A stretch of 64,000 nt of DNA, from positions 62,001 to 126,000 of the forward strand of contig SCKP01000001.1 in NCBI GenBank assembly GCA_004124405.1, read 5' to 3'. Made by a program: the position numbers and the translations under genes. Positions 1-64,000 of this stretch are shown piece after piece (within the stretch, counting starts at the first letter, position 1; each line of letters opens with the position of its first letter). Source of the stretch: Fidelibacterota bacterium. GTDB lineage: Bacteria; Fidelibacterota; Marinisomatia; SCGC-AAA003-L08; D37C17. The notes beneath the pieces were generated by a model. That model was given only the letters and a program-made list of their open reading frames with translations. It was not told the origin of the DNA and did not search any database.

Positions 1-1
1 T

Positions 2-2245
2 AGTATGCCCGATATTGATATTGATTTCTGTATTGAGGGTCGAGAAAAGGTCATCAATTATATTAAAGACCGCTATGGCCATGATTCGGTGGCTCAGATA
101 ATTACTTTTGGTACCATGAAAGCAAAATCCGTACTGAGGGATGTGGGGCGTGTTTTAGGTATGAGCTATAGCGAGGTAGATCGTATTGCCAAAATGGTTC
201 CCAATGAATTGAAAATGACGCTGGAAAAAGCGGAAAAAATGAACCCTGATCTAAAGAAAATCTCCTCCATTGATGAAACGCATAAAGAACTCATGGAATT
301 TTCAAAGGTGCTGGAAGGATTGCATCGTCATGCCTCTACCCATGCGGCAGGCGTGGTAATTGCGCCGGGACCATTAACTGATTATGTCCCTTTATTTAAA
401 AGTCCAAGTACAGGGGATATAACTACTCAAACAGAGATGACCGCTTTGGAAGATTTGGGTCTGTTGAAAATGGATTTTCTCGGTCTGAGAAACTTAACGG
501 TTATCAATAAAGCCGTTCTCATGATTGACAAAAATCATGGTGAAAAAGTAGATATTGCCAAAATTGATTTGGAAGATGAAAAAGTGTTCACCTTATTCGC
601 GAAAGCCCGGACAACAGGTATCTTTCAGTTTGAATCCGATGGAATGCGGGAATATCTCAAACAGTTAAAACCCACCTGTATTGGTGACCTCATAGCCATG
701 AACGCCCTCTATCGCCCGGGACCAATGGCGAATATCCCCGAATTTATTGCCCGCAAAAATGGCTCATCAAAAATTGATTACATCCATCCCACTCTTGAGT
801 CGGTATTAAAAGAGACCTATGGCATTATCGTTTATCAGGAACAGGTGATGCAGATCAGCCAAATAATTGGCGGGTTTACGCTGGCTCAGGGTGATATGCT
901 CCGCCGGGCAATGGGTAAGAAAAAAACTGAAGTTATGGCTGCCTTTAAGGTGGACTTTGTGGATGGCGCTGTAAAAAAGAGTATTGATAAAAAACTGGCG
1001 GTTGAAATTTTTGATCTTCTGGAAAAATTTGCTCACTATGGCTTTAATAAAAGTCATTCTACGGCTTATGCACTGGTGGCATACCAAACGGCCTGGCTCA
1101 AAACTCATTATCCTGCTGAATTTATGGCTGCAAATTTGTCCTCAGAAATGGGCGATACAGATAGGGTAGTGAAACTGTTGGATTCTGCTAAAAAAATGGG
1201 AATTGAAATCCTCCCTCCGGATGTGAATACCTCTTTTGAAGATTTCAGGGCAATCAATGATACCTGTATTGCCTATGGTTTATCGGCAATTAAAAATCAT
1301 GGCGCTAAAGCATCAACCGCCATTGCAGAATATCGCCTCGCTAACGGCGAATTTAAAACCATTTTTGACATTACAAAAATTGAATCCCATGTAATCAATC
1401 GAAAAGCGCTTGAAAGCCTGGTTCAGGCGGGAGCATGCGATAATTTAGAAGGCCACCGTGCCCAGCAATTTGAAATTATAGATGACGCTCTGCGCTGGGG
1501 TCAAAAAATGACCGAAGAAGCCGCTTCTTCGCAAGAAAGTCTCTTTGGCGGAGATACCGCTGTTGCAGCCATTAACACCCCGGCTCTTCCAGATGTAGAA
1601 GAGTGGACCACTGAAGAATGTCTCCGCCGTGAAAAAGAAATTATTGGTTTTTACCTGTCAGGGGATCCGCTGGAAAAATATCTGGATGATATTAATGAAT
1701 TTTCCACTATCAACTTGGGCGATATTCCTGAAAAGAAACCGGAGAATATTCGTATTGGAGGTATTATCCGCAATGTTAACACCCGCTATGATAAGAAAAA
1801 CCGCCCATGGGCAATTGTAGAGCTTAATGGCTCCACCGGAAAAGCAGATATCTTTGTTTTTAATGATGTCTATGAAAAAACCAAGGAGCTGCTAACTGAT
1901 GATAACTTTATTTTTATCAAGGGGTCGCCATCTAACAGGGATGATGAAAGCGATACTCTCAAAATGATTGCCAGCGATGTGTTTCCTCTGGCACAGACCA
2001 GGGAAAAGCTCAGCCATAATATTAATGTGCTGTTAGATTCTGGGCAAAATGATGAAAGGCTCTTGAGTCAATTAAAAGATTTTTCTGACAAAAATAAGGG
2101 TCGCTGTGGACTCATTATTCACCTGAGATCTGAAAATAGCGCTATTCAACGAATCCGTGCTGCTAAAATTGGAGTAAATGCTTCAAAAGAATTTATTCAA
2201 AACCTCCGTGAATTATTTGGTCATAAACATGTTTGGATTAGTTAA
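2..2245 (+). CDS. dnaE: DNA polymerase III alpha subunit, 5'-truncated by window edge
   Basis: Replicative polymerase catalytic subunit. The open frame runs in from the left edge, so the first visible Met (position 5) is internal. It falls directly before PDIDIDF, which carries the first two catalytic aspartates of the C-family palm. Roughly the first 400 residues, including the PHP domain, lie outside the window. Visible after the palm: the fingers region (ALYRPGPMANIPEF, YQEQVMQI, MGKKK), helix-hairpin-helix material, and an OB-fold near residues 580-680 of the visible part (RIGGIIRNVNTRYDKKN). DnaE rather than PolC, because no exonuclease insertion is seen. The gene is intact to its TAA stop and is followed by a GC-rich hairpin. 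Confidence 0.97.
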   Translation, partial: SMPDIDIDFCIEGREKVINYIKDRYGHDSVAQIITFGTMKAKSVLRDVGRVLGMSYSEVDRIAKMVPNELKMTLEKAEKMNPDLKKISSIDETHKELMEFSKVLEGLHRHASTHAAGVVIAPGPLTDYVPLFKSPSTGDITTQTEMTALEDLGLLKMDFLGLRNLTVINKAVLMIDKNHGEKVDIAKIDLEDEKVFTLFAKARTTGIFQFESDGMREYLKQLKPTCIGDLIAMNALYRPGPMANIPEFIARKNGSSKIDYIHPTLESVLKETYGIIVYQEQVMQISQIIGGFTLAQGDMLRRAMGKKKTEVMAAFKVDFVDGAVKKSIDKKLAVEIFDLLEKFAHYGFNKSHSTAYALVAYQTAWLKTHYPAEFMAANLSSEMGDTDRVVKLLDSAKKMGIEILPPDVNTSFEDFRAINDTCIAYGLSAIKNHGAKASTAIAEYRLANGEFKTIFDITKIESHVINRKALESLVQAGACDNLEGHRAQQFEIIDDALRWGQKMTEEAASSQESLFGGDTAVAAINTPALPDVEEWTTEECLRREKEIIGFYLSGDPLEKYLDDINEFSTINLGDIPEKKPENIRIGGIIRNVNTRYDKKNRPWAIVELNGSTGKADIFVFNDVYEKTKELLTDDNFIFIKGSPSNRDDESDTLKMIASDVFPLAQTREKLSHNINVLLDSGQNDERLLSQLKDFSDKNKGRCGLIIHLRSENSAIQRIRAAKIGVNASKEFIQNLRELFGHKHVWIS

Positions 2246-2312
2246 ATTTAATAGGCAAGAAAGCTAATTTCAAGTTTCAGATTTCAAAATAAAACCGTTT
2301 TATCATTAATTG

Positions 2313-2332
2313 CCCCGTCCTTTGGGGCGGGG
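2313..2332 (+). terminator. Candidate terminator hairpin after dnaE
   Basis: An 8-bp stem (CCCCGTCC paired with GGGCGGGG, including one G-U) closes a TTTG loop. It lies 67 bases past the dnaE stop and is followed by a T-rich but interrupted tract (GTTATATTTT). This separates dnaE from dtd. The weak U-tract keeps confidence moderate. Confidence 0.55.
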
Positions 2333-2379
2333 GTTATATTTTGCCAAACCAATAGGGGTTTTAGTCCCTTTAATATCAC

Positions 2380-2829
2380 TTGAAAGCCGTAATTCAACGA
2401 GTGACCTCTGCTTCAGTTGCGGTAGATGGTAAAACAATCAGCGAAATTGCTGCTGGTTTTCTCATTCTATTGGGTGTTGAAAAGGGTGATGGAGAGGATG
2501 ACCTTCATTATTTGGTAAAGAAAACTGTGGGGTTGCGAATTTTTAAAGATGACAATAATAATATGAACCTATCCATTTTGGATGTAGGCGGTGAAGCCCT
2601 GGTTGTGAGCCAATTTACCCTTTGTGCTGATACAAGCAGGGGCCGGCGCCCCAGTTTTATTTATGCAGCATCCCCCAAAGAGGCAGACCAAATGTATCAA
2701 CAATATTGTGAACAATTAATATCAAATGGCGTTCAGGTTCAGACTGGCAAGTTTGGTGCCATGATGGATGTGTCCCTGGTGAATGATGGCCCAGTTACAA
2801 TTATTATAGAAAGTGGGAATACACACTAA
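2380..2829 (+). CDS. dtd: D-aminoacyl-tRNA deacylase
   Basis: Removes D-amino acids mis-charged on tRNA (and glycine from tRNA-Ala) in the cytoplasm. At 149 residues it has the usual family length. The two signature motifs are present: SQFTLCADTSRGRRPSF near residue 78, and MMDVSLVNDGPVT near residue 127, which contains the NxGP motif of the chiral proofreading site. The reading frame opens at TTG, giving the family-typical N-terminus MKAVIQRV. No in-frame ATG gives a full-length protein, so a TTG start is the best choice. No clear Shine-Dalgarno precedes it. Confidence 0.95.
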   Translation: MKAVIQRVTSASVAVDGKTISEIAAGFLILLGVEKGDGEDDLHYLVKKTVGLRIFKDDNNNMNLSILDVGGEALVVSQFTLCADTSRGRRPSFIYAASPKEADQMYQQYCEQLISNGVQVQTGKFGAMMDVSLVNDGPVTIIIESGNTH

Positions 2830-2892
2830 AATGCGTCATTTTAGTAAATGCCGGATGTAGTGTAAATTTCTCAGACTTCAAAGGGGAGAATT

Positions 2893-3297
2893 ATGAAAAA
2901 GAAAATACGAATTATAATGGCCAAGCCGGGACTTGATGGTCATGATAGGGGCATTAAAATTTTGGCTCGGGCCTACAGGGATGCTGGAATGGAGGTGATT
3001 TATTTAGGCTTACGACAGACTCCTGAAATGATTGTGAGTGCAGCCCTTCAAGAAGATGCCGATGTAGTTGCACTTTCCGTTTTAAGCGGCGCCCACATGA
3101 CTATTTTTACCAAAGTTAAAAAACTGATGGAAGACGAAGGGCTTGATAATGTGCTTCTCACCGGAGGGGGTATTATTCCCAAAGAAGACATGAAAACACT
3201 TTCTGAAATAGGCGTAGGACAACTTTTTGGACCTGGCACAACCGTAGATTCTACCATTGAATATATTGAAAACTGGGTAAATGACAACCGCAAATAA
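2893..3297 (+). CDS. Stand-alone B12-binding subunit of methylmalonyl-CoA mutase
   Basis: A single cobalamin-binding domain of 134 residues. GLDGHDRG near residue 13 is the DxHxxG motif whose His replaces the lower axial cobalt ligand. LLTGGGIIP and LFGPGTT, further on, contact the nucleotide tail. This equals the C-terminal domain of a methylmalonyl-CoA mutase encoded as a separate chain, so a large catalytic chain should exist elsewhere in the genome. GGGGAG lies well placed before the ATG. The gene overlaps the next by 17 bases, which couples it to acyl-CoA carboxylation and places it in propionyl-/methylmalonyl-CoA metabolism. A different B12-dependent acyl-CoA mutase remains possible. 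Confidence 0.88.
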
Positions 3298-4825
3298 AAA
3301 ATTAGACAAGATGCGTGTTCAAGCCCAATTGGGTGGTGGTGAAAATCGTATTCAAAAACAGCACGATAAGGGGAAACTCACAGCCCGTGAACGGCTGGAC
3401 ATCCTATTGGATAAGGGCAGTTTTACTGAGTTGGACATGTTTGTTCAACACCGTTCAAATGATTTTGGTATGGAAAATAATCGCATTCTTACTGATGGGG
3501 TCGTAACCGGATACGGTACTATTGACGGCAGGCAGATGATGGTGTTTTCCCAGGACTTTACGGTTTTTGGCGGATCCCTTTCTGAAGCATTCGCAGAGAA
3601 AATTTGCAAGGTTATGGACATGGCCCTGAAAATTGGTGTACCCATTATTGGTTTGAATGATTCCGGGGGAGCGCGAATCCAAGAAGGCGTTGTCAGTTTG
3701 GGTGGATATGCTGATATTTTTCTAAAAAATACTTTGGCATCTGGAGTTGTACCTCAGATATCTGCTATTCTCGGTCCCTGTGCTGGGGGCGCTGTGTATT
3801 CTCCAGCAATTACCGATTTTGTGTTCATGGCAAAAAATACCAGCCACATGTTTGTCACCGGTCCCAATGTAGTAAAAACTGTCACCCATGAAGAAGTAAG
3901 CATGGAGGAATTAGGTGGCGCTGACACCCACGCATCTAAATCTGGTGTGGCACATTTTGCCTGTGAAAATGAAGTTGAAGTTCTGCAAAATATTCGCAAA
4001 CTTATATCCTACCTTCCTCTCAATAATTTAGATGATCCTCCTGAATCCGAACAACAGAGCTCATCCAATATAGCTCAGGAAGAGTTGAATGCCCTGGTGC
4101 CGGAAAATCCCAATAAACCCTACGATATGCACAGGGTTATCAACATAATTTCCGATAAAGACAGCTTTTTTGAAGTCCACGCAGATTTTGCTGAGAACAT
4201 TATTGTGGGCTTTGCTCGAATGGGGGGTAAATCTGTTGGTATTGTAGCCAATCAGCCCGCTCATTTAGCAGGCGTACTGGATATTGATTCTTCAGTGAAG
4301 GCTGCACGTTTTGTGCGATTTTGTGATGCCTTCAATATACCCCTAATTACCTTTGAAGATGTGCCAGGATTTCTACCGGGGACCGAACAGGAATGGCGCG
4401 GTATTATTAAAAATGGAGCAAAACTCCTCTATGCCTTTGCTGAGGCTACTGTGCCCAAACTAACCGTAATCACCCGAAAGGCATACGGCGGCGCCTATGA
4501 CGTCATGTCCTCCAAACATATTCGGGGCGACTTAAACTTTGCCTGGCCCGGCGCAGAAATTGCCGTTATGGGACCTAAGGGTGCTGTAGAAATTATATTC
4601 AAAAATCAAATTGCAGATGCAAAAGATCCCCAGAAAGAAACTGAGCGGCTTATAAATGAATATCGAGAAAAATTTGCCAACCCATATGTGGCAGCCGGAA
4701 GAGGATATATTGATGATGTAATTAAACCACATGAAACTCGTTCTAAATTAATAACTGGCTTAAAATTGCTGGAAACAAAAGTTGATAGTAATCCAAAAAA
4801 GAAACATGGTAATATTCCACTCTGA
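3281..4825 (+). CDS. Acyl-CoA carboxyltransferase (propionyl-CoA carboxylase beta / methylmalonyl-CoA decarboxylase alpha type)
   Basis: Moves CO2 between biotin and an acyl-CoA, most likely propionyl-CoA/methylmalonyl-CoA. At 514 residues it has the family length. [18 protein letters not shown] near the N-terminus, the oxyanion loop [10 protein letters not shown] (about residue 128) and the second-half [15 protein letters not shown] (about residue 407) mark the two crotonase-fold halves. The ATG lies inside the mutase-subunit gene and the two reading frames overlap by 17 bases. No biotin carboxylase, biotin carrier or sodium-pump subunit is nearby, so the direction (carboxylase or decarboxylase) cannot be read from context. 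The B12-subunit neighbour argues for methylmalonyl-CoA as product or substrate. Confidence 0.92.
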
Positions 4826-4834
4826 TTTTTCCCT

Positions 4835-5527
4835 ATGATAAATATAAATGATAAAACAGCGCTTGAAGGCGTTTTTGCTGAGGATTTTGGTTCTCCCTAT
4901 TACCCTATTTTAGCAAATCTGTATTTGCAGGAGGGGGATTTACGCCGTGCCAAAAAAGTCTGTGAAGTCGGGTTGCAATATGACTCCTCAAATGTAGATG
5001 GCAAATTTATACTTGCCAAAGTTGCTTTGGCAGAAAACAAATTGACTGTTGCTGAAAAATGGCTGAGGCGGGTTGTGGATGAAAATCCGTCACATTTTAA
5101 TGCTCTCCGTTTATTGATTGGTCTTGAAATTCAACTTGGGCGAAGTCCCAAAACAATACAGACCTATATAAGCCGTCTATTACAGTTTCTGCCATATGAT
5201 AAAGAATGTACTCAATGGCTAAATGAAATTAATACTTTAGATTCTGCCGATTCACCTACAAATACAGTCCCTGTTTCAGAAAGCCCGCCTGATAACAATT
5301 TACCCAGCTCTGCTCCTATAAAATCTCCCGACCCGGTGATAGAAGAGCGGTATGAAATTGTTGAATCCATGGCAACTTTTACAATGGTGCAGGTACTCAA
5401 GTCTCAAAAATATTATCATCAGGCCCTTTCTGTTTTAGATGTGTTAAAATCAAATGGGCGGGATAGTGGTCGAATCTCAACGGAAAAAAACGATATTCAG
5501 CAACTCCTGAAAGATTCTATAAAATAA
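4835..5527 (+). CDS. Tetratricopeptide-repeat protein
   Basis: A 230-residue protein with about three TPR-like helix pairs in residues 18-120 (ANLYLQEGDLRRAKKVCEVGL, ILAKVALAENKLTVAEKWL). A Pro/Ser-rich low-complexity linker follows at about 140-170, then a C-terminal helical pair (VLKSQKYYHQALSVLDVL). No signal peptide or membrane segment is seen, so it is probably cytoplasmic. It starts 9 bases after the carboxyltransferase stop and is probably cotranscribed. TPRs indicate protein-protein contacts; the partner cannot be told from sequence. Confidence 0.75.
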   Translation: MININDKTALEGVFAEDFGSPYYPILANLYLQEGDLRRAKKVCEVGLQYDSSNVDGKFILAKVALAENKLTVAEKWLRRVVDENPSHFNALRLLIGLEIQLGRSPKTIQTYISRLLQFLPYDKECTQWLNEINTLDSADSPTNTVPVSESPPDNNLPSSAPIKSPDPVIEERYEIVESMATFTMVQVLKSQKYYHQALSVLDVLKSNGRDSGRISTEKNDIQQLLKDSIK

Positions 5528-5549
5528 TTTTCTCTTCAGCCTCCCTCTC

Positions 5550-6320
5550 CTGAAAAAAAATATCAATTCTATTAACACCATTTATAACGACGCTTCTCGT
5601 TATGATGATATTCATTGGTGGAAAAAAAATGATATTGATTTCTGGAATAATATTTTTGCTGAAATGTCAGGAAATACCATTTTAGAGCTTGCCTGCGGAA
5701 CCGGCAGATTGGCAAATAGTCTGGTTCGTGAAGGTGCAGATTATACTGGCTTAGAATTATCCCAAGATTTTGCTGACTTAGCAAAGAAGAAATTAAATCA
5801 ATACGGCAATACTCCTACAATTGTAACGGGAGATATGCGGAACTTTCAGCTAAATAAAACTTTTGATTTAATTTTTATCGGTTTCAATTCCTTTTTACAT
5901 CTTCTCACAGATGAAGATGCCGCCTCCTTTTTTACCTGTGTCAAGAAGCATCTGCATGAGAATAGTCGCTTTCTCATTGATATATTTATTCCAAATCCCC
6001 TTTTCCTGTATCGTCCGGAAGGCATACAATTTCCGGTTCTTGAGTATAATGATTCACACTCCGACAAAATAGTAAAAGTTCAGGAGAGTAATATCTATAA
6101 TGCAGATACTGAGGTTAACGAATTAACCTGGTATTTTTCTTTTGATGATCAAAAAGATTTTGCTATTGAGCAGTTTTCAATGCGCATGTATTTTCCTTCA
6201 AAAATGAATCAAATCCTCATTGAAAACGGATTTAGAATTTTACACCAATGGGGTGATTATTACCGCTCACCTCTGGGAGAGGGCAGTAAACTGCAAATTT
6301 ATGATGTATGTATAGCCTGA
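5550..6320 (+). CDS. Class I SAM-dependent methyltransferase
   Basis: ILELACGTGRLANSL is glycine-rich motif I of a Rossmann-fold methyltransferase; GDMRNF and the following LIFIGFNSFLHL match motifs II-III. The first ATG (5664) would begin right at motif I and delete the N-terminal helix. The open frame continues upstream and encodes INTIYNDASRYDDIHWW, the usual substrate/SAM lid segment of this family. I therefore place the start at a CTG at 5550, giving 256 residues; no ATG, GTG or TTG lies in that upstream stretch. The ATT codons there are the only alternative. Substrate unknown. The stop codon abuts the ATG of the next gene. Confidence 0.8.
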   Translation: MKKNINSINTIYNDASRYDDIHWWKKNDIDFWNNIFAEMSGNTILELACGTGRLANSLVREGADYTGLELSQDFADLAKKKLNQYGNTPTIVTGDMRNFQLNKTFDLIFIGFNSFLHLLTDEDAASFFTCVKKHLHENSRFLIDIFIPNPLFLYRPEGIQFPVLEYNDSHSDKIVKVQESNIYNADTEVNELTWYFSFDDQKDFAIEQFSMRMYFPSKMNQILIENGFRILHQWGDYYRSPLGEGSKLQIYDVCIA

Positions 6321-6932
6321 ATGCAAAATCAAATTACGACGATATTTTTTGATTTATTTGGTGTGCTGCTGGGTATTGATCAATCCGTTGTGGTTCAATA
6401 TTTATCAAAATTGACCAATACTCCCTACTTTAAAACCCGTGAAATTACCATGGGTGAACCCTTTATGCGCCTTGAAAGGGGTGAAATTAAATTTGAAGAA
6501 TATGTGGAAGCTATCCGTAATACGCTTCCAAACGGAGACCGTATAAACCCTGATAGTCTGAGGAATATGTGGATGAATTCCAAGATTGGGGAGATGCCTG
6601 CTGTTTCCTTATTGAATAAACTGCTAATTAACTATAATGTTTGGGTAATATCAAATACTACTGAATCACATATAAAAAGTCTGAAATCACAATTTAATTT
6701 TCTTGAAAAAGTAAATGGTATTGTCACATCCGAAAGAGCGGGAGTGCATAAACCACATACAAACATTTTTAAATTTGCTCTTGCTGAAGCTAATTGTGAT
6801 GCGATAAATGGTCTATTTATTGATGATAGCTACAGCAATACAGAATCTGCTGAAACCCTTGGAATTATTTCACATCATTATACTGAATTTGATGGACTGG
6901 TGGATTTTTTACAGAAAAATCTGGAAATTTGA
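6321..6932 (+). CDS. HAD-superfamily hydrolase (YihX/sEH-N-like subgroup)
   Basis: A 203-residue haloacid-dehalogenase-fold phosphatase. Motif I is FFDLFGVLL. It keeps the nucleophile Asp, but the usual second Asp is replaced, as in YihX-type members. Motif II is SNTTESH, motif III ERAGVHKP with the Lys, and motif IV FIDDSYSN. The cap is helical, between motifs I and II. It begins immediately after the methyltransferase stop, so the two are probably translated together. Likely substrate is a sugar phosphate, which is inference only. Confidence 0.83.
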   Translation: MQNQITTIFFDLFGVLLGIDQSVVVQYLSKLTNTPYFKTREITMGEPFMRLERGEIKFEEYVEAIRNTLPNGDRINPDSLRNMWMNSKIGEMPAVSLLNKLLINYNVWVISNTTESHIKSLKSQFNFLEKVNGIVTSERAGVHKPHTNIFKFALAEANCDAINGLFIDDSYSNTESAETLGIISHHYTEFDGLVDFLQKNLEI

Positions 6933-7004
6933 TTGAATTCATATTTCTGCGTAACTTTTATACATCTTATCTTTTAATTAATAAGCATAACCCAAATAAT
7001 ACTA

Positions 7005-7271
7005 ATGAAAATTGAAATTATTAAATTATCAGAAAGCAAAATCGCTGAGAAAAATATACTCCAATGGCCCATCTGGTCCTGTGAAATCTCCGAATTCGAC
7101 TGGGAATATTCTGATCAGGAAACCTGCTTGTTATTAGAGGGAGAAGTTGAAGTGAGCAGTGAATTTGAAACCGTCAGGTTTTCCGCTGGTGATTTTGTGG
7201 TTTTTCCCAAAGGACTGAAATGCCGTTGGAAAGTAATGCAGCCGGTGCGAAAACATTATTCATTTAATTAA
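7005..7271 (+). CDS. Small cupin-domain protein
   Basis: 88 residues forming a single RmlC-like cupin barrel: CLLLEGEVEVSSEFETVRFSAGDFVVFPKGL matches the cupin core of the DUF861/Cupin_3 type. The canonical metal-binding His pair is absent, and only Glu/Asp-rich positions remain, so metal-dependent catalysis is doubtful. It stands 72 bases after the HAD gene. Function unknown. Confidence 0.78.
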   Translation: MKIEIIKLSESKIAEKNILQWPIWSCEISEFDWEYSDQETCLLLEGEVEVSSEFETVRFSAGDFVVFPKGLKCRWKVMQPVRKHYSFN

Positions 7272-7289
7272 TCCCCGCAACCAATTTTA

Positions 7290-8525
7290 ATGAACATTTA
7301 TTTTTGTATTATTATTGGGGCTTTGCTCCTTGAATTTATTCTCTATAACCTTGCCCGTCATCTCGACCTTCAGAATATTTCTACCAGTTTACCAAATGAA
7401 TTTAAGGCACACTATAGCGAAAGTGAATATGCCCGATCTCAAGAATATTTAATGGAAAATACCCGTTTTTCATATCTTACATCCAGCTTTGATTTGCTCC
7501 TGATTCTTATGGTAATTCTTTTTGGTCTTTTTAATAATGTAGATGTCTGGATTCGCGGTTTTGGGTTTTCCCCCATTGTTACCGGACTCCTGTTTTTTGG
7601 AATTTTATTTCTTATTCAGGATATAATCAGTACTCCTTTTTCATTATACCGTACTTTTGTAATAGAAGAATATTATGGCTTTAATAAAACCACTCCTAAA
7701 ACATACCTGTTAGACAAAATCAAAAGCTATATCCTCCTTTTCATAATAGGTGGACTGATCTTGTTCCTTATTCTCTTCTTTTTTAATAGATTTGGAGATT
7801 TTGCCTGGTTGTATGCCTGGGTAGTTTTGTCTGCATTTCTTGTGTTAATACAGCCGGTATTCACTTTGTTTATTGCCCCTATGTTCAACACCTTTACTCC
7901 TTTAGAAGATGGTGGGCTGAAAGATAAAATTAACGCTTTTGCGCAAAAAGTAAATTTTCCTATCAGTAGAATTGATGTGATGGATGGTTCCCGCAGATCT
8001 TCAAAGTCCAATGCCTATTTTTCAGGATTAGGTAAAAATAAACGCATCGCTCTCTTTGATACGCTCATAGAAAAACACGGCGAAGATGAGCTTTTGTCCA
8101 TAATTGCTCATGAAGTGGGGCATTATAAAAAGAAGCACCATATCAAGGGCATTATAATGGGTGTGATACAAACGGGGATCATGTTTTTTCTGCTATCCCT
8201 GTTTCTAAATAATGAAATTTTGTTTTCTGCTTTTAAAATGGAAAATCTTTCTGTTTATGCAAGCTTGCTCTTTTTCAGCATTTTGTATTCCCCTATTGAA
8301 CTTATCATGTCTTTTGTTGGAAATGCAATTTCCCGTAAGCATGAGTTTGAAGCAGATGCCTTTGCCAAATCATCCATCGGCACCGGTGAATATTTGATTG
8401 AAGGGTTAAAAAAGCTAACTGTTACCAATTTGGGGAATTTAACTCCCCATGCTTTAACGGTATGGCTCAGCTATTCCCACCCCCCAGTGCTAAGTCGAAT
8501 TAAAGCGCTGAATAATTCTGAATAG
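7290..8525 (+). CDS. M48 family zinc metalloprotease (Ste24/CAAX-protease type)
   Basis: A 411-residue integral membrane protease. IIAHEVGHYKKKH (about residue 272) is the HExxH zinc site, and HEFEADAFA (about residue 350) gives the third zinc ligand Glu. At least six hydrophobic segments surround the catalytic core, with an N-terminal peptidase_M48_N-type region (FVIEEYYGFNKTTP). Length and layout match Ste24 homologues rather than short HtpX. Bacterial members act in membrane-protein quality control. Its TAG stop shares its last base with the GTG start of the lipase gene. Confidence 0.93.
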   Translation: MNIYFCIIIGALLLEFILYNLARHLDLQNISTSLPNEFKAHYSESEYARSQEYLMENTRFSYLTSSFDLLLILMVILFGLFNNVDVWIRGFGFSPIVTGLLFFGILFLIQDIISTPFSLYRTFVIEEYYGFNKTTPKTYLLDKIKSYILLFIIGGLILFLILFFFNRFGDFAWLYAWVVLSAFLVLIQPVFTLFIAPMFNTFTPLEDGGLKDKINAFAQKVNFPISRIDVMDGSRRSSKSNAYFSGLGKNKRIALFDTLIEKHGEDELLSIIAHEVGHYKKKHHIKGIIMGVIQTGIMFFLLSLFLNNEILFSAFKMENLSVYASLLFFSILYSPIELIMSFVGNAISRKHEFEADAFAKSSIGTGEYLIEGLKKLTVTNLGNLTPHALTVWLSYSHPPVLSRIKALNNSE

Positions 8526-9685
8526 TGATTCTCAGATATTTTCTTGTTGTTATATCTCTCTGTTTTTTGGGGATTCTATCTTCTCAGAACACATATCCCA
8601 TAATACTCATTCATGGATTTCTTGGTTGGGGCCGGGATGAAATGGCCGGGTATTATTATTGGGGCGGGAAAACAGATTTAGAAACTGAACTAAAATCCGC
8701 TGGTTATGAAGTATATACTGTTTCTGTAGGACCTATTTCTCCAAATTGGGATCGTGCCATAGAAGCCTTCTATCAAATCAAAGGAGGGCAGGTTGACTAT
8801 GGAAATGAAAAAGCGGAAAAATATGATATCATTCAAAGACCGGCTGGAAAAAACTATCCTGGGTTTTACCCCCAATGGGATGAAGAGCATCCTGTTCATT
8901 TAATTGGCCATAGTCAGGGCGGTTCAACTGCAAAAATGCTGGAGGTATTATTACAAAACTCAATTCCAGGTGAAGATTCCCCCCTGCTTTCAAATGTATC
9001 TACTGGCTGGATCAGCAGTGTAACCACTATTTCTACGCCGCATAATGGTACCACCCTTGTGCCGCTCATGCTGGATGTTTTTCCATTTGCACTGAATTTA
9101 GCGCCCTGGTTTGGCGGGATCGAAAATGAAAAAATTGACGATTTATATAGTTTTGATTTGGAGCATTGGAATTTGGAAAAACTACCAAATGAATCCATTA
9201 AAGAATATTACGCTCGAATTGCCCAGTCACCTGTGAGTAATGAAAAAAATCTCTGCACTTGGGATTTATCTATTGCGGGTGCTGTAGAATTTAATAACAG
9301 CTACCATGCTGATAAAAATGTCTATTATTTTTCTATCCCCACTTTTTCCACCGTAAAGAAAAAAAATAAGCCCACACATAAACCTGATAAAAAAATGTCA
9401 TTTCACCTCTGGCCAACTGGAATGCTTATCGGCAATGATGAAAATGTTCCCGATAGCAGTTGGTATGAAAATGATGGGATTTGTAACACGGTTTCAATGA
9501 CAAAAATTGGGGATGTTAATATGCCCCCATATTCGGGCACTGCTGAAAAAGGGTCGTGGGTGGTCATGCCGCGCCTCAATTTTGACCATCAAGCAATAAT
9601 TGGCCATAATGTAAGCAAAGTTGAAAGAGAGGGCCTGATTGTATTATACAATAATCACTGTCAATTATTATATTCGCTTAAATGA
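8525..9685 (+). CDS. Secreted lipase of the Geobacillus/Staphylococcus (family I.5/I.6) type
   Basis: Predicted triacylglycerol/carboxylester hydrolase with an N-terminal signal peptide (about 20 residues, cleavage near LSSQN). The order of motifs matches thermoalkalophilic Geobacillus lipases: ILIHGFLGWGRDEM (oxyanion loop), YYYWGG, SPNWDRAIEAFYQ, nucleophile elbow GHSQGG, ATPHNGTT-like TISTPHNGTT, ENDGICNTVSM (catalytic Asp), and NFDHQAIIG (catalytic His). The two zinc-site aspartates appear conserved (NWDRA, WDLSI), but the two His of the Geobacillus zinc site are not found in the EKAEKYDIIQ stretch. The start is GTG, overlapping the protease stop. Confidence 0.88.
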   Translation: MILRYFLVVISLCFLGILSSQNTYPIILIHGFLGWGRDEMAGYYYWGGKTDLETELKSAGYEVYTVSVGPISPNWDRAIEAFYQIKGGQVDYGNEKAEKYDIIQRPAGKNYPGFYPQWDEEHPVHLIGHSQGGSTAKMLEVLLQNSIPGEDSPLLSNVSTGWISSVTTISTPHNGTTLVPLMLDVFPFALNLAPWFGGIENEKIDDLYSFDLEHWNLEKLPNESIKEYYARIAQSPVSNEKNLCTWDLSIAGAVEFNNSYHADKNVYYFSIPTFSTVKKKNKPTHKPDKKMSFHLWPTGMLIGNDENVPDSSWYENDGICNTVSMTKIGDVNMPPYSGTAEKGSWVVMPRLNFDHQAIIGHNVSKVEREGLIVLYNNHCQLLYSLK

Positions 9686-10347
9686 ACTCTTTTAACAAGG
9701 CTGTCATTTTCGATATGGACGGCGTCATTCTTGATACAGAGCCCCTTTATACCAAGGCTGAAATCCGTTTGTTTGGAGAATATGGAGTTATTATACCCGA
9801 AGAAGATTGGTCGTTATTTCGGGGGTGTGCTGAACAGGATTTTTTTGACCTTAGCATGAAGAGATATAAAATAACTGAAAATAAAAATATCTTTATGGAA
9901 AAAGGCCGAGCGTACGTTCGGGAAGAATTTAAGAAAAGCTTGGCTTTCATGCCTGGTTTTCATAAGCTGCATAACATGGTAAAGCAGCATTATAATATTG
10001 GCCTGGTAACCGCATCTCCCCGGCACAATTTAGACTGGCTGCGCACAATTATCGAATTAGATGATTTATTTGAACATATCATTTCAGGCGATGATACGGA
10101 TAGGAAGAAACCCCACCCAGAACCCTATCTCACCATGATGAGCCAACTCGGCATTGAACCGGAAAATACCGTAATTATTGAAGATTCACTCAACGGCGTT
10201 CAATCCGGCCTGGCATCTGGCGCATTCGTCATTGCCAAAACAGGATCTGTTCCAGATTCACAACTATCCATTGCCCACCGTATTATTTCTCATTTGGATG
10301 AAATTACACACAATATGATTGAAGAATTATTGCAGGATAGAAAATAA
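9682..10347 (+). CDS. HAD-superfamily phosphatase, beta-phosphoglucomutase-like
   Basis: 221 residues. Motif I is IFDMDGVILDTEPLY, with both catalytic aspartates. Motif II is VTASPR, motif III sits around RKKPHPEPYL, and motif IV is IEDSLNGVQSGLASG. The helical cap between residues 16 and 85 classes it with subfamily IA, which includes beta-phosphoglucomutase and small sugar-phosphate phosphatases. The ATG overlaps the lipase stop in an ATGA arrangement, so it is translationally coupled. The substrate cannot be told. Confidence 0.88.
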   Translation: MNSFNKAVIFDMDGVILDTEPLYTKAEIRLFGEYGVIIPEEDWSLFRGCAEQDFFDLSMKRYKITENKNIFMEKGRAYVREEFKKSLAFMPGFHKLHNMVKQHYNIGLVTASPRHNLDWLRTIIELDDLFEHIISGDDTDRKKPHPEPYLTMMSQLGIEPENTVIIEDSLNGVQSGLASGAFVIAKTGSVPDSQLSIAHRIISHLDEITHNMIEELLQDRK

Positions 10348-10364
10348 TGTTGTAATATACAATA

Positions 10365-10784
10365 ATGAATATTCCAGAACTTCTCACGGATTTAACCATT
10401 CATTATAATGCTTTATTACGGCATTATGCTTCCCAATTATCCCTCACTGCTCCACAAGCTTTTCATCTCCTGGCTATTTTAACCGATGGTATTTCTATGT
10501 CAGTCCTGGCACATAAACTGGGTTTAGACAACAGCACTCTCACGCGCAATATCCAAAAATTAGAAAAATTGGAGCTGGTTCTTCGAAAACAAGACACTTT
10601 TGACAAAAGAGTTTTAAGGGTCCATCTTACGAAAAAAGGGCAGGCTATCGTTGAACAATTTGAAAACTTGCTTCTTGATTTGAATTATTCTATGCTAAAA
10701 CATATTGATTTAGACGATCAGGAAAATATACCTGAAATGTTGGAAAAACTAGTATGGGCAATGGATTGTATACGGGAGAAATGA
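10365..10784 (+). CDS. MarR-family transcriptional regulator
   Basis: 139 residues with a winged helix-turn-helix. The recognition region is SVLAHKLGLDNSTLTRNIQKLEK, followed by the wing VLRKQDTFDKRVLRVHLTKKG, where the DxRxxxxxLT pattern is the MarR hallmark. N- and C-terminal helices would form the dimer interface. It overlaps mutY by 4 bases. Candidate targets are its own operon, but no operator-like palindrome was recognised just upstream. Confidence 0.9.
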   Translation: MNIPELLTDLTIHYNALLRHYASQLSLTAPQAFHLLAILTDGISMSVLAHKLGLDNSTLTRNIQKLEKLELVLRKQDTFDKRVLRVHLTKKGQAIVEQFENLLLDLNYSMLKHIDLDDQENIPEMLEKLVWAMDCIREK

Positions 10785-11866
10785 ATTTGACAAAGAACAA
10801 ATATTCTGATTTTGCTTCTCATCTACTTGCGTGGTATGATGGGCGTAGCTGCAATTTTCCCTGGAGAGATTGCAAGGACCCCTATAAAATTTATTTATCA
10901 GAGGTGATGTTACAGCAAACGCAGGTTAGTACCGTATTGCCTTACTATAAAAAATGGATACAAACATATCCAACAATACAGTCGGTGGCCAATGACACGC
11001 AGGAACAAATACTAAAACAATGGGAAGGGTTGGGGTATTATGGCCGTGCACGAAATTTTCATAAATCCTGTAAGATTATTGTCAATGACTTCGGCGGCAT
11101 GATTCCCAATAGATCTGACGAATTTTCCAAATTACCTGGTGTGGGACCCTATATTTCAGCGGCTGTAATGTCCATGGCCTTTCAGCATCCCTTGCCTGCT
11201 GTGGATGCTAACGCCATTCGAGTTGGTGCGCGAATGGAAATGCTTGATTTACCCTATCCTAAAAATTTAAATATCATTTACGATTACTTTAAAAGTCATA
11301 TTTCTATAGAAAGACCCGGTGATTTTAACCAGGCAATAATGGATTTAGGGCGTGAAATTTGCACAGTAGATAGTCCAAAATGTAGGGTCTGTCCTTTATC
11401 TAAATTTTGCAAAGCCCTGGTTAATAAATCTGTTGATAAATACCCAATTAAAGTGAAATCATCAAAAAAGCCGCATTACAATGTAGCTGTGGGAGTAATT
11501 TGGAATAATGGGAAAATATTAATTTCTAAACGAAGAGAAAACGGACTGTTGGGCGGCTTGTGGGAATTCCCGGGTGGTAAAATTGAAAAGGGTGAAAGTG
11601 CCCAGGAATGCATTATTCGAGAAGTAAAGGAAGAGTTGGGGGTTCTGGTTCAACCAACTTCCTTTCTAAAGCAGATAAAACACGCCTATACCCATTTTTC
11701 CATTACCATGGATGCTTATCACTGTGACTACTTACAGGGTCCGCCAAAAGCTCTGGGTTGTGATAATTGGAAATGGATTGCTCCACAGGAAATTAACCTG
11801 CTTCCTTTTCCAAAAGCAAATCATAAGCTATTTGACAAAATTATAATTGAAGAGAGTGTATGCTAA
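10781..11866 (+). CDS. mutY: A/G-specific adenine glycosylase
   Basis: Removes adenine mispaired with 8-oxoguanine. EVMLQQTQV holds the catalytic Glu, LPGVGPYISAAV is the helix-hairpin-helix, and AVDANAIRV carries the conserved Asp. Four cysteines (C-x6-C-x2-C-x5-C, around residues 190-208) bind the [4Fe-4S] cluster. A C-terminal NUDIX-like domain (GLWEFPGGKIEKGES) recognises 8-oxoG. I prefer the ATG at 10781: GGGAG precedes it and it overlaps the marR stop as ATGA. An in-frame ATG at 10754 would add nine residues. It gives 361 residues, of usual family length. Confidence 0.95.
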   Translation: MNLTKNKYSDFASHLLAWYDGRSCNFPWRDCKDPYKIYLSEVMLQQTQVSTVLPYYKKWIQTYPTIQSVANDTQEQILKQWEGLGYYGRARNFHKSCKIIVNDFGGMIPNRSDEFSKLPGVGPYISAAVMSMAFQHPLPAVDANAIRVGARMEMLDLPYPKNLNIIYDYFKSHISIERPGDFNQAIMDLGREICTVDSPKCRVCPLSKFCKALVNKSVDKYPIKVKSSKKPHYNVAVGVIWNNGKILISKRRENGLLGGLWEFPGGKIEKGESAQECIIREVKEELGVLVQPTSFLKQIKHAYTHFSITMDAYHCDYLQGPPKALGCDNWKWIAPQEINLLPFPKANHKLFDKIIIEESVC

Positions 11867-12576
11867 AATACAAATTAATATCATTGGTATTATATGTAAG
11901 TGGACTGCTGGCATTTATTTTAATAGCATTTATTTTAATTTTATCCGGTTTCATTTTTCTTCCTCTATTTTATGGTACAGTAAAGGCTTGCTGTAGATTA
12001 ATGCTATCCTCATTGCTGCTATGGCCCAATATAAAAGGGAAATTCCCGCCAGATGGTACCTATATAATTATGATGAATCATTCCAGTTTTCTTGATGTAT
12101 TTATTTTTCCTTTAATTCCTATAGGTGCCTGGACAGGAATATCGGCTGCGAAAAATTTTAAAATTCCCATTTTTTCCTCAATTATGAAGCGAATTCAGAC
12201 TATTCCCATTGACAGGAAAAATCGCCTGTCTGCCTTTGAAAGTATCAAAAAAGCCGAAGATGTATTAAAGCAGGGCATTCATATTGGCATTCTTCCTGAA
12301 GGCACCAGAACATTAGATGGGAAAATGAAGGCATTTAAAAAAGGAGGGTTTCATATGGCAATTAATTCCAATACTGCCATTGTGCCTGTTGGGGTTTCCG
12401 GGGCTTACAATTTTAAACCAAAGGACAGGTGGTGGATGAAGCCGGGATCAATATCTATTAATATTGGTTCTCCCACCAATGTATCAGAATATTCAGATTT
12501 GGGAATTGATGGGCTTAAAAATGCAGTTGAAAAAACTATTAAAGAATTATCAGGAGAATCACATGAAGTTAAATGA
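11860..12576 (+). CDS. plsC: 1-acyl-sn-glycerol-3-phosphate acyltransferase
   Basis: Makes phosphatidic acid at the inner membrane. The N-terminal hydrophobic segment (residues 5-40) is followed by the acyltransferase motifs NHSSFLD (HX4D, about residue 73) and PEGTRT (about residue 146), the latter binding glycerol phosphate. At 238 residues it has the family length. It overlaps mutY by 7 bases and the following SDR gene by 14, so all are in one transcript. Acyl-chain specificity cannot be read. Confidence 0.92.
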   Translation: MLKYKLISLVLYVSGLLAFILIAFILILSGFIFLPLFYGTVKACCRLMLSSLLLWPNIKGKFPPDGTYIIMMNHSSFLDVFIFPLIPIGAWTGISAAKNFKIPIFSSIMKRIQTIPIDRKNRLSAFESIKKAEDVLKQGIHIGILPEGTRTLDGKMKAFKKGGFHMAINSNTAIVPVGVSGAYNFKPKDRWWMKPGSISINIGSPTNVSEYSDLGIDGLKNAVEKTIKELSGESHEVK

Positions 12577-13228
12577 AATGAATGTTGTAATTACAGGGGC
12601 TAATGGTACTGTTGCCTCAGAATTGATCTCTTTTTTTTCTAATAAAGCTGCTTTCGTTGTTGGTACCGTAAGACAGCTTTCGGAAAATGTGGAAAATGAA
12701 AATAACTCTGCTATTATCGAGATGGACCCCTTAGATCATTATTCTATTGGCAATGCTATTTCTTGGATATATGATGAAGTTGGAAATATCCACGCATGGC
12801 TGAATATTGTGGGTGGATTCACCATGGGCAATCATGTTGAAGAAGGTCATGATGACTGGAACTATATGTATAATACAAATTTTATGACTGCCTTGAATTG
12901 TTGTCAACAGATCTTGCCGAAAATGAAGCAAAATGGTTGGGGTAGAATTGTGAATATGGGCGCTCAGGCTGCTGTTAACGGGAGGCCTCTTACTGGACCA
13001 TATTGTACCAGCAAATCTGCTGTTCACGTGCTAAGCAAAACCATCGCCTTGGAAAATGGAAACGGTATTACCTGTAATGCCATTTTACCTGGTATTATTG
13101 ATACTCCCGCCAATAGAAAGCAAATGCCTGACGCAAACAATAGTAACTGGGTAAGCTTAAAACAAATAGCTGTGAGAATTGAAAGCCTATTATTATCTGA
13201 TGAAAACGGCTCTTTAATTAATCTTTAG
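12563..13228 (+). CDS. Short-chain dehydrogenase/reductase
   Basis: 221 residues starting at the ATG after AGGAGA (12551-12556), inside the plsC tail. VVITGANGTVASEL is the TGxxxGxx cofactor loop. IVNMGAQAA holds the position where the catalytic Ser normally sits, but here it reads Ala-Gln-Ala. YCTSK is the catalytic YxxxK. The missing canonical Ser is unusual and may alter the activity. The product overlaps the opposite-strand membrane-protein gene by 11 bases at its 3' end. Substrate unknown. Confidence 0.87.
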   Translation: MKLNEMNVVITGANGTVASELISFFSNKAAFVVGTVRQLSENVENENNSAIIEMDPLDHYSIGNAISWIYDEVGNIHAWLNIVGGFTMGNHVEEGHDDWNYMYNTNFMTALNCCQQILPKMKQNGWGRIVNMGAQAAVNGRPLTGPYCTSKSAVHVLSKTIALENGNGITCNAILPGIIDTPANRKQMPDANNSNWVSLKQIAVRIESLLLSDENGSLINL

Positions 13229-13937
13229 GACTTCCTCTTTTGAGCTTCTCATATACATAGGTGTTCACCATTATAGCAAGGGGAACGCTGATTACCAACC
13301 CCGCCCCAAGGGGAATTATAGAAATTAGTACAATAATGGACATTACCGCTCCCAATAAAAATAATTCCATCACATAGCCTTTGGTTATTGCAGCGCTTTT
13401 CTTTACCGCATCAATAATGCCGCATTCTTCATCTACTAAAAAATAATCGTAAAATTGGAGTCTTAAAGAAATATATACAAATGGTATAAAAATGATCAGC
13501 ACTGGGATTACCATTGACATACCTTCTAAAGATTCTATGGTTGGGAACGTGTCCAAATCTACTGAAATTGAAGATAGCAAAAGTACAATTCCCGGTATGG
13601 CAGAAACCAATAGAATCAATATAACCAATAGCGATGCCATTAAGTAGGGTATCAACAAATTAAAGCTGCCAAATAAATGGGAGAAATCTCCCTTGCGATT
13701 GTGAACTAAATTCAGGCAAATTCGCAACATGCCCAGATTTAAACCCATTTGAAATAAATATGCCGCTACTGTAAATAGAATAGATTGAAAGGTAAGGTCT
13801 TCAAGCAGCCTATTTTGAATCATGCCCAAAAACAAGTTAAGGCAAAAAATAAATATAATAGCCAAAACCAATAATCCAAAATTGGGTTTCAATATATTCC
13901 AGGAACTGGTAATTATTTCTCTTTTTGAAAAGTCCAT
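13218..13937 (-). CDS. Multi-pass membrane protein, DUF975/GPDPase-membrane-domain-like
   Basis: 239 residues with about five or six hydrophobic segments and little else. The segment RLQFYDYFLVDEECGIIDAVKKSAAITKGYVMELF follows the pattern of the DUF975/YciC-type families, in which a conserved Arg/Tyr segment precedes 'ALxxSxxxxKG'. A related but clearly different protein is encoded at 45950-46684. Function unknown. The gene is convergent with the SDR, overlapping it by 11 bases, and divergent from dapF. Confidence 0.68.
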   Translation of the reverse strand: MDFSKREIITSSWNILKPNFGLLVLAIIFIFCLNLFLGMIQNRLLEDLTFQSILFTVAAYLFQMGLNLGMLRICLNLVHNRKGDFSHLFGSFNLLIPYLMASLLVILILLVSAIPGIVLLLSSISVDLDTFPTIESLEGMSMVIPVLIIFIPFVYISLRLQFYDYFLVDEECGIIDAVKKSAAITKGYVMELFLLGAVMSIIVLISIIPLGAGLVISVPLAIMVNTYVYEKLKRGSPKD

Positions 13938-14018
13938 TTAATTTCCTTTATTAGATGGAATAAAATTAAAATCATTAACATTAATGATTATACTAAATTC
14001 AACAAAATTATGGAAGAA

Positions 14019-14051
14019 CCATAGAGATACGACTAGCCTGCTGCTCTATGG
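14019..14051. promoter_or_regulatory. Inverted repeat in the divergent intergenic region before dapF
   Basis: Arms CCATAGAG and CTCTATGG are a perfect 8-bp inverted repeat (9 bp counting the flanking A-T) around a 17-base spacer. It lies in the 207-base gap between the membrane-protein start (13937) and the dapF start (14145). The position suggests an operator or an RNA hairpin in the dapF leader. The T-rich stretch after it is poor for a terminator. Confidence 0.35.
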
Positions 14052-14144
14052 TATTATTTGTGGTAATTGACAGCATTCTGCATGACAGGCGTGTGAATTT
14101 GTTAGTAATTTAAATTCTGTGCATATATATAAAAATGTGAACTT

Positions 14145-14948
14145 ATGAAAATACCCTTTATCAAATGCCACGCCAATGGAAATGACTTCATTCTTATTTT
14201 TGCAGAAAACTTTCCAGAATCTGATAATAGAGAATCAATCATTAAGCGGCTCTGTTTGCGCCATACGGGCATCGGCGCTGATGGATTGTTTATTATTTCA
14301 CCCTCTAAAAAAAATGATTTTCTACTTGATTATTATAATTCTGACGGATCATGGGAAACTTTCTGTGCCAATGGATCCCGATGTGTCTCATTGTTTATGT
14401 ATCAATCCGGAAAAGTCGGGCGAAAAATGAAATTTGAAACGGGTGCAGGTGTGCATTGGTCAGAAATTAATAGTGATACTATGGTAGTGATGAGTATGAG
14501 AAAACCAAAATATAAATCTCAGACACTGAGTCCCGAAGGGTTTGCTGGATTTTTTGTGGATAGCGGTGCTCGTCATTTTGTATGTGAGTCGGACAATTTA
14601 GAACGTGAATTTGTTGTTAATCGAGGCAGACAAATTCGCCTTCATCAATTGTTTCAGCCCAAGGGAATTAATGTAAACTTTTATAAACTGGAAGATGACG
14701 GTATAGTAGATATTAGAACCTATGAAAAGGGCGTTGAACAACTGGTGCTTTCCTGTTCTTCGGGTTCAATTGCTGTAGTCTTTCATCTGGTCCAAAGTCT
14801 TGGATTGTCTTCTCCCATAACTACCACCTCTCCCGGTGGTAAACTCCAGTTTACCTTTGATAAAAAATGGGCAGATGCCCGTTGTGAAGGTCCTGCTGCA
14901 ATTACGTTTTCTGGTGAATTTGATTACACCGCTCCCATCAATGCCTAA
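14145..14948 (+). CDS. dapF: Diaminopimelate epimerase
   Basis: Converts LL- to meso-diaminopimelate for lysine and peptidoglycan. FIKCHANGNDFILI is the family N-terminus, CANGSRC (about residue 82) holds the first catalytic Cys. The second lies in LSCSSGSIAV (about residue 205), where most members have ACGTGA. The Cys itself is kept but the neighbouring Gly-Thr-Gly loop is replaced by Ser-Ser-Gly, an uncommon variation. Length 267 is normal. It overlaps the following phosphatase gene by 8 bases. Confidence 0.9.
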   Translation: MKIPFIKCHANGNDFILIFAENFPESDNRESIIKRLCLRHTGIGADGLFIISPSKKNDFLLDYYNSDGSWETFCANGSRCVSLFMYQSGKVGRKMKFETGAGVHWSEINSDTMVVMSMRKPKYKSQTLSPEGFAGFFVDSGARHFVCESDNLEREFVVNRGRQIRLHQLFQPKGINVNFYKLEDDGIVDIRTYEKGVEQLVLSCSSGSIAVVFHLVQSLGLSSPITTTSPGGKLQFTFDKKWADARCEGPAAITFSGEFDYTAPINA

Positions 14949-15714
14949 TTTTGGTATACTATTCGATTTGGACGGTGTTATTTATCAAGGCAATGCTTTA
15001 ATCGCCGGCGCCAAGGAATCTATCAGCCTCCTCCGTCAAAATAATATCCCCTTTCGTTTTATTACCAACACTACCCGAATGACAAAAAGGAATTTGGTGA
15101 CAAAACTTAAATCAATGGGTCTAAGCTTAGAAATTAATGAAGTTTTTGCAGCTCCCCATGCTGCTGTGGAATATTGTAAAAGCAAGGGTTATAAAAAAAT
15201 TGAGCTGGTAGTACCAGATAGGAGTATGGAAGAGGATTTTGCAGATTTTGATTTACATACTGACAATCCACAGGCCATTGTAATGGGAGATATGGGCAAT
15301 CAGTTCACCTTTGATCTGTTAAATTCTCTGTTCAAAAAAATACTAAATGGAGCTGAAATAGTTGCCTTGCATAAGAACAAATATTGGCATTCGGGCAAAG
15401 AATTAATCTTGGATTTAGGCGCATTTGTTTCCGCTCTGGAATTTGCCACAGAAAAAGAGTCCGTGGTTATTGGCAAACCCAGTCCACATTTATTTCAGCT
15501 GGCATCCAAGCCTTGGGGGTTACCTTTTAAATCCATTTTTATGGTAGGAGATGATATTAATAGCGATATTAACGGCGCTTATAATGTGGGCATGCAGTCC
15601 GTTTTGGTTAAGACTGGAAAATATAGGGAAGAAAGTCTAAAACGCTCTGAAATTAAACCCGATTATATTATTAATTCTGTGGCTGATTTACCGGAAATAT
15701 TACCATTAAATTGA
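14941..15714 (+). CDS. NagD/PGP-like HAD phosphatase (subfamily IIA)
   Basis: Starting at the ATG that gives MPNFGILFDLDGVIYQG, the protein is 257 residues. Motif I FDLDGVIYQG, motif II ITNTTRMTK, Lys motif GKPSPHLFQ and motif IV VGDDINSDINGA are in the NagD order, with the large C2-type cap between motifs II and III. Relatives hydrolyse nucleotide monophosphates, phosphoglycolate or similar small phosphates. The start overlaps dapF; the 3' end overlaps the opposite-strand gene by 9 bases. Confidence 0.87.
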   Translation: MPNFGILFDLDGVIYQGNALIAGAKESISLLRQNNIPFRFITNTTRMTKRNLVTKLKSMGLSLEINEVFAAPHAAVEYCKSKGYKKIELVVPDRSMEEDFADFDLHTDNPQAIVMGDMGNQFTFDLLNSLFKKILNGAEIVALHKNKYWHSGKELILDLGAFVSALEFATEKESVVIGKPSPHLFQLASKPWGLPFKSIFMVGDDINSDINGAYNVGMQSVLVKTGKYREESLKRSEIKPDYIINSVADLPEILPLN

Positions 15715-16128
15715 ATCTGATAGGTGAATAAGCGCCATTTCGCTTGCTTGAAAAAGATCCGGTTCCTCAATATTTTTTAAACCCAGCAGCACCTCAGCCT
15801 TCTCACCTAATGAAATAGTTACAAAGGGTATAGATAATAACTTAAGCGTGTCTTGTAAAGTATAACCTGATTTTTGCCACGGTCCGGGGAAAAGGAGCAG
15901 TCCGCAAATTTTGTTGCGCTGCCTTTGCACAATAGTAACTGCCCTGGCTTCATCTTGTGTTTGAAATATTTTTAATTTTAACTCTAATTTTCCTGCAATC
16001 CGGCGCAAATTCCTGTTAAGTTTGTCCAGGGTAATATTGGGACTGGCTTCTATTGTTCTGTGTCCCAATAGATTCATATTAGGTCCATGAATAATAAGAA
16101 TGTTTTTCTGAGTTTGTTTTTGTGTCAT
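15706..16128 (-). CDS. Type II dehydroquinase (AroQ)-fold protein lacking catalytic motifs
   Basis: 140 residues. The N-terminus ILIIHGPNMNLLGHR is the AroQ signature, and the overall flavodoxin-like spacing and length fit. The catalytic parts are replaced. Where AroQ has PxxYG with the essential Tyr, this reads EASPN. QSNHEG becomes QTQDEA, INPGAYTHTS becomes LFPGPWQKSG, and the EVHLSNxxxRE loop becomes TISLGEKAEVL. The protein therefore probably does not dehydrate 3-dehydroquinate. It could be a divergent enzyme or a binding protein. Its ATG overlaps the upstream NUDIX stop by 4 bases, so the two are cotranscribed on the - strand. Confidence 0.72.
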   Translation of the reverse strand: MTQKQTQKNILIIHGPNMNLLGHRTIEASPNITLDKLNRNLRRIAGKLELKLKIFQTQDEARAVTIVQRQRNKICGLLLFPGPWQKSGYTLQDTLKLLSIPFVTISLGEKAEVLLGLKNIEEPDLFQASEMALIHLSDSI

Positions 16129-16628
16129 GATAATGATTTCTGTAGGTACATATTCACAATTTTTTCATGGCAGAGAAATGCAAGTTTTGGCAGCTCTTTC
16201 AAAGGAAACAAAATTGCTTCTTCTGCATCATCCCCTGCTTTAAGCGAGGACCAATCTTCAATTTGTACTTCCATTCCCATCAATAAAATATCTCCAAAAA
16301 CTGAATTAAAATGACTGCATGTGCCCAGCAAATTACTCACTCTTCCCTGTAAGTTTGTTTCTTCTAACAGTTCTCTTTGTGCGCCCATTTCAGGGGTCTC
16401 CCCCCTTTCAATAAACCCCCCCGGCAAGCCCCACATTCCTTTTCCAGGATCTACTGCTCTTTTCACTAACAGCAATTGATTTTCATGCGTACATATTAAA
16501 GTGGCTGTTGGTTTTGGGTTTTCATAATGGATGGTGCTGCAATGTGAACAAAAATATCGTTTATTGCCATCTTTTTCTCCAAACTGGTTTTTTTTGCCGC
16601 AATTTGAGCAAAATTCTAAATATCCCAT
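16125..16628 (-). CDS. NUDIX hydrolase with N-terminal zinc ribbon
   Basis: 167 residues. Two CxxC pairs in the first 35 residues (FCSNCGKK and YFCSHCST) form a zinc ribbon like that of NADH pyrophosphatase NudC. The NUDIX box GGFIERGETPEMGAQRELLEETN is complete with its REUXEE glutamates. It is shorter than NudC and lacks its SQPWPFPxS array, so it is a general zinc-ribbon NUDIX protein of the YjaD/ADP-ribose type. It is the first gene of a two-gene operon with the AroQ-like gene. Confidence 0.87.
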   Translation of the reverse strand: MGYLEFCSNCGKKNQFGEKDGNKRYFCSHCSTIHYENPKPTATLICTHENQLLLVKRAVDPGKGMWGLPGGFIERGETPEMGAQRELLEETNLQGRVSNLLGTCSHFNSVFGDILLMGMEVQIEDWSSLKAGDDAEEAILFPLKELPKLAFLCHEKIVNMYLQKSLS

Positions 16629-16694
16629 ATTTGAAATATAAGGCAGATTTCATCATTGTATAAAGATAGATAAAAATGCTAATTTTCACGCCCT

Positions 16695-17603
16695 ATGAAT
16701 AAACGAAAAACAATCCTTGCTGTCGGTTCTATTGCGATTGACACACTGGAAACGCCCCATGGTAATCGAAAAGATCTCTTGGGTGGATCTGCAACATATT
16801 TCTCTATTTCTGCAAGTTTGATGGCTCCCGTAAAATTGGTGGGAGTTGTAGGCAATGATTTTCCCGAAGAAGGCTGGAAGTTATTTCACTCGCGGAATAT
16901 AAATACTGATAATATACTGGTTGAAAATGGTTCGACCTTTCGCTGGGGGGGTAGATACTCCAATGATTATTCTACGCGAGATACCCTCTTTACAGAACTG
17001 GGTGTGTTTGAAAATTTCACTCCCTACATTCAAGAAGCCGACCGTTTATCTCCACTGGTCTTTTTAGGAAATATCCACCCGGATTTACAATCATCTGTAG
17101 CGAAACTAACTCCTTCCGCAGAATATATTGTAACCGATACCATGAATTTATGGATTGATCTTTTCCCTGAAAAATTAAAAGAAGTGTTGAAGCTTTCTAC
17201 AATATTATTAATAAACCACGAGGAAGCCGAACAATTTACCGGACAGTCAGAGATTTCCGATGCAGCCAGCGAACTATTATCTGCTGGTCCAGAAATTGTC
17301 GTTATTAAAAAGGGTGCAGATGGTGCTTATCTGGCTCAGGGAGAAACTCGCCATTCGGTTCCTGTTTTCCCCATCAATCAAGTAATTGATCCAACTGGCG
17401 CTGGTGATTCTTTTGCCGGCGGTTTCATGGGCCATCTCTCTCAAACCAGTCAACCCGATTTTCTGGAGGCAGTTATAGTTGGCTCTGCCATGGCTTCATT
17501 TTGTATTGAAGGGTTTGGTGTTGAATCTCTCGTAAAGGCCACACAAAAATTGCTTGAACAGAGGGTAGAATCAATAAAAAATTCCATGGTTGAGAAGGTA
17601 TAA
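16695..17603 (+). CDS. PfkB/ribokinase-family sugar kinase
   Basis: 302 residues. The N-terminal VGSIAIDTLE and GGSATYFSISAS are the substrate-binding glycines of the ribokinase fold. INQVIDPTGAGDSFAGGF near residue 227 is PfkB signature 2, containing the catalytic Asp and the anion hole. The middle section (EYIVTDTMNLWID, ILLINHEEAEQFTG) follows the family. The substrate could be a nucleoside or sugar; close relatives are simply called PfkB kinases. It is followed 6 bases later by queF. Confidence 0.87.
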   Translation: MNKRKTILAVGSIAIDTLETPHGNRKDLLGGSATYFSISASLMAPVKLVGVVGNDFPEEGWKLFHSRNINTDNILVENGSTFRWGGRYSNDYSTRDTLFTELGVFENFTPYIQEADRLSPLVFLGNIHPDLQSSVAKLTPSAEYIVTDTMNLWIDLFPEKLKEVLKLSTILLINHEEAEQFTGQSEISDAASELLSAGPEIVVIKKGADGAYLAQGETRHSVPVFPINQVIDPTGAGDSFAGGFMGHLSQTSQPDFLEAVIVGSAMASFCIEGFGVESLVKATQKLLEQRVESIKNSMVEKV

Positions 17604-17609
17604 TTATTG

Positions 17610-17969
17610 ATGTCTGACTCTCTCCCTACATCTTCAGAATTTGAAGTAGTGAAAAACCAATATGCTGACAGAGATTATAATGTAAAAATATCAATCCCTG
17701 AATTTACCTGTGTTTGCCCCAGGACGGGTCAGCCTGATTTTGCTACAATTGAAATTAATTACATCCCTGATAAATTAATTGTGGAGTTGAAATCTCTTAA
17801 ATTATATATTCAGCAATTTCGAAATCTGGGAATGTTTCATGAAAATGTAACCAATAAGATTTTGGATGATTTTCGCATGGCCTGTAAACCAAGAAAAATA
17901 GATGTAATTGGCCGTTTTAATCCTCGGGGTGGAATAGGCACTATTGTTGAAGCACATTGGCAAGAATAA
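17610..17969 (+). CDS. queF: NADPH-dependent preQ0 reductase
   Basis: Reduces 7-cyano-7-deazaguanine to preQ1 in queuosine biosynthesis. It is 119 residues from the ATG; an adjacent in-frame TTG would add one residue. It is the short unimodular YkvM type. FTCVCPRTGQPDFATIEI holds the catalytic Cys and nearby Asp, and LVELKSLKLYIQQFRN is the QueF-specific substrate strand, with the Glu recognising the base. FHENVT completes the site. A second queuosine gene, queA, lies at 59303, so the later steps of the pathway are represented here. Confidence 0.96.
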   Translation: MSDSLPTSSEFEVVKNQYADRDYNVKISIPEFTCVCPRTGQPDFATIEINYIPDKLIVELKSLKLYIQQFRNLGMFHENVTNKILDDFRMACKPRKIDVIGRFNPRGGIGTIVEAHWQE

Positions 17970-18036
17970 AGTGTTTATTAGATGCATAAAATGTTATTAA
18001 ATTTCTAGGCTGTAATAGTTTAAAAAAGGACTGAAC

Positions 18037-18171
18037 ATGAAGGTCACAATAAAATATACCAATAGAAAGCGAAAAAATAAACACGGATTTAAAAAGCGGA
18101 TGAGCACTAAGGCTGGTCGTGCGTTATTGGCCAGGCGGCGTAAAAAGGGTCGGAAGACAATATCTGCTTAA
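18037..18171 (+). CDS. rpmH: 50S ribosomal protein L34
   Basis: 44 residues, very basic: after [13 protein letters not shown] come the L34 hallmarks [25 protein letters not shown]. The N-terminus is slightly longer and less standard than the usual MKRTYQPS form. AAAAAGGA precedes the ATG at good spacing. The stop abuts the TTG start of rnpA, the near-universal rpmH-rnpA pair. Confidence 0.95.
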
Positions 18172-18480
18172 TTGAAACATTCGCTTTCTTCATCAGGGTT
18201 TTCTAAAATAATGAAAGCCTCAAAGTCCCTGTATTTCAGGGATTTATCATTTAAATATAGCAAAAGCTCTAAGATTGAAATGGGGCTTATCGTATCTAAA
18301 AAATATGGAAATGCTGTGCAGCGCAATCTCTTTAAACGGCGTTGTAGGTCCATATTTAAATCATATATGATTGATAATAATATTGGCTGCGCATTGGTTG
18401 TGCGCCCCAAAACCAAGGGTTTAACTTACACGACTATTAAAGAATCCTTTAATTCCCTTTATGTTACACTCTCTTATTAA
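18172..18480 (+). CDS. rnpA: Ribonuclease P protein component
   Basis: 102 residues, assists the RNase P RNA in 5' processing of tRNA precursors. GLIVSKKYGNAVQRNLFKRRCRSIFK contains the conserved RNxxKRR helix that binds RNA. It starts at TTG directly after the rpmH stop, so translation is coupled. No earlier start exists because the preceding base ends rpmH. Its tail overlaps yidD by 20 bases. Confidence 0.94.
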   Translation: MKHSLSSSGFSKIMKASKSLYFRDLSFKYSKSSKIEMGLIVSKKYGNAVQRNLFKRRCRSIFKSYMIDNNIGCALVVRPKTKGLTYTTIKESFNSLYVTLSY

Positions 18481-18688
18481 ACAACTTTTCATCCTCCTTA
18501 TAAAAATTTATAAGAATGTGATTTCCGGATTTCTGCCTGATGCTTGTCGTTTTACACCCTCTTGTTCCAATTATTCAATTGAAGCCCTGGACAAACACGG
18601 AATAAAGGGTGGCGGATGGCTGGCAATAAAGCGTTTGGGCAAATGTCATCCTTTTTATAAAACAACAGGTTATGACCCCGTGCCATGA
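18461..18688 (+). CDS. yidD: Membrane protein insertion efficiency factor YidD
   Basis: 75 residues. An amphipathic/hydrophobic N-terminal helix is followed by the family signature CRFTPSCSNYSIEALDKHG and, near the C-terminus, KCHPFYKTTGYDPVP. It supports YidC-dependent insertion at the inner membrane. It overlaps rnpA upstream and yidC downstream (ATGA), the classic order. Confidence 0.96.
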   Translation: MLHSLIKQLFILLIKIYKNVISGFLPDACRFTPSCSNYSIEALDKHGIKGGGWLAIKRLGKCHPFYKTTGYDPVP

Positions 18689-20433
18689 ATAATACCCTGC
18701 GATATATTCTCGCTGGCGGTTTAATTTTCTTAATTATTATCCTGCAGCCCTTTTATCTGGAATGGTTAGGGTATGATGCGGGCCCCTCTTCAAATGAAAA
18801 TACCGAGGGTGTGAATTCTGAAAATTTCTACCTTCCTGTGCAAGAAAAAAGTCCTAAGTCCTCTTTCGAGGCTAAGTCGAACAAGCTCTCGGCAAGTGCC
18901 TCTGATCAAGAATCATTTATTACCGTTGTAACGCCTCTGTATACAGCTACGCTCACCAATAAATCCGGCGGAAGTTTTGTAAATTATTTTTTAACAGGTG
19001 AAAATTCAGATAAGTTAAAATACCTGGGAGGTTATGATGATGATGGATTTTTTCAGCCCGATATTCCCGTATCATTAATTATTAACACTGAAGAGAATTG
19101 TATGCCTTGTCTGGCTGATTATGATGCTAATGATGATAGATACAATTTTTTAAACCAGCCCTTTACATTATTAAATTTTTCAAACCAGCAAGATACTATT
19201 TATCTTGATTATGGCTCTATTGAGCTGAAATATGCTCTAAAAGATGCTGATGGTAGAATTATTATTAATAAAACGGTTTCTTTTTATGCAGACAAATATA
19301 TTAATGATCATTTTTATGACATTAACGATGATCTTTTGGAGTATTCCAATAATCTTGAGTTGCTATGGTATGGTGGGTTGCGTCCAACAGAAGAAAAAGA
19401 AGATGAAGATGTAACCTATGGATCTGGAATTATCAGCCAGGCTGGTGAAATTGAAGATCTGCAATCTACAGATCCTGATGAAATTTTAGCAAGAGAAATA
19501 TATAAAGGACAAACGGACTGGGTCGCGATTCGAACAAAATATTTTATGTCGGCAATCATAGCGGAAAATTCGGGGAAATACGCCACCCTGTCTGGTCATA
19601 ATGCTGAATTTGGACACCGAAAACATACTCCCATATATCATGCATCCATTGGCTATCCCTTGGATGTATCAATAATTTCCTCCAGTATTTATTTAGGTCC
19701 CCTTGATGTTGATTTTTTATCTCAAACGGGCGCTACTCTAGAAGCTTCCATGAATTGGGGTTTTGCTCCAATTCGCCCAATTAGTAAGGGTGTCTTGTGG
19801 GTTTTGAAATTTATGCACAATAAGTTGAACCTGAATTATGGTCTCGTGTTGTTGTTATTTGCACTTTTGGTTAGACTTATTACCGGCCCCCTTACAAAAA
19901 AGAGTTATGAATCCAGTCAAAACATGCAAAAAATTCAGCCTGCGATTAAAAAAATGCAGGCGAAATATAAAGGCGATCCTCAGCGCCTTAATAAAGAAAC
20001 TATGGCTTTATATAAAAAACACAAAGTTAATCCCCTGGGGGGATGTCTTCCCATCATGCTTCAGATGCCATTATTATGGGCTTTATTTATGGTTTTTCGC
20101 ACCACCATTGAGTTTCGGGGCGCACCATTTATGCTGTGGATATCTGATCTTTCCAAGCCGGATGTAGTCTTCACACTCCCCTTTTCTATTCCCGTTTATG
20201 GTGATGGGGTGGCTATATTGCCTCTTGTCATGGGCGCCACTCTTATGCTCACGATGCGCATGTCCTCTGCCACCATGGATAAAAGTCAAAAACCCGTTAT
20301 GTATTTTATGAATGTGTTTTTCATACTGCTTTTTAATACATTTCCCTCCGGACTTAATTTGTATTATACAGCTTATAATATGTTGAGTTTCTTCCAACAG
20401 CGCAGCATTAAGAATAAGCTTGCCAATCAATAA
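18685..20433 (+). CDS. yidC: Membrane protein insertase YidC
   Basis: 582 residues. There is an N-terminal membrane anchor (about 5-22), a large periplasmic beta-supersandwich domain (about 70-350) as in Gram-negative YidC, and then the conserved five-helix insertase core (LNYGLVLLLFALLVRLITGPLTKKSYESSQ onward, where the Arg of the hydrophilic groove is visible as LLVRLITGP). PLGGCLPIMLQMPLLWALF and FPSGLNLYYTAYN are hallmark segments. The presence of the periplasmic domain argues for a two-membrane cell. No jag gene follows, unlike in many bacteria. Confidence 0.96.
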   Translation: MNNTLRYILAGGLIFLIIILQPFYLEWLGYDAGPSSNENTEGVNSENFYLPVQEKSPKSSFEAKSNKLSASASDQESFITVVTPLYTATLTNKSGGSFVNYFLTGENSDKLKYLGGYDDDGFFQPDIPVSLIINTEENCMPCLADYDANDDRYNFLNQPFTLLNFSNQQDTIYLDYGSIELKYALKDADGRIIINKTVSFYADKYINDHFYDINDDLLEYSNNLELLWYGGLRPTEEKEDEDVTYGSGIISQAGEIEDLQSTDPDEILAREIYKGQTDWVAIRTKYFMSAIIAENSGKYATLSGHNAEFGHRKHTPIYHASIGYPLDVSIISSSIYLGPLDVDFLSQTGATLEASMNWGFAPIRPISKGVLWVLKFMHNKLNLNYGLVLLLFALLVRLITGPLTKKSYESSQNMQKIQPAIKKMQAKYKGDPQRLNKETMALYKKHKVNPLGGCLPIMLQMPLLWALFMVFRTTIEFRGAPFMLWISDLSKPDVVFTLPFSIPVYGDGVAILPLVMGATLMLTMRMSSATMDKSQKPVMYFMNVFFILLFNTFPSGLNLYYTAYNMLSFFQQRSIKNKLANQ

Positions 20434-20448
20434 TAAATTGCAAATGAA

Positions 20449-21795
20449 ATGTTGCCCTATGATCAAGAAAACATTGTAGCAATTGCCACCCCGCCGGGTA
20501 TCGGTGCGCTTGCAGTGGTGCGACTTTCTGGAAAAGATTTAAAGCCGCTGTATAAAGAATTCACCCACAAAAAGCCTAAAAACAGGTTTGCATTGTTTAC
20601 CAAGCTCTATCATCCAAAAAATAATCATATTCTAGATGAGGTAGTTGTAACCTATTTTAAATCTCCAGGCAGCTATACCGGCGAAGATATAATAGAAATC
20701 TCCTGTCATGGGGGAACTGCCGTTAAAAATTCAATTTTGCAGGCAGCTATTGATGGTGGGGCAAGACTAGCGCAGCCTGGCGAATTTTCATATCGTTCCT
20801 TTTTAAATGGAAAAATGGATTTGCTTCAAGCTGAAGCAGTATCAGCAATAATTTCATCAAAAACCTCCCGTTCAGCAGAATTAAGCCTCTATCATTTAGA
20901 AGGTAAGGTTTCAAAAATGCTTGGAGAGATCAAATCTAAGATAATAGATGTCCTCTCAATTATAGAAAATGAATTAAACTTTTCGGAAGACGAAATAAGC
21001 CTGACTTCCTATTCAACTATTCGCTCCATGCTCGAAGATGTTCAGACTCAAATAAACCGAATTGTAGACTCGTCTCTGATAGGTAAGAAAATATTTTCCG
21101 GTATTAGAATAATCATATTGGGGCGTCCCAACACGGGCAAATCCAGCTTGTTTAATGCCCTGTTGGGTCACGATAGAGCCATCACTTCTCCCGTGGCGGG
21201 AACCACTAGGGATACGGTTGAATCCTGGTTTGAATTGGAGGGTGTGCCCGTGTGTCTTGTAGATACGGCCGGTGTTTGGGAATCTAAAAAGCCGCTCGAT
21301 AATCTTGGTGTAGAAAAAACAATTTCTGAATTAGATCGGGCAGATTTGTGTTTATTGGTTGATGATGAAAATCCACGTGCTTTAATTAACACCGAATTTA
21401 TGAAAAGATATCAACATCACTATATTTTAGTAAAATCAAAGTCTGATTTAGTGCCTTCTCCTTCAATAGTTAAAGACGATATTATCTTCACTTCTTCTAA
21501 AGAAAACACAGGAATAAACAAGTTATTAACATCTATTTCCACATATATTCTTAATAATATTAATCTTGCAGACCACACGCATGGGTTTATGATAACCCAG
21601 CGTCAAAGAGGATTATTGGAAGAATCTGCACTTTGCTTGAATGAAGCTATTGCCCAGCTGGCTGAAGGCATAGAAACAGATATCGTTGCATCAACGCTGA
21701 ATGGTTTTGTTGTGGCTATTAAAGATGTTGTTGGAGAAATTCCCAATAAAGCAATTATTCAAAATATTTTTTCTAATTTTTGTGTTGGAAAATGA
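20449..21795 (+). CDS. mnmE: tRNA modification GTPase MnmE
   Basis: With MnmG it installs the 5-carboxymethylaminomethyl/aminomethyl group on U34 of tRNAs. 448 residues. The N-terminal domain binds tetrahydrofolate (ISCHGGTAVKNSILQ). The G domain has GRPNTGKSSLFNALLG (P-loop), GTTRDT (G2) and DTAGVWES (G3). The C-terminal FCVGK is the MnmE-specific CxGK motif with the conserved Cys. It overlaps mnmG by 4 bases, the usual coupling of the two partners. Confidence 0.96.
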   Translation: MLPYDQENIVAIATPPGIGALAVVRLSGKDLKPLYKEFTHKKPKNRFALFTKLYHPKNNHILDEVVVTYFKSPGSYTGEDIIEISCHGGTAVKNSILQAAIDGGARLAQPGEFSYRSFLNGKMDLLQAEAVSAIISSKTSRSAELSLYHLEGKVSKMLGEIKSKIIDVLSIIENELNFSEDEISLTSYSTIRSMLEDVQTQINRIVDSSLIGKKIFSGIRIIILGRPNTGKSSLFNALLGHDRAITSPVAGTTRDTVESWFELEGVPVCLVDTAGVWESKKPLDNLGVEKTISELDRADLCLLVDDENPRALINTEFMKRYQHHYILVKSKSDLVPSPSIVKDDIIFTSSKENTGINKLLTSISTYILNNINLADHTHGFMITQRQRGLLEESALCLNEAIAQLAEGIETDIVASTLNGFVVAIKDVVGEIPNKAIIQNIFSNFCVGK

Positions 21796-23606
21796 GGAAT
21801 AAAAGCATTGTTATTGTTGGAGGGGGCCATGCCGGAGTAGAGGCAGCCTTCGCTGTTGCAAACCTTGGAATCAAGGCATTACTGGTCTCCATGGATAAAA
21901 ACGCTGTTGGTAGAATGAGTTGCAATCCAGCCATTGGCGGTCTTGGCAAGGGACATTTGGTGAAAGAAATAGATGCATTGGGTGGTATTATGGCCCGGGC
22001 TTCAGATGCGTGTGGGATTCAATTTAAAATGCTCAATAAATCAAAAGGTCGGGCAGTCTGGTCTCCTAGGGCTCAAATTGATAAACATCAATATGCTCAC
22101 TATATTCAATCAATACTGTCTGCACACAAAAATATTTCCATTATACAAGATGAGGTTGTTGATTTCTCTGTTGATAAGGGGTCTGTTTCCAGCATTGTTC
22201 TACGAAATGGCGGGACATTAAAAACCAACGCTTTAATTGTATGTTCAGGCACCTTTTTAAACGGAATGATACATATTGGAAAAGAGCATTATTCTGCTGG
22301 AAGGTTTGGTGAGAGAGCTGTTATTGGACTATCTAATGCTATTGTTAATAAAGGATTTAAAGTTTCCCGTTTAAAAACTGGAACCCCGCCCCGCCTTTTG
22401 TCATCATCTATAAAATGGAACAAATTACAGCGGGCTGATGGGGATGAACATGCCGTTCCATTTTCAATACTTACAAAGCGTCCTTTTCATCCTAAAAATA
22501 TTCCCTGTCATATTGTGGATACAAACACCAATGTTCATAAGATTTTGGCTGATAATTTACATGAATCTGCTATGTATTCGGGAAAAATTACCGGTGTTGG
22601 GCCGCGTTATTGTCCAAGCATTGAAGATAAAATTGTGAGGTTCAGTGATAGAGGAAAACATCAGCTTTTTCTCGAACCTGAATGGTATAATTCAGATCAG
22701 ATTTATGTAAATGGTTTTTCTACAAGTATGCCTAAGCATATTCAGGAGCTTGCACTCAGAAGTATTTCAGGGCTTGAAGATGTCCAGCTCATTCGTCCAG
22801 GCTATGCAATTGAATATGATTATTTTCCATCATCCCAATTAAAAAGTACTCTCGAAACAAAAATGATTGACGGTTTATATTTTGCGGGTCAGATGAATGG
22901 TACCTCTGGTTATGAAGAGGCTGCTGCCCAGGGTTTAATTGCAGGTGCAAACGCCGGACTAAAGCTATTAAATAATAACAGCCTTGTTTTAGGTAGGGAC
23001 ATGGCCTATATTGGGGTTTTAATTGATGATTTGATTACCAAGGATATTAACGAACCCTATCGTATGTTCACCTCAAGCGCAGAATACCGACTATCTCTCC
23101 GTGCCGATAATGCAGGGATGCGGTTGACAAAAAATGCATATGATTTAGGCTTGGTTAAAGAAAAGCAATATGCCCTATTTAATACGTTTAAGACGTCCGT
23201 CTCTGAAATTAAGACCCTCTGTAATGCAATTAAGGTACCTATAGATAGTAAGAATATTCCTCTTACTGATTATCTAAAGCGACCAAAAAACACAATCTTC
23301 AATTGTAATCAAGGAAGGTCTGTTTTAGAAAAATATCCCTATGAAGCTATTTTTACCGCAGAAACAGATATTAAATATGAAGGCTATGTAAAAATAGAAA
23401 ATGCCCGGGTAAGCAAATTAATGAAAATGGATGATGTTAAAATTCCAAATCTTTTCGACTACTCTTCATTAAACAACCTTTCTTCAGAATCTAAGGAAAA
23501 GTTGTGTAGGGTTAAGCCGGAAACGCTTGGCCAGGCTTCCAGAATAGCTGGTGTCCGCCCATCAGATCTAGGCATTCTCGCTATTTGTCTCAAAGCCCAT
23601 CCCTAA
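21792..23606 (+). CDS. mnmG: tRNA uridine-5-carboxymethylaminomethyl modification enzyme MnmG
   Basis: 604 residues from the ATG overlapping the mnmE stop (ATGA). An upstream ATG at 21780 would add four residues and is less likely. SIVIVGGGHAGVEAA is the FAD-binding GxGxxG. MSCNPAIGGLGKGHLVKEIDALGG and FCSGTFLNG-like VCSGTFLNGMIHIG are MnmG signatures. EPYRMFTSSAEYRLSLRADNA and the C-terminal ASRIAGVRPSD are also typical. In many genomes rsmG-parA-parB follow mnmG; here a parS site follows directly and then mfd. Confidence 0.96.
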   Translation: MRNKSIVIVGGGHAGVEAAFAVANLGIKALLVSMDKNAVGRMSCNPAIGGLGKGHLVKEIDALGGIMARASDACGIQFKMLNKSKGRAVWSPRAQIDKHQYAHYIQSILSAHKNISIIQDEVVDFSVDKGSVSSIVLRNGGTLKTNALIVCSGTFLNGMIHIGKEHYSAGRFGERAVIGLSNAIVNKGFKVSRLKTGTPPRLLSSSIKWNKLQRADGDEHAVPFSILTKRPFHPKNIPCHIVDTNTNVHKILADNLHESAMYSGKITGVGPRYCPSIEDKIVRFSDRGKHQLFLEPEWYNSDQIYVNGFSTSMPKHIQELALRSISGLEDVQLIRPGYAIEYDYFPSSQLKSTLETKMIDGLYFAGQMNGTSGYEEAAAQGLIAGANAGLKLLNNNSLVLGRDMAYIGVLIDDLITKDINEPYRMFTSSAEYRLSLRADNAGMRLTKNAYDLGLVKEKQYALFNTFKTSVSEIKTLCNAIKVPIDSKNIPLTDYLKRPKNTIFNCNQGRSVLEKYPYEAIFTAETDIKYEGYVKIENARVSKLMKMDDVKIPNLFDYSSLNNLSSESKEKLCRVKPETLGQASRIAGVRPSDLGILAICLKAHP

Positions 23607-23625
23607 CTGTTTCACGTGAAACAGT
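23606..23625. promoter_or_regulatory. parS: parS centromere site (ParB-binding palindrome)
   Basis: ACTGTTTCACGTGAAACAGT is a perfect 20-bp palindrome. Its core TGTTTCACGTGAAACA (23608-23623) matches the 16-bp bacterial chromosomal parS consensus exactly at all conserved positions. ParB nucleates here for chromosome segregation. The site directly follows the mnmG stop and contains the GTG start codon of mfd. Such sites normally sit close to oriC, which fits the neighbouring rpmH-mnmG and dnaN-gyrBA genes. No parA or parB is encoded within the window. Confidence 0.93.
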
Positions 23626-26609
23626 TTTCCCCGCTTACCACTATTTTAGAGGCCCTCCCTTCTACGAATTCTGGAGAGGGATTGTGTATTAATGGTTTTC
23701 ATCCCGATCTTTTCCTGCCACTAATTAGATCCGTTGATTGTAGGCTGTTTATAACCGTTCCTGATAACCGGTTTTCTTCAATATCTAAATATTTATCCCT
23801 TCTTTGGGATGATGAATCAGTTGTTTTTGTAGCACAGCCCTATAGTGATAATAATGTTCCTCCTGGCTTTGCCTATTCTGAAAACCACCTAATCGTTCGG
23901 GCTAAAGAGCTTTTGGCGGGGGGGTTAGACTCTATACAAACAATCTTTTGTTCGGTGGGCGGAGTTACGATGCCCGTTTTGGGTTGCGGGATTGAAAATA
24001 AATTAGTTTTTTCTGCTGCTGTTTCTTTTGAAGACTGTCGTAAATTTTTGGTTTTAGAAAATTATGTACTGGCAGAATTTGTTGCAATGCCTGGCGAATA
24101 TTCCGTGCGAGGGGGTATTATTGACGTGTTTCCGTTTTCATCTCTCTTTCCTTACAGAATTAACTTTTTGGACGAAATTCCAACTGTTTTTCGTTTTAAT
24201 ATAGATAGTCAGCTAACCACTGCCGAGGTGGACAATTTTGTCTTAGTATCTATTGCAAAAAATGACCCCTTGTCATTTAAAGATGTTTCCCTTAAGGGGT
24301 TTTTACATGTGGATTTTGATGGGTCTGGCCGGCTTTGCATTGGGGACCTTTCTGTATCTAAAAAACATCTTGAATTGAAAACTTTGACTCATAGACAGTT
24401 CTATAATATGGATAGGGCGACATTTAAATCTGTTGCTGCCATAAAGGATCTGTCATCTGTTGGTGTCGTGGATGAAAATAATAACATTGCAGTTCCTCTC
24501 TGGTTTTTAGAAAAGGGTTTGCCTTCTAAGAAAAAGGAGCAGGTTTACGCGCCCTTGAATTTGTCAGAAATTAAACGAGGTGATTATCTGGTTCACAGAG
24601 ATCATGGTGTGGGGGTTTGTTTGGGCCTGGTTTTAAAAGAAGGGGGGCTGGCTGTCCAAGAGCTTCTATCCATAAAATATAATGATGGCGGTGTGATTTC
24701 TATAGATACTGGATGCTTGGATTTGATTGCGTTTTTCGCCCCTGCTTACACTGAGGGTGTGGCTTTGGATTCGCTTTCCAAAAAGGGAAATTGGGCTCGT
24801 AAAAAAATATCTGCTAAAAAACGGGTGGAGGAAACTATTCAACAGCTTCTCAACCTATATATTAAACGAAATGATTTGTTGCGCCCTCCTTTTCCTCAGG
24901 ATATTGAGCTTGAAAACACTTTTTTATCATCTTTTCCATATGAGGATACACCGGATCAGGTTCGTGCATGGGGTGAAATCTCTGATGATCTTTCTGCCAA
25001 GTCTCCAATGGATAGGTTGTTATGTGGGGATGTAGGTTTTGGTAAAACCGAACTTGCAATTAGGGCTGCATTCAGGGTTGTGTTATCGAAAAAGAGGGTT
25101 GTTGTTCTGTCCCCTACAACCATACTTGCCAACCAATTAAAATCTTCCTTTTCTGCGCGCCTGGAACCTAATGCTATTTCTGTTGACATGGTTTCTCGTT
25201 TTAGATCTCAAAAGGAGTTGATTGGTGTTAAAAAAAACATTGAGGAAAACAATAATGACGTTTTAATTGGTACACATGCTGTACTAAATGATGATATATA
25301 TTTGAAAAATATAGGTTTATTAATAATTGATGAAGAACATCGTTTTGGTGTTAAGCATAAGGAAAAGATTAAACGGTTTAAAAACAGCGTTGATGTTCTT
25401 TCTATGTCTGCTACTCCAATTCCGCGTTCAATGAATCTTGCTTTGTCGGGCATTTACTCTGTGTCAATGCTGCAGACGCCACCCAGGTTAAGGCTTCCAA
25501 TCAAAACACAAATTAAATATTATAATGAAAGTATTATTAAAGAGGCCATTGATTTTGAGGTGGGCAGGGGTGGGCAGGTATATTTTGTTCACAACGATAT
25601 TGATTCCATTAAAAATGTTTCCAATAAATTACAAAATTTGTTTCCGAAAAATTATGTGGACTATATTCATGGACAAGAGCCTTCTCGTAAAATAGAAAAG
25701 AAAATGGTTGCATTTATTTCTGGTGAAATAGATGTGTTAGTGTGTACTTCGATTATTGAATCTGGTATTGATGTGCCTGCTGCTAATTGTATTATTATTA
25801 ACAATTCTCACCTTTTTGGGCTTTCTCAGCTTTATCAAATGAGGGGGCGTGTGGGTAGGGGGCGCCATCAGGCCTATGCCTACCTGCTAGTACCCAAAAG
25901 AATTTCATTATCTGAAAAAGCCTTAAAAAGAATTAAATCTATTGAGGAAAATATCAGTCTTGGTTCAGGGTATAATATCTCAATGACTGATATGGAAATA
26001 CGGGGTTCAGGGTCACTTTTTGGATATAAGCAGTCTGGTGGCGGTGGTTCAATGGGATATGAAATGTACACCCGGATGGTACAAAGGGTGTTGCATGAAT
26101 CCGGTAAGTTGGATTCGGGGTTTCGCATTCTTCCGGAAGATGTGGTGGTTGAGTTGTACAAAAAGCGTTTTATTCCTGAAAAATATATTTCTCTTGAAAG
26201 TGTGCGGATGTCTGTCTATAAAAACCTCACATCTGCCACTATGGATAAAGAATTAGATGATATACTTTATAATTTAGTAAACCGGTTTGGGCCCGTCCCG
26301 GATCCCTTGATAAACCTAATCCAGGAATCTCGATTGCGCCTGGTTGCATCCAGGGTTGGAATTTGTTCTTTAGTGCGCCGCCCCTGCGGTGTTGTTTGTT
26401 CTGTTGAAAACCGCAATGAAAATTACTATGCTTGTGCCGTGCTTGATTACGCAGAAAAATTCTTTAATGAAGGTAATGTTAAGTATCATATTGTCCCAAC
26501 AAAAAGGGCTGTTTTGTCTTTATGTGTTCATTTAGAAAATAACGAAGATATTTATTCACTCTTTTCTCGTTTTTTGGGTAAATTTGACGCTTTGGCAAAA
26601 GTTAATTAA
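23616..26609 (+). CDS. mfd: Transcription-repair coupling factor
   Basis: Removes stalled RNA polymerase and recruits UvrA. It is 997 residues, somewhat short of the usual 1,100 or more; the N-terminal UvrB-like part is compact. A CarD-like RNA-polymerase-interacting domain lies near residues 310-375 (EIKRGDYLVHRDHGVGV). RecG-like helicase motifs follow: LLCGDVGFGKTELA (Walker A), LLIIDEEHRFGVKH (DEEH), MSATPIPR. The C-terminal TRCF domain (YNLVNRFGPVPDPL) ends the protein. The start is GTG inside the parS palindrome. Only a CTG three codons earlier is an alternative before an in-frame stop. Codon use is strikingly G- and T-rich. Confidence 0.94.
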   Translation: MKQFSPLTTILEALPSTNSGEGLCINGFHPDLFLPLIRSVDCRLFITVPDNRFSSISKYLSLLWDDESVVFVAQPYSDNNVPPGFAYSENHLIVRAKELLAGGLDSIQTIFCSVGGVTMPVLGCGIENKLVFSAAVSFEDCRKFLVLENYVLAEFVAMPGEYSVRGGIIDVFPFSSLFPYRINFLDEIPTVFRFNIDSQLTTAEVDNFVLVSIAKNDPLSFKDVSLKGFLHVDFDGSGRLCIGDLSVSKKHLELKTLTHRQFYNMDRATFKSVAAIKDLSSVGVVDENNNIAVPLWFLEKGLPSKKKEQVYAPLNLSEIKRGDYLVHRDHGVGVCLGLVLKEGGLAVQELLSIKYNDGGVISIDTGCLDLIAFFAPAYTEGVALDSLSKKGNWARKKISAKKRVEETIQQLLNLYIKRNDLLRPPFPQDIELENTFLSSFPYEDTPDQVRAWGEISDDLSAKSPMDRLLCGDVGFGKTELAIRAAFRVVLSKKRVVVLSPTTILANQLKSSFSARLEPNAISVDMVSRFRSQKELIGVKKNIEENNNDVLIGTHAVLNDDIYLKNIGLLIIDEEHRFGVKHKEKIKRFKNSVDVLSMSATPIPRSMNLALSGIYSVSMLQTPPRLRLPIKTQIKYYNESIIKEAIDFEVGRGGQVYFVHNDIDSIKNVSNKLQNLFPKNYVDYIHGQEPSRKIEKKMVAFISGEIDVLVCTSIIESGIDVPAANCIIINNSHLFGLSQLYQMRGRVGRGRHQAYAYLLVPKRISLSEKALKRIKSIEENISLGSGYNISMTDMEIRGSGSLFGYKQSGGGGSMGYEMYTRMVQRVLHESGKLDSGFRILPEDVVVELYKKRFIPEKYISLESVRMSVYKNLTSATMDKELDDILYNLVNRFGPVPDPLINLIQESRLRLVASRVGICSLVRRPCGVVCSVENRNENYYACAVLDYAEKFFNEGNVKYHIVPTKRAVLSLCVHLENNEDIYSLFSRFLGKFDALAKVN

Positions 26610-26622
26610 ACAGGATGAATTG

Positions 26623-28308
26623 ATGTTAAAAATATTACTCTTAAGCTTGTTCTCATTTATATGTGCCTCTGAAGGAACTATTCTATCGATTGATGAAAAT
26701 GAATATTCTTTATATTCATTTTATTCCCGGTATCCGAAAAAACAATGGGTGCGGGCTGACAGCCTTCAAAAAGATAAGATGTTTACAGACTTTGTTAAAA
26801 GAGAGTTGTGTATTCTTGAAGCTGAAAAATTGGGGCTTCAAAATGATCCAGATGTTGCGGTGAAAATAAGAGATCGATCTTTACAAATTCTGGTGAATGA
26901 AAGCTATGAACATTTCGTTGCAGCGCCTTTAATATCTCCTGCTGATTTAGATGCTGCAAGACAAAATGCGAAAAAGGAACTGTTTGCAAGCCATATTCTT
27001 GTAGGTCATGCTGGGGCGTACCTTGGCAAGCCTCCTCAGAGAACTTTGGACGAGGCTTTTCTTTTAACTCAACAGATCAAGAATAAATATGAGGCTGGAG
27101 AGAGTTTCAGTGTTTTGGCAGAAAAATTTTCTGATGATCCTGGTGCAAAAAATAATGGTGGGTCGCTGGGCTGGGTTCAATGGGGTGCAATGGTGCCAGA
27201 GTTTCAGCGGGTGGCTTTTATGTTGGGTGTGGGTGTTTTGTCAGCGCCTGTTTTAACCAATTTTGGCTATCATCTGATTTTAATTTCAGATGTTCGCCCT
27301 TCTGAGCTTCAACACATGTCTGAGGATGCCTATGAAAGCTATGTTATAAATATTTCCAAAAACAGTGTGCGAGACCAATTGCATGAAGCTGCTCTTAATT
27401 ATGATACTAATAAAATTAGTGAATATGGGGTGCATTTTGACAGTGCTGGGGTTGAAATGATTTTAAGCGCCTATAATCGGCGTCAAAAAGGCAATCTTTT
27501 GTCGGAAGTCGGCGGGAGGGGTTCTGCCTCTCTTCTTAAGTCTATAGAGGGATTGGGGGTTCTTTGTGTTTATGATGGCAGGGGATATGGTCCTAAATGG
27601 TTTGCCACAAAGCTTGAACGGATACCCTCTTCTCAACAACCACGTTTTGATTTGGCTGATAAAATTACATCTGCATTAAAAACCATAATTCTTCAAGATA
27701 TCGCGGTTCATGAGGGTCTTGCTGGGGGGGTAAACAATATTTTCTCATATAAACACAAACAGGGAGAAATGGTTTCAGGGTTATTATACGATGCTTATTT
27801 GAAGCGTTTGGTGAATTCTGTGCCTAAACCTGATACTCTTGCCGTTTCCAATTATTATAAAAAAAATAGATATGATAAATACATGGGGGAAGATAAAATA
27901 ACAATTCGAGAAATAAAGGTTGGCAATAGAGGTAGGGCTGACAGTCTGCTCGCCCTTCTTGATGATGGGGCCGGTTTTACTTTATTAGCTCAACAAAATA
28001 GTTCTGTAAACCCCGATGGTGGGGGCTTATTTGGTCCTTTTCAAAGGAGTGGTAATAAACCGCTCTTTGATGCTGCTTCCTTATTAAAGGAGGAAGAGAT
28101 AAGCCCCGTGTTTCCTTCCTACAAAAACAGTTTCTCAATTATTCAAGTTGTGAACCATATTGCTGCCACACCTATCAGCATTGATCGTGTTTATGTCCGA
28201 ATTGAGTCATTATTAATTAAAGAAGGACAGGCTAAAGCTAAAACTGCTGGTGTTGACGGGCTATTAAATCAATACAATGTTGTTAAAAATACTAAATTAT
28301 TGTTCTAA
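26623..28308 (+). CDS. Periplasmic PpiC-type (parvulin) peptidyl-prolyl isomerase with two domains
   Basis: 561 residues from the ATG at 26623. That start gives a clean signal peptide (MLKILLLSLFSFICASEG) and follows AGGA; an upstream ATG at 26584 lies inside mfd. An N-terminal chaperone-like region precedes a first parvulin domain at about residues 120-225 (LFASHILVGHAG, FSDDPGAKNNGGSLGWVQWGAMVPEF, FGYHLILI). A second, more diverged domain lies at about 410-505 (ITIREIKVGN, NPDGGGLFGPFQ). It likely helps outer-membrane or secreted proteins fold. It lies 13 bases after mfd and 3 bases before a second foldase gene. Confidence 0.88.
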   Translation: MLKILLLSLFSFICASEGTILSIDENEYSLYSFYSRYPKKQWVRADSLQKDKMFTDFVKRELCILEAEKLGLQNDPDVAVKIRDRSLQILVNESYEHFVAAPLISPADLDAARQNAKKELFASHILVGHAGAYLGKPPQRTLDEAFLLTQQIKNKYEAGESFSVLAEKFSDDPGAKNNGGSLGWVQWGAMVPEFQRVAFMLGVGVLSAPVLTNFGYHLILISDVRPSELQHMSEDAYESYVINISKNSVRDQLHEAALNYDTNKISEYGVHFDSAGVEMILSAYNRRQKGNLLSEVGGRGSASLLKSIEGLGVLCVYDGRGYGPKWFATKLERIPSSQQPRFDLADKITSALKTIILQDIAVHEGLAGGVNNIFSYKHKQGEMVSGLLYDAYLKRLVNSVPKPDTLAVSNYYKKNRYDKYMGEDKITIREIKVGNRGRADSLLALLDDGAGFTLLAQQNSSVNPDGGGLFGPFQRSGNKPLFDAASLLKEEEISPVFPSYKNSFSIIQVVNHIAATPISIDRVYVRIESLLIKEGQAKAKTAGVDGLLNQYNVVKNTKLLF

Positions 28309-28311
28309 ATA

Positions 28312-29589
28312 ATGTTATTTAAAGGGTTGGTTTTATTATTTTATTTTATTTTCTCTGTATGTTTTTCCCAGGGGAAAGTAGATGGCGTGGCTGCCATAGT
28401 AGGTAAAAATGTTGTTCTCCACAGTGACGTGCTACAGCAAGCTCAGTTTGTTGCTATGGACAAACAGATTGATCCATCCAAAAAACCTTATCTTTTTGAA
28501 CAAATTTACCTTTCCACGCTTGATAATATTATTAATCAATATGCAGTATTGGATGCTGCTGCAAAAGATACCAATATTGTTGTTTCAAATGACGATGTGG
28601 ACAGGGCATTAAATCAACAGATAGATGATTTTATTTTTAAGGCAGGTTCTGAAGAATTGTTTTTAGAAATGGCGGGGATGTCTATGAGGCAGATAAAGGC
28701 AGATTATTGGCAGGATATACGTGACATGATGATTGTTGAGAGATTTCAATATTCTAAAATCCAAAACGTAGATGTGAGCCGTATTGAAGTATTACAGTTT
28801 TATAATTCGTTTAAAGATTCAATTCCTTCTTCACCTGAAAAATATAGTTTTAGCATAATAGAAATTCCCTTTTCTGCGGGGGATAAGTCTGACAAAATAA
28901 CTATTAATTTCTTAAAAGAATTAAAAGGAAAAATTCAGTCTAATATTGCTTCATTTGATTCTATAGCTCAAATATATTCACAAGATCCAGGTTCCGCTCC
29001 TACAGGTGGCTATCTTGGTTTTACACCCCGGGGCGCCCTTGTAAAGGAATATGAAGAAGTGGCGTATTCAATGGAAGTTGGAGAAATAAGTGACCCTATT
29101 AAATCAGATTTTGGTTACCATTTAATTAAACTGTTAGATAAACAGGGCGAAAAAATATCTACTCAACATATTCTTAGAATTACTGTTTATTCAGATGAAG
29201 ATAAAACACAAATTTATAATTCGGTTTATGATATTTATTCTCAAACTACCGGGCATCCTTCTATCTTTGATTCTCTTTCTAACACCTATTCAAAAAAATA
29301 TAAAAACAGTTCTGGAAAATATTCTAATTTCCCAGTTTCTCGTATTCCTAGTTATATTTTCACTCAGCTTGAATTATTAAATTTTGATGAATTGTCGCAA
29401 CCGATAGAAGTTGATAACGGGTATCTATTAGTTTATTTTTATGACTATCAAAAAGAGTTTGTTCCTGATATAGATAATTCATGGGATTTAATTTATAAAT
29501 ATGCGAAACAAAAAAAACAAAATATCTTTTTCACAAATTGGGTAAAAAATATAAAAGCTAACATTTATATAAAAATTTTTGATGGTTAG
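28312..29589 (+). CDS. SurA-like periplasmic peptidyl-prolyl isomerase/chaperone
   Basis: 425 residues with a signal peptide (about 20 residues, ending VCFSQG). VDGVAAIVGKNVVLHSDVL is the SurA N-terminal strand-helix start, and the N-terminal chaperone helices follow. The parvulin domain (about residues 175-285) reads YSFSIIEIPF, SQDPGSAPTGGYLGFTPRGALVKEYEEVAY, and FGYHLIKL. A second, degenerate parvulin-like region follows (STQHILRITVY). In Gram-negative bacteria SurA escorts outer-membrane barrels to BAM. It is adjacent to and probably cotranscribed with the preceding PpiC gene. Confidence 0.88.
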   Translation: MLFKGLVLLFYFIFSVCFSQGKVDGVAAIVGKNVVLHSDVLQQAQFVAMDKQIDPSKKPYLFEQIYLSTLDNIINQYAVLDAAAKDTNIVVSNDDVDRALNQQIDDFIFKAGSEELFLEMAGMSMRQIKADYWQDIRDMMIVERFQYSKIQNVDVSRIEVLQFYNSFKDSIPSSPEKYSFSIIEIPFSAGDKSDKITINFLKELKGKIQSNIASFDSIAQIYSQDPGSAPTGGYLGFTPRGALVKEYEEVAYSMEVGEISDPIKSDFGYHLIKLLDKQGEKISTQHILRITVYSDEDKTQIYNSVYDIYSQTTGHPSIFDSLSNTYSKKYKNSSGKYSNFPVSRIPSYIFTQLELLNFDELSQPIEVDNGYLLVYFYDYQKEFVPDIDNSWDLIYKYAKQKKQNIFFTNWVKNIKANIYIKIFDG

Positions 29590-29867
29590 TGTTGTTATAT
29601 TTGTTTTTCGTTAAGTTATTAACAGTGTTATTAACATAAAGAAATGGTTTAAATAAAATAATTTATTCAATATAATTTAATCCAGTTAAAAAGCATTATA
29701 CTTTGTTTTAAACATATTAACTATTATATAAAAGATTAAATACTATTATTAGTTATTAATATATATATATATATTATCTCTAATTCTCTTTTGATAAGTA
29801 GAATATTTAGATATAAACTACCAAGATAAAAAAACGATAAATACAACCAAACAAACAGGGCATAAAA
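29590..29867. other. AT-rich 278-bp intergenic region before dnaN
   Basis: The largest gene-free gap in the window, by eye over 80% A+T. It holds two direct copies of GTTATTAACA, several further TTATTA/ATTAAT variants and an alternating TA run around 29757-29775. No open frame, tRNA or terminator hairpin is seen. It separates the T/G-biased foldase genes from the A-biased dnaN-gyrA genes. It must contain the dnaN promoter and is a candidate replication-related region. Confidence 0.6.
29615..29636. repeat. Direct repeat GTTATTAACA x2, 12-bp period
   Basis: GTTATTAACA occurs at 29615-29624 and again at 29627-29636. Each copy contains the odd palindrome GTTA-T-TAAC. TTATTAACA resembles a DnaA box (TTATNCACA) with one deviating conserved base, so these could be weak DnaA boxes or an operator for dnaN. 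Even spacing near one helical turn supports a protein-binding site. Confidence 0.4.
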
Positions 29868-30983
29868 ATGAAATTTTCAATAAACAAAAACATACTTCTA
29901 AAAAAACTACAGTTATTGTCTAAAGCCGTTCCATCAAGATCAACACTTCCTATCATAAGCAGCGCATTATTTACAACCAAAGACAATCAGCTAAGTATGA
30001 GAGCCACTGATTTAGAAATATCAATCAATATTAAATGTGATATAACAGATGGTGAGGAAGGATGTATTGCTATTCCTCTTGGAAAATTATTAGAAATTAC
30101 GAATGCTATGCCTGAAAGTAATATAGATTTTAATGTATCAGATATAGGAAAAATGAACATTTCCTGTAATTCAGGGCGATACACGATTATGGGACAATCT
30201 TCAGATGAATTTCCTTCAGAACAAACCCTTGAAAATAGTAAAACACTCAAAATTTCTTCTAAAGAATTAAAAGATATAATCGATAATACATCTTATGCTG
30301 CAAGTAAAGATGATTTAAAACCTGTTCTGCAAGGAGTATTGTTTCAAATACAAAATGATGGAATTGTATCTGTGGCCACAGATGGGCATAGATTGGTAAA
30401 GTTAGAAAAGAAAAAACTTCATTCTTTAGATTATACAGGTGATGTAGTTGTGCCAATAAAATTTTTATCCCTACTAACAACACAACTAAAGGAGGAAGGA
30501 GATGTGACATGGTTGATTGGAGATAACCATATACAAATACAACTTGAAGATGTCACTATCACAACAAGAATTATTAAAGATCCCTATCCAGATTATGAAG
30601 GGGTTATACCTAAAGATAATACAAAAACACTCATAATTAATAAAAATAGTTTTACAGAAGCAATAAAAAGAGTATCTATTTTTTCCAACAAATCAAGCCG
30701 ACAAGTTGCCCTTGAAATTTCTGAAAACAGCCTTACAATTACGACTGAAGACCCAGAAAACATAACCACAGGTAAAGAAACATTGGATTGTGAATATGAT
30801 GGTGAACCAATGACAATTGGTTATAATGCATTTTATTTGAAAGAAGTTTTACAACACCAAGATTCTGATGAAATAAAAATAATGCTTAATTCACCATTGA
30901 ATGCAGGGCTATTCCTCCCCATGGATCAAAAAGATAACGATAACAAAACAACCCTTCTTATGCCAATCAGGTTGAATGATTAA
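29868..30983 (+). CDS. dnaN: DNA polymerase III beta subunit (sliding clamp)
   Basis: 371 residues with three clamp domains. MKFSINKNILLKKLQLLSKAVPSRSTLPIIS is the typical opening. VATDGHRLVKLEK, at the domain 2 boundary, and the C-terminal FLPMDQKDNDNKTTLLMPIRL complete the fold; the final MPIRL region is the hydrophobic-cleft edge that binds client peptides. dnaA does not precede it in the window, and recF does not follow. Confidence 0.96.
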   Translation: MKFSINKNILLKKLQLLSKAVPSRSTLPIISSALFTTKDNQLSMRATDLEISINIKCDITDGEEGCIAIPLGKLLEITNAMPESNIDFNVSDIGKMNISCNSGRYTIMGQSSDEFPSEQTLENSKTLKISSKELKDIIDNTSYAASKDDLKPVLQGVLFQIQNDGIVSVATDGHRLVKLEKKKLHSLDYTGDVVVPIKFLSLLTTQLKEEGDVTWLIGDNHIQIQLEDVTITTRIIKDPYPDYEGVIPKDNTKTLIINKNSFTEAIKRVSIFSNKSSRQVALEISENSLTITTEDPENITTGKETLDCEYDGEPMTIGYNAFYLKEVLQHQDSDEIKIMLNSPLNAGLFLPMDQKDNDNKTTLLMPIRLND

Positions 30984-31043
30984 ATTATTGAATTTTAAAG
31001 CAGTTTTTACTAAACGGCAATTAAACAAATACAATAAACCCCT

Positions 31044-33289
<2,246 letters not shown>

Positions 33290-33306
33290 GGAAAATTAAT
33301 AAAAAT

Positions 33307-35787
33307 ATGCCAGAAGAAATTATAGAGGGTACAATTTTAGATCGAGACATCGTCAAAGAGATGTCTGAATCATACCTAAACTATGCCATGTCGGTTATTG
33401 TCAGCCGGGCATTGCCAGATGTGCGCGACGGGCTAAAACCTGTCCATCGGCGGGTTCTTTATGGGACTGCAGATCTTGGCGCATCTTGGAACCGAAGATA
33501 TAAGAAGTGTGCCCGTATTGTAGGGGAGGTAATGGGCAAATATCACCCACATGGCGATTCATCTGTTTATGACTCGCTGGTTAGAATGGCGCAACCCTGG
33601 TCATTGAGGTATCCCCTTATGGATGGACAGGGAAATTTTGGATCAATTGATGGTGATAGTGCCGCAGCCATGCGGTACACAGAAGCACGTATGCACAGAA
33701 TATCCTCTGAAATCATGCGCGATTTGGAAAAGAAAACAGTGGATTTTCAACCAAATTTTGACGACACACTTGAAGAGCCGGTTGTACTCCCGGCAATAAT
33801 CCCCAATCTGCTCATGAATGGAGCTGATGGTATTGCGGTTGGAATGGCCACAAAAATACCACCCCACCATTTAGGAGAACTGCTCTCAGGATTAAACGCC
33901 CTTTTGGATAACCCTGAAATAACCATTGAAGAATTATTTACCGACCATATTAAAGGACCCGATTTTCCGACGGGTGGTTTAATTTTTGGCATAGATGGTA
34001 TAAAAAGTGCCTATACAACCGGCAGGGGCAAGATAATAATGCGGGCAAAAACTCTAATTGAAGAATTGCCTAACGGAAAAGAGGTTATTATCGTAAATGA
34101 AATACCCTTTCAGGTAAACAAAGCTAAATTGGTTGAAAAAATAGCTTTCCTTGCAAGAGATAAAAAAGTTGAAGGAATATCAGATTTACGGGATGAATCT
34201 GACAAAGATGGTATCAGAATTGTTATTGAATGTAAACGAGACGCTATAGCTTCCATAATATTAAATAATTTATTTAAATATACTCAACTTCAGGATAGTT
34301 TTGGTGTGATTATGCTGGCCCTTGTGGATGGAATTCCACAGGTTATGAATCTCAAAACAATGCTTCAACATTTTCTTAACTTCAGGAGAGAAGTAATTGT
34401 AAGAAGGACCCATTTTGAATTAAATGAAGCAGAAGATCGTGCTCACATTTTAGAAGGTTTAAAAATTGCCCAGGAAAACATCGATGAAGTTATAAAGCTG
34501 ATTAAAAGTTCGGCAGATCCAGAAGCAGCCAAAAAGGGGCTCATCCAAAAATATTCTCTGTCTGATAATCAGGCAAAAGCTATCTTAGATATGCGCCTGC
34601 AAAGGTTAACCTCTCTTGAAGTAGATAAAATTGTAAACGAGCTAGGTGAATTATTTGAGACTATTAAAGGGTTGAATAAAATTTTAGAAAGTTACGTTCT
34701 TCAAAGCGATATTATTAAAGCAGAGTTTGCTGAAATAGGGGAAAGATATAATGATAAACGCAGGTCAGAGATTATACCAATCTCTGGAGATTTGTCAATA
34801 GAGGATATTATAGCTGACGAAGAGATGGTAGTAACCATTACCCACAATGGATATATTAAAAGACTACCTACATCAACCTGGAAAACCCAGCGCCGTGGAG
34901 GCAGGGGAATGAAGGGCGCCCATACTAAGGATGATGATTTTATCGAACATTTATTTATTGCATCCACCCATGACAACATGCTGTTTTTCACAGACCGCGG
35001 TAAATGTTATTGGATGAAAGTGCATGAAATCCCACCCGGATTACGCACCTCTCAAGGGCGAGCAATTGTTAATCTCATTGGCTGTGAAGCCGGAGAAAAA
35101 GTTAAAGCATTTGTATCGGTTAAAGAATTTAACGAAACTGATTATATTGTAATGGCAACGCGGAAGGGTGTTATTAAAAGAACAGCCCTGTCTATGTATA
35201 GTCGCCCCAGAAAAGGGGGCATATATGCTATTGAAATCAGGGAAGATGATGAACTGATTCAAGCCAAAGTATCTCATGGAGACCAGGATATTATTTTAGC
35301 AACATATAGAGGAAAATCCATACGATTCAATGAAAACGATGTACGGTCAACCGGTAGAAAAACCATGGGTGTCAGGGGTATTCGTCTCAGCACCAAGGAG
35401 GACTATGTAATTGGCATGTTAATCGTAAAGCGCGAGGGCTCTGTTATGGTGGTGACCAATAAGGGTTATGGAAAACGAACCGACTTGTCAGCATACAGAA
35501 CTCAAAAACGTGGAGGTAAGGGCGTTATTACCATTAAAACCACGGATAAAGTGGGAAATCTTGTGGGGATTATGGAAGCCATTGATGATGATGATCTTAT
35601 GCTTATAACAGATCGAGGCATCATGATCCGGCAGGCGGTGGAAAATATTCGTACAATTGGCAGAAATACTCAGGGCGTACGTTTGGCAAAGCTGGATGAC
35701 AAGACATATATCACTTCCGCAACACGAGTTTTAAAAGACGAAGAAGAAAACAAAGAGGAAGAAGTCGCCGAAACAGAAGAAGAATGA
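33307..35787 (+). CDS. gyrA: DNA gyrase subunit A
   Basis: 826 residues. The catalytic Tyr lies in AAMRYTEARM. The quinolone-determining region reads GKYHPHGDSSVYD, with the Ser and Asp of the wild-type susceptible form. The GyrA box QRRGGRG near residue 535 identifies a true gyrase rather than ParC. Six C-terminal beta-pinwheel blades follow, then an acidic Glu-rich tail. It overlaps yggS by 4 bases. Confidence 0.97.
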   Translation: MPEEIIEGTILDRDIVKEMSESYLNYAMSVIVSRALPDVRDGLKPVHRRVLYGTADLGASWNRRYKKCARIVGEVMGKYHPHGDSSVYDSLVRMAQPWSLRYPLMDGQGNFGSIDGDSAAAMRYTEARMHRISSEIMRDLEKKTVDFQPNFDDTLEEPVVLPAIIPNLLMNGADGIAVGMATKIPPHHLGELLSGLNALLDNPEITIEELFTDHIKGPDFPTGGLIFGIDGIKSAYTTGRGKIIMRAKTLIEELPNGKEVIIVNEIPFQVNKAKLVEKIAFLARDKKVEGISDLRDESDKDGIRIVIECKRDAIASIILNNLFKYTQLQDSFGVIMLALVDGIPQVMNLKTMLQHFLNFRREVIVRRTHFELNEAEDRAHILEGLKIAQENIDEVIKLIKSSADPEAAKKGLIQKYSLSDNQAKAILDMRLQRLTSLEVDKIVNELGELFETIKGLNKILESYVLQSDIIKAEFAEIGERYNDKRRSEIIPISGDLSIEDIIADEEMVVTITHNGYIKRLPTSTWKTQRRGGRGMKGAHTKDDDFIEHLFIASTHDNMLFFTDRGKCYWMKVHEIPPGLRTSQGRAIVNLIGCEAGEKVKAFVSVKEFNETDYIVMATRKGVIKRTALSMYSRPRKGGIYAIEIREDDELIQAKVSHGDQDIILATYRGKSIRFNENDVRSTGRKTMGVRGIRLSTKEDYVIGMLIVKREGSVMVVTNKGYGKRTDLSAYRTQKRGGKGVITIKTTDKVGNLVGIMEAIDDDDLMLITDRGIMIRQAVENIRTIGRNTQGVRLAKLDDKTYITSATRVLKDEEENKEEEVAETEEE

Positions 35788-36485
35788 CACCTTCTTCAAA
35801 CCTGAACAATATAATGGAAGCCCTCAATTCCAGAATTCAAAATGCCGCAAGAAAATCCGGTCGAAGTCCAGAGGATATTACACTTGTAGCAGTGACTAAA
35901 TCCTTCCCCCAAAATATTTGGGAAATAGCCTTAAAGCACAATCTTACCACTTTGGCAGAAAGTCGAATTCAGGAAACAAAAGAAAAACTTAAAACCTTTA
36001 GTTATCGAGACAAAATTGAACTGCACTTAATTGGGCGTCTTCAGAGCAACAAAGCCAGAAAGGCAGGTGAAATATTCGATGTAATTCAAACGGTAGATTC
36101 AATAAAATTAGCCAATCGGTTAAACACTATTTCTGTAGAAGCAAACAAATCACAGAAAATTTATCTTCAGGTAAATATTGGCAAAGATCCCAATAAACAA
36201 GGATTTACTCCAGATGAAATTATTGATTCAGCAAAAGAAGTTTCAGCATTGGGGAATTTAGAATTGAATGGTATCATGACCATTCCGCCCCAAGGAATAC
36301 CAACAAATAATCTGAGAGAACTTTATAAAGAAACCAGGGAAATTAGAAATGTTATAAAAGAATCTATAAATAAAGTTTGTAAAAATTTGTCAATGGGTAT
36401 GAGCAATGATTTTGAAATTGCCATAGAAGAAGGAGCGACGCATATCCGGATTGGCACAGCCCTGTTTGGAGCAAGACCACAGTGA
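35784..36485 (+). CDS. yggS: YggS/PROSC-family PLP homeostasis protein
   Basis: 233 residues, an alanine-racemase-like barrel without a second domain. TLVAVTKSFP contains the PLP-binding Lys. LIGRLQSNKAR, VNIGKDPNKQGF, GIMTIPP and SMGMSNDFEIAIEEGATHIRIGTALFG are the family motifs in order. It buffers pyridoxal phosphate and affects amino-acid pools. It starts inside the gyrA stop (ATGA), and its own stop overlaps the GTG of the next gene. Confidence 0.95.
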   Translation: MTPSSNLNNIMEALNSRIQNAARKSGRSPEDITLVAVTKSFPQNIWEIALKHNLTTLAESRIQETKEKLKTFSYRDKIELHLIGRLQSNKARKAGEIFDVIQTVDSIKLANRLNTISVEANKSQKIYLQVNIGKDPNKQGFTPDEIIDSAKEVSALGNLELNGIMTIPPQGIPTNNLRELYKETREIRNVIKESINKVCKNLSMGMSNDFEIAIEEGATHIRIGTALFGARPQ

Positions 36486-36919
36486 AGTTGAGTGTTATTA
36501 CCGAACAGCTATCCAAACAACTTCCAAAAGAAAATGGGTTACAAAAACTAACCATAGTAAACCCTGATAATTTTGAAAGTATTTATAAACTTCTCGATTC
36601 ACACAATATTACGGAACTAAATATAACCGATGCAACATCCACAAAAAAAATAGCAGCAGGAAACACGGTTCAAGTGAAAGATCATATCAACAAAACTGGG
36701 TCAAGCCCCCTGATTGGAAATCAAATTTTTTTAGAGATAGATTTTATAGATATAACGGGGGCTTATTCCTTTGATAAAAACGCTATTATAACTGTTTGTT
36801 GCGGTGAAACATTAAACAAACAGTATGAATACCCCAGCCACTTTCTTTGCCATATTACCATGTTGGCCCGCGCACTTAAAATCCCAATTATTAAGGGACT
36901 TTTATACAATATACTTTAA
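36482..36919 (+). CDS. Truncated purine-nucleoside-phosphorylase-like protein
   Basis: 145 residues from a GTG overlapping the yggS stop. I do not recognise it as a named family. The centre VKDHINKTGSSPLIG matches the PNP signature 'DHINLxGxNPLxG'. The residues before it, ITELNITDATSTKKIAAG, follow the PNP 'LxxTNAAGGxxPxxxxGD' segment with its Asn/Gly replaced. A following FIDITGAYS fits 'FPDMSDAYD'. The PNP phosphate-loop N-terminus and the purine-binding second half are missing. It is probably a non-catalytic relic or a repurposed domain. The open frame is intact and translationally coupled, arguing for expression. Confidence 0.55.
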   Translation: MKLSVITEQLSKQLPKENGLQKLTIVNPDNFESIYKLLDSHNITELNITDATSTKKIAAGNTVQVKDHINKTGSSPLIGNQIFLEIDFIDITGAYSFDKNAIITVCCGETLNKQYEYPSHFLCHITMLARALKIPIIKGLLYNIL

Positions 36920-36947
36920 CACTACCAATACAATAATATTTTAATCA

Positions 36948-37925
36948 ATGAATTTTTACTGTGATGTAACAAGGGGCGGAAATTTAGAAAGCAGACATGA
37001 GGTATATGCCCTGGCAATTGATGAGGAAGGGAAAACCATCTTTTCAACCGGAAACCCAGATTATACCACATGTATTCGATCATCCCTTAAACCATTTCAG
37101 GCATCGGCATCTATATTAGAAGGTGCAACAGAATCTGCAGGATTTACAAGTGAAGAAATAGCGCTTATGTGCGCCTCCCATAACGGCGAGGAAATTCATG
37201 TGCAAACCGCAAAAGGAATGACAGAAAAATTAGGATTGGACGCATCACATTTTGAATGTGGCTCACACGCCCCTTATGATATGGAAGCCCAAAATAAAGC
37301 ACGACAAAATGGATTCACGCCCTTTCATAATAATTGCTCTGGAAAACATTTAGGGATGTTGGCCTTGGCACAAAAATTGGGTGCAGAGACAAAGGACTAT
37401 ATTTCATATAACCATCCCGTTCAGAAAACAATTTTTGAACAGCTTAAACGATTAACAGGAAAAAAAAACTTTTCTTATGGTATTGACGGCTGTAGTGTTC
37501 CCACTCCATTTTTAACGCTCAAAGAAGTTGCAGAACTATTTCAAACCTTTGGATCTGAGAAATATCCAGAACTCAACACAGCCTATAAGGCCATGGTAAA
37601 ACACCCCTATTTAGTGGCAGGAAAAAACCGCTTTGACACAGATTTTAACAAGGCTATGAATGGGAGGGGGATAACAAAAGTAGGCGGTGAAGCCATTCGG
37701 GGAATGGTAATCAAATCAAAAAAGTATGGCGTGGTTGGAATTGCTCAGAAAATATTGGATGGAAACCAAAGGGCCAATGAAACAGCAATTATGACAATCT
37801 TAAACCACCTTAAACTTTTACATCCAAAAGAAAAAGAACTGTTACAAAAATATGAGACCAAACAGCTTTTTAATCACCGAAAAATTCATATTGGCAATGT
37901 CCAGGGCAGATTGCATTTGGGATAA
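36948..37925 (+). CDS. Asparaginase II-family protein (Rhizobium AnsA type, PF06089)
   Basis: 325 residues. RGGNLESRHEVYALAID, the Ser-Lys motif RSSLKPFQA, CASHNGEEIHVQTA, HNNCSGKHLGMLALA and YGIDGCSVPTPF follow the order of the thermolabile rhizobial-type asparaginase. This family is unrelated to E. coli AnsA/AnsB. It would hydrolyse L-asparagine to aspartate and ammonia in the cytoplasm; no signal peptide is seen. The start is an ATG 28 bases after the PNP-like gene. The C-terminal segment HRKIHIGNVQGRL is also conserved. Confidence 0.87.
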   Translation: MNFYCDVTRGGNLESRHEVYALAIDEEGKTIFSTGNPDYTTCIRSSLKPFQASASILEGATESAGFTSEEIALMCASHNGEEIHVQTAKGMTEKLGLDASHFECGSHAPYDMEAQNKARQNGFTPFHNNCSGKHLGMLALAQKLGAETKDYISYNHPVQKTIFEQLKRLTGKKNFSYGIDGCSVPTPFLTLKEVAELFQTFGSEKYPELNTAYKAMVKHPYLVAGKNRFDTDFNKAMNGRGITKVGGEAIRGMVIKSKKYGVVGIAQKILDGNQRANETAIMTILNHLKLLHPKEKELLQKYETKQLFNHRKIHIGNVQGRLHLG

Positions 37926-38098
37926 AACACAAATATGGTTGATAGTTTTTAAGAACCCAATATATAGACGCGTTTTAACTTTTGCAATTTAATTTAATTC
38001 TTCAATTTCCTTTACCCTCTCATTAATTTGGTCATGTTATTTAAAAGCCAGTAATTTTCAGTATATAGTTATATCATTAAAATGAAGGATTTAATGCA

Positions 38099-40792
38099 AT
38101 GAAACAGGTTTATTTTTTCGGAAATGGCAAGGCAAACGCCACGGCCAAAGATAAAAATCTTTTAGGAGGAAAAGGCGCCAATCTGGCTGAAATGACAAAT
38201 TTGGGAATACCCGTCCCACCAGGTTTTACCATCAGCACAAAAATCTGTACCCACTATATGGATACAGGTGAATACCCGGAAAATTTAAATGAGGAAGTCC
38301 AAAATGCCCTCACTGAAGTGGAAGAAATAATGAGGCAGAAATTTGGCGACCCTGAAAATCCATTATTGGTGTCCGTCCGTTCAGGCGCTCGGCAGTCCAT
38401 GCCGGGAATGATGGAGACGGTATTGAATGTGGGGTTGACCTCGGAGACAATCCCCGGCCTTATTGAAAAATCAGGCGATGAACGCTTTGTGTATGATGTC
38501 TACCGCCGCCTCATAACTATGTATGCTGATGTGGTGATGGAAAAAGCTGCTGATATTGAACCCAAAGCAGGTAACGGAATTCGGGAAAAACTATCTGAAA
38601 TCATGGAAAGGATGAAATCACAACAAGGGGTTGAAAACGATTCGGAACTTTCTGCAGAAAATTTAAAAGAACTGTGCCACCTCTTTAAAATAAAAGTTGT
38701 TAAAACACTGGGAGAAGAATTTCCAGATGATCCCCATACTCAGTTGTGGGGCGGCATTACAGCGGTATTTAAATCGTGGAATGGAAAACGGGCAGTGTGC
38801 TACCGTGAAATTGAAAATATTCCTCATCATTGGGGAACGGCCGTAAATATCCAGGCCATGGTCTTTGGGAATATGGGGGAGAACTGTGCTACAGGAGTTG
38901 CATTTACGCGCAATCCCGCTACAGGTGAAAATGTATTTTTTGGAGAATGGCTGCCCAATGCACAGGGTGAAGATGTAGTGGCCGGACTGCGAACACCCAA
39001 TCCATTGAACAACTTGAATAAAAATAGTGATTCACCAAATTTACTCAGCCTGAAAGACAGCATGCCTAAAAGTTATGAAGAATTGGATGACATCCAGAAT
39101 CGTCTGGAGATTCATTATAATGATATGCAGGATATTGAGTTTACCATTCAGAACAACCGCCTCTGGATGTTACAGACCCGTACAGGACAACGGAATGGAC
39201 AGGCGGCTGTGCGCATGGCAGTTGAAATGCTGGAAGAAGGAATGATAAATGAAAAGACAGCCATAATGCGGGTGAAACCAGAGCAGTTAGATGAAATTAT
39301 GCACCCCATGTTGGATGCAGAGGCTGAGAAACAATCTGAATTATTGGCAAAAGGATTGCCCGCAGGTCCTGGTGGAGCTTCTGGACAGATTGTGTTTACA
39401 GCAGATGAAGCTGAGGTGTGGCATAAAAACGGGAAACAGGTTATACTGGTACGGAATGAAACCTCTCCGGAGGATGTGCATGGTATGTTTGCCTCTGAAG
39501 CAATACTTACAGCGCGAGGCGGAATGACTTCTCATGCGGCTCTGGTTGCCCGGGGTTGGGGCAAATGCTGTGTGGTGGGATGTACCGATATCAGAATATC
39601 TGCAGTTGATAAAACATTGGCCGCTAATGGCACTACCTTAATGGAAGGGGACTGGCTCACCTTAAACGGAAGCAGCGGCAAAGTTTATAAAGGGCAGATT
39701 CCACTGAAAGCGGTAAATTTGAAATCGAACACCTATTTTCAGAAACTAATGAAAATAACAGACAGGCACCGCAAGATGGGTGTGCGGACAAATGCTGATA
39801 GTCCTGCAGATGCAAAACAGGCACGGGAATTTGGCGCAGAAGGTATTGGCCTTTGCCGGACAGAGCATATGTTTTTTGATCCGGAACGAATTTCAGCTAT
39901 GCGTGAAATGATTGTGGCGGAAAATGAAGAAGACAGGCGAAAAGCCATCATGAAACTTCTCCCTCACCAGCGGGAAGATTTCTACGGAATATTGAAAGCC
40001 ATGTCACCTCATCCAGTTACCATTCGATTATTAGATCCGCCCCTGCATGAGTTTCTACCGCAAGACGAAGACCAAATTTTGAAATTAGCAAAAGAGTTAA
40101 ACATTACGACAGCAGAGTTGAAAGCACGGATTGAAAATCTGCACGAATTAAATCCCATGCTGGGGCACAGGGGCTGTCGACTGGGAATATCCTATCCAGA
40201 AATAACGGAGATGCAGGCACGGGCAATATTTGAAGCTACAGCCCAATTGGTGCAAGAAAAACAATCACCTCTACCAGAAGTAATGGTGCCTTTAATAGGT
40301 TCTGTAGAAGAGTTTACCAATCAGAAAATAATAATAAATGAAATGGCTGAAATCGTAAAAAAAGAAACAGGTACACAATTTGAATACCTGGTAGGAACTA
40401 TGATTGAACTACCCCGAGCCTGTGCCACTGCAGATAAAATTGCCAAAGAAGCGCAGTTCTTTTCATTCGGAACCAATGATCTCACCCAAACCACTTTTGG
40501 ATTTTCCAGGGACGACATTGGTGGTTTTCTCCCAGACTATCTGGAACAAAAAATATTACCAGTTGATCCGTTTCAGTCCATTGACCAGGAGGGAGTGGGC
40601 AGCCTGGTTAAAATGGGTGTGGAAAAAGGGCGGACAGTAAATTCAAAATTAAAAATAGGTATTTGTGGAGAACACGGTGGTGATCCTGATTCCATTCATT
40701 TCTTCCACAAAATAGGACTGGATTATGTAAGTTGTTCTCCCTTCCGTGTTCCTATTGCCCGGCTGGCAGCGGCACAAGCGGAGGTGGGTTAA
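38099..40792 (+). CDS. ppdK: Pyruvate, phosphate dikinase
   Basis: 897 residues, interconverting pyruvate + ATP + Pi and PEP + AMP + PPi. The N-terminal ATP-grasp nucleotide domain has LLGGKGANLAEMTNLGIPVPPGF and SVRSGARQSMPGMMETVLNVG. The central swivelling His domain carries ARGGMTSHAALVARGWGK, with the phospho-accepting His. The C-terminal TIM barrel reads GLCRTEHMF, PLIGSVEEF, FSFGTNDLTQTTFGFSRDD and GICGEHGGD. It stands alone, with a 173-base upstream gap. Its stop overlaps the stop of the opposite-strand LRR gene by 4 bases. Confidence 0.97.
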   Translation: MKQVYFFGNGKANATAKDKNLLGGKGANLAEMTNLGIPVPPGFTISTKICTHYMDTGEYPENLNEEVQNALTEVEEIMRQKFGDPENPLLVSVRSGARQSMPGMMETVLNVGLTSETIPGLIEKSGDERFVYDVYRRLITMYADVVMEKAADIEPKAGNGIREKLSEIMERMKSQQGVENDSELSAENLKELCHLFKIKVVKTLGEEFPDDPHTQLWGGITAVFKSWNGKRAVCYREIENIPHHWGTAVNIQAMVFGNMGENCATGVAFTRNPATGENVFFGEWLPNAQGEDVVAGLRTPNPLNNLNKNSDSPNLLSLKDSMPKSYEELDDIQNRLEIHYNDMQDIEFTIQNNRLWMLQTRTGQRNGQAAVRMAVEMLEEGMINEKTAIMRVKPEQLDEIMHPMLDAEAEKQSELLAKGLPAGPGGASGQIVFTADEAEVWHKNGKQVILVRNETSPEDVHGMFASEAILTARGGMTSHAALVARGWGKCCVVGCTDIRISAVDKTLAANGTTLMEGDWLTLNGSSGKVYKGQIPLKAVNLKSNTYFQKLMKITDRHRKMGVRTNADSPADAKQAREFGAEGIGLCRTEHMFFDPERISAMREMIVAENEEDRRKAIMKLLPHQREDFYGILKAMSPHPVTIRLLDPPLHEFLPQDEDQILKLAKELNITTAELKARIENLHELNPMLGHRGCRLGISYPEITEMQARAIFEATAQLVQEKQSPLPEVMVPLIGSVEEFTNQKIIINEMAEIVKKETGTQFEYLVGTMIELPRACATADKIAKEAQFFSFGTNDLTQTTFGFSRDDIGGFLPDYLEQKILPVDPFQSIDQEGVGSLVKMGVEKGRTVNSKLKIGICGEHGGDPDSIHFFHKIGLDYVSCSPFRVPIARLAAAQAEVG

Positions 40793-43700
40793 GGGCAATT
40801 AGTCCCATCCTGTTCGCCAATATATTCTTCTACGCAGGCAGGATAGGGTTGGCAGATATTATTTTGTGAAATATTAAATGTTTTTAATTGAGATATTAAT
40901 TCACAAACACTTTCCGGAATAGTTGTCAGTTGATTAACACCCAAATACAAATAATGTAAGCGCATATTTTTCCATTTTTGCACCCCAATATCTAAAGGGG
41001 TTCTTCCGGTTAAACTTTTGTTCATTGAAATAAAATCTTGGAGTGTAGAAATATCTTTCTCAAAATAACATTCCTCATCAATATCTAAATAACCATAGGG
41101 ACAAAAACTATACTCACAATTCTCAGTATTTTGATGCCCAATATAATCAAAGCATTCCAAGTAAGGTGGGCAAAGCAGATTGTTGGTTATCTCAAGACTT
41201 TTAAAATGCGGGTAAATATTACACAGGGTTTCTGGAAGAGATTCGAGCTTATTATTATTCAGGTTCAGATATTCCAACTGATCCAGCCTATCAATGCTAT
41301 TGGGTATTTCAGTAATGCCCCATCCATCAAGATTTAGTTGCTGCAGCCGGTTATTTTTCCACACCTGATATCCCAACAATAAGGGATGATACGCCTGAAT
41401 GCTATCATTAATTTTTGTAAAATCAATCAGTACCTGTAAATCGTCAAAATAATAACATTTTTCATCGAAAAGGACATATCCCTCAGGACAGGAAAGTGAA
41501 TGAAAACATGCTTCAACATTTTGGAAACCCACATCTTCAATACAGGGCGGGTAAGGCGAACAAATAAAATTATTTGTCATATCAAATACAGAAAGGTTTG
41601 AGTAAATATCACAGATGCTTACCGGCATATTGGTCAATTTATTTCCAACCAAAATCAGCTGATTTAATTTCCCACCAATCCAGTTTTGCTTTCCATTGTC
41701 ATCGCCAATATCAAGTGGAGATTTTCCTTCTAATGACGCATTGTTATCAATGATATCCTGTAGAATTTTAAGATGTTCTGTATAATAACAGTCGCCTTCA
41801 ATTTCAGTATAATTATCAGGACAAAAAGAATCACCACAGGATTCTGTTTGCTGTTTACTTACATATTCAATACATGTTGGATAGGGCGGGCAAATAAAAT
41901 TATTACTCACATCAAAATTAGTAAGGTTGGAATAAATAGAGCAGAATTTCGCGGGGATATAAGTTAATCCCAATGAGGATAGATCTAATGAAACCAGTCG
42001 CATATTAGACCATTTTTGTTTTCCAATTTCAAGGGGATTTTTCCAGGCTAAAGTTTCATTCTTATCGATAAAACTTTGTAAGACTGACAGATCATATTGA
42101 AAATAAACAGTGTTAATTGCTGAAATATCAGTTAGAGGAGAAATAATTGCTCGATTAGCAGTAATATTAGTTAAGGAGCCAACAGTATCACTATCATCCG
42201 CGACATTGCAATTTTCGGTGTTTTGTTTACCAATAGAATTAATGCAATTTAAATAGGGGGGACAGAGAAAATTATTGGTTAAATCAACACTTACCAAATT
42301 TGAGTAAATGTTACACAGACTTTCTGGGAGGATTTCGAGATTATTATTATTCAGATTCAGGTATTCCAAACGATCCAAATTTTGAATGCTTGCTGGTATT
42401 TCTGAAATTGCTAAATCATTCAGGTATAGCTGATGCAATCGATTATCTTTCCACACTTGATATCCCAACATTAAGGGATGGAAAGCCTGTATATCAGCAT
42501 TAATTTTTATAAAATCAATCAGTACCTGAAAATCATCAGAATTATAGCATTTTTCATCAAAAGCAACATCTCCACCGGGGCATGATAGGGGTTGAGTGCA
42601 ATTGTCTGGATTTTGATTTCCAATATTTTTTATACAGAAGGGAAATGGAGGACAAATGGAATTATTAGAAAAATCTAACGTCTGAATCTCACCATAAATT
42701 TCACAAATACTTTCCGGTAAAGTGGTTAAATTATTTTTGTAGAGAATCAACGTTTCTATTTTACCCTGCCGCCATTTCAGGAGACCTGAATTTTTACCAA
42801 CCTCAAGAGGATTTAAAACGGGAAGAACCTGCAAGAATGCAGCATTGCTGTCAATCAGATCTTCTAAAAAACCTAGATGGTCTGAGTGATAACACTCTCC
42901 CTCAATTTTAGTATAATTATCAGGACAAAAAAAATCACCACAGGATTCAGTGTTCTGCCTACTTACATATTCTAAACATTGTGGATAGGGAGGGCAAATA
43001 AAATTATTACCCACATCAAAATTAATGAAGTTGGAATAAATAGAGCAGAAGTTTGCCGGGATATAAGTTAATCCCAATGAGGATAGATCTAATGAAACCA
43101 GTCGCATATTAGACCAACTTTGCCGGCCGATCTCAAGGGGATGCATCCCTGTTAAACTTTCATTCTTATCAATAAAACTTTGTAATACTGCCAGATCATT
43201 TAGAAACTCATCTGAATTAAGCTCAGCTACGTAAGAAACAATTTCTAGATTATCCGTTAAATTTGAATTATCAGTATAATCCTCATCACTGGAAAAAGTA
43301 CAGTTTTCAGTATTTTGATACCCAATAAAATCAAAACAGGCAGGATAGGGTGGACATATAGAATTATTGGAAATATCAAACAATTTTAAATTTTTATAAA
43401 CTGTACACAGATTATCAGGAAGCCGGGTAAGATTGTTGCTTACCAGGTTTAAATGGGTGAGTTGTCCATTTTCCCATTGTTGATAGCCAATATCTTTCCC
43501 CAATTCAAGAGGCCTCATTCCATTTAGGGCAGAGTTACTATCGATAATTGCTTGCAGAACTTGAATATGGTCCGCTTTATAGCATTCACCTTGCAATTCT
43601 TCATATCCCACAGGACATTTAAAAGACTCACATTCTTTTGTATCCTGATTGCCGATGTAATCAAAACAGAAGGGATATGGTGGACAAATATTGTTATCAG

Positions 43701-44064
43701 AAAAATTGACCTGAGAATAGTAAGGGTATATGCTGCAAATCCCCTCAGGGAGAGTGGTGATATTATTTTTTCTTAGATCCAGACTATTGAGATCTTTTAG
43801 CAATCCAATGCTGTCTGGAAGGGTTGTGATTTGAAGCTCGCCAAGATAAAGGTAAGTCAGCCGATTATTAGTCCATTCCTGATATCCAATTTTAAGAGGA
43901 TTGGCGGCCTTTAGACTTGTATTGCTATCAATAAAATCCTGTAAAACATCAAGATGCTGCTTAAAATAACAATTATCATCCAATTCAACAAATCCCTCAG
44001 GGCAGTTGCCTCCCCATAAAAAAAAGAGAAAAAACCAAGTGAGAAATAGATTTTTTAAAGCCAT
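40789..44064 (-). CDS. Large secreted Cys-rich leucine-rich-repeat protein with nine tandem modules
   Basis: 1,091 residues from the ATG at 44064, which opens a clear signal peptide (MALKNLFLTWFFLFFLWGG). An earlier ATG at 44127 would bury it. The rest is nine repeated modules of about 95-140 residues. Each has a short Cys pair (CPxGY...CY), a helix (VLQDFIDSN), a PLxIGxQxW segment, one to three LRRs (LxxLxLxxNxLTxLPxSIC) and a closing ICPPYPxC...IGxQNTExC. Modules 3 and 6 replace the first Cys pair by a spacer. There is no membrane anchor or recognised sorting tail. A role in adhesion or recognition is inference. Confidence 0.82.
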   Translation of the reverse strand: MALKNLFLTWFFLFFLWGGNCPEGFVELDDNCYFKQHLDVLQDFIDSNTSLKAANPLKIGYQEWTNNRLTYLYLGELQITTLPDSIGLLKDLNSLDLRKNNITTLPEGICSIYPYYSQVNFSDNNICPPYPFCFDYIGNQDTKECESFKCPVGYEELQGECYKADHIQVLQAIIDSNSALNGMRPLELGKDIGYQQWENGQLTHLNLVSNNLTRLPDNLCTVYKNLKLFDISNNSICPPYPACFDFIGYQNTENCTFSSDEDYTDNSNLTDNLEIVSYVAELNSDEFLNDLAVLQSFIDKNESLTGMHPLEIGRQSWSNMRLVSLDLSSLGLTYIPANFCSIYSNFINFDVGNNFICPPYPQCLEYVSRQNTESCGDFFCPDNYTKIEGECYHSDHLGFLEDLIDSNAAFLQVLPVLNPLEVGKNSGLLKWRQGKIETLILYKNNLTTLPESICEIYGEIQTLDFSNNSICPPFPFCIKNIGNQNPDNCTQPLSCPGGDVAFDEKCYNSDDFQVLIDFIKINADIQAFHPLMLGYQVWKDNRLHQLYLNDLAISEIPASIQNLDRLEYLNLNNNNLEILPESLCNIYSNLVSVDLTNNFLCPPYLNCINSIGKQNTENCNVADDSDTVGSLTNITANRAIISPLTDISAINTVYFQYDLSVLQSFIDKNETLAWKNPLEIGKQKWSNMRLVSLDLSSLGLTYIPAKFCSIYSNLTNFDVSNNFICPPYPTCIEYVSKQQTESCGDSFCPDNYTEIEGDCYYTEHLKILQDIIDNNASLEGKSPLDIGDDNGKQNWIGGKLNQLILVGNKLTNMPVSICDIYSNLSVFDMTNNFICSPYPPCIEDVGFQNVEACFHSLSCPEGYVLFDEKCYYFDDLQVLIDFTKINDSIQAYHPLLLGYQVWKNNRLQQLNLDGWGITEIPNSIDRLDQLEYLNLNNNKLESLPETLCNIYPHFKSLEITNNLLCPPYLECFDYIGHQNTENCEYSFCPYGYLDIDEECYFEKDISTLQDFISMNKSLTGRTPLDIGVQKWKNMRLHYLYLGVNQLTTIPESVCELISQLKTFNISQNNICQPYPACVEEYIGEQDGTNCP
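41113..43202 (-). repeat. 1.1-kb tandem duplication inside the LRR gene
   Basis: Modules 3-4-5 (about 42205-43202) and 6-7-8 (about 41113-42098) are near copies of each other, offset by 1,092-1,104 bases. The best-kept stretch is 59 identical bases at 41954-42012 and 43058-43116. The copies differ elsewhere, including codon-multiple indels, so the frame is preserved. Confidence 0.85.
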
Positions 44065-44152
44065 AGAGCCATATAATTTACAATCATTGAAATAGATATT
44101 GGAAAATATAGAAATTGAAATTTTCAATTAATTGCGTAGTAAAAAACAATTT

Positions 44153-44167
44153 GTAACAATATGTTAC
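44153..44167. promoter_or_regulatory. Short palindrome in the divergent LRR/dockerin promoter region
   Basis: GTAACA-ATA-TGTTAC is a perfect 6-bp inverted repeat with a 3-base centre. It lies between the divergent LRR gene (start 44064) and dockerin-protein gene (start 44241). A shared operator for the two extracellular proteins is plausible; nothing shows which regulator. Confidence 0.35.
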
Positions 44168-44181
44168 GAGCCGGAGAAATT

Positions 44182-44244
44182 ATGAGGAGTAAAAGGAGGA
44201 GTATTATTAACTTACTTTCTAAATTATGGAGAGAATTGGTATGA
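44182..44244 (+). CDS. Possible 20-residue leader peptide
   Basis: A short open frame with a good ribosome site (GGAG five bases before ATG) encodes a basic 20-residue peptide (MRSKRRSIINLLSKLWRELV). Its TGA overlaps the ATG of the dockerin-protein gene as ATGA. This is the layout of a translationally coupled leader. It could equally be chance; conservation in relatives would be needed to call it a gene. Confidence 0.3.
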   Translation: MRSKRRSIINLLSKLWRELV

Positions 44245-45833
44245 AAACAGGAAAAATTATTATTGCAGCGACAATTTTATTGTGTACTTCCCTTATGGCC
44301 GCAGAAGAATATACTCCTGAACAGAAACAAGCATTGGGTCAAAAAGCTGTTCATGAGATGATGCAGAAAATATTTTCTGAATCTATGAGAGCCAAACGCG
44401 CCTTTTTGGAAGCCAAATCCCGAGAGAATCCCTTATCAAATTTTGCCACTACCGCCCCTCGCTCAGAATTTGTTGTAAACGTAGATATATCAGAAGAATT
44501 AGCAGCCGGTATAAACTCTTCCACTGTTTATGTTTCGACCGATGGTCAAGCTTCCTGGCAATCAGCCCCCGCAAACCCCATGGGTACTGCCGGGTATGAA
44601 ACAACCTGGAGCGGAACTATTAATGCCAATGATGGCAGTTCAGCCCATTCTTACTTGTCTGGATTGGTAGACTCCGAAGTTCTTGGAGAAAATTTTGGAA
44701 CAATTATCGTTTCCGGAACACCTCATAATATTAATGGTAACTGGCCTCCCGGTAGCAATTTATATGCCCACATGGTAGATGAACCAGCAGGGGACGCTCC
44801 CTCTAATCAGGACATTACCGCAGTCAGGGGCACCTATAAAGGCAGTACTACTGTGGATAGTGAAGGGAATCCCTATACAGATGTAGAACGGTTTTACATG
44901 AGTCTTACTTTAAATGGAGGGTGTTGCGATGAGGGCGGTCTTTTCGGCCCCTGGTATATCTATGGCGTGGGTATCATGAACCCTGAGGCGGAAGCTGCTG
45001 TAGCTTATGCAATTGGATACGGCGACGGCGGCTTTGGTCAGCTAACACCAGGACTGTTGAAATTAACCGGGGACATAACTAACGGAGAGCTAGATGGATT
45101 TGACTATATTACTACAAATATTTCATATACCACCAGCGGGAATGATATGCAGGCAACGGCATTGATGAGCTATCTTACTAACGATCCTGACTGGGGAACT
45201 TGGCCAAATTCATTTAATGGTTTTATCGTGTTGGGTGTGACAGTAGAAGCTTCTCTTGACGGCCTGGATGTTGAAGCGGAAGTATTGGATACAACTGACC
45301 CAGGGCTAATGATTTGTGCAACAACAAACCAGGATGGAAACATTGCCCTGTCTCTCAGCTACCCGGAATTTGATGCTGAATCGAATACTTTGTCCGTAAC
45401 TTATTCAGATGGTGATGGCAATCTACCATGGAAAAAGTCTGTACAACTATGTGATGCCGGTACAGATAATTGTTCTTCCCCAATGGACATGATACCTGAT
45501 AGCCATACCTATAAAGATGGTGTCACCTTTTCTGCTTCTACTAATGCTGTGGGAGATGGTGATTACGACGCTCATTTCTGGTTTGCCGATGATGATATAG
45601 AAAACTATCCAGCAGCACAAATTAACCTACCCATTACAATTGGAAGTGGTGGTAGCGGTTGTGCCATGGAGGGTGATTTAAACCTTGACAGCATTACAAA
45701 TATATTGGATATTGTTTTGCTGGTAAATCTTGTATTAACCAATGCAGAGGCTGATGACTGTTCAGATGTGAATGGGGATGGTGTATTAAATGTGCTGGAT
45801 ATTGTACTGCTGGTGAATATTGTTTTGGGTTGA
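44241..45833 (+). CDS. Secreted protein with C-terminal dockerin-type repeats
   Basis: 530 residues from the ATG after GGAGAG. The in-frame ATG at 44226 lacks a ribosome site and spoils the signal peptide MKTGKIIIAATILLCTSLMAAEE. The middle part is beta-rich with no family I recognise; GGCCDEGG, near residue 230, has a vicinal Cys pair. The last 58 residues are two dockerin-like calcium loops: GDLNLDSITNILDIVLLVNLVL and DVNGDGVLNVLDIVLLVNIVLG. In cellulosome-less bacteria such repeats commonly mark surface or secreted proteins. It is followed by a strong terminator. Confidence 0.82.
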   Translation: MKTGKIIIAATILLCTSLMAAEEYTPEQKQALGQKAVHEMMQKIFSESMRAKRAFLEAKSRENPLSNFATTAPRSEFVVNVDISEELAAGINSSTVYVSTDGQASWQSAPANPMGTAGYETTWSGTINANDGSSAHSYLSGLVDSEVLGENFGTIIVSGTPHNINGNWPPGSNLYAHMVDEPAGDAPSNQDITAVRGTYKGSTTVDSEGNPYTDVERFYMSLTLNGGCCDEGGLFGPWYIYGVGIMNPEAEAAVAYAIGYGDGGFGQLTPGLLKLTGDITNGELDGFDYITTNISYTTSGNDMQATALMSYLTNDPDWGTWPNSFNGFIVLGVTVEASLDGLDVEAEVLDTTDPGLMICATTNQDGNIALSLSYPEFDAESNTLSVTYSDGDGNLPWKKSVQLCDAGTDNCSSPMDMIPDSHTYKDGVTFSASTNAVGDGDYDAHFWFADDDIENYPAAQINLPITIGSGGSGCAMEGDLNLDSITNILDIVLLVNLVLTNAEADDCSDVNGDGVLNVLDIVLLVNIVLG

Positions 45834-45862
45834 TATTTATTTAAGATATAATATTATTTTAT

Positions 45863-45891
45863 ATAAGCCCCTGTTAAATGCAGGGGCTTAT
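45863..45891 (+). terminator. Rho-independent terminator after the dockerin-protein gene
   Basis: A perfect 11-bp stem (ATAAGCCCCTG with CAGGGGCTTAT) and a 7-base loop TTAAATG, followed by TATTTTCTT. It begins 30 bases after the stop codon. This is the clearest intrinsic terminator in the window. Confidence 0.88.
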
Positions 45892-45949
45892 TATTTTCTT
45901 AAATAAAAAGAACCCCATATATTATACTCTCAACAAATAAAGGACTCAT

Positions 45950-46684
45950 ATGAATTATATTTCTACTACTAGCAATAAAACCTTAATGACCCTGGCCCTT
46001 AAATCATTAAAGGGGAAATGGGGTATAGCAATCGGCGCATGGCTTGCATTTTTTATTTTGACTGAGTTTAAATTTGGCTGGGAATGGCAGGGGGATGATG
46101 GAGGAAACTATAAAGTCGCTTTAGAAATAGTTGGTTTAATCATTGGTGGCCCGTTATCCCTTGGGTATACAACTTTAATATTACTTATTTCAAGAAATCA
46201 AAAACCAGATTTTGCAATCTTGTTCGGCGGCTTCAAACGTTTCGGCATTTCTTTCGCAGCTTATTTACTGAGGTTTATTTTTATAATACTCTGGACCCTT
46301 TTATTAATTATCCCCGGGATCATTGCATGGCTGCGATATTCCCAAACTTTTTATATTTTATCAGAAGATGAAAAAATTGGCCCACTAGAGGCTATTTCAA
46401 AAAGTAAAGAAATGATGGCGGGTAATAATTGGAAATTATTTTGTCTCTATTTCCGATTCATTGGCTGGTTTATTTTATGTATTATTACTCTTGGATTTGC
46501 AGGATTATATGTAGGGCCCTATTTCAGCCAGAGCCGCACCAATTTTTATAATGATTTAATAAATGATAACCTTACAGAAAAAACAGAGTCCTATGAAAGA
46601 AACCGGGAAACGGTTAGCGATAAACTAACAGAATCTCATGAACCTGAACATAATAATGAAAAAGAAGAAGATAAGGGAACTTAA
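45950..46684 (+). CDS. DUF975 family membrane protein
   Basis: 244 residues with four or five membrane segments. LRYSQTFYILSEDEKIGPLEAISKSKEMMAG, FRFIGWFILCIITLGFAGLYVGPY and SRTNFYNDL follow the DUF975 consensus closely (family named precisely; function unknown). A charged Glu/Lys-rich cytoplasmic tail of about 40 residues ends the protein. GGA precedes the start. It has a distant relative at 13218-13937. The stop overlaps the threonine aldolase stop by 4 bases. Confidence 0.8.
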   Translation: MNYISTTSNKTLMTLALKSLKGKWGIAIGAWLAFFILTEFKFGWEWQGDDGGNYKVALEIVGLIIGGPLSLGYTTLILLISRNQKPDFAILFGGFKRFGISFAAYLLRFIFIILWTLLLIIPGIIAWLRYSQTFYILSEDEKIGPLEAISKSKEMMAGNNWKLFCLYFRFIGWFILCIITLGFAGLYVGPYFSQSRTNFYNDLINDNLTEKTESYERNRETVSDKLTESHEPEHNNEKEEDKGT

Positions 46685-47718
46685 TTCACCATTTTATCAA
46701 GAACCTCTAATGTTTTTTCTATATCATCTCTGGTAATACCATAATGTGTAACCAGCCTAAATCGATTTGAGCTGATCTCAAAAAATTTAATGCCCCGGTT
46801 ATCCATTTTGGATACTAATTGTGAACCTGTCAATTTTGGAGAATTTAATCCAAAGTAAATGATGTTGGTTTGCACTTTTTTCTCATCAATGGTTAATCCA
46901 TTTATTTGAGCAATACCTTCAGCGAGAAGTTTAGCATTTTTATGATCTTCTAATAATTGGGATTCAGCTAAATTTAATGAAAGTAAACCGGCAGCAGCTA
47001 AGATTCCCGCTTGACGCATACCACCCCCCAATGCCTTCCGGTTGCGCCGGACCTGATAAATAAATTTTTCACCGCCGCAAACTACAGAACCCACCGGGGC
47101 GGCTAATCCTTTTGATAAACAGAAAGTAACGGAGTCTGCATTTTCCACTAAATCTTTCACCGCTACATTCAGGGCAACTGCAGCATTAAAAATTCTGGCT
47201 CCATCTATATGTAGTTTCAGCCCATTTTCTTTGGCGATGAGGGCAACGGAATTTATATACTCAACTGAAAGGGGCATGCCAAAACACATGTTATGGGTAT
47301 TCTCCAGACTGATGGCTGAAGTTTTAGGGAAGTGATCATTTTCAGTTCGGATAGCAGATTTTATTTCCTCAACGTCCAAAGTGCCATCATCTTGATTGGG
47401 AAGCTGCCGGGAATGAATACCCCCAAAAGCTGAGATACCACCCCCTTCATAGAGGAATGTGTGCGATTTATCACCCAGTATAATTTCAGTACCCCTATCA
47501 CAATGAGCCAAAATGGAAGCCAGATTTCCCATAGTGCCACTAGGTACAAAGATAGCGGCTTCCTTGCCAAACAGTTCAGAAGATTTAGATTCCAATTGGT
47601 TAATGGTTGGATCTTCCTGAAAGACATCATCACCCAAATCAGCATTGGCGATTGACTGCCGCATTTCATCTGATGGCAGTGTTACGGTGTCGCTTCGAAG
47701 GTCTATTATTTTATTCAT
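46681..47718 (-). CDS. ltaE: Low-specificity L-threonine aldolase
   Basis: 345 residues, a fold-type I PLP enzyme cleaving threonine/allo-threonine to glycine and acetaldehyde. DLRSDTVTLPSDEMR is the family N-terminus. LHIDGARIFNAA contains the Asp contacting PLP, and SVTFCLSKGLAAPVGS holds the PLP-binding Lys. RKALGGGMRQAGILAAAGL is another signature. It is transcribed alone on the - strand and is convergent with the DUF975 gene. Confidence 0.94.
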   Translation of the reverse strand: MNKIIDLRSDTVTLPSDEMRQSIANADLGDDVFQEDPTINQLESKSSELFGKEAAIFVPSGTMGNLASILAHCDRGTEIILGDKSHTFLYEGGGISAFGGIHSRQLPNQDDGTLDVEEIKSAIRTENDHFPKTSAISLENTHNMCFGMPLSVEYINSVALIAKENGLKLHIDGARIFNAAVALNVAVKDLVENADSVTFCLSKGLAAPVGSVVCGGEKFIYQVRRNRKALGGGMRQAGILAAAGLLSLNLAESQLLEDHKNAKLLAEGIAQINGLTIDEKKVQTNIIYFGLNSPKLTGSQLVSKMDNRGIKFFEISSNRFRLVTHYGITRDDIEKTLEVLDKMVN

Positions 47719-47793
47719 TCATTTATTTTATGTATTTCAACTATGCTGGAATTTAATACCCTTTTATGCAGGCGCAGAATCCTAAATTTTACT

Positions 47794-49347
47794 ATGAGCC
47801 AGAAAGTAAATTTGATTAATGGAAATTTCATCACCTTGGATAAGCATTGCCCTCTTGCTGAAATGATATCTGTTGTAAACGGGAAAATCAATGGAGTAAA
47901 CGCCTTAGATCATAATTCAGAATCCATTGATTTAAAAGGAGCTACAGTCATACCCGGATTTACCGATTCTCATTTCCACTTAACAAACTTGGGAAAACAG
48001 TTAGATTCTCTGCAACTAAAAAATTGTACATCGCCCCTTGAGGTAGCAGAATTGGTGTTGGAAAGGAGTAAAAGATTAGGTGACGATGAATGGATAATCG
48101 GTTTTGGCTGGGACCATAATAAATGGCATGAACCTATATTTCCTACAGCAGACATTCTAAATACATTGCCAATACCACAACCTATAATGCTCAATAGAAT
48201 TGATGGCCATTCCTGTTGGGTGAATCAAAAGGCAATGGAACTCTCGGGACTGCATGTGTCACCCAATCCCCCGGAGGGCGGAGATATCATTAATGACTGC
48301 ATCCTGATTGATAATGCCATGAACCCGGTGCAGTTTGTAATTCCCAAACCAGATGAAAGTACTGTTAAAAAATGGATAGATCTGGCGCTGAAGATTATAA
48401 TTCCCAGGGGAATTACCAATATTCATGATGCCTGGCAGGATCCTGTCACTGTCAAAGTTTTGCAAAAAATAGCGGAAAAGGGTGAACTACCCATCCGCAT
48501 TTACGGCATGCTGAGCAGTAGTTATACGAAGTTCCTAAAACAGTTTTTGAACCAGGGACATTTCCGATCTGAATTATATACAATCCGGGCAGTGAAAGCA
48601 TTTATTGATGGGGCACTGGGCAGTCGTGGGGCGGCGCTGTTGGAGCCCTATTGTGATGATACAAACAATTGCGGTTTGATTTTGATTTCTATTAAAGAAT
48701 TCAAAGAATTAGCACAACGCTGCGGGGATGCTGGTTTTCAACTCTGCACACATGCTATCGGCGACCGGGGTAACCGCCTGGTTTTAGATGTGTATTCAGA
48801 GTTCACAAAAGAATTGAAAAACCATCGCTGGCGCATAGAGCATGCTCAGATGGTTTGTGATGAAGATATTCCCAGATTTAAGGAAGCCGGCATTGTTCCT
48901 TCCATGCAACCCAGTCACTGTACCAGTGACATGCCCTGGTTGGATGACAGACTTGGGGAACCGCGTCTGCACCGTATTTCCCGCTGGCAGTCGTTTATTG
49001 ATTCAGGCTGTCAAATCCCCGGTGGCTCGGACTGTCCCATTGAAGAGGGTAATCCAATATTTGAATATTATGCTGCTGTAACTCGGCAAGATCACAACCA
49101 TCAACGGAATGGAGGTTGGCAGAAACAAGAAACTGTAAATAGGATGGATGCCCTGAGGATGTTTACAACCTGGGCAGCTTACGGGGAATTTGCAGAACAT
49201 CGCCGAGGTAAAATCAGGCCAGGATTTGATGCAGACCTAACTTTTTTATCTCAGAATATTACCAATTGTAAAGAAAGTGACATATTAAAAACGAAAATCC
49301 TGGGAACTATGGTAGCTGGGAAATTTATTTATAATAATATAAACTAA
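47794..49347 (+). CDS. Amidohydrolase family 3 protein (YtcJ-like)
   Basis: 517 residues from the ATG at 47794. This matches the family start, in which a short beta-strand (VNLINGNFITLD) comes first; an ATG at 47743 would add 17 residues. GFTDSHFHL is the metal-binding HxH motif. FIDGALGSRGAALLEPY, CTHAIGDRGNRLVLDVY, RIEHAQMV and GGSDCPIEEGNPI complete the metal-dependent hydrolase site. The C-terminal GKIRPGFDADLTFL returns to the small beta domain. The substrate of YtcJ-type enzymes is generally unknown. It overlaps the next, opposite-strand gene by 4 bases. Confidence 0.9.
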   Translation: MSQKVNLINGNFITLDKHCPLAEMISVVNGKINGVNALDHNSESIDLKGATVIPGFTDSHFHLTNLGKQLDSLQLKNCTSPLEVAELVLERSKRLGDDEWIIGFGWDHNKWHEPIFPTADILNTLPIPQPIMLNRIDGHSCWVNQKAMELSGLHVSPNPPEGGDIINDCILIDNAMNPVQFVIPKPDESTVKKWIDLALKIIIPRGITNIHDAWQDPVTVKVLQKIAEKGELPIRIYGMLSSSYTKFLKQFLNQGHFRSELYTIRAVKAFIDGALGSRGAALLEPYCDDTNNCGLILISIKEFKELAQRCGDAGFQLCTHAIGDRGNRLVLDVYSEFTKELKNHRWRIEHAQMVCDEDIPRFKEAGIVPSMQPSHCTSDMPWLDDRLGEPRLHRISRWQSFIDSGCQIPGGSDCPIEEGNPIFEYYAAVTRQDHNHQRNGGWQKQETVNRMDALRMFTTWAAYGEFAEHRRGKIRPGFDADLTFLSQNITNCKESDILKTKILGTMVAGKFIYNNIN

Positions 49348-50231
49348 AGTTCATTGGTTAAGCAATGAACAGATCCACCGCTCAGGCGAAATTGTGTAAG
49401 GGGTACAATGGAATGGGTAATATTATGTTCTGCCAATGCCAAATTCACTGACTCCGAAACAAAGGCGGATGATCCCAATAAAATTCCCGGTAATGGCAAA
49501 CAGTTCGCTGCAAAACTACCTAATTGAGTTCCCAATCCAATTGTCTCTTCCAGGGGGATGTCAAGTAGCTGTATCCCTTTGGTCTTCGTAAAAGTTTGCA
49601 ATCTTTGTAACGATTCATATTCAAGGAGTTGTGTACAGACAATAACGAGGCAAAGTTCATTTTGTTTATTCAATACGGGAGTAAACACCGTATCCAAATG
49701 AAAAGCTTCTGTGCTCAGCTCTACAAGCTCCCCTACATTCAATAATTCAGCCGTTTTTGTATTTCCAATGGTATTATTTCGACCAGTCCCTGCAAAGAGA
49801 ATGTTTTCTTGTGGACAGAAATAAAATTCCCCACCTTCCACAAAATAATTCTTATCAAAGGGTAGTTTATGAACTTTAACATCTTGCTGCATTAACCATT
49901 CCTCAATTATTTCTTCTTCAGCCTGACGCTCTTTTTCCCTAAACCGTGCAACAACAACATCACCGTTTTGATTGCTCACAAACAGGTCACGCACAAATAT
50001 AAAATCATGTTTCCAACTATCCGAATTTAAATCATCTAATTTTGAGGGGAATGGAATAATATCCAAATCATCATATGTTTCTTTAAGCATTTGACGCAGA
50101 GCATTCCACTCGCTTTCCAGCAATAACTGATTCGGTATGGTTCCCTCTACCATAGCGGGGTTATCCTCATATTGAGGTGTTCCTTTTCCCCACCAGGAGT
50201 TATTGGGTAATGATGATATAATTACTTTCAA
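49344..50231 (-). CDS. Amidinotransferase/dimethylarginine dimethylaminohydrolase-like hydrolase
   Basis: 295 residues of the guanidine-modifying pentein fold. FVRDLFV (substrate Asp), FVEGGEFYF (catalytic Glu), LDTVFTPV containing the catalytic His (AFHLDTVF), and the C-terminal LSGGSVHCLT with the nucleophilic Cys are all present. Members hydrolyse arginine, methylarginines or related guanidines, or transfer the amidino group. Which one cannot be decided by eye. The start ATG lies 80 bases from the upstream DUF2797 gene on the same strand. Confidence 0.88.
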   Translation of the reverse strand: MKVIISSLPNNSWWGKGTPQYEDNPAMVEGTIPNQLLLESEWNALRQMLKETYDDLDIIPFPSKLDDLNSDSWKHDFIFVRDLFVSNQNGDVVVARFREKERQAEEEIIEEWLMQQDVKVHKLPFDKNYFVEGGEFYFCPQENILFAGTGRNNTIGNTKTAELLNVGELVELSTEAFHLDTVFTPVLNKQNELCLVIVCTQLLEYESLQRLQTFTKTKGIQLLDIPLEETIGLGTQLGSFAANCLPLPGILLGSSAFVSESVNLALAEHNITHSIVPLTQFRLSGGSVHCLTNEL

Positions 50232-50311
50232 TTAGCTGTTTTCAGGGTGAATTTATGGGCTGTAATTTTCAATTCTTACAAATGTATTAAAAAGGGTAAA
50301 CTAATTACTTA

Positions 50312-51109
50312 TTACACTTCCAGCTCTACCAAATACCCCGTATGTTTGCGTACATTCAAAACAGTACCATCGTCAAAAATTAAGTACTGTCCCTTAATGC
50401 CCCAGAGGCGTCCGAAAATTTCTTCCAGTTTATCGAAGCTGAGGCTTTTCACTTTTTCAGGGTATTCATTCACCGGGTAATTAATTTCCGTAATTTCATT
50501 TTCCCCGCTTTCATAATCCTGTAATTCCGGAGAAAGATGTGCTATCATTTCTTTTTTCTTTTCTTTTAAATCCACCCCTTCAATGAGCTGATTTTTCAGC
50601 ATGCGTTGCCAATTTGTGCGGTCGGAGATATAGGCTTTCAATGCAACTTCAATAAGACCGGCGGTGTAGCGGTTGGGTGTCTGTGCCAGTTTAATTGCCT
50701 GCCAAGCGCCCTGGTCAATCCAACGCGCGGGTATTTGCCCTGAGCGGGTAACGCCCACCTTTACTCCGCTGGAGATCGCCAGATACACAAAATGATTCTG
50801 CAGACAATGGTGTTCTGCCCAGTCCATATCACGGGCAATGCCATCCTGTGCCTGGCAGAGTTCCGGCCTGAAGATACATTCTGAGGTTTCTGGTGCATTC
50901 AGAAAACAGGGATAACAAAAGCCCTGGGAAAATGACTTATTTGTTTTTCGTCCGCAGGCAACGCAATAGATTTCTTTCAGCCACTTGAAAGCAATGTACT
51001 TACCAATGAGATTGTTCATGTAAACCAACTCATCACCAATGGGCAGTTCGTATTCCACCGGATTTGCCAACTTGGTTTCCATTTTCAGAAGTGTACCATT
51101 ATATTGCAT
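50312..51109 (-). CDS. DUF2797 family protein
   Basis: 265 residues from the ATG at 51109; an upstream ATG at 51154 would add a hydrophobic tail-like segment that relatives lack. An N-terminal four-Cys zinc site is visible (IYCVACGRK and FCYPCFLN). Then comes a GIY-YIG-like stretch: FVYLAISSGVKVGVTRSGQIPARWIDQGA, with AGLIEVALK supplying the Glu. Such proteins are annotated DUF2797; a nucleic-acid role is suggested by the fold but unproven. It is divergent from topA. Confidence 0.85.
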   Translation of the reverse strand: MQYNGTLLKMETKLANPVEYELPIGDELVYMNNLIGKYIAFKWLKEIYCVACGRKTNKSFSQGFCYPCFLNAPETSECIFRPELCQAQDGIARDMDWAEHHCLQNHFVYLAISSGVKVGVTRSGQIPARWIDQGAWQAIKLAQTPNRYTAGLIEVALKAYISDRTNWQRMLKNQLIEGVDLKEKKKEMIAHLSPELQDYESGENEITEINYPVNEYPEKVKSLSFDKLEEIFGRLWGIKGQYLIFDDGTVLNVRKHTGYLVELEV

Positions 51110-51193
51110 GGCTAAAATTACGCAAATATTTAATAAAATAAATAAAAATTCCATTTGCTTTATACATTGTTCTTGGATGTAAGTTTTATATAT

Positions 51194-53698
51194 ATGGGAT
51201 CAGATTTACATAATTTAATCATAGTTGAATCGCCTTCAAAAGCGAAAACACTGAAACGATTTCTGGGGGACGGCTACCAGATTGAAGCCTCGGTGGGACA
51301 CATCCGGGACCTCCCTAAAAACGAATTGGGCGTGGACGTTGAAAATGGATTCAAGCCCACCTATGTAGTTTCCCAGGATAAAACTAAAGTCATTACGCAG
51401 TTGAAAAAGCTGATCAAGAATGCCGAGATCCTTTATTTAGCAACCGATCCTGATCGTGAAGGCGAGGCTATTGCCTGGCATCTACTGGAGCTGTTAAAAC
51501 CTAAGATACCAGTTAAACGGCTGGCCTTTCATGAGATAACCAAAACGGCCATCCAGGAATCATTCAACCATACCCGGGATATAGATCAGGCACTGGTGAG
51601 CGCTCAGGAAGCCAGGCGGATTCTAGACAGGCTCTGGGGTTACCAGGTATCTGAAAAGCTCTGGTACAATGTTAAGGGTGGATTATCAGCCGGCAGAGTA
51701 CAAAGTCCTGCCGTGAAAATTATAGTGGACAGGGAAAAGGAGCGGACCAGATTTACCGAAGCTGAATATTGGAGCATTACCGCCGAGTTTGTTGCGAACG
51801 GAGAAATTTTTGAAGCCGGATTAAGAGAATTCGATTCCCAAAAAATTGCCATCGGCAAGGATTTTAATAAAGACACAGGTGCCTTAATAAAAGAAGATGT
51901 TATTGCATTAGATAAATCCAGAGCAGAGGAGTTGGCAACACAGTTTGTCAGCGCTCAGTGGAAGGTTGCAAGGGTAGAACAAAAACCCGCCACTCAAAAT
52001 CCATACGCTCCCTTTATAACATCCACACTGCAGCAGGAAGGAATCCGGAAACTGCACATGTCCTCACAGCAGGTAATGCGGAACGCACAAAAACTCTATG
52101 AGGAAGGTTTCATCACTTATATGCGTACTGATTCGGTGAGCCTTTCTCAGGAAGCCATTATTGGATCACGGAATGCTATTGAGTCTTTATTCGGAAAAGA
52201 ATACCTGCCGGATAAACCCCGCATATATAAAAGTAAGGTGAAAAATGCCCAGGAGGCTCATGAGGCAATCCGGCCTGCGGGAGCGGTTTTTAAATCTCCT
52301 GACGAAATAAAAGGGCAGGTAGATACAGCTGAATACAAATTATACAATATGATCTGGAAGCGCACCCTTGCCAGCCAGATGAAATCTGCGAAGCTGCAAA
52401 AGACTGCTGTGGATATTACCGATGGTAAGAGCAGATTCACTGCCAACGGAAAAGTTATTGAATTTCCCGGATTTTTGAAAGTCTATGTGGAAGATATTGA
52501 TGATCCAAAAAAGGATCGAGACGATAAAGAATCCCTGATACCATCAATGACTGCAGGCCAAACATTAATTGGAAAATCATTTGAACCTAACCAGCATTTT
52601 ACGAAACCGGCACCTCGCTATACTGAGGCATCATTAGTACAAGAATTGGAAGCTTTAGGGATTGGAAGGCCCTCCACCTATGCTGCAATTATGGGCAATA
52701 TCCAGAAACGGGGTTATGTGAGAAAAGTAGGTGGCGCCTTGATCCCCACATTTACCGCCTATGCTGTGGTACAATTTTTAGAGCGTTATTTTAAGGATTT
52801 GGTGAACCTCCAATTCACTGCTGATTTAGAAGATACATTGGATGCCATATCTCGTAATGAAATGAAATCAGAAGATTTTCTGGATCATTTCTATAATGGA
52901 AAAAATGGGGCTCCGGGATTACATTCTTTATTGGAAAGTGAATTTGACAAAGAGCGTTCCCGTACCATATTGGATTTAAAAAATGATTCTGGAAAGGATA
53001 TTTCTGTTAAAATTGGCCGCTATGGAGTCTATCTTCAAGATGGAGAAACCAATACTACTCTATCTGAAGAATCTATTCCCAGTGAGCTCAATTTTGCTGC
53101 AGCTGAAAAAGTCTTAAAGAAAAAGGCAGAAGGACCCAAAGAACTATGCAACCATCCCAAATCGAAAGAACCAGTCCTATTAAAAGATGGTCGCTTTGGA
53201 CCCTATGTTCAATGCGGTGATAAAATGAAATCTTTATTGCCGGGGATGACCTTGGCAGAAGTAACCCCGGAGATCGCTCTAAATTTAATTGAACTGCCCA
53301 AAGATTTAGGTAAACATCCTGAGAGCGGCGATGTTGTCAAATCTGATATTGGCAGGTATGGGCCCTACATTCGCTGTGGAAAAACGACCCGAAGCGTTAC
53401 AGCTCCAGACAGCATTTTTGATTTGACCCTTAATAGGGCGGTTGAAATTTTGGCTACGGAGAAATCAAAATCGGGTACCAGGGTTATTAAAGAATTGGGT
53501 ATAGATCCCAAAACACAAATGGCAATTGAAATAAAAGATGGCAGGTATGGCGCCTATGTAACCGATGGGAAAATCAATGCCACCCTCCCCAAAACAACAC
53601 CATCTGATGATGTTACACTAGATATTGCCGTACAGCTTATAGCCGATAAAAAAGCAAGAGGACCCGCAAAAAAACGCTCGTTTAAAAAACAAAGGTAG
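51194..53698 (+). CDS. topA: DNA topoisomerase I (type IA)
   Basis: 834 residues from the ATG at 51194, which gives the family start LIIVESPSKAKTL. The Toprim domain includes LATDPDREGEAIAWHL. The catalytic Tyr is residue 309 in FITYMRTDS. Instead of zinc fingers, the C-terminus carries four Toprim_C repeats (GRYGVYLQDG, GRFGPYVQCG, GRYGPYIRCG, GRYGAYVTDG) and a basic tail KKRSFKKQR. It relaxes negative supercoils, balancing the gyrase encoded at 31-36 kb. Confidence 0.97.
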   Translation: MGSDLHNLIIVESPSKAKTLKRFLGDGYQIEASVGHIRDLPKNELGVDVENGFKPTYVVSQDKTKVITQLKKLIKNAEILYLATDPDREGEAIAWHLLELLKPKIPVKRLAFHEITKTAIQESFNHTRDIDQALVSAQEARRILDRLWGYQVSEKLWYNVKGGLSAGRVQSPAVKIIVDREKERTRFTEAEYWSITAEFVANGEIFEAGLREFDSQKIAIGKDFNKDTGALIKEDVIALDKSRAEELATQFVSAQWKVARVEQKPATQNPYAPFITSTLQQEGIRKLHMSSQQVMRNAQKLYEEGFITYMRTDSVSLSQEAIIGSRNAIESLFGKEYLPDKPRIYKSKVKNAQEAHEAIRPAGAVFKSPDEIKGQVDTAEYKLYNMIWKRTLASQMKSAKLQKTAVDITDGKSRFTANGKVIEFPGFLKVYVEDIDDPKKDRDDKESLIPSMTAGQTLIGKSFEPNQHFTKPAPRYTEASLVQELEALGIGRPSTYAAIMGNIQKRGYVRKVGGALIPTFTAYAVVQFLERYFKDLVNLQFTADLEDTLDAISRNEMKSEDFLDHFYNGKNGAPGLHSLLESEFDKERSRTILDLKNDSGKDISVKIGRYGVYLQDGETNTTLSEESIPSELNFAAAEKVLKKKAEGPKELCNHPKSKEPVLLKDGRFGPYVQCGDKMKSLLPGMTLAEVTPEIALNLIELPKDLGKHPESGDVVKSDIGRYGPYIRCGKTTRSVTAPDSIFDLTLNRAVEILATEKSKSGTRVIKELGIDPKTQMAIEIKDGRYGAYVTDGKINATLPKTTPSDDVTLDIAVQLIADKKARGPAKKRSFKKQR

Positions 53699-53799
53699 TT
53701 CATAAATTGGATCACAAGCCGTTGGCGTCCACATCCATATTACCTTAACTTTCACACATATTTTTTCAAATAATTATTAAGTATTTAAAAAGGATTTAA

Positions 53800-55446
53800 A
53801 TGGCTGAAAATAATTCCAGTTCTTTAATGGAAAAAGTAATCTCTTTGTCCAAACAGAGGGGATTTGTATTCCAAAGCAGTGAAATTTATGGAGGACTGAA
53901 ATCGGCTTATGATTATGGTCCGCTTGGTGTTGAACTGAAGCGTAATATTATGAATGAATGGTGGCGCTCAATGGTGCATGAGCGTGAAGATGTAATTGGT
54001 ATTGATGCCTCTATCATTATGCATACAAAAGTATGGCATGCTTCCGGGCATTTAGCGGGATTTTCAGACCCCTTAGTAGATTGTCTCATTAGTAAGGAAC
54101 GATTTAGAGCGGATAAAGCACCTAGACCAGTGGCAGGGGATGAACTACCCATTACCTGTGCCGATAAGGGTCAGGCAAAAAATTATGTAGAAGCCATACA
54201 AAAACGCTTCAATATTGAATTGAAGCGCAATGGAAAGACGCTGTACGGCATGAAAGTAATTGATGAAAATACCATGGGATTTTTCCCTGATGGTAGGGAC
54301 AAACCCACTGAAACTTTTCCATATCGGGGATATGTAAGTCCCACTTTTGGAAGCCCATTTCTCAGTGATGAGCGCCAATTCAATTTAATGTTCCGCACCC
54401 ACATTGGTCCAATTGATGTGTTGGGAGATATTACCTCTTATGTTGAAAAAAACAAAGAATTAGATGGGAAGGAACTGAGGACGGGCATAGAGGAAATAGT
54501 AAAAAAATCAGCAGTGTATCTCCGGCCTGAAACTGCCCAAGCCATGTTTGTCCAGTTTTTAAACTGTCAGCAATCCATGAGCATGAAAGTTCCTTTTGGC
54601 ATTGCTCAAATGGGAAAGAGTTTCAGAAATGAAGTTACGGTTGAGCATTTCATCTTTCGTTCCTGTGAGTTTGAACAAATGGAAATGGAATTTTTTGTAG
54701 AACCGGGCACCCAGAAAGAATGGTTGGACTACTGGCGTGATAAAAGAATGGAATGGTGGCAAAGCTTTGCAAATGATCCGAGCAAATTCAGATATCGGGC
54801 TCATGAAAAAGATGAACTGGCCCACTATGCCGATGCCTGCTATGATATTGAATATGAATACCCCTGGGGTTTTGATGAGCTTGAGGGTGTAGCCAGCCGC
54901 ACTGATTATGATTTGAAAAAACATGCTGAACATTCCGGCGCCAAGCTGAGTTATTTTGACCAGCAGAAACAAGACCCGGATACCGGTAAAAACGGCTGGC
55001 GATATACGCCCTATGTCATTGAACCCGCTGCTGGGGTTACTCGTGGACTATTGGTGTATCTCCTAGATGCATACCATGAAGAAACTGTGCCAAATGCAGA
55101 TGGAGAAGATAGTACCCGAGTGGTGATGAAACTTCATCCCAGACTGGCCCCAATCAAAGTTGCAGTACTACCTCTGGTAAAAAAAGAAGGCTTACCAGAA
55201 ATTGCCAGGGAAATGGTGAGCGGATTTTTTAAAGCTGGAATCAATGCCCGCTATGATGAACAGCATTCCATAGGCAAACGCTACCGCCGTCATGATGAGG
55301 CGGGCACGCCTTACTGTCTTACAATTGACGGCCAGACCAAGGAGGATGGTACAGTTACTATCCGGGACAGGGATACTATGAAACAAGAGCGGATACCTGT
55401 TAAAAAGGCAAAGGAAATAGTAAAGGAAAAATTAGCGCTGCATTAA
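53800..55446 (+). CDS. glyS: Glycyl-tRNA synthetase, dimeric (eukaryal/archaeal-like) type
   Basis: 548 residues, class II alpha2 type. The opening LMEKVISLSKQRGFVFQSSEIYGG and PLGVELKRNI, then YLRPETAQAMFVQF, SFRNEVT (motif 2), and YVIEPAAGVTRGLLVYLLDAY (motif 3) are all present. The C-terminal anticodon-binding domain starts about residue 445 (KVAVLPLVKKEGLP) and ends in RDRDTMKQERIPV. No separate GlyQ/GlyS pair is needed. The stop overlaps that of the opposite-strand peroxiredoxin gene (4 bases). Confidence 0.96.
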   Translation: MAENNSSSLMEKVISLSKQRGFVFQSSEIYGGLKSAYDYGPLGVELKRNIMNEWWRSMVHEREDVIGIDASIIMHTKVWHASGHLAGFSDPLVDCLISKERFRADKAPRPVAGDELPITCADKGQAKNYVEAIQKRFNIELKRNGKTLYGMKVIDENTMGFFPDGRDKPTETFPYRGYVSPTFGSPFLSDERQFNLMFRTHIGPIDVLGDITSYVEKNKELDGKELRTGIEEIVKKSAVYLRPETAQAMFVQFLNCQQSMSMKVPFGIAQMGKSFRNEVTVEHFIFRSCEFEQMEMEFFVEPGTQKEWLDYWRDKRMEWWQSFANDPSKFRYRAHEKDELAHYADACYDIEYEYPWGFDELEGVASRTDYDLKKHAEHSGAKLSYFDQQKQDPDTGKNGWRYTPYVIEPAAGVTRGLLVYLLDAYHEETVPNADGEDSTRVVMKLHPRLAPIKVAVLPLVKKEGLPEIAREMVSGFFKAGINARYDEQHSIGKRYRRHDEAGTPYCLTIDGQTKEDGTVTIRDRDTMKQERIPVKKAKEIVKEKLALH

Positions 55447-55913
55447 GTCTGGCTCAGATCGGCAAAATCGTTTAAAATATCCTTGGCGTGAGATTTCACA
55501 GAAACTTTTTCATACACATTTTCAACAAGACCCTTTTCATCAATAATGATGGTTACACGGGAAATTCCCATATATTCTCTGCCCAAAAATTTCTTTTTAC
55601 CCCACACACCGTAAGCTTTCAGCATATCACGACTTTCATCGCTTAATAGTGGATATGGAAACCCCTGTTTATCAGCAAACTTTTTCTGTTTAGCTGGGGA
55701 ATCTGCTGAACAACCAAGAATCTGAATGTTCTGATCTTCATAATTTTGGAATTCATCCCGGAATCCCTTGCCTTCAACTGTTCAGCCGGGAGTACTGGCT
55801 TTGGGATAAAACCATAGAACAACTTTTTCCCCTGTAAAATCTGATAATGACACAGAATTATTATCGGCATCTAATAGAGTAAAATCTGGCGCTTTATCTC
55901 CAACTTTTATCAT
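55443..55913 (-). CDS. bcp: Bcp-type peroxiredoxin, predicted selenoprotein (Sec44)
   Basis: 156 residues, counting an in-frame TGA at 55782-55784 as selenocysteine. The frame is open on both sides of the TGA and the protein is complete: KVGDKAPDFTLLD, WFYPKASTPG-U-TVEGKGFRDEF, LLSDESRDMLKAYGVWG. The TGA falls exactly on the peroxidatic Cys of the TPGCT motif. The usual resolving Cys five residues on is Lys; Cys68 (ILGCSADS) is the nearest candidate partner. GGAG sits six bases before the chosen ATG (55913); an ATG at 55925 is possible. It should reduce peroxides using thioredoxin or glutaredoxin. Confidence 0.9.
55748..55766 (-). promoter_or_regulatory. Candidate bacterial SECIS hairpin in bcp
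   Basis: On the - strand, 16-34 bases after the TGA, GGATTC pairs with GAATTCC (six pairs, one bulged T) around the six-base loop CGGGAT. Loop distance (22 bases from the TGA) and a G at the second loop position agree with known bacterial SECIS requirements for SelB binding. Confidence 0.55.
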
Positions 55914-55998
55914 TTGGATCTCCATTATTATTATAGTTTAGAATTACTTTTCACAATATTGAATGGTTTAAATTACCACCCATTATTAATGAGGAAAA
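55914..55998. promoter_or_regulatory. Shared divergent promoter region of two selenoprotein genes
   Basis: This 85-base AT-rich gap separates the bcp start (leftward) from the glutaredoxin start (rightward). Both ribosome sites lie at its edges (GGAG for bcp, GAGG for grx). Both promoters must lie in or at the edge of this gap; no clear operator was recognised. Confidence 0.5.
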
Positions 55999-56250
55999 AT
56001 GATTAAAATATATTCTACAAACTGGTGAGGGTCTTGCATTGCAGCAAAAAAAGTGCTGGATGACATGGGTTTGTCATACGAAGAAATCAACATTGAAGAA
56101 CAAGGGATCAGCCGAGAAGAACTGGTGAATATCACAGGCAACCATTCTGTACCTCAAATTGTAATTAATGGTGCATTTATCGGCGGATTTGATAAGCTGC
56201 TGCAATTAAATCAATCAGGAAAGTTGAAGGAATTACTTGCCAATAGCTGA
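55999..56250 (+). CDS. Glutaredoxin, predicted selenoprotein (Sec10, UxxC active site)
   Basis: 83 residues when the in-frame TGA at 56026-56028 is read as selenocysteine. The beginning MIKIYSTNW-U-GSC-IAAKKVLDD matches glutaredoxin with the first Cys of CxxC replaced by the TGA codon and the second Cys kept. Later VPQIVINGAFIGGFDKL provides the cis-Pro and the GGxD glutathione-binding motif. GAGG lies four bases before the ATG at 55999. Starting at the next ATG (56065) would remove the first strand and whole active site. It probably supports the neighbouring peroxiredoxin or reduces disulfides. Confidence 0.9.
56042..56058 (+). promoter_or_regulatory. Candidate SECIS-like hairpin in the glutaredoxin gene
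   Basis: CAGCA and TGCTG form a 5-bp stem with loop AAAAAAG, beginning 14 bases after the TGA. Distance fits bacterial SECIS elements, but the loop starts with A's rather than the preferred G. The element is therefore tentative, or a different fold is used. Confidence 0.35.
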
Positions 56251-56266
56251 ATTAAAAAGAGAAAAA

Positions 56267-56881
56267 ATGCTGGATTATTGTAAAGACCAATCCAGTGCTG
56301 ACTCAGAATTACTAACTGAATTAGAAAAATATACTTGGGATAATGAAGATGTTCCCCAAATGATTAGTGGGCAATTGGTGGGGAATTTTCTGCAGTCTGC
56401 TATTAAAATGATACACGCCCAATACATAGTTGAAGTAGGAACTTTTACCGGCTATAGCGCTCTAAAAATGGCTGAAGCATTACCTGTAAATGGAGAGGTT
56501 CATACCTGTGAGCTTATGGACAAACATGCCCGAACGGCTCAATCATTTTTTGATCGATCGAAACATGGAAGCAAAATTACTATTCATAGGGGACCAGCCT
56601 TAGAAAGTCTTGAGCAGATGAAATCCGGGAGTTTTGATTTAGCATTCATTGATGCGGATAAGTCCAATTATCTGGAGTATTATTCACGCTGTATCACCCT
56701 GATAAGGTGTGGCGGAGTAATAGTTTTAGATAATATGCTCTGGGGTGGCGATGTGCTGGATCCACAGGATGAAGATGCCAAAGCTCTGAGAAAAACGGGA
56801 GAGTTTATCCAAAATGATGCAAGGGTATTTAATACATTGTTGCCCATCCGGGATGGGTTGATGCTGTGTATAAAAAATTAA
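56267..56881 (+). CDS. O-methyltransferase, caffeoyl-CoA OMT-like family
   Basis: 204 residues from the ATG at 56267; an in-frame TTG at 56237, overlapping the glutaredoxin tail, would add ten. QLVGNFLQSAIKMIHAQYIVEVGTFTGYSALKMAEALP is the SAM site with ExGTxxGYS. HTCELMDKHARTA holds the acidic ribose contact. DLAFIDADKSNYLEYY supplies the metal/catalytic Asp-Asp-Lys, and GGVIVLDNMLWGG completes the divalent-metal-dependent type. Bacterial members methylate small catechol-like or tRNA substrates; which applies here is not readable. Confidence 0.87.
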   Translation: MLDYCKDQSSADSELLTELEKYTWDNEDVPQMISGQLVGNFLQSAIKMIHAQYIVEVGTFTGYSALKMAEALPVNGEVHTCELMDKHARTAQSFFDRSKHGSKITIHRGPALESLEQMKSGSFDLAFIDADKSNYLEYYSRCITLIRCGGVIVLDNMLWGGDVLDPQDEDAKALRKTGEFIQNDARVFNTLLPIRDGLMLCIKN

Positions 56882-56890
56882 AAGCAATAA

Positions 56891-56965
56891 ACCGCAAAGA
56901 GCGCTGAGAAACCGTAGAGAAAAATATTTGCAAATCCTTTTCACCTTCTTTGCGAGCTCTGCGGT
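56891..56965. repeat. Imperfect inverted repeat between OMT and coaBC
   Basis: The left arm begins ACCGCAAAGAGCGC (56891) and the right arm ends GAGCTCTGCGGT (to 56965), with about 13 of 18 paired positions. The style (CGCAAAG/CTCTGCGG) resembles dispersed intergenic palindromes. No other copy was seen in this window. It may also act as a weak terminator. Confidence 0.35.
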
Positions 56966-56980
56966 AAAAACTATTAAATA

Positions 56981-58162
56981 ATGAAAAATAAAAACATACT
57001 CATAATAGTAACGGGCTCAATAGCAGCTTATAAGGCTTGTGAGGTAGTGCGCCTGCTCAGGAAGGAAGGCGCCAATGTACAGGTGATGATGTCCAAATCT
57101 GCATTGGAATTTGTTGGCAAGGCAACCTTTGCAGCTCTCACTAATAATGAAGTTATCACCGAAATTTTTCCCGATACGCCCAAAGCAGGACTTGAACATA
57201 TTGAAATGGCCATGGAATTGGATGCCATTGTGGTAGTTCCTGCAACGGCAAATACCATCTGTAAAACAGCCAATGGTGTGGCAGATGATGTGGTAAGCAC
57301 AACACTTTCCGTCTGTGAGCAGCCAACACTGTTTGCCCCGGCTATGAATTTCCGCATGTGGCAAAATCCCGCTACCATGGAAGCGGTGGAAAAACTGCGA
57401 AAAAAAGGCTGTATGGTTTTAGATCCTGAAGAAGGTCAGCTTGCTAGCCTGCATGAGGGCGAAGGGCGACTGCCGAAAATTATTGACATCATGAATGGTA
57501 TTCGTAATTTATTTGAGATGCCCCTGCCCCTAGCGGGAAAGAAAGTATTGGTTACTGCAGGGCCAACCCGAGAAGCCATTGACCCTGTGCGCTTTATTTC
57601 AAACCGCTCCAGTGGTAAAATGGGATACGCCCTGGCTGAAAAAGCGAGGAATATGGGTGCATCGGTAATCTTAATTTCTGGCCCCGTATCACTTCCACCA
57701 ATCCCAGAAATTGAAATGATTTATGTGGAAACAGCAGAAGAAATGGGCGTTTCCGTACAGGCAAATTGCAATGATGCTGACCATCTGTTTATGGTAGCTG
57801 CTGTTGCAGATTATTCCCCTGTAAACCCTGCAGATCAAAAGATAAAACGAAACAGTGAAAATAAATCCATTGAACTCAAACCGGCACTGGATATTCTAAA
57901 ATCTATTAAAGGGAAAACAAAAGGGAAAGTCATCGCCTTTGCTTTGGAAACCCATGATGGAGAATCTGAAGCACAGAGGAAATTGGTGGAAAAGGGCGTT
58001 GATTTTATTGTTCTCAATTATGCAAATGAAGAGGGAGCCGGCTTTGAATCTTCAACCAATCGTGTTACAATTTTCAGTAAATCTGGGAATCAAATTGAAT
58101 TAAAAAAAGACCGCAAAGATAGAATTGCCCAAAAGATTATCGAGTATACCCTGAATAATTAA
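56981..58162 (+). CDS. coaBC: Bifunctional phosphopantothenoylcysteine decarboxylase/synthase
   Basis: 393 residues for coenzyme A biosynthesis. The N-terminal CoaC flavodoxin-like domain has [34 protein letters not shown] and the PAMNFRMW substrate clamp. The C-terminal CoaB domain starts near residue 185 ([33 protein letters not shown]) and includes AAVADYSP. Both activities appear intact. An imperfect inverted repeat precedes the gene. Confidence 0.96.
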
Positions 58163-58247
58163 GGCCAAAATTTAAAAAACTATTTTATAACTTAATTCAA
58201 TACTAACCACCAGGGTTTAAATTTTTGTAAATTACAGGCTAGGCATT

Positions 58248-59288
58248 ATGATAGAATCCTACAAAGACACCGATCAAATCACATCGCCAGATAAATTTGA
58301 AGAAGACGTATTAGTCGAGCAAACTTTACGTCCAAGCTGTTTTGACGACTTTATTGGGCAGCAGGAAACAGTAGAAAATTTAAAGGTATATATTGAAGCG
58401 GCATCTCAAAGAGATGAGGCTTTAGATCATGTGCTGTTGTTTGGACCTCCGGGACTCGGGAAAACGACTTTGGCTGGTATCATCGCCAGGGAAATGAACG
58501 TAAATATAAAAGTTTCTTCGGGACCGGTGATGGACCGACCTGGAGACTTGGCAGGCATTTTAACCAATTTCTCAAAACAGGATGTATTTTTTATAGATGA
58601 AATTCATCGTCTTCCCACCGTAGTAGAGGAGTATCTCTATTCCGCCATGGAAGATTTTACCATTGACATTATGCTGGACAAAGGACCCAGTGCGCGATCT
58701 GTTCAGCTAAATTTGAATCCATTTACACTAGTTGGGGCAACCACTCGGCTTGGAAATCTCACCTCACCCATGCGGGATCGATTTGGGGTGGTACTGCGGT
58801 TGGATTTTTATGAAGATGAAGATTTATTGGAAATTATTACCCGATCTTCAAAAATATTAGATATTGAAATACATGAAGCCGGCGCCGTAGAAATTGCACG
58901 TCGCAGCCGGGGGACACCACGTATTGCAAATCGTATATTGCGCCGTGCTCGAGATTTTGCACAAATTAAATCTGACGGTGTTATCAATTTAGATGTAGCC
59001 AAATCATCTTTAAACAGGTTGGGAATTGATGAAAATGGATTAGATGATATGGATAGGAGAATTCTCACAGCTCTGGTTGAAAAATTCAATGGAGGTCCCG
59101 TTGGATTGGAATCGCTGGGTGTGGCAATTTCTGAAGATGCCAGAACAATTGAAGAAGTTTATGAGCCCTATCTCATTAAAGAAGGGTTTATCCAAAGAAC
59201 ATCCAGAGGTAGAAAAGCTTTAGCTAAAACCTTTACCTATCTGGATGTTGAAATACCGGATGAAAATGATCAAGTTAAATTATTTTAA
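58248..59288 (+). CDS. ruvB: Holliday junction branch-migration helicase RuvB
   Basis: 346 residues. [18 protein letters not shown] is the usual N-terminus, [18 protein letters not shown] the Walker A, and FIDEIHRL the Walker [21 protein letters not shown] has sensor I and the arginine finger. The C-terminal winged helix ([28 protein letters not shown]) binds DNA. ruvA and ruvC are not in the window. It is followed 14 bases later by queA, a pairing found in many bacteria. Confidence 0.97.
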
Positions 59289-59302
59289 ATGAAAGGAAGA
59301 GT

Positions 59303-60361
59303 ATGTTTTTTGGGTCTGTAGAAAAACCACCAAGATTATCAGAGTTTGAATTAGAAGTTCCAGAAAAACTTGTTGCCAAGGATCCCTTGAAAAAAAGAGA
59401 CGAGTGTAAACTGATGGTATTAAATCGAGCAGAACAAACCATCGAACATCGTCAGTTTAAAGATATAGTTGATTATTTTAATAAGGGTGATGTATTGGTA
59501 ATGAATAACACCCGTGTATATCCTGCAAGATTGTATGCCAATAAGGATAAGTCAGATGCAAGAGTAGAGGTGTTTTTGCTGCGGGAGCTGGCAGATGATT
59601 TATGGGAAGCCATGGTGAAGCCTGCGCGGAAAGTCCGCATTGGGAATAAGCTCTGGTTCAGTAAAAAAATATCCTGTGATGTAATTGATAATACAGTGTC
59701 CGGCGGACGGGTATTACGATTTGAAACTGATGCAGCATCACTCTATCCTTTCATCGAAAAAGTAGGACATTCACCCCTGCCGCCCTATATTGATCGCGAA
59801 TCTATTCCATCAGACAAAATATATTACCAAACAGTTTATGCTTCTGAGCGGGGGTCGGTTGCGGCGCCCACTGCCGGGATTCATTTTACAAAAGCAATAT
59901 TGAATAAAATGGAAAAAAAGGGTGTTATATTAGCTTATGTTACTCTCCATATTGGGTTAGGAACATTTCGCCCCATAATGGTTGAGGATTTAACCAGACA
60001 CCAAATGGATTCAGAATACTTTCATGTTCCTCCGGAAACAGCTGAAATTATTAATAAAGCCAAATCACACAAAAAATTAGTAGGTGTTGTAGGAACGTCT
60101 ACAGCGCGAGCATTGGAGACAGTGGTTGTATCAGGTTTTCAAATAACAGCCAGAAGAGGATGGACAGATAAATTTATCTATCCACCTTATGAATTTAAAA
60201 TGTGTGATAAATTCATTACCAATTTGCACCAGCCAAAATCTACGCTGATGATGCTAACAGCAGCTTTTGCGAAAAAGGATTTCATTTTGAAGGCCTATAA
60301 AGAAGCTATTAAGAATAAATACAGATTTTATTCTTATGGTGATTCCATGATTATTATTTAA
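59303..60361 (+). CDS. queA: S-adenosylmethionine:tRNA ribosyltransferase-isomerase
   Basis: Builds the cyclopentenediol ring precursor on preQ1-tRNA (queuosine pathway), complementing queF at 17.6 kb. 352 residues. The N-terminus DPLKKRDECKLMVLNR, VMNNTRVYPARLY, the GSVAAPTAGIHFT loop, HIGLGTFRP and LHQPKSTLMMLTAAF are all QueA signatures. GAAAGGAAGAG precedes the ATG. It sits between ruvB and ispF on one transcript. Confidence 0.96.
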   Translation: MFFGSVEKPPRLSEFELEVPEKLVAKDPLKKRDECKLMVLNRAEQTIEHRQFKDIVDYFNKGDVLVMNNTRVYPARLYANKDKSDARVEVFLLRELADDLWEAMVKPARKVRIGNKLWFSKKISCDVIDNTVSGGRVLRFETDAASLYPFIEKVGHSPLPPYIDRESIPSDKIYYQTVYASERGSVAAPTAGIHFTKAILNKMEKKGVILAYVTLHIGLGTFRPIMVEDLTRHQMDSEYFHVPPETAEIINKAKSHKKLVGVVGTSTARALETVVVSGFQITARRGWTDKFIYPPYEFKMCDKFITNLHQPKSTLMMLTAAFAKKDFILKAYKEAIKNKYRFYSYGDSMIII

Positions 60362-60388
60362 AGCTTCCTGAAAGGATAATTCTTTACA

Positions 60389-60871
60389 TTGCCTACACGC
60401 ATAGGAAATGGTTTTGATGTGCACCAGCTTGAGGCGGGAACCCCTCTTATAATCGGAGGGGTTTCTATTCCTTATCCTAAAGGTTCTAAAGGTCATAGTG
60501 ATGGTGATGTGCTATTCCATGCAATTGTGGATGCCCTGTTAGGCTCATTAGCTCTGGGCGACATTGGTATGCATTTCCCCTCTTCCGATGTCCGCTGGAA
60601 AGATACAGACAGCAGAAATTTCTTAGAATATGCTTTTAAACAAATAAAAGAAAAAGGTTATGCAGTTGACAATATTGATTCTGTAATAATTCTTCAAAAA
60701 CCTGCATTAGCCCCCCATATATTGGAAATGCGAAAAAATATTGCTCAAATTCTTTCTACAGATTTAGACCAGATATCTGTAAAGGCTACCACTACGGATA
60801 CATTAGGCTATATTGGTAAAGGTGAGGGAATTGCGGCAGCTGCAGTAGTTCTTATTTCCAATGGAAGCTAA
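60389..60871 (+). CDS. ispF: 2-C-methyl-D-erythritol 2,4-cyclodiphosphate synthase
   Basis: Fifth enzyme of the non-mevalonate isoprenoid route. 160 residues. IGNGFDVHQL has the zinc Asp-x-His, GHSDGDVLFHAIVDALLGS the third ligand region, and ATTTDTLGYIGKGEGIAAAAVVLI the C-terminal substrate loop. The frame begins at TTG (60389), giving the family start with AAGGA upstream; no ATG gives a complete protein. It overlaps gltX by 11 bases. Confidence 0.95.
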   Translation: MPTRIGNGFDVHQLEAGTPLIIGGVSIPYPKGSKGHSDGDVLFHAIVDALLGSLALGDIGMHFPSSDVRWKDTDSRNFLEYAFKQIKEKGYAVDNIDSVIILQKPALAPHILEMRKNIAQILSTDLDQISVKATTTDTLGYIGKGEGIAAAAVVLISNGS

Positions 60872-62282
60872 AGTTAGATTTGCCCCCAGCCCTACCGGGC
60901 ATCTGCATGTTGGGGGACTTCGTACAGCACTATTTAATTACCTCTATGCTAAAAAAGTGGGAGGCAGAATTGTCCTTCGTATTGAGGACACAGACCAATC
61001 TCGAAAAGTAGAAAATGCTGTTGAAAATCTGATATCTACATTGGAAGCATTACAGATTCACTTTGATGAGGGTCCAACTCAAGGAGGAGATTGTGGACCC
61101 TATTTTCAGTCTGAACGAATCTCAATTTATAATGAACATATTAAGCGTCTGCTTGATAGCGGTGATGCCTACCCCTGTTTCTGTCCGGTGGAAAAATTGG
61201 AAGAAACACGAAAAAAACAATCAGAAGCCAAACACACCATCAAGTATGATCGCCATTGTCTTAAATTAGATGCAGCAGAAGCGCGGAAAGGGATGGAAAC
61301 AGAACCACATGTAATTCGAATGAAGGTACCGAATGAGGAAGAAGTGGTTTTTTTTGATGTGGTGCGGGAGCGTGTTGCTATTCGCTGCGAAGAACTAGAT
61401 GATCAAGTTTTAATTAAGTCTGATGGATTTCCCACCTATCATTTTGCCAACGTTGTGGATGATCATTTAATGGGAATTACCCATGTATTGCGGGGGGAAG
61501 AATGGCTGCCATCGACACCTAAACATGTTTTATTGTATCAATTTTTCAACTGGAAACAGCCAAAGTTTATTCATCTTCCTTTATTATTAAACCCGGATAA
61601 AAGTAAGCTCTCAAAACGCCAGGGAGATGTGGGCGTTGAAGACTATTTGAAAAAGGGTTATCTGCCTGAAACACTTATTAATTTTGTTGCCCTATTAGGT
61701 TGGCACCCCAAAAATGAGCAAGAACTTTTCAGCCTATCAGATCTGGAAAAAGAATTTTCCATTAAGCGGATTAATAAATCCGGGGCGGTGTTTGATATTG
61801 AAAAATTAAAATGGATGAATGGTCAGTATTTAAAAAATCTGCCTATTGAAACCATTATGAATTATGCAGCACCTGTTTTTAAATCTGCAGGATTGGAAAC
61901 TACAGATGTTAGAAAATTTAATGCTGTTATTGAAAATGCACGAAAGCGGGCAGATACAATCCACGAAATGATAGAACATTCCACTCCTTTTTATACCGAA
62001 TTAAAATTTTCAGGTGAGGATGAAAATCTTTTAAAAAATGATTCTTCACAAAAAGTATTGACATATTTCTCTGAAAAATTATCGGGACAATCAAAATGGA
62101 CAGAGGCAGAGATAAAATCATTTGTGAATGAAACTGCAGAAGCCACCGGTGTAAAAGGAAAGGACCTTTACGCACCATTACGACTGGCATTGTTTGGCTC
62201 TCCCCATGGGCCAGATATATCCCTGCTCATTGATATTTTGGGCGTAGATACTGCAGTAAATAGGATAAAATTGCATATTTAG
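60861..62282 (+). CDS. gltX: Glutamyl-tRNA synthetase
   Basis: 473 residues, class I. The opening VRFAPSPTGHLHVGGLRTALFNYL contains the HIGH-equivalent motif (HVGG); LSKRQG near residue 252 is KMSKS-like (KSKLSKRQ). DTDQSRKV and ITHVLRGEEWLPSTPKH are further signatures, and the alpha-helical anticodon domain forms the C-terminus. The ATG sits inside the ispF tail. Since GlnRS is encoded next door, this GluRS need not be the sole source of Gln-tRNA. Confidence 0.96.
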   Translation: MEAKVRFAPSPTGHLHVGGLRTALFNYLYAKKVGGRIVLRIEDTDQSRKVENAVENLISTLEALQIHFDEGPTQGGDCGPYFQSERISIYNEHIKRLLDSGDAYPCFCPVEKLEETRKKQSEAKHTIKYDRHCLKLDAAEARKGMETEPHVIRMKVPNEEEVVFFDVVRERVAIRCEELDDQVLIKSDGFPTYHFANVVDDHLMGITHVLRGEEWLPSTPKHVLLYQFFNWKQPKFIHLPLLLNPDKSKLSKRQGDVGVEDYLKKGYLPETLINFVALLGWHPKNEQELFSLSDLEKEFSIKRINKSGAVFDIEKLKWMNGQYLKNLPIETIMNYAAPVFKSAGLETTDVRKFNAVIENARKRADTIHEMIEHSTPFYTELKFSGEDENLLKNDSSQKVLTYFSEKLSGQSKWTEAEIKSFVNETAEATGVKGKDLYAPLRLALFGSPHGPDISLLIDILGVDTAVNRIKLHI

Positions 62283-62348
62283 AAACCACTTTTACCTTGA
62301 TATCTCATAGTTAGTGTTTGATATTTCATGGTATAATTATTAAAAATA

Positions 62349-64000
62349 ATGACAGATAACAAACAGCAATCTAATTTTATTCGAGATATCATTGATTCAG
62401 ATTTGGAATCGGGGAAAAATGACAATAGGGTGCACACAAGATTTCCCCCAGAACCAAATGGCTACCTTCATATTGGTCATGCAAAATCAATATGCCTGAA
62501 TTTTTGTATTGCAGAAGATTACCCGAATGGGAAGTGCAACCTCCGTTTCGACGACACCAATCCTGTGAAGGAAGAAGAGGAGTATGTTGAATCCATAATT
62601 GAGGATGTAAAATGGCTGGGTTTTGACTGGGAAGATCGCCTGTATTTTGCATCCGATTACTTTCAGCAACTCTATGAGTATGCAGAACAACTCATTAATG
62701 CCGGTAAAGCCTATGTGGACGATCAGTCCGCAGATACAATTCGTGATACCCGCGGAACTTTAAAAGAGCTTGGAAGCAACAGTCCTTACCGAAATCGCAG
62801 TATAGAAGAAAATATAACCCTGTTTGGCAAAATGAAAGCTGGAGAATTTGGCAATGGTGAAAAAGTACTGCGGGCAAAAATTGATATGTCTCACTCTAAT
62901 TTGAATATGCGGGATCCGGTTATTTACCGCATTCTGCATGCTGACCACCACCATACTGGAAACACTTGGTGCATTTATCCCATGTATGACTGGGCTCATG
63001 GGCTGGAAGATTCCATTGAAGGTATAACCCATTCAATCTGCACATTAGAATTTGAAGACCACCGCCCATTATACGATTGGTTTTTGGATCAGCTTGGGGT
63101 CTATCATCCCCAGCAAATTGAATTTGCCCGGCTCAATTTAAATTATACCATTATGAGTAAGCGCAAACTAAAACGCCTTGTTGATGAGCATCATGTAGCG
63201 GGTTGGGATGATCCGCGAATGCCAACTATTTCCGGACTGCGGCGGCGAGGATATACTCCCGAATCAATTCGTGAGTTTGCCACCCGCATCGGTGTAGCCA
63301 AACGTGATGGTGTCATTGATATTGCATTATTAGATCACTGTCTCAGGGACGATTTAAATAAAAGAGCCTTGCGAGTAATGGTAGTCTTAGACCCTGTTAA
63401 AGTCATCATCACCAATTACCCAGAAGAACAAGTAGAAGAATTGGACGCTGACAATAATCCGGAAGATGAGTCAGCAGGTAAACGTAAACTACCATTTACC
63501 CGAGAGTTATATATTGAGCGGTCTGATTTTATGGAAGATCCCCCCAAAAAGTTTTTCCGCCTGGGACCGGGCAGAGAAGTCCGGTTAAAACATGCCTATT
63601 ATATTACCTGCACTAATTTTATTAAAAGTGAAAATGGTGATGTGACTGAAATACATTGTACCTATGATCCGGCAACAAAGGGTGGATGGTCAGATGATGG
63701 CAGAAAAGTTCGCGGCACCCTGCACTGGGTGTCCGTACAACATGCCGTTGATGCGGAGGTACGATTGTATGATCATCTATTTAATGTTGACAATCCCGAA
63801 GCAGATGGAGATGATTTTATACAGCATCTTAATCCGGACTCACTCATTATAAATACGCAGGCTAAATTAGAACCCGGCCTTCAAAAGGCAAGGGCAAATA
63901 CCAATTACCAATTTCTCCGGAACGGGTACTTTTGCCTAGATGCCGATTCAGCTCAGGAAAACATAGTTTTTAACCGAACGGTAGGCTTGAGAGATAGTTG
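62349..64000 (+). CDS. glnS: Glutaminyl-tRNA synthetase, 3'-truncated by window edge
   Basis: About 550 codons are visible with no stop before the window ends; the usual length is 550-570, so nearly the whole protein is present. [18 protein letters not shown] (HIGH), [33 protein letters not shown] and MSKRKLKRL (KMSKS-like) define the class I core. The C-terminal beta-barrel anticodon domain begins near [16 protein letters not shown]. It starts 66 bases after gltX. GlnS is of eukaryal origin and sparse in bacteria outside some lineages. Confidence 0.97.

Follow-up and report, generated by a model that had tools for sequence, protein, structure and literature searches.

We have found that the stretch of 64,000 nucleotides analysed here (the window) carries a bcp gene that very probably encodes a selenoprotein, namely a Bcp/PrxQ peroxiredoxin of 156 amino acids in which selenocysteine (Sec) would be read from a TGA codon at the peroxidatic position. 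The window comes from a draft assembly (1.66 Mb in 68 contigs, 91.9% complete) of an uncultured marine bacterium of the phylum Fidelibacterota, formerly Marinimicrobia/SAR406, and the named relatives of the bcp gene belong to Candidatus Neomarinimicrobiota, now Fidelibacterota. The gene (55443..55913, minus strand) runs from 55913 to 55443 as 156 codons followed by a TAA stop, and its single interruption is an in-frame TGA at codon 44 (55784-55782 as read on that strand) in the context WFYPKASTPGUTVEG. Translated with TGA as U, the product belongs to the Pfam AhpC-TSA family and, when scored with C in place of U, reached 171 bits over residues 2-150 of 156 with the NCBIfam model NF006960 (thioredoxin-dependent thiol peroxidase; cut-off 140 bits). 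The active-site motif P-x3-T-x2-[C/U] is present as PKASTPGU at residues 37-44. Membership in the PrxU family (NF040737) was rejected, as the product showed only a weak peroxiredoxin match to that model (53.6 bits against a cut-off of 270). The first-pass annotation had described an otherwise intact Bcp gene with one in-frame TGA at 55782-55784, placed exactly where the TPGCT motif has its peroxidatic Cys. Translation and the profile score confirm the first point and alignment the second, since position 44 is Cys (TGT/TGC) in 78 homologues; what that annotation had left out was the strand, the adjacent Sec-glutaredoxin and the SECIS-like hairpin described below.

Given a draft assembly of 68 contigs, and with a single base separating TGA from TGT or TGC, the codon might be a nonsense mutation in a pseudogene or a miscalled Cys codon. 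Codon 44 of bcp is, however, TGA in 40 genomes of the phylum, our own included, a count that covers those members of a comparison set of 60 genomes (same class or nearer) whose bcp gene was read. The identical TGA in the 39 other genomes, which reaches down to about 51% protein identity, excludes a sequencing error. Comparison with the nearest relative (G005, 92% identical) gave a dN of 0.010 and a dS of 0.689 upstream of the TGA (dN/dS about 0.015), and a dN of 0.041 and a dS of 0.630 downstream of it (dN/dS about 0.065). Such low ratios on either side show that selection maintains the two halves as a single protein, which excludes a pseudogene, and the hairpin is conserved in TGA-bearing bcp genes only; a mutation or an error is thus extremely improbable. 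Several genes of the genome have a read-through TGA at Cys positions, which might also point to a genome-wide recoding of TGA, for example to Trp or Cys, instead of a local recoding to Sec. This we find scarcely credible, since TGA terminates 11 of the 47 large ORFs in the window, including mnmE, a lipase and a methyltransferase, the glutaredoxin gene with its internal TGA also ends in TGA, and the Sec machinery is present. TGA is therefore a normal stop in the window, and the earlier argument from the same three genes that a change of code is unlikely holds. A scan of the 64-kb window for read-through TGA codons outside the large ORFs returned seven candidates besides bcp, of which only the adjacent glutaredoxin looks like protein when judged by eye, suggesting that the bcp TGA did not arise by chance.

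Beginning 14 nt past the TGA, the bcp gene contains a SECIS-like hairpin (55748..55767, minus strand) with a 7-bp stem (GGGATTC/GAATTCC) and a 6-nt loop (CGGGAT) in which G is second, the distance from TGA to loop being 21 nt. These dimensions agree with the published rule for bacterial SECIS (bSECIS) elements, which asks for a loop of 3-9 nt, a stem of 4-16 bp, 16-37 nt from UGA to loop and a G within the first two loop positions (PMC13188914). An alignment of 41 Sec genes, all distinct, had 96.2% of its cells paired and the loop consensus CG[G/U]G, with compensatory changes in three of the seven pairs and a disruption of the outermost pair in 10 sequences. None of 500 shuffles matched the pairing and covariation score, and in a control in which the partner was slid by one column pairing was at most 66%. 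The decisive evidence comes from pairing counts set against Cys homologues and synonymous nulls: the 45 Sec bcp genes form a mean of 6.73 of 7 pairs where synonymous codons predict 5.56 (sd 0.09), whereas the same columns of the 78 Cys homologues form 2.88 of 7 against a null of 2.94, the counts not being independent because the sequences have common ancestry. In L052, an orthologue that has Cys in a largely unchanged protein context, only four of the seven pairs are left. All 45 Sec genes encode the loop Arg by CGG or CGT, although elsewhere they use AGA most often for Arg, and this choice gives the loop the start G[G/U] of the published bacterial SECIS model (PMC13188914). By itself the hairpin of the window is not significant under synonymous shuffling (P about 0.10), and its fold energy of -7.4 kcal/mol is marginally short of the guide value of -7.5 (PMC13188914); across the bcp hairpins fold energy relative to shuffles was uninformative (mean z -0.52).

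The first-pass annotation had called for a search of the complete genome for selA, selB, selD and tRNA-Sec, and had regarded a genome lacking selB or tRNA-Sec as incompatible with selenocysteine. Both are present. The tRNA-Sec (67.6 bits, above the Rfam cut-off) has the anticodon UCA, and selB (404 bits), whose product has SelB winged-helix domains, adjoins selA (455 bits) on contig 68. These three genes, the shared TGA and a SECIS with compensatory changes support the earlier reading of the codon as Sec. The remaining gene, selD, was not found in the 91.9%-complete assembly and is missing also in two other members of the genus. It was above cut-off in 47 of the 60 genomes searched, three of them in the same genus, and each of these genes has one internal TGA. 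In two members of the genus (L108 and L109) selD is flanked by hemW on one side and by an apaG-like/cysteine desulfurase gene pair on the other. In our assembly hemW was not found with a query that lacked a positive control in another genome, and the desulfurase search gave no better match than a 38% paralogue. Since selD is absent together with its flanking hemW and desulfurase, an assembly gap is the simplest reading and likely explains the absence. The succession of selD, the apaG-like gene and the cysteine desulfurase in L108 and L109 may represent a selenium-supply cluster.

Divergent from bcp lies a gene for a predicted glutaredoxin selenoprotein of 83 amino acids (55999..56250, plus strand) with the active site WUGSC. 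Its in-frame TGA is codon 10 (56026..56028), at the first active-site position of UGSC, and an ordinary TGA stop follows as codon 84. The product scored 65.2 bits with the Pfam Glutaredoxin domain (PF00462; cut-off 22.9), and the UxxC motif is present as UGSC. The two genes are separated by 85 bp (55914..55998), presumed from the geometry to hold both promoters, and within this interval weak promoter-like matches only, near chance level, were found. The glutaredoxin TGA is kept (as UGSC or UGPC) in all four members of the genus where the gene was found, the part downstream of it is under purifying selection, and 26 glutaredoxins of other genera have Cys at the active site. In the glutaredoxin tree a branch with support 75/92 (78% of bootstraps) separates the Sec forms from the rest, as would be expected if Cys had changed to Sec once, within the genus. 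Sec was also considered for the glutaredoxins of G013 and G017 and rejected, as the TGAs counted there are ordinary stops and the active site has Cys. A hairpin at 56060..56077 on the plus strand (ATGACA/TGGGTT/TGTCAT) is a candidate SECIS: it forms six of six pairs in the four Sec forms and 0 to 5 in the 26 Cys forms, and its loop, TGGGTT, fits the loop rule and lies 37 nt past the TGA, the published upper limit. A nearer hairpin at 56042-56058 (CAGC/GCTG) is an alternative in which the early loop G is missing.

A resolving Cys five residues past the peroxidatic residue is typical of 2-Cys Bcp/PrxQ members, but not of all members. It is present in 75 of the 78 Cys forms as opposed to 6 of the 45 Sec forms, and the Bcp of the window has K at this position and no resolving Cys there; the three exceptions among the Cys forms are Fidelibacterota genes that reverted to Cys. 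In the mechanism that we propose, the TGA would be decoded as Sec by the SelA, SelB and tRNA-Sec of the genome, along with SelD, which was found in close relatives, and the hairpin just 3' of the TGA would recruit SelB. The Bcp/PrxQ product would then reduce hydroperoxides with a selenol as its peroxidatic group. As the resolving Cys is missing, the oxidised Sec would probably be resolved by an external thiol, giving a one-Sec cycle. The best candidate for the reductant may be the divergently encoded glutaredoxin, itself a putative selenoprotein in this genus, because the divergent pair is found in 21 of the 60 genomes and in four families. This argument from gene association makes the neighbour a possible reductant, about on a par with thioredoxin, and six Sec-Bcps that have a glutaredoxin neighbour retain the resolving Cys, which counts against it.

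It is possible, to a similar degree, that Sec is inserted and that thioredoxin reduces the peroxiredoxin, the neighbouring glutaredoxin having other substrates. Thioredoxin is the reductant of most characterised Bcp/PrxQ enzymes (PMC5811025), the NF006960 model is named for thioredoxin dependence, and the bcp-glutaredoxin pair is split in one family (f4) and in class-level relatives. In a characterised PrxQ, however, the Cys five residues on resolves the oxidised peroxidatic Cys, and thioredoxin did not effectively reduce a variant that had lost it (PMC5811025); 39 of the 45 Sec forms are likewise without the resolving Cys and hence without the disulfide that thioredoxin normally reduces, and the divergent arrangement of the two genes is shared by four families. 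Taken further, the glutaredoxin reading would make the locus a dedicated selenium relay in this genus, in which a Sec-glutaredoxin reduces a Sec-peroxiredoxin without resolving Cys and the Cys-to-Sec change of the glutaredoxin came later than that of the peroxiredoxin; we put this forward tentatively, and rate it slightly below the proposal that the glutaredoxin is the reductant. The six Sec-Bcps with Cys five residues past Sec (L057, L094, L095, L096, L098 and L102) come from two genera and form a weakly supported basal group in the tree of Sec genes. Since they have kept this Cys, they may be Sec-Cys enzymes. The Bcp of the window has a further Cys, Cys68 (LGCSA, 55710-55712), found also in L033, L034 and L040; among the Sec-Bcps read it occurs only in the genus that has the Sec-glutaredoxin, and it might be an alternative resolving residue.

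Peroxiredoxins of the TPGUT type had been cited in the first-pass annotation as established in some bacteria, and the Sec form of Bcp (COG1225, TxxU) is indeed a listed family (PMC9312934, PMC13188914), as is Sec-glutaredoxin (UxxC); both occur in marine metagenomes, and Cys-to-Sec changes are documented for the Bcp and glutaredoxin families (PMC9312934, PMC2398784, PMC1794560). The bcp product resembles the known Sec-Bcps in its Bcp/PrxQ fold, its TPGU and a SECIS after the TGA, but differs in coming from Fidelibacterota, where nearly all members are without the Cys at the fifth position and where a divergent glutaredoxin gene accompanies bcp in four families. It shares family, length and active-site motif with the Bcp/PrxQ thiol peroxidases (NF006960; structures 5enu, 3gkn and 5iiz), from which it is set apart by the predicted Sec in place of the peroxidatic Cys and by the missing resolving Cys. 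Like the Sec-glutaredoxins of Geobacter, Alkaliphilus, Moorella and Clostridium (PMC1794560, PMC13188914), the neighbouring product has a Glutaredoxin domain with U first; unlike them, its Sec form is restricted to one genus (UGSC/UGPC), with Cys in neighbouring genera, and is encoded beside a Sec-peroxiredoxin. As both families are established, the locus is a well-supported new instance and modestly new; its SECIS is clearer than usual, and its neighbour gene is of interest. A survey from 2016 has SAR406 single-cell genomes in its orphan-selD table (PMC5029168), and no paper on the selenoproteins of Fidelibacterota was found in the open literature, most subscription journals lying outside it.

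With this finding, a complete Sec-decoding system and a peroxide defence rich in Sec would be assigned to a major marine phylum that is uncultured. Standard annotation would lose the active sites of both proteins; in the ordinary ORF list of the window, the peroxiredoxin is reduced to a C-terminal fragment of 60 aa and the glutaredoxin to a truncated form of 65 aa. According to the bcp gene tree, Sec prevails throughout the phylum, and two lineages have reverted to Cys. One of these is a family (f6) of five small genomes, all without selD above cut-off, whose two bcp genes read have Cys. With an old Sec gene, relatives that went back to Cys and a recent gain of Sec next door, the locus offers a compact test case of Cys/Sec exchange, and also of why the resolving Cys turns dispensable after Sec has been acquired.

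Other TGA-bearing genes were observed in the genome and its relatives. A more distant peroxiredoxin group (about 40-49% identical) has one TGA in several relatives (G048:C150, G052:C84, G042:C12 and others), which may be Sec or merely the stop. Two genes of the genome itself are candidates for further selenoproteins. The first encodes an AhpC-type 2-Cys peroxiredoxin (G000:C3:16292-16933, minus strand; L021/L195) with TGA at the peroxidatic position (FTYVUPTE) and a downstream hairpin with the loop GTTTA; the TGA form occurs in this genome, G005 and G008, and 17 of the 20 genes read have Cys. The second (G000:C47:9031-9423, plus strand; L219) encodes a secreted-looking fusion of LVIVD beta-propeller, TlpA-like and dockerin parts, in which a UxxC motif is present as SPMUPVC.

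Follow-up and report, generated by a model that had tools for sequence, protein, structure and literature searches.

A probable selenocysteine glutaredoxin encoded divergently from a selenocysteine peroxiredoxin in marine Neomarinimicrobiota

The stretch of DNA analysed here (the window; 64,000 nucleotides) carries on its forward strand an 83-residue glutaredoxin gene at 55999-56250, stop counted, recognised by direct reading, by Pfam family PF00462, and by an AlphaFold2 model. The frame opens with an ATG at 55999, preceded by a GAGGA ribosome-binding site (55991-55995), codes as far as 56247, and ends in a TGA at 56248-56250. An earlier note on this DNA had placed a start with a ribosome site here and a TGA at codon 10, and direct reading agrees: the codon lies at 56026-56028 (forward strand), replaces the first Cys of the CxxC motif and, read as selenocysteine (Sec), opens a UxxC (UGSC) active site directly followed by helix 11-22 (N-terminus MIKIYSTNW-U-GSC...). 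The second Cys (codon 13, TGC, 56035-56037; invariant in 25 orthologues), the cis-Pro motif (VPQI, 51-54), and the GGxD motif (GGFD, 62-65) are retained, as that note had also read. By table-11 open reading frame calling the gene starts at GTG 56053 and yields 65 residues with the active site lost, which is what the note had foreseen of gene finders.

With TGA taken as Cys, the 83-residue read-through protein covers the whole PF00462 model (E 5.9e-18; 65.3 bits, cut-off 22.9), and W9, residue 10, C13, A16, K17, V51-I54, and G62-G63 are invariant among 25 orthologues aligned on the same convention. An AlphaFold2 model of the Cys-substituted form, computed from an alignment of 24 relatives, displays the glutaredoxin order E-H-E-H-E-E-H-H with a mean pLDDT of 94.5. 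The predicted product is a complete member of the dithiol glutaredoxin family (PF00462), and the gene at 55999-56250 very probably encodes a Sec glutaredoxin, a degree of confidence that concerns the identity of the protein and excludes its role. Finer assignments are not reached: the best NCBIfam model, TIGR02181 (glutaredoxin 3), scores 78.7 bits, under its curated equivalog cut-off of 90, the Uxx_star model (NF041212) scores 39.2 bits, under its curated cut-off of 66, and no UGSC-family model matched in the NCBIfam profile comparison.

Divergent from this gene, on the reverse strand at 55443-55925, lies a BCP/PrxQ-type peroxiredoxin (PF00578, E 1.8e-39; NCBIfam PRK09437, 172 bits, cut-off 140), whose family NCBIfam labels thioredoxin-dependent. 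It too bears an in-frame TGA (55782-55784, reverse strand), found by direct reading at the peroxidatic Cys of its AhpC-TSA/BCP domain (TPG-U-T), the arrangement that defines a Sec BCP/PrxQ protein; the second TGA-for-Cys claimed for the adjacent gene is confirmed. A peroxiredoxin is encoded divergently from the glutaredoxin, 65-144 nt away, at 20 of 30 glutaredoxin loci, and in all 20 the peroxidatic position is TGA; at the other 10 no peroxiredoxin lies within the fetched flank. In several families of the order the two genes remain divergent neighbours. The BCP-type peroxiredoxin is a predicted selenoprotein throughout the order, beyond the genome of the window. The glutaredoxins in these pairs are mostly of the Cys type. 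Since the peroxiredoxin TGA is present in every pair, Sec use is older in the peroxiredoxin, and the glutaredoxin of the genus converted later. An alignment of the 20 peroxiredoxins revealed no column with a second Cys common to all; Cys73 occurs only in the four congeners with a Sec glutaredoxin, which may reflect co-adaptation or shared ancestry. A scan for further TGA-bridged frames in the window, judged by eye, gave no other convincing selenoprotein.

The earlier note had made its reading depend on a Sec machinery, and all but one component was located in the host assembly, a 1.66-Mb Candidatus Neomarinimicrobiota metagenome-assembled genome (MAG) of 68 contigs that is 91.9% complete. It contains tRNA-Sec (67.6 bits, cut-off 47) and adjoining selA (539 bits) and selB (404 bits) genes; selA is found in five of five congeners, and of 28 genomes checked 24 carry a selA match above the cut-off. 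The missing component is selD, for which the assembly yielded only a 30.8-bit match that we read as PurM. A selD gene with an in-frame TGA is found in 21 of the 28 genomes checked, and the congeners G001, G003, and G005 have selD. In G005 the TGA-containing gene (C14:1-7270, L090) adjoins a cysteine-desulfurase-like gene, a possible supplier of selenium, and two flanking frames that we read as apaG and hemW. Used as a DNA query against the host assembly, this 3.9-kb stretch gave only two short matches, located elsewhere. As apaG and hemW are gone along with selD, and relatives have selD, a gap in the assembly is the simplest and the likely explanation; a true loss, which the lack of selD in the congeners G002 and G004 would also fit, is less probable. 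Genome-wide reassignment of TGA, in place of site-specific recoding, is extremely improbable: Cys (with Trp, the other candidate meaning) would be compatible with the alignment, but TGA terminates 10 of the 41 long frames of the window and the glutaredoxin gene itself, and the genome holds selA, selB, and tRNA-Sec.

Exchange between Sec and Cys was surveyed in 60 related genomes, the host (G000) included, by translating the glutaredoxin orthologue where a locus was given. Only Cys or TGA was found at position 10, as expected if the note's reading is right. The TGA is present in G000, G001, G002, and G005, which all belong to the genus of the window, the three congeners standing at 71-88% protein identity, and Cys is present in 26 other translated orthologues. 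From the remaining congeners, G003 and G004, no glutaredoxin orthologue was obtained, perhaps due to incomplete genomes. Judged by this gene, the nearest relatives with names are the Candidatus Neomarinimicrobiota MAGs NIOZ-UU87 (88% identity), MED829, and NAT62. A genome from another family of the class (G046) has its own in-frame TGA at position 10, in the motif WUPHC (G046:C78:8700-8997; the gene reaches the contig end), with no peroxiredoxin within the 4 kb fetched; its family-mates G042 and G052, and three other rows checked alongside it, have Cys. Among rows flagged for internal stops it is the only one with a true internal TGA, the flags of G013 and G017 arising from the terminal TGA and those of G054 and G057 from a TAA at the gene end, and G051 having Cys at position 10. 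A gene tree of the glutaredoxins, in which deep branches are weak, requires at least two changes between Sec and Cys, and the exchange has probably taken place more than once. The best explanation is that Sec took the place of an ancestral Cys in the genus of the window and, separately, in a second lineage of the class.

Among the TGA-bearing congeners, dS ranges from 0.9 to saturation and dN from 0.06 to 0.24; codons 1-9 differ by at most one amino acid, and downstream of the TGA dN is 0.07-0.27 versus a dS of 1.1 to saturation. These values point to purifying selection upstream and downstream of the codon. A truncated gene, in which the TGA is a real stop and translation from GTG 56053 gives a 65-residue product devoid of the active site, is the outcome of standard table-11 calling, but is very improbable: codons 1-9 and the ribosome site are conserved (GAGGA in G005 and G002, GAGTA in G001), the residues lost would be the invariant catalytic ones, and relatives carry a single full-length Cys frame. 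The TGA could likewise be a true nonsense codon in a pseudogene, or a sequencing or assembly error, and a single MAG would be insufficient to rule either out. However, the identical TGA recurs in the MAGs of three congeners, no other stop interrupts the glutaredoxin, selection past the TGA is strong, and a parallel TGA occurs in the different family represented by G046. A TGA maintained at such synonymous divergence, with low dN and a nearly fixed codon 1-9 segment, rules out error and decay, to which we attach hardly any weight; the note's judgement on this point is borne out.

A candidate bacterial SECIS hairpin, AUGACA-UGGGUU-UGUCAU, follows the in-frame TGA at 56060-56077 (forward strand), its loop beginning 37 nt past the UGA with G as the second loop letter. 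A distance of 37 nt lies at the far edge of the bacterial SECIS consensus. All six base pairs are intact in the four congeners (AUGACA-NGGNNN-UGUCAU), with one A-U to G-U change (G002) and zero double changes. Its energy is matched by 1.6-7.6% of synonymous recodings, which does not set it clearly apart from chance, some Cys homologues (G029 and G052) score equally, and the positive controls (peroxiredoxin and selD genes) score mostly similarly to the glutaredoxin and not uniformly better. Synonymous change in the Sec glutaredoxins is 0.33 in codons 11-28 versus 0.53 in codons 29-80, compared with 0.39 in both segments for Cys pairs, which fits a constrained SECIS, the comparisons being few and sharing branches. 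Assignment of this hairpin as the SECIS of the glutaredoxin is suggestive only. A long minimum-free-energy structure around the UGA of the host gene (z -1.8) is not common to the congeners, and the hairpin at 56060 is preferred. G046 has a stronger hairpin than that of the window, with a GGU loop, downstream of its UGA. For the peroxiredoxin, the candidate SECIS hairpin is GGGAUUC-CGGGAU-GAAUUCC (55748-55767, reverse strand). By a stem-loop criterion 18 of 20 relatives have it at the same position and with the same loop, CGGGAU or CGUGAU, a conservation to which the protein constraint GFRDEF contributes. An Rfam scan of the window returned zero matches, which the variability of bacterial SECIS hairpins would lead one to expect.

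We propose that the UGA at codon 10 would be decoded as Sec through SelB, Sec-tRNA, and the hairpin just 3', giving a standard glutaredoxin fold in which UGSC forms the active site where helix 1 begins. The selenol would attack oxidised substrates, with resolution afterwards by C13 or by a low-molecular-weight thiol. As to such thiols, each of the 12 genomes checked has a member of PF04107, a glutamate-cysteine ligase-like family, and gshB (TIGR01380) was found in none of the 12. Another PF04107 match in the host genome (C34:11165-11563) is interrupted by a TGA and two TAG codons and may be a glutamate-cysteine ligase paralogue in decay; a pair of intact copies is present in several relatives.

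The best candidate substrate would be the divergently encoded one-Sec peroxiredoxin. Having no conserved resolving Cys, its oxidised Sec probably requires an outside thiol reductant, for which the neighbouring glutaredoxin is the natural candidate; the kept adjacency is only circumstantial as evidence for an enzyme-substrate pair. We infer that reduction of this partner is the likeliest role of the glutaredoxin, at about even odds. Only slightly less probable is a Sec glutaredoxin whose main partner lies elsewhere, a general dithiol reductant serving, for example, other Sec proteins or ribonucleotide reductase. The loci with no peroxiredoxin in the fetched flank, that of G046 among them, favour such a role, as do the NCBIfam description of the peroxiredoxin family and a published Clostridium Sec glutaredoxin whose partner, going by the title of the paper cited as ref. 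85 in PMC13188914, is a Sec methionine sulfoxide reductase; the maintenance of the divergent pairing across families argues against it. As most paired glutaredoxins are Cys-type, Sec is not required for their function. Within the reading of the peroxiredoxin as substrate, a specialised peroxide-reducing unit can be tentatively pictured, in which the glutaredoxin of the genus turned from Cys to Sec beside an already Sec-using peroxiredoxin and Cys73 was gained alongside, forming a seleno-seleno relay; we consider this rather unlikely.

True Sec glutaredoxins are rare. The Sargasso Sea set contained 10 UxxC sequences (PMC1088965), the Global Ocean Sampling survey 2 Sec glutaredoxins versus 1,952 Cys forms (PMC2398784), and Sec glutaredoxins are recorded in Geobacter sulfurreducens, Alkaliphilus metalliredigenes, and Moorella thermoacetica (PMC1794560). 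A Clostridium enzyme is the subject of refs. 85 and 109 as listed in PMC13188914, which include a biochemical study with Sec methionine sulfoxide reductase as substrate. A full-text literature search found no selenoprotein study of Neomarinimicrobiota. The five Sec glutaredoxins described here fall in two separate lineages of this marine phylum and have close Cys relatives; Sec and close Cys forms beside a fixed Sec neighbour offer a clean natural experiment on Sec-for-Cys replacement in a single enzyme, one that standard annotation obscures by shortening the gene and losing its active site.

Compared with known systems, the glutaredoxin of the window aligns end to end with Escherichia coli glutaredoxin 3 (PDB 1fov; E 1.4e-12), which differs in having Cys (CPYC) in place of Sec (UGSC). 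With the UGSC-containing selenoprotein and UXX-star families it has in common the sequence UGSC or a glutaredoxin-like Uxx motif, but by profile score it is a member of neither. The neighbouring peroxiredoxin is of the same kind as the known Sec BCP/PrxQ proteins (TxxU, COG1225; PMC1088965), from which it differs in its lack of a conserved resolving Cys and in the genus-specific Cys73. With the known Sec glutaredoxins the protein shares PF00462 membership, Sec as the first residue of the active site, a retained second Cys, and widespread Cys homologues, and it differs in its occurrence in Neomarinimicrobiota and its divergent pairing with a Sec peroxiredoxin. It is thus of a kind already described from a few other bacteria, which it extends to a further phylum.
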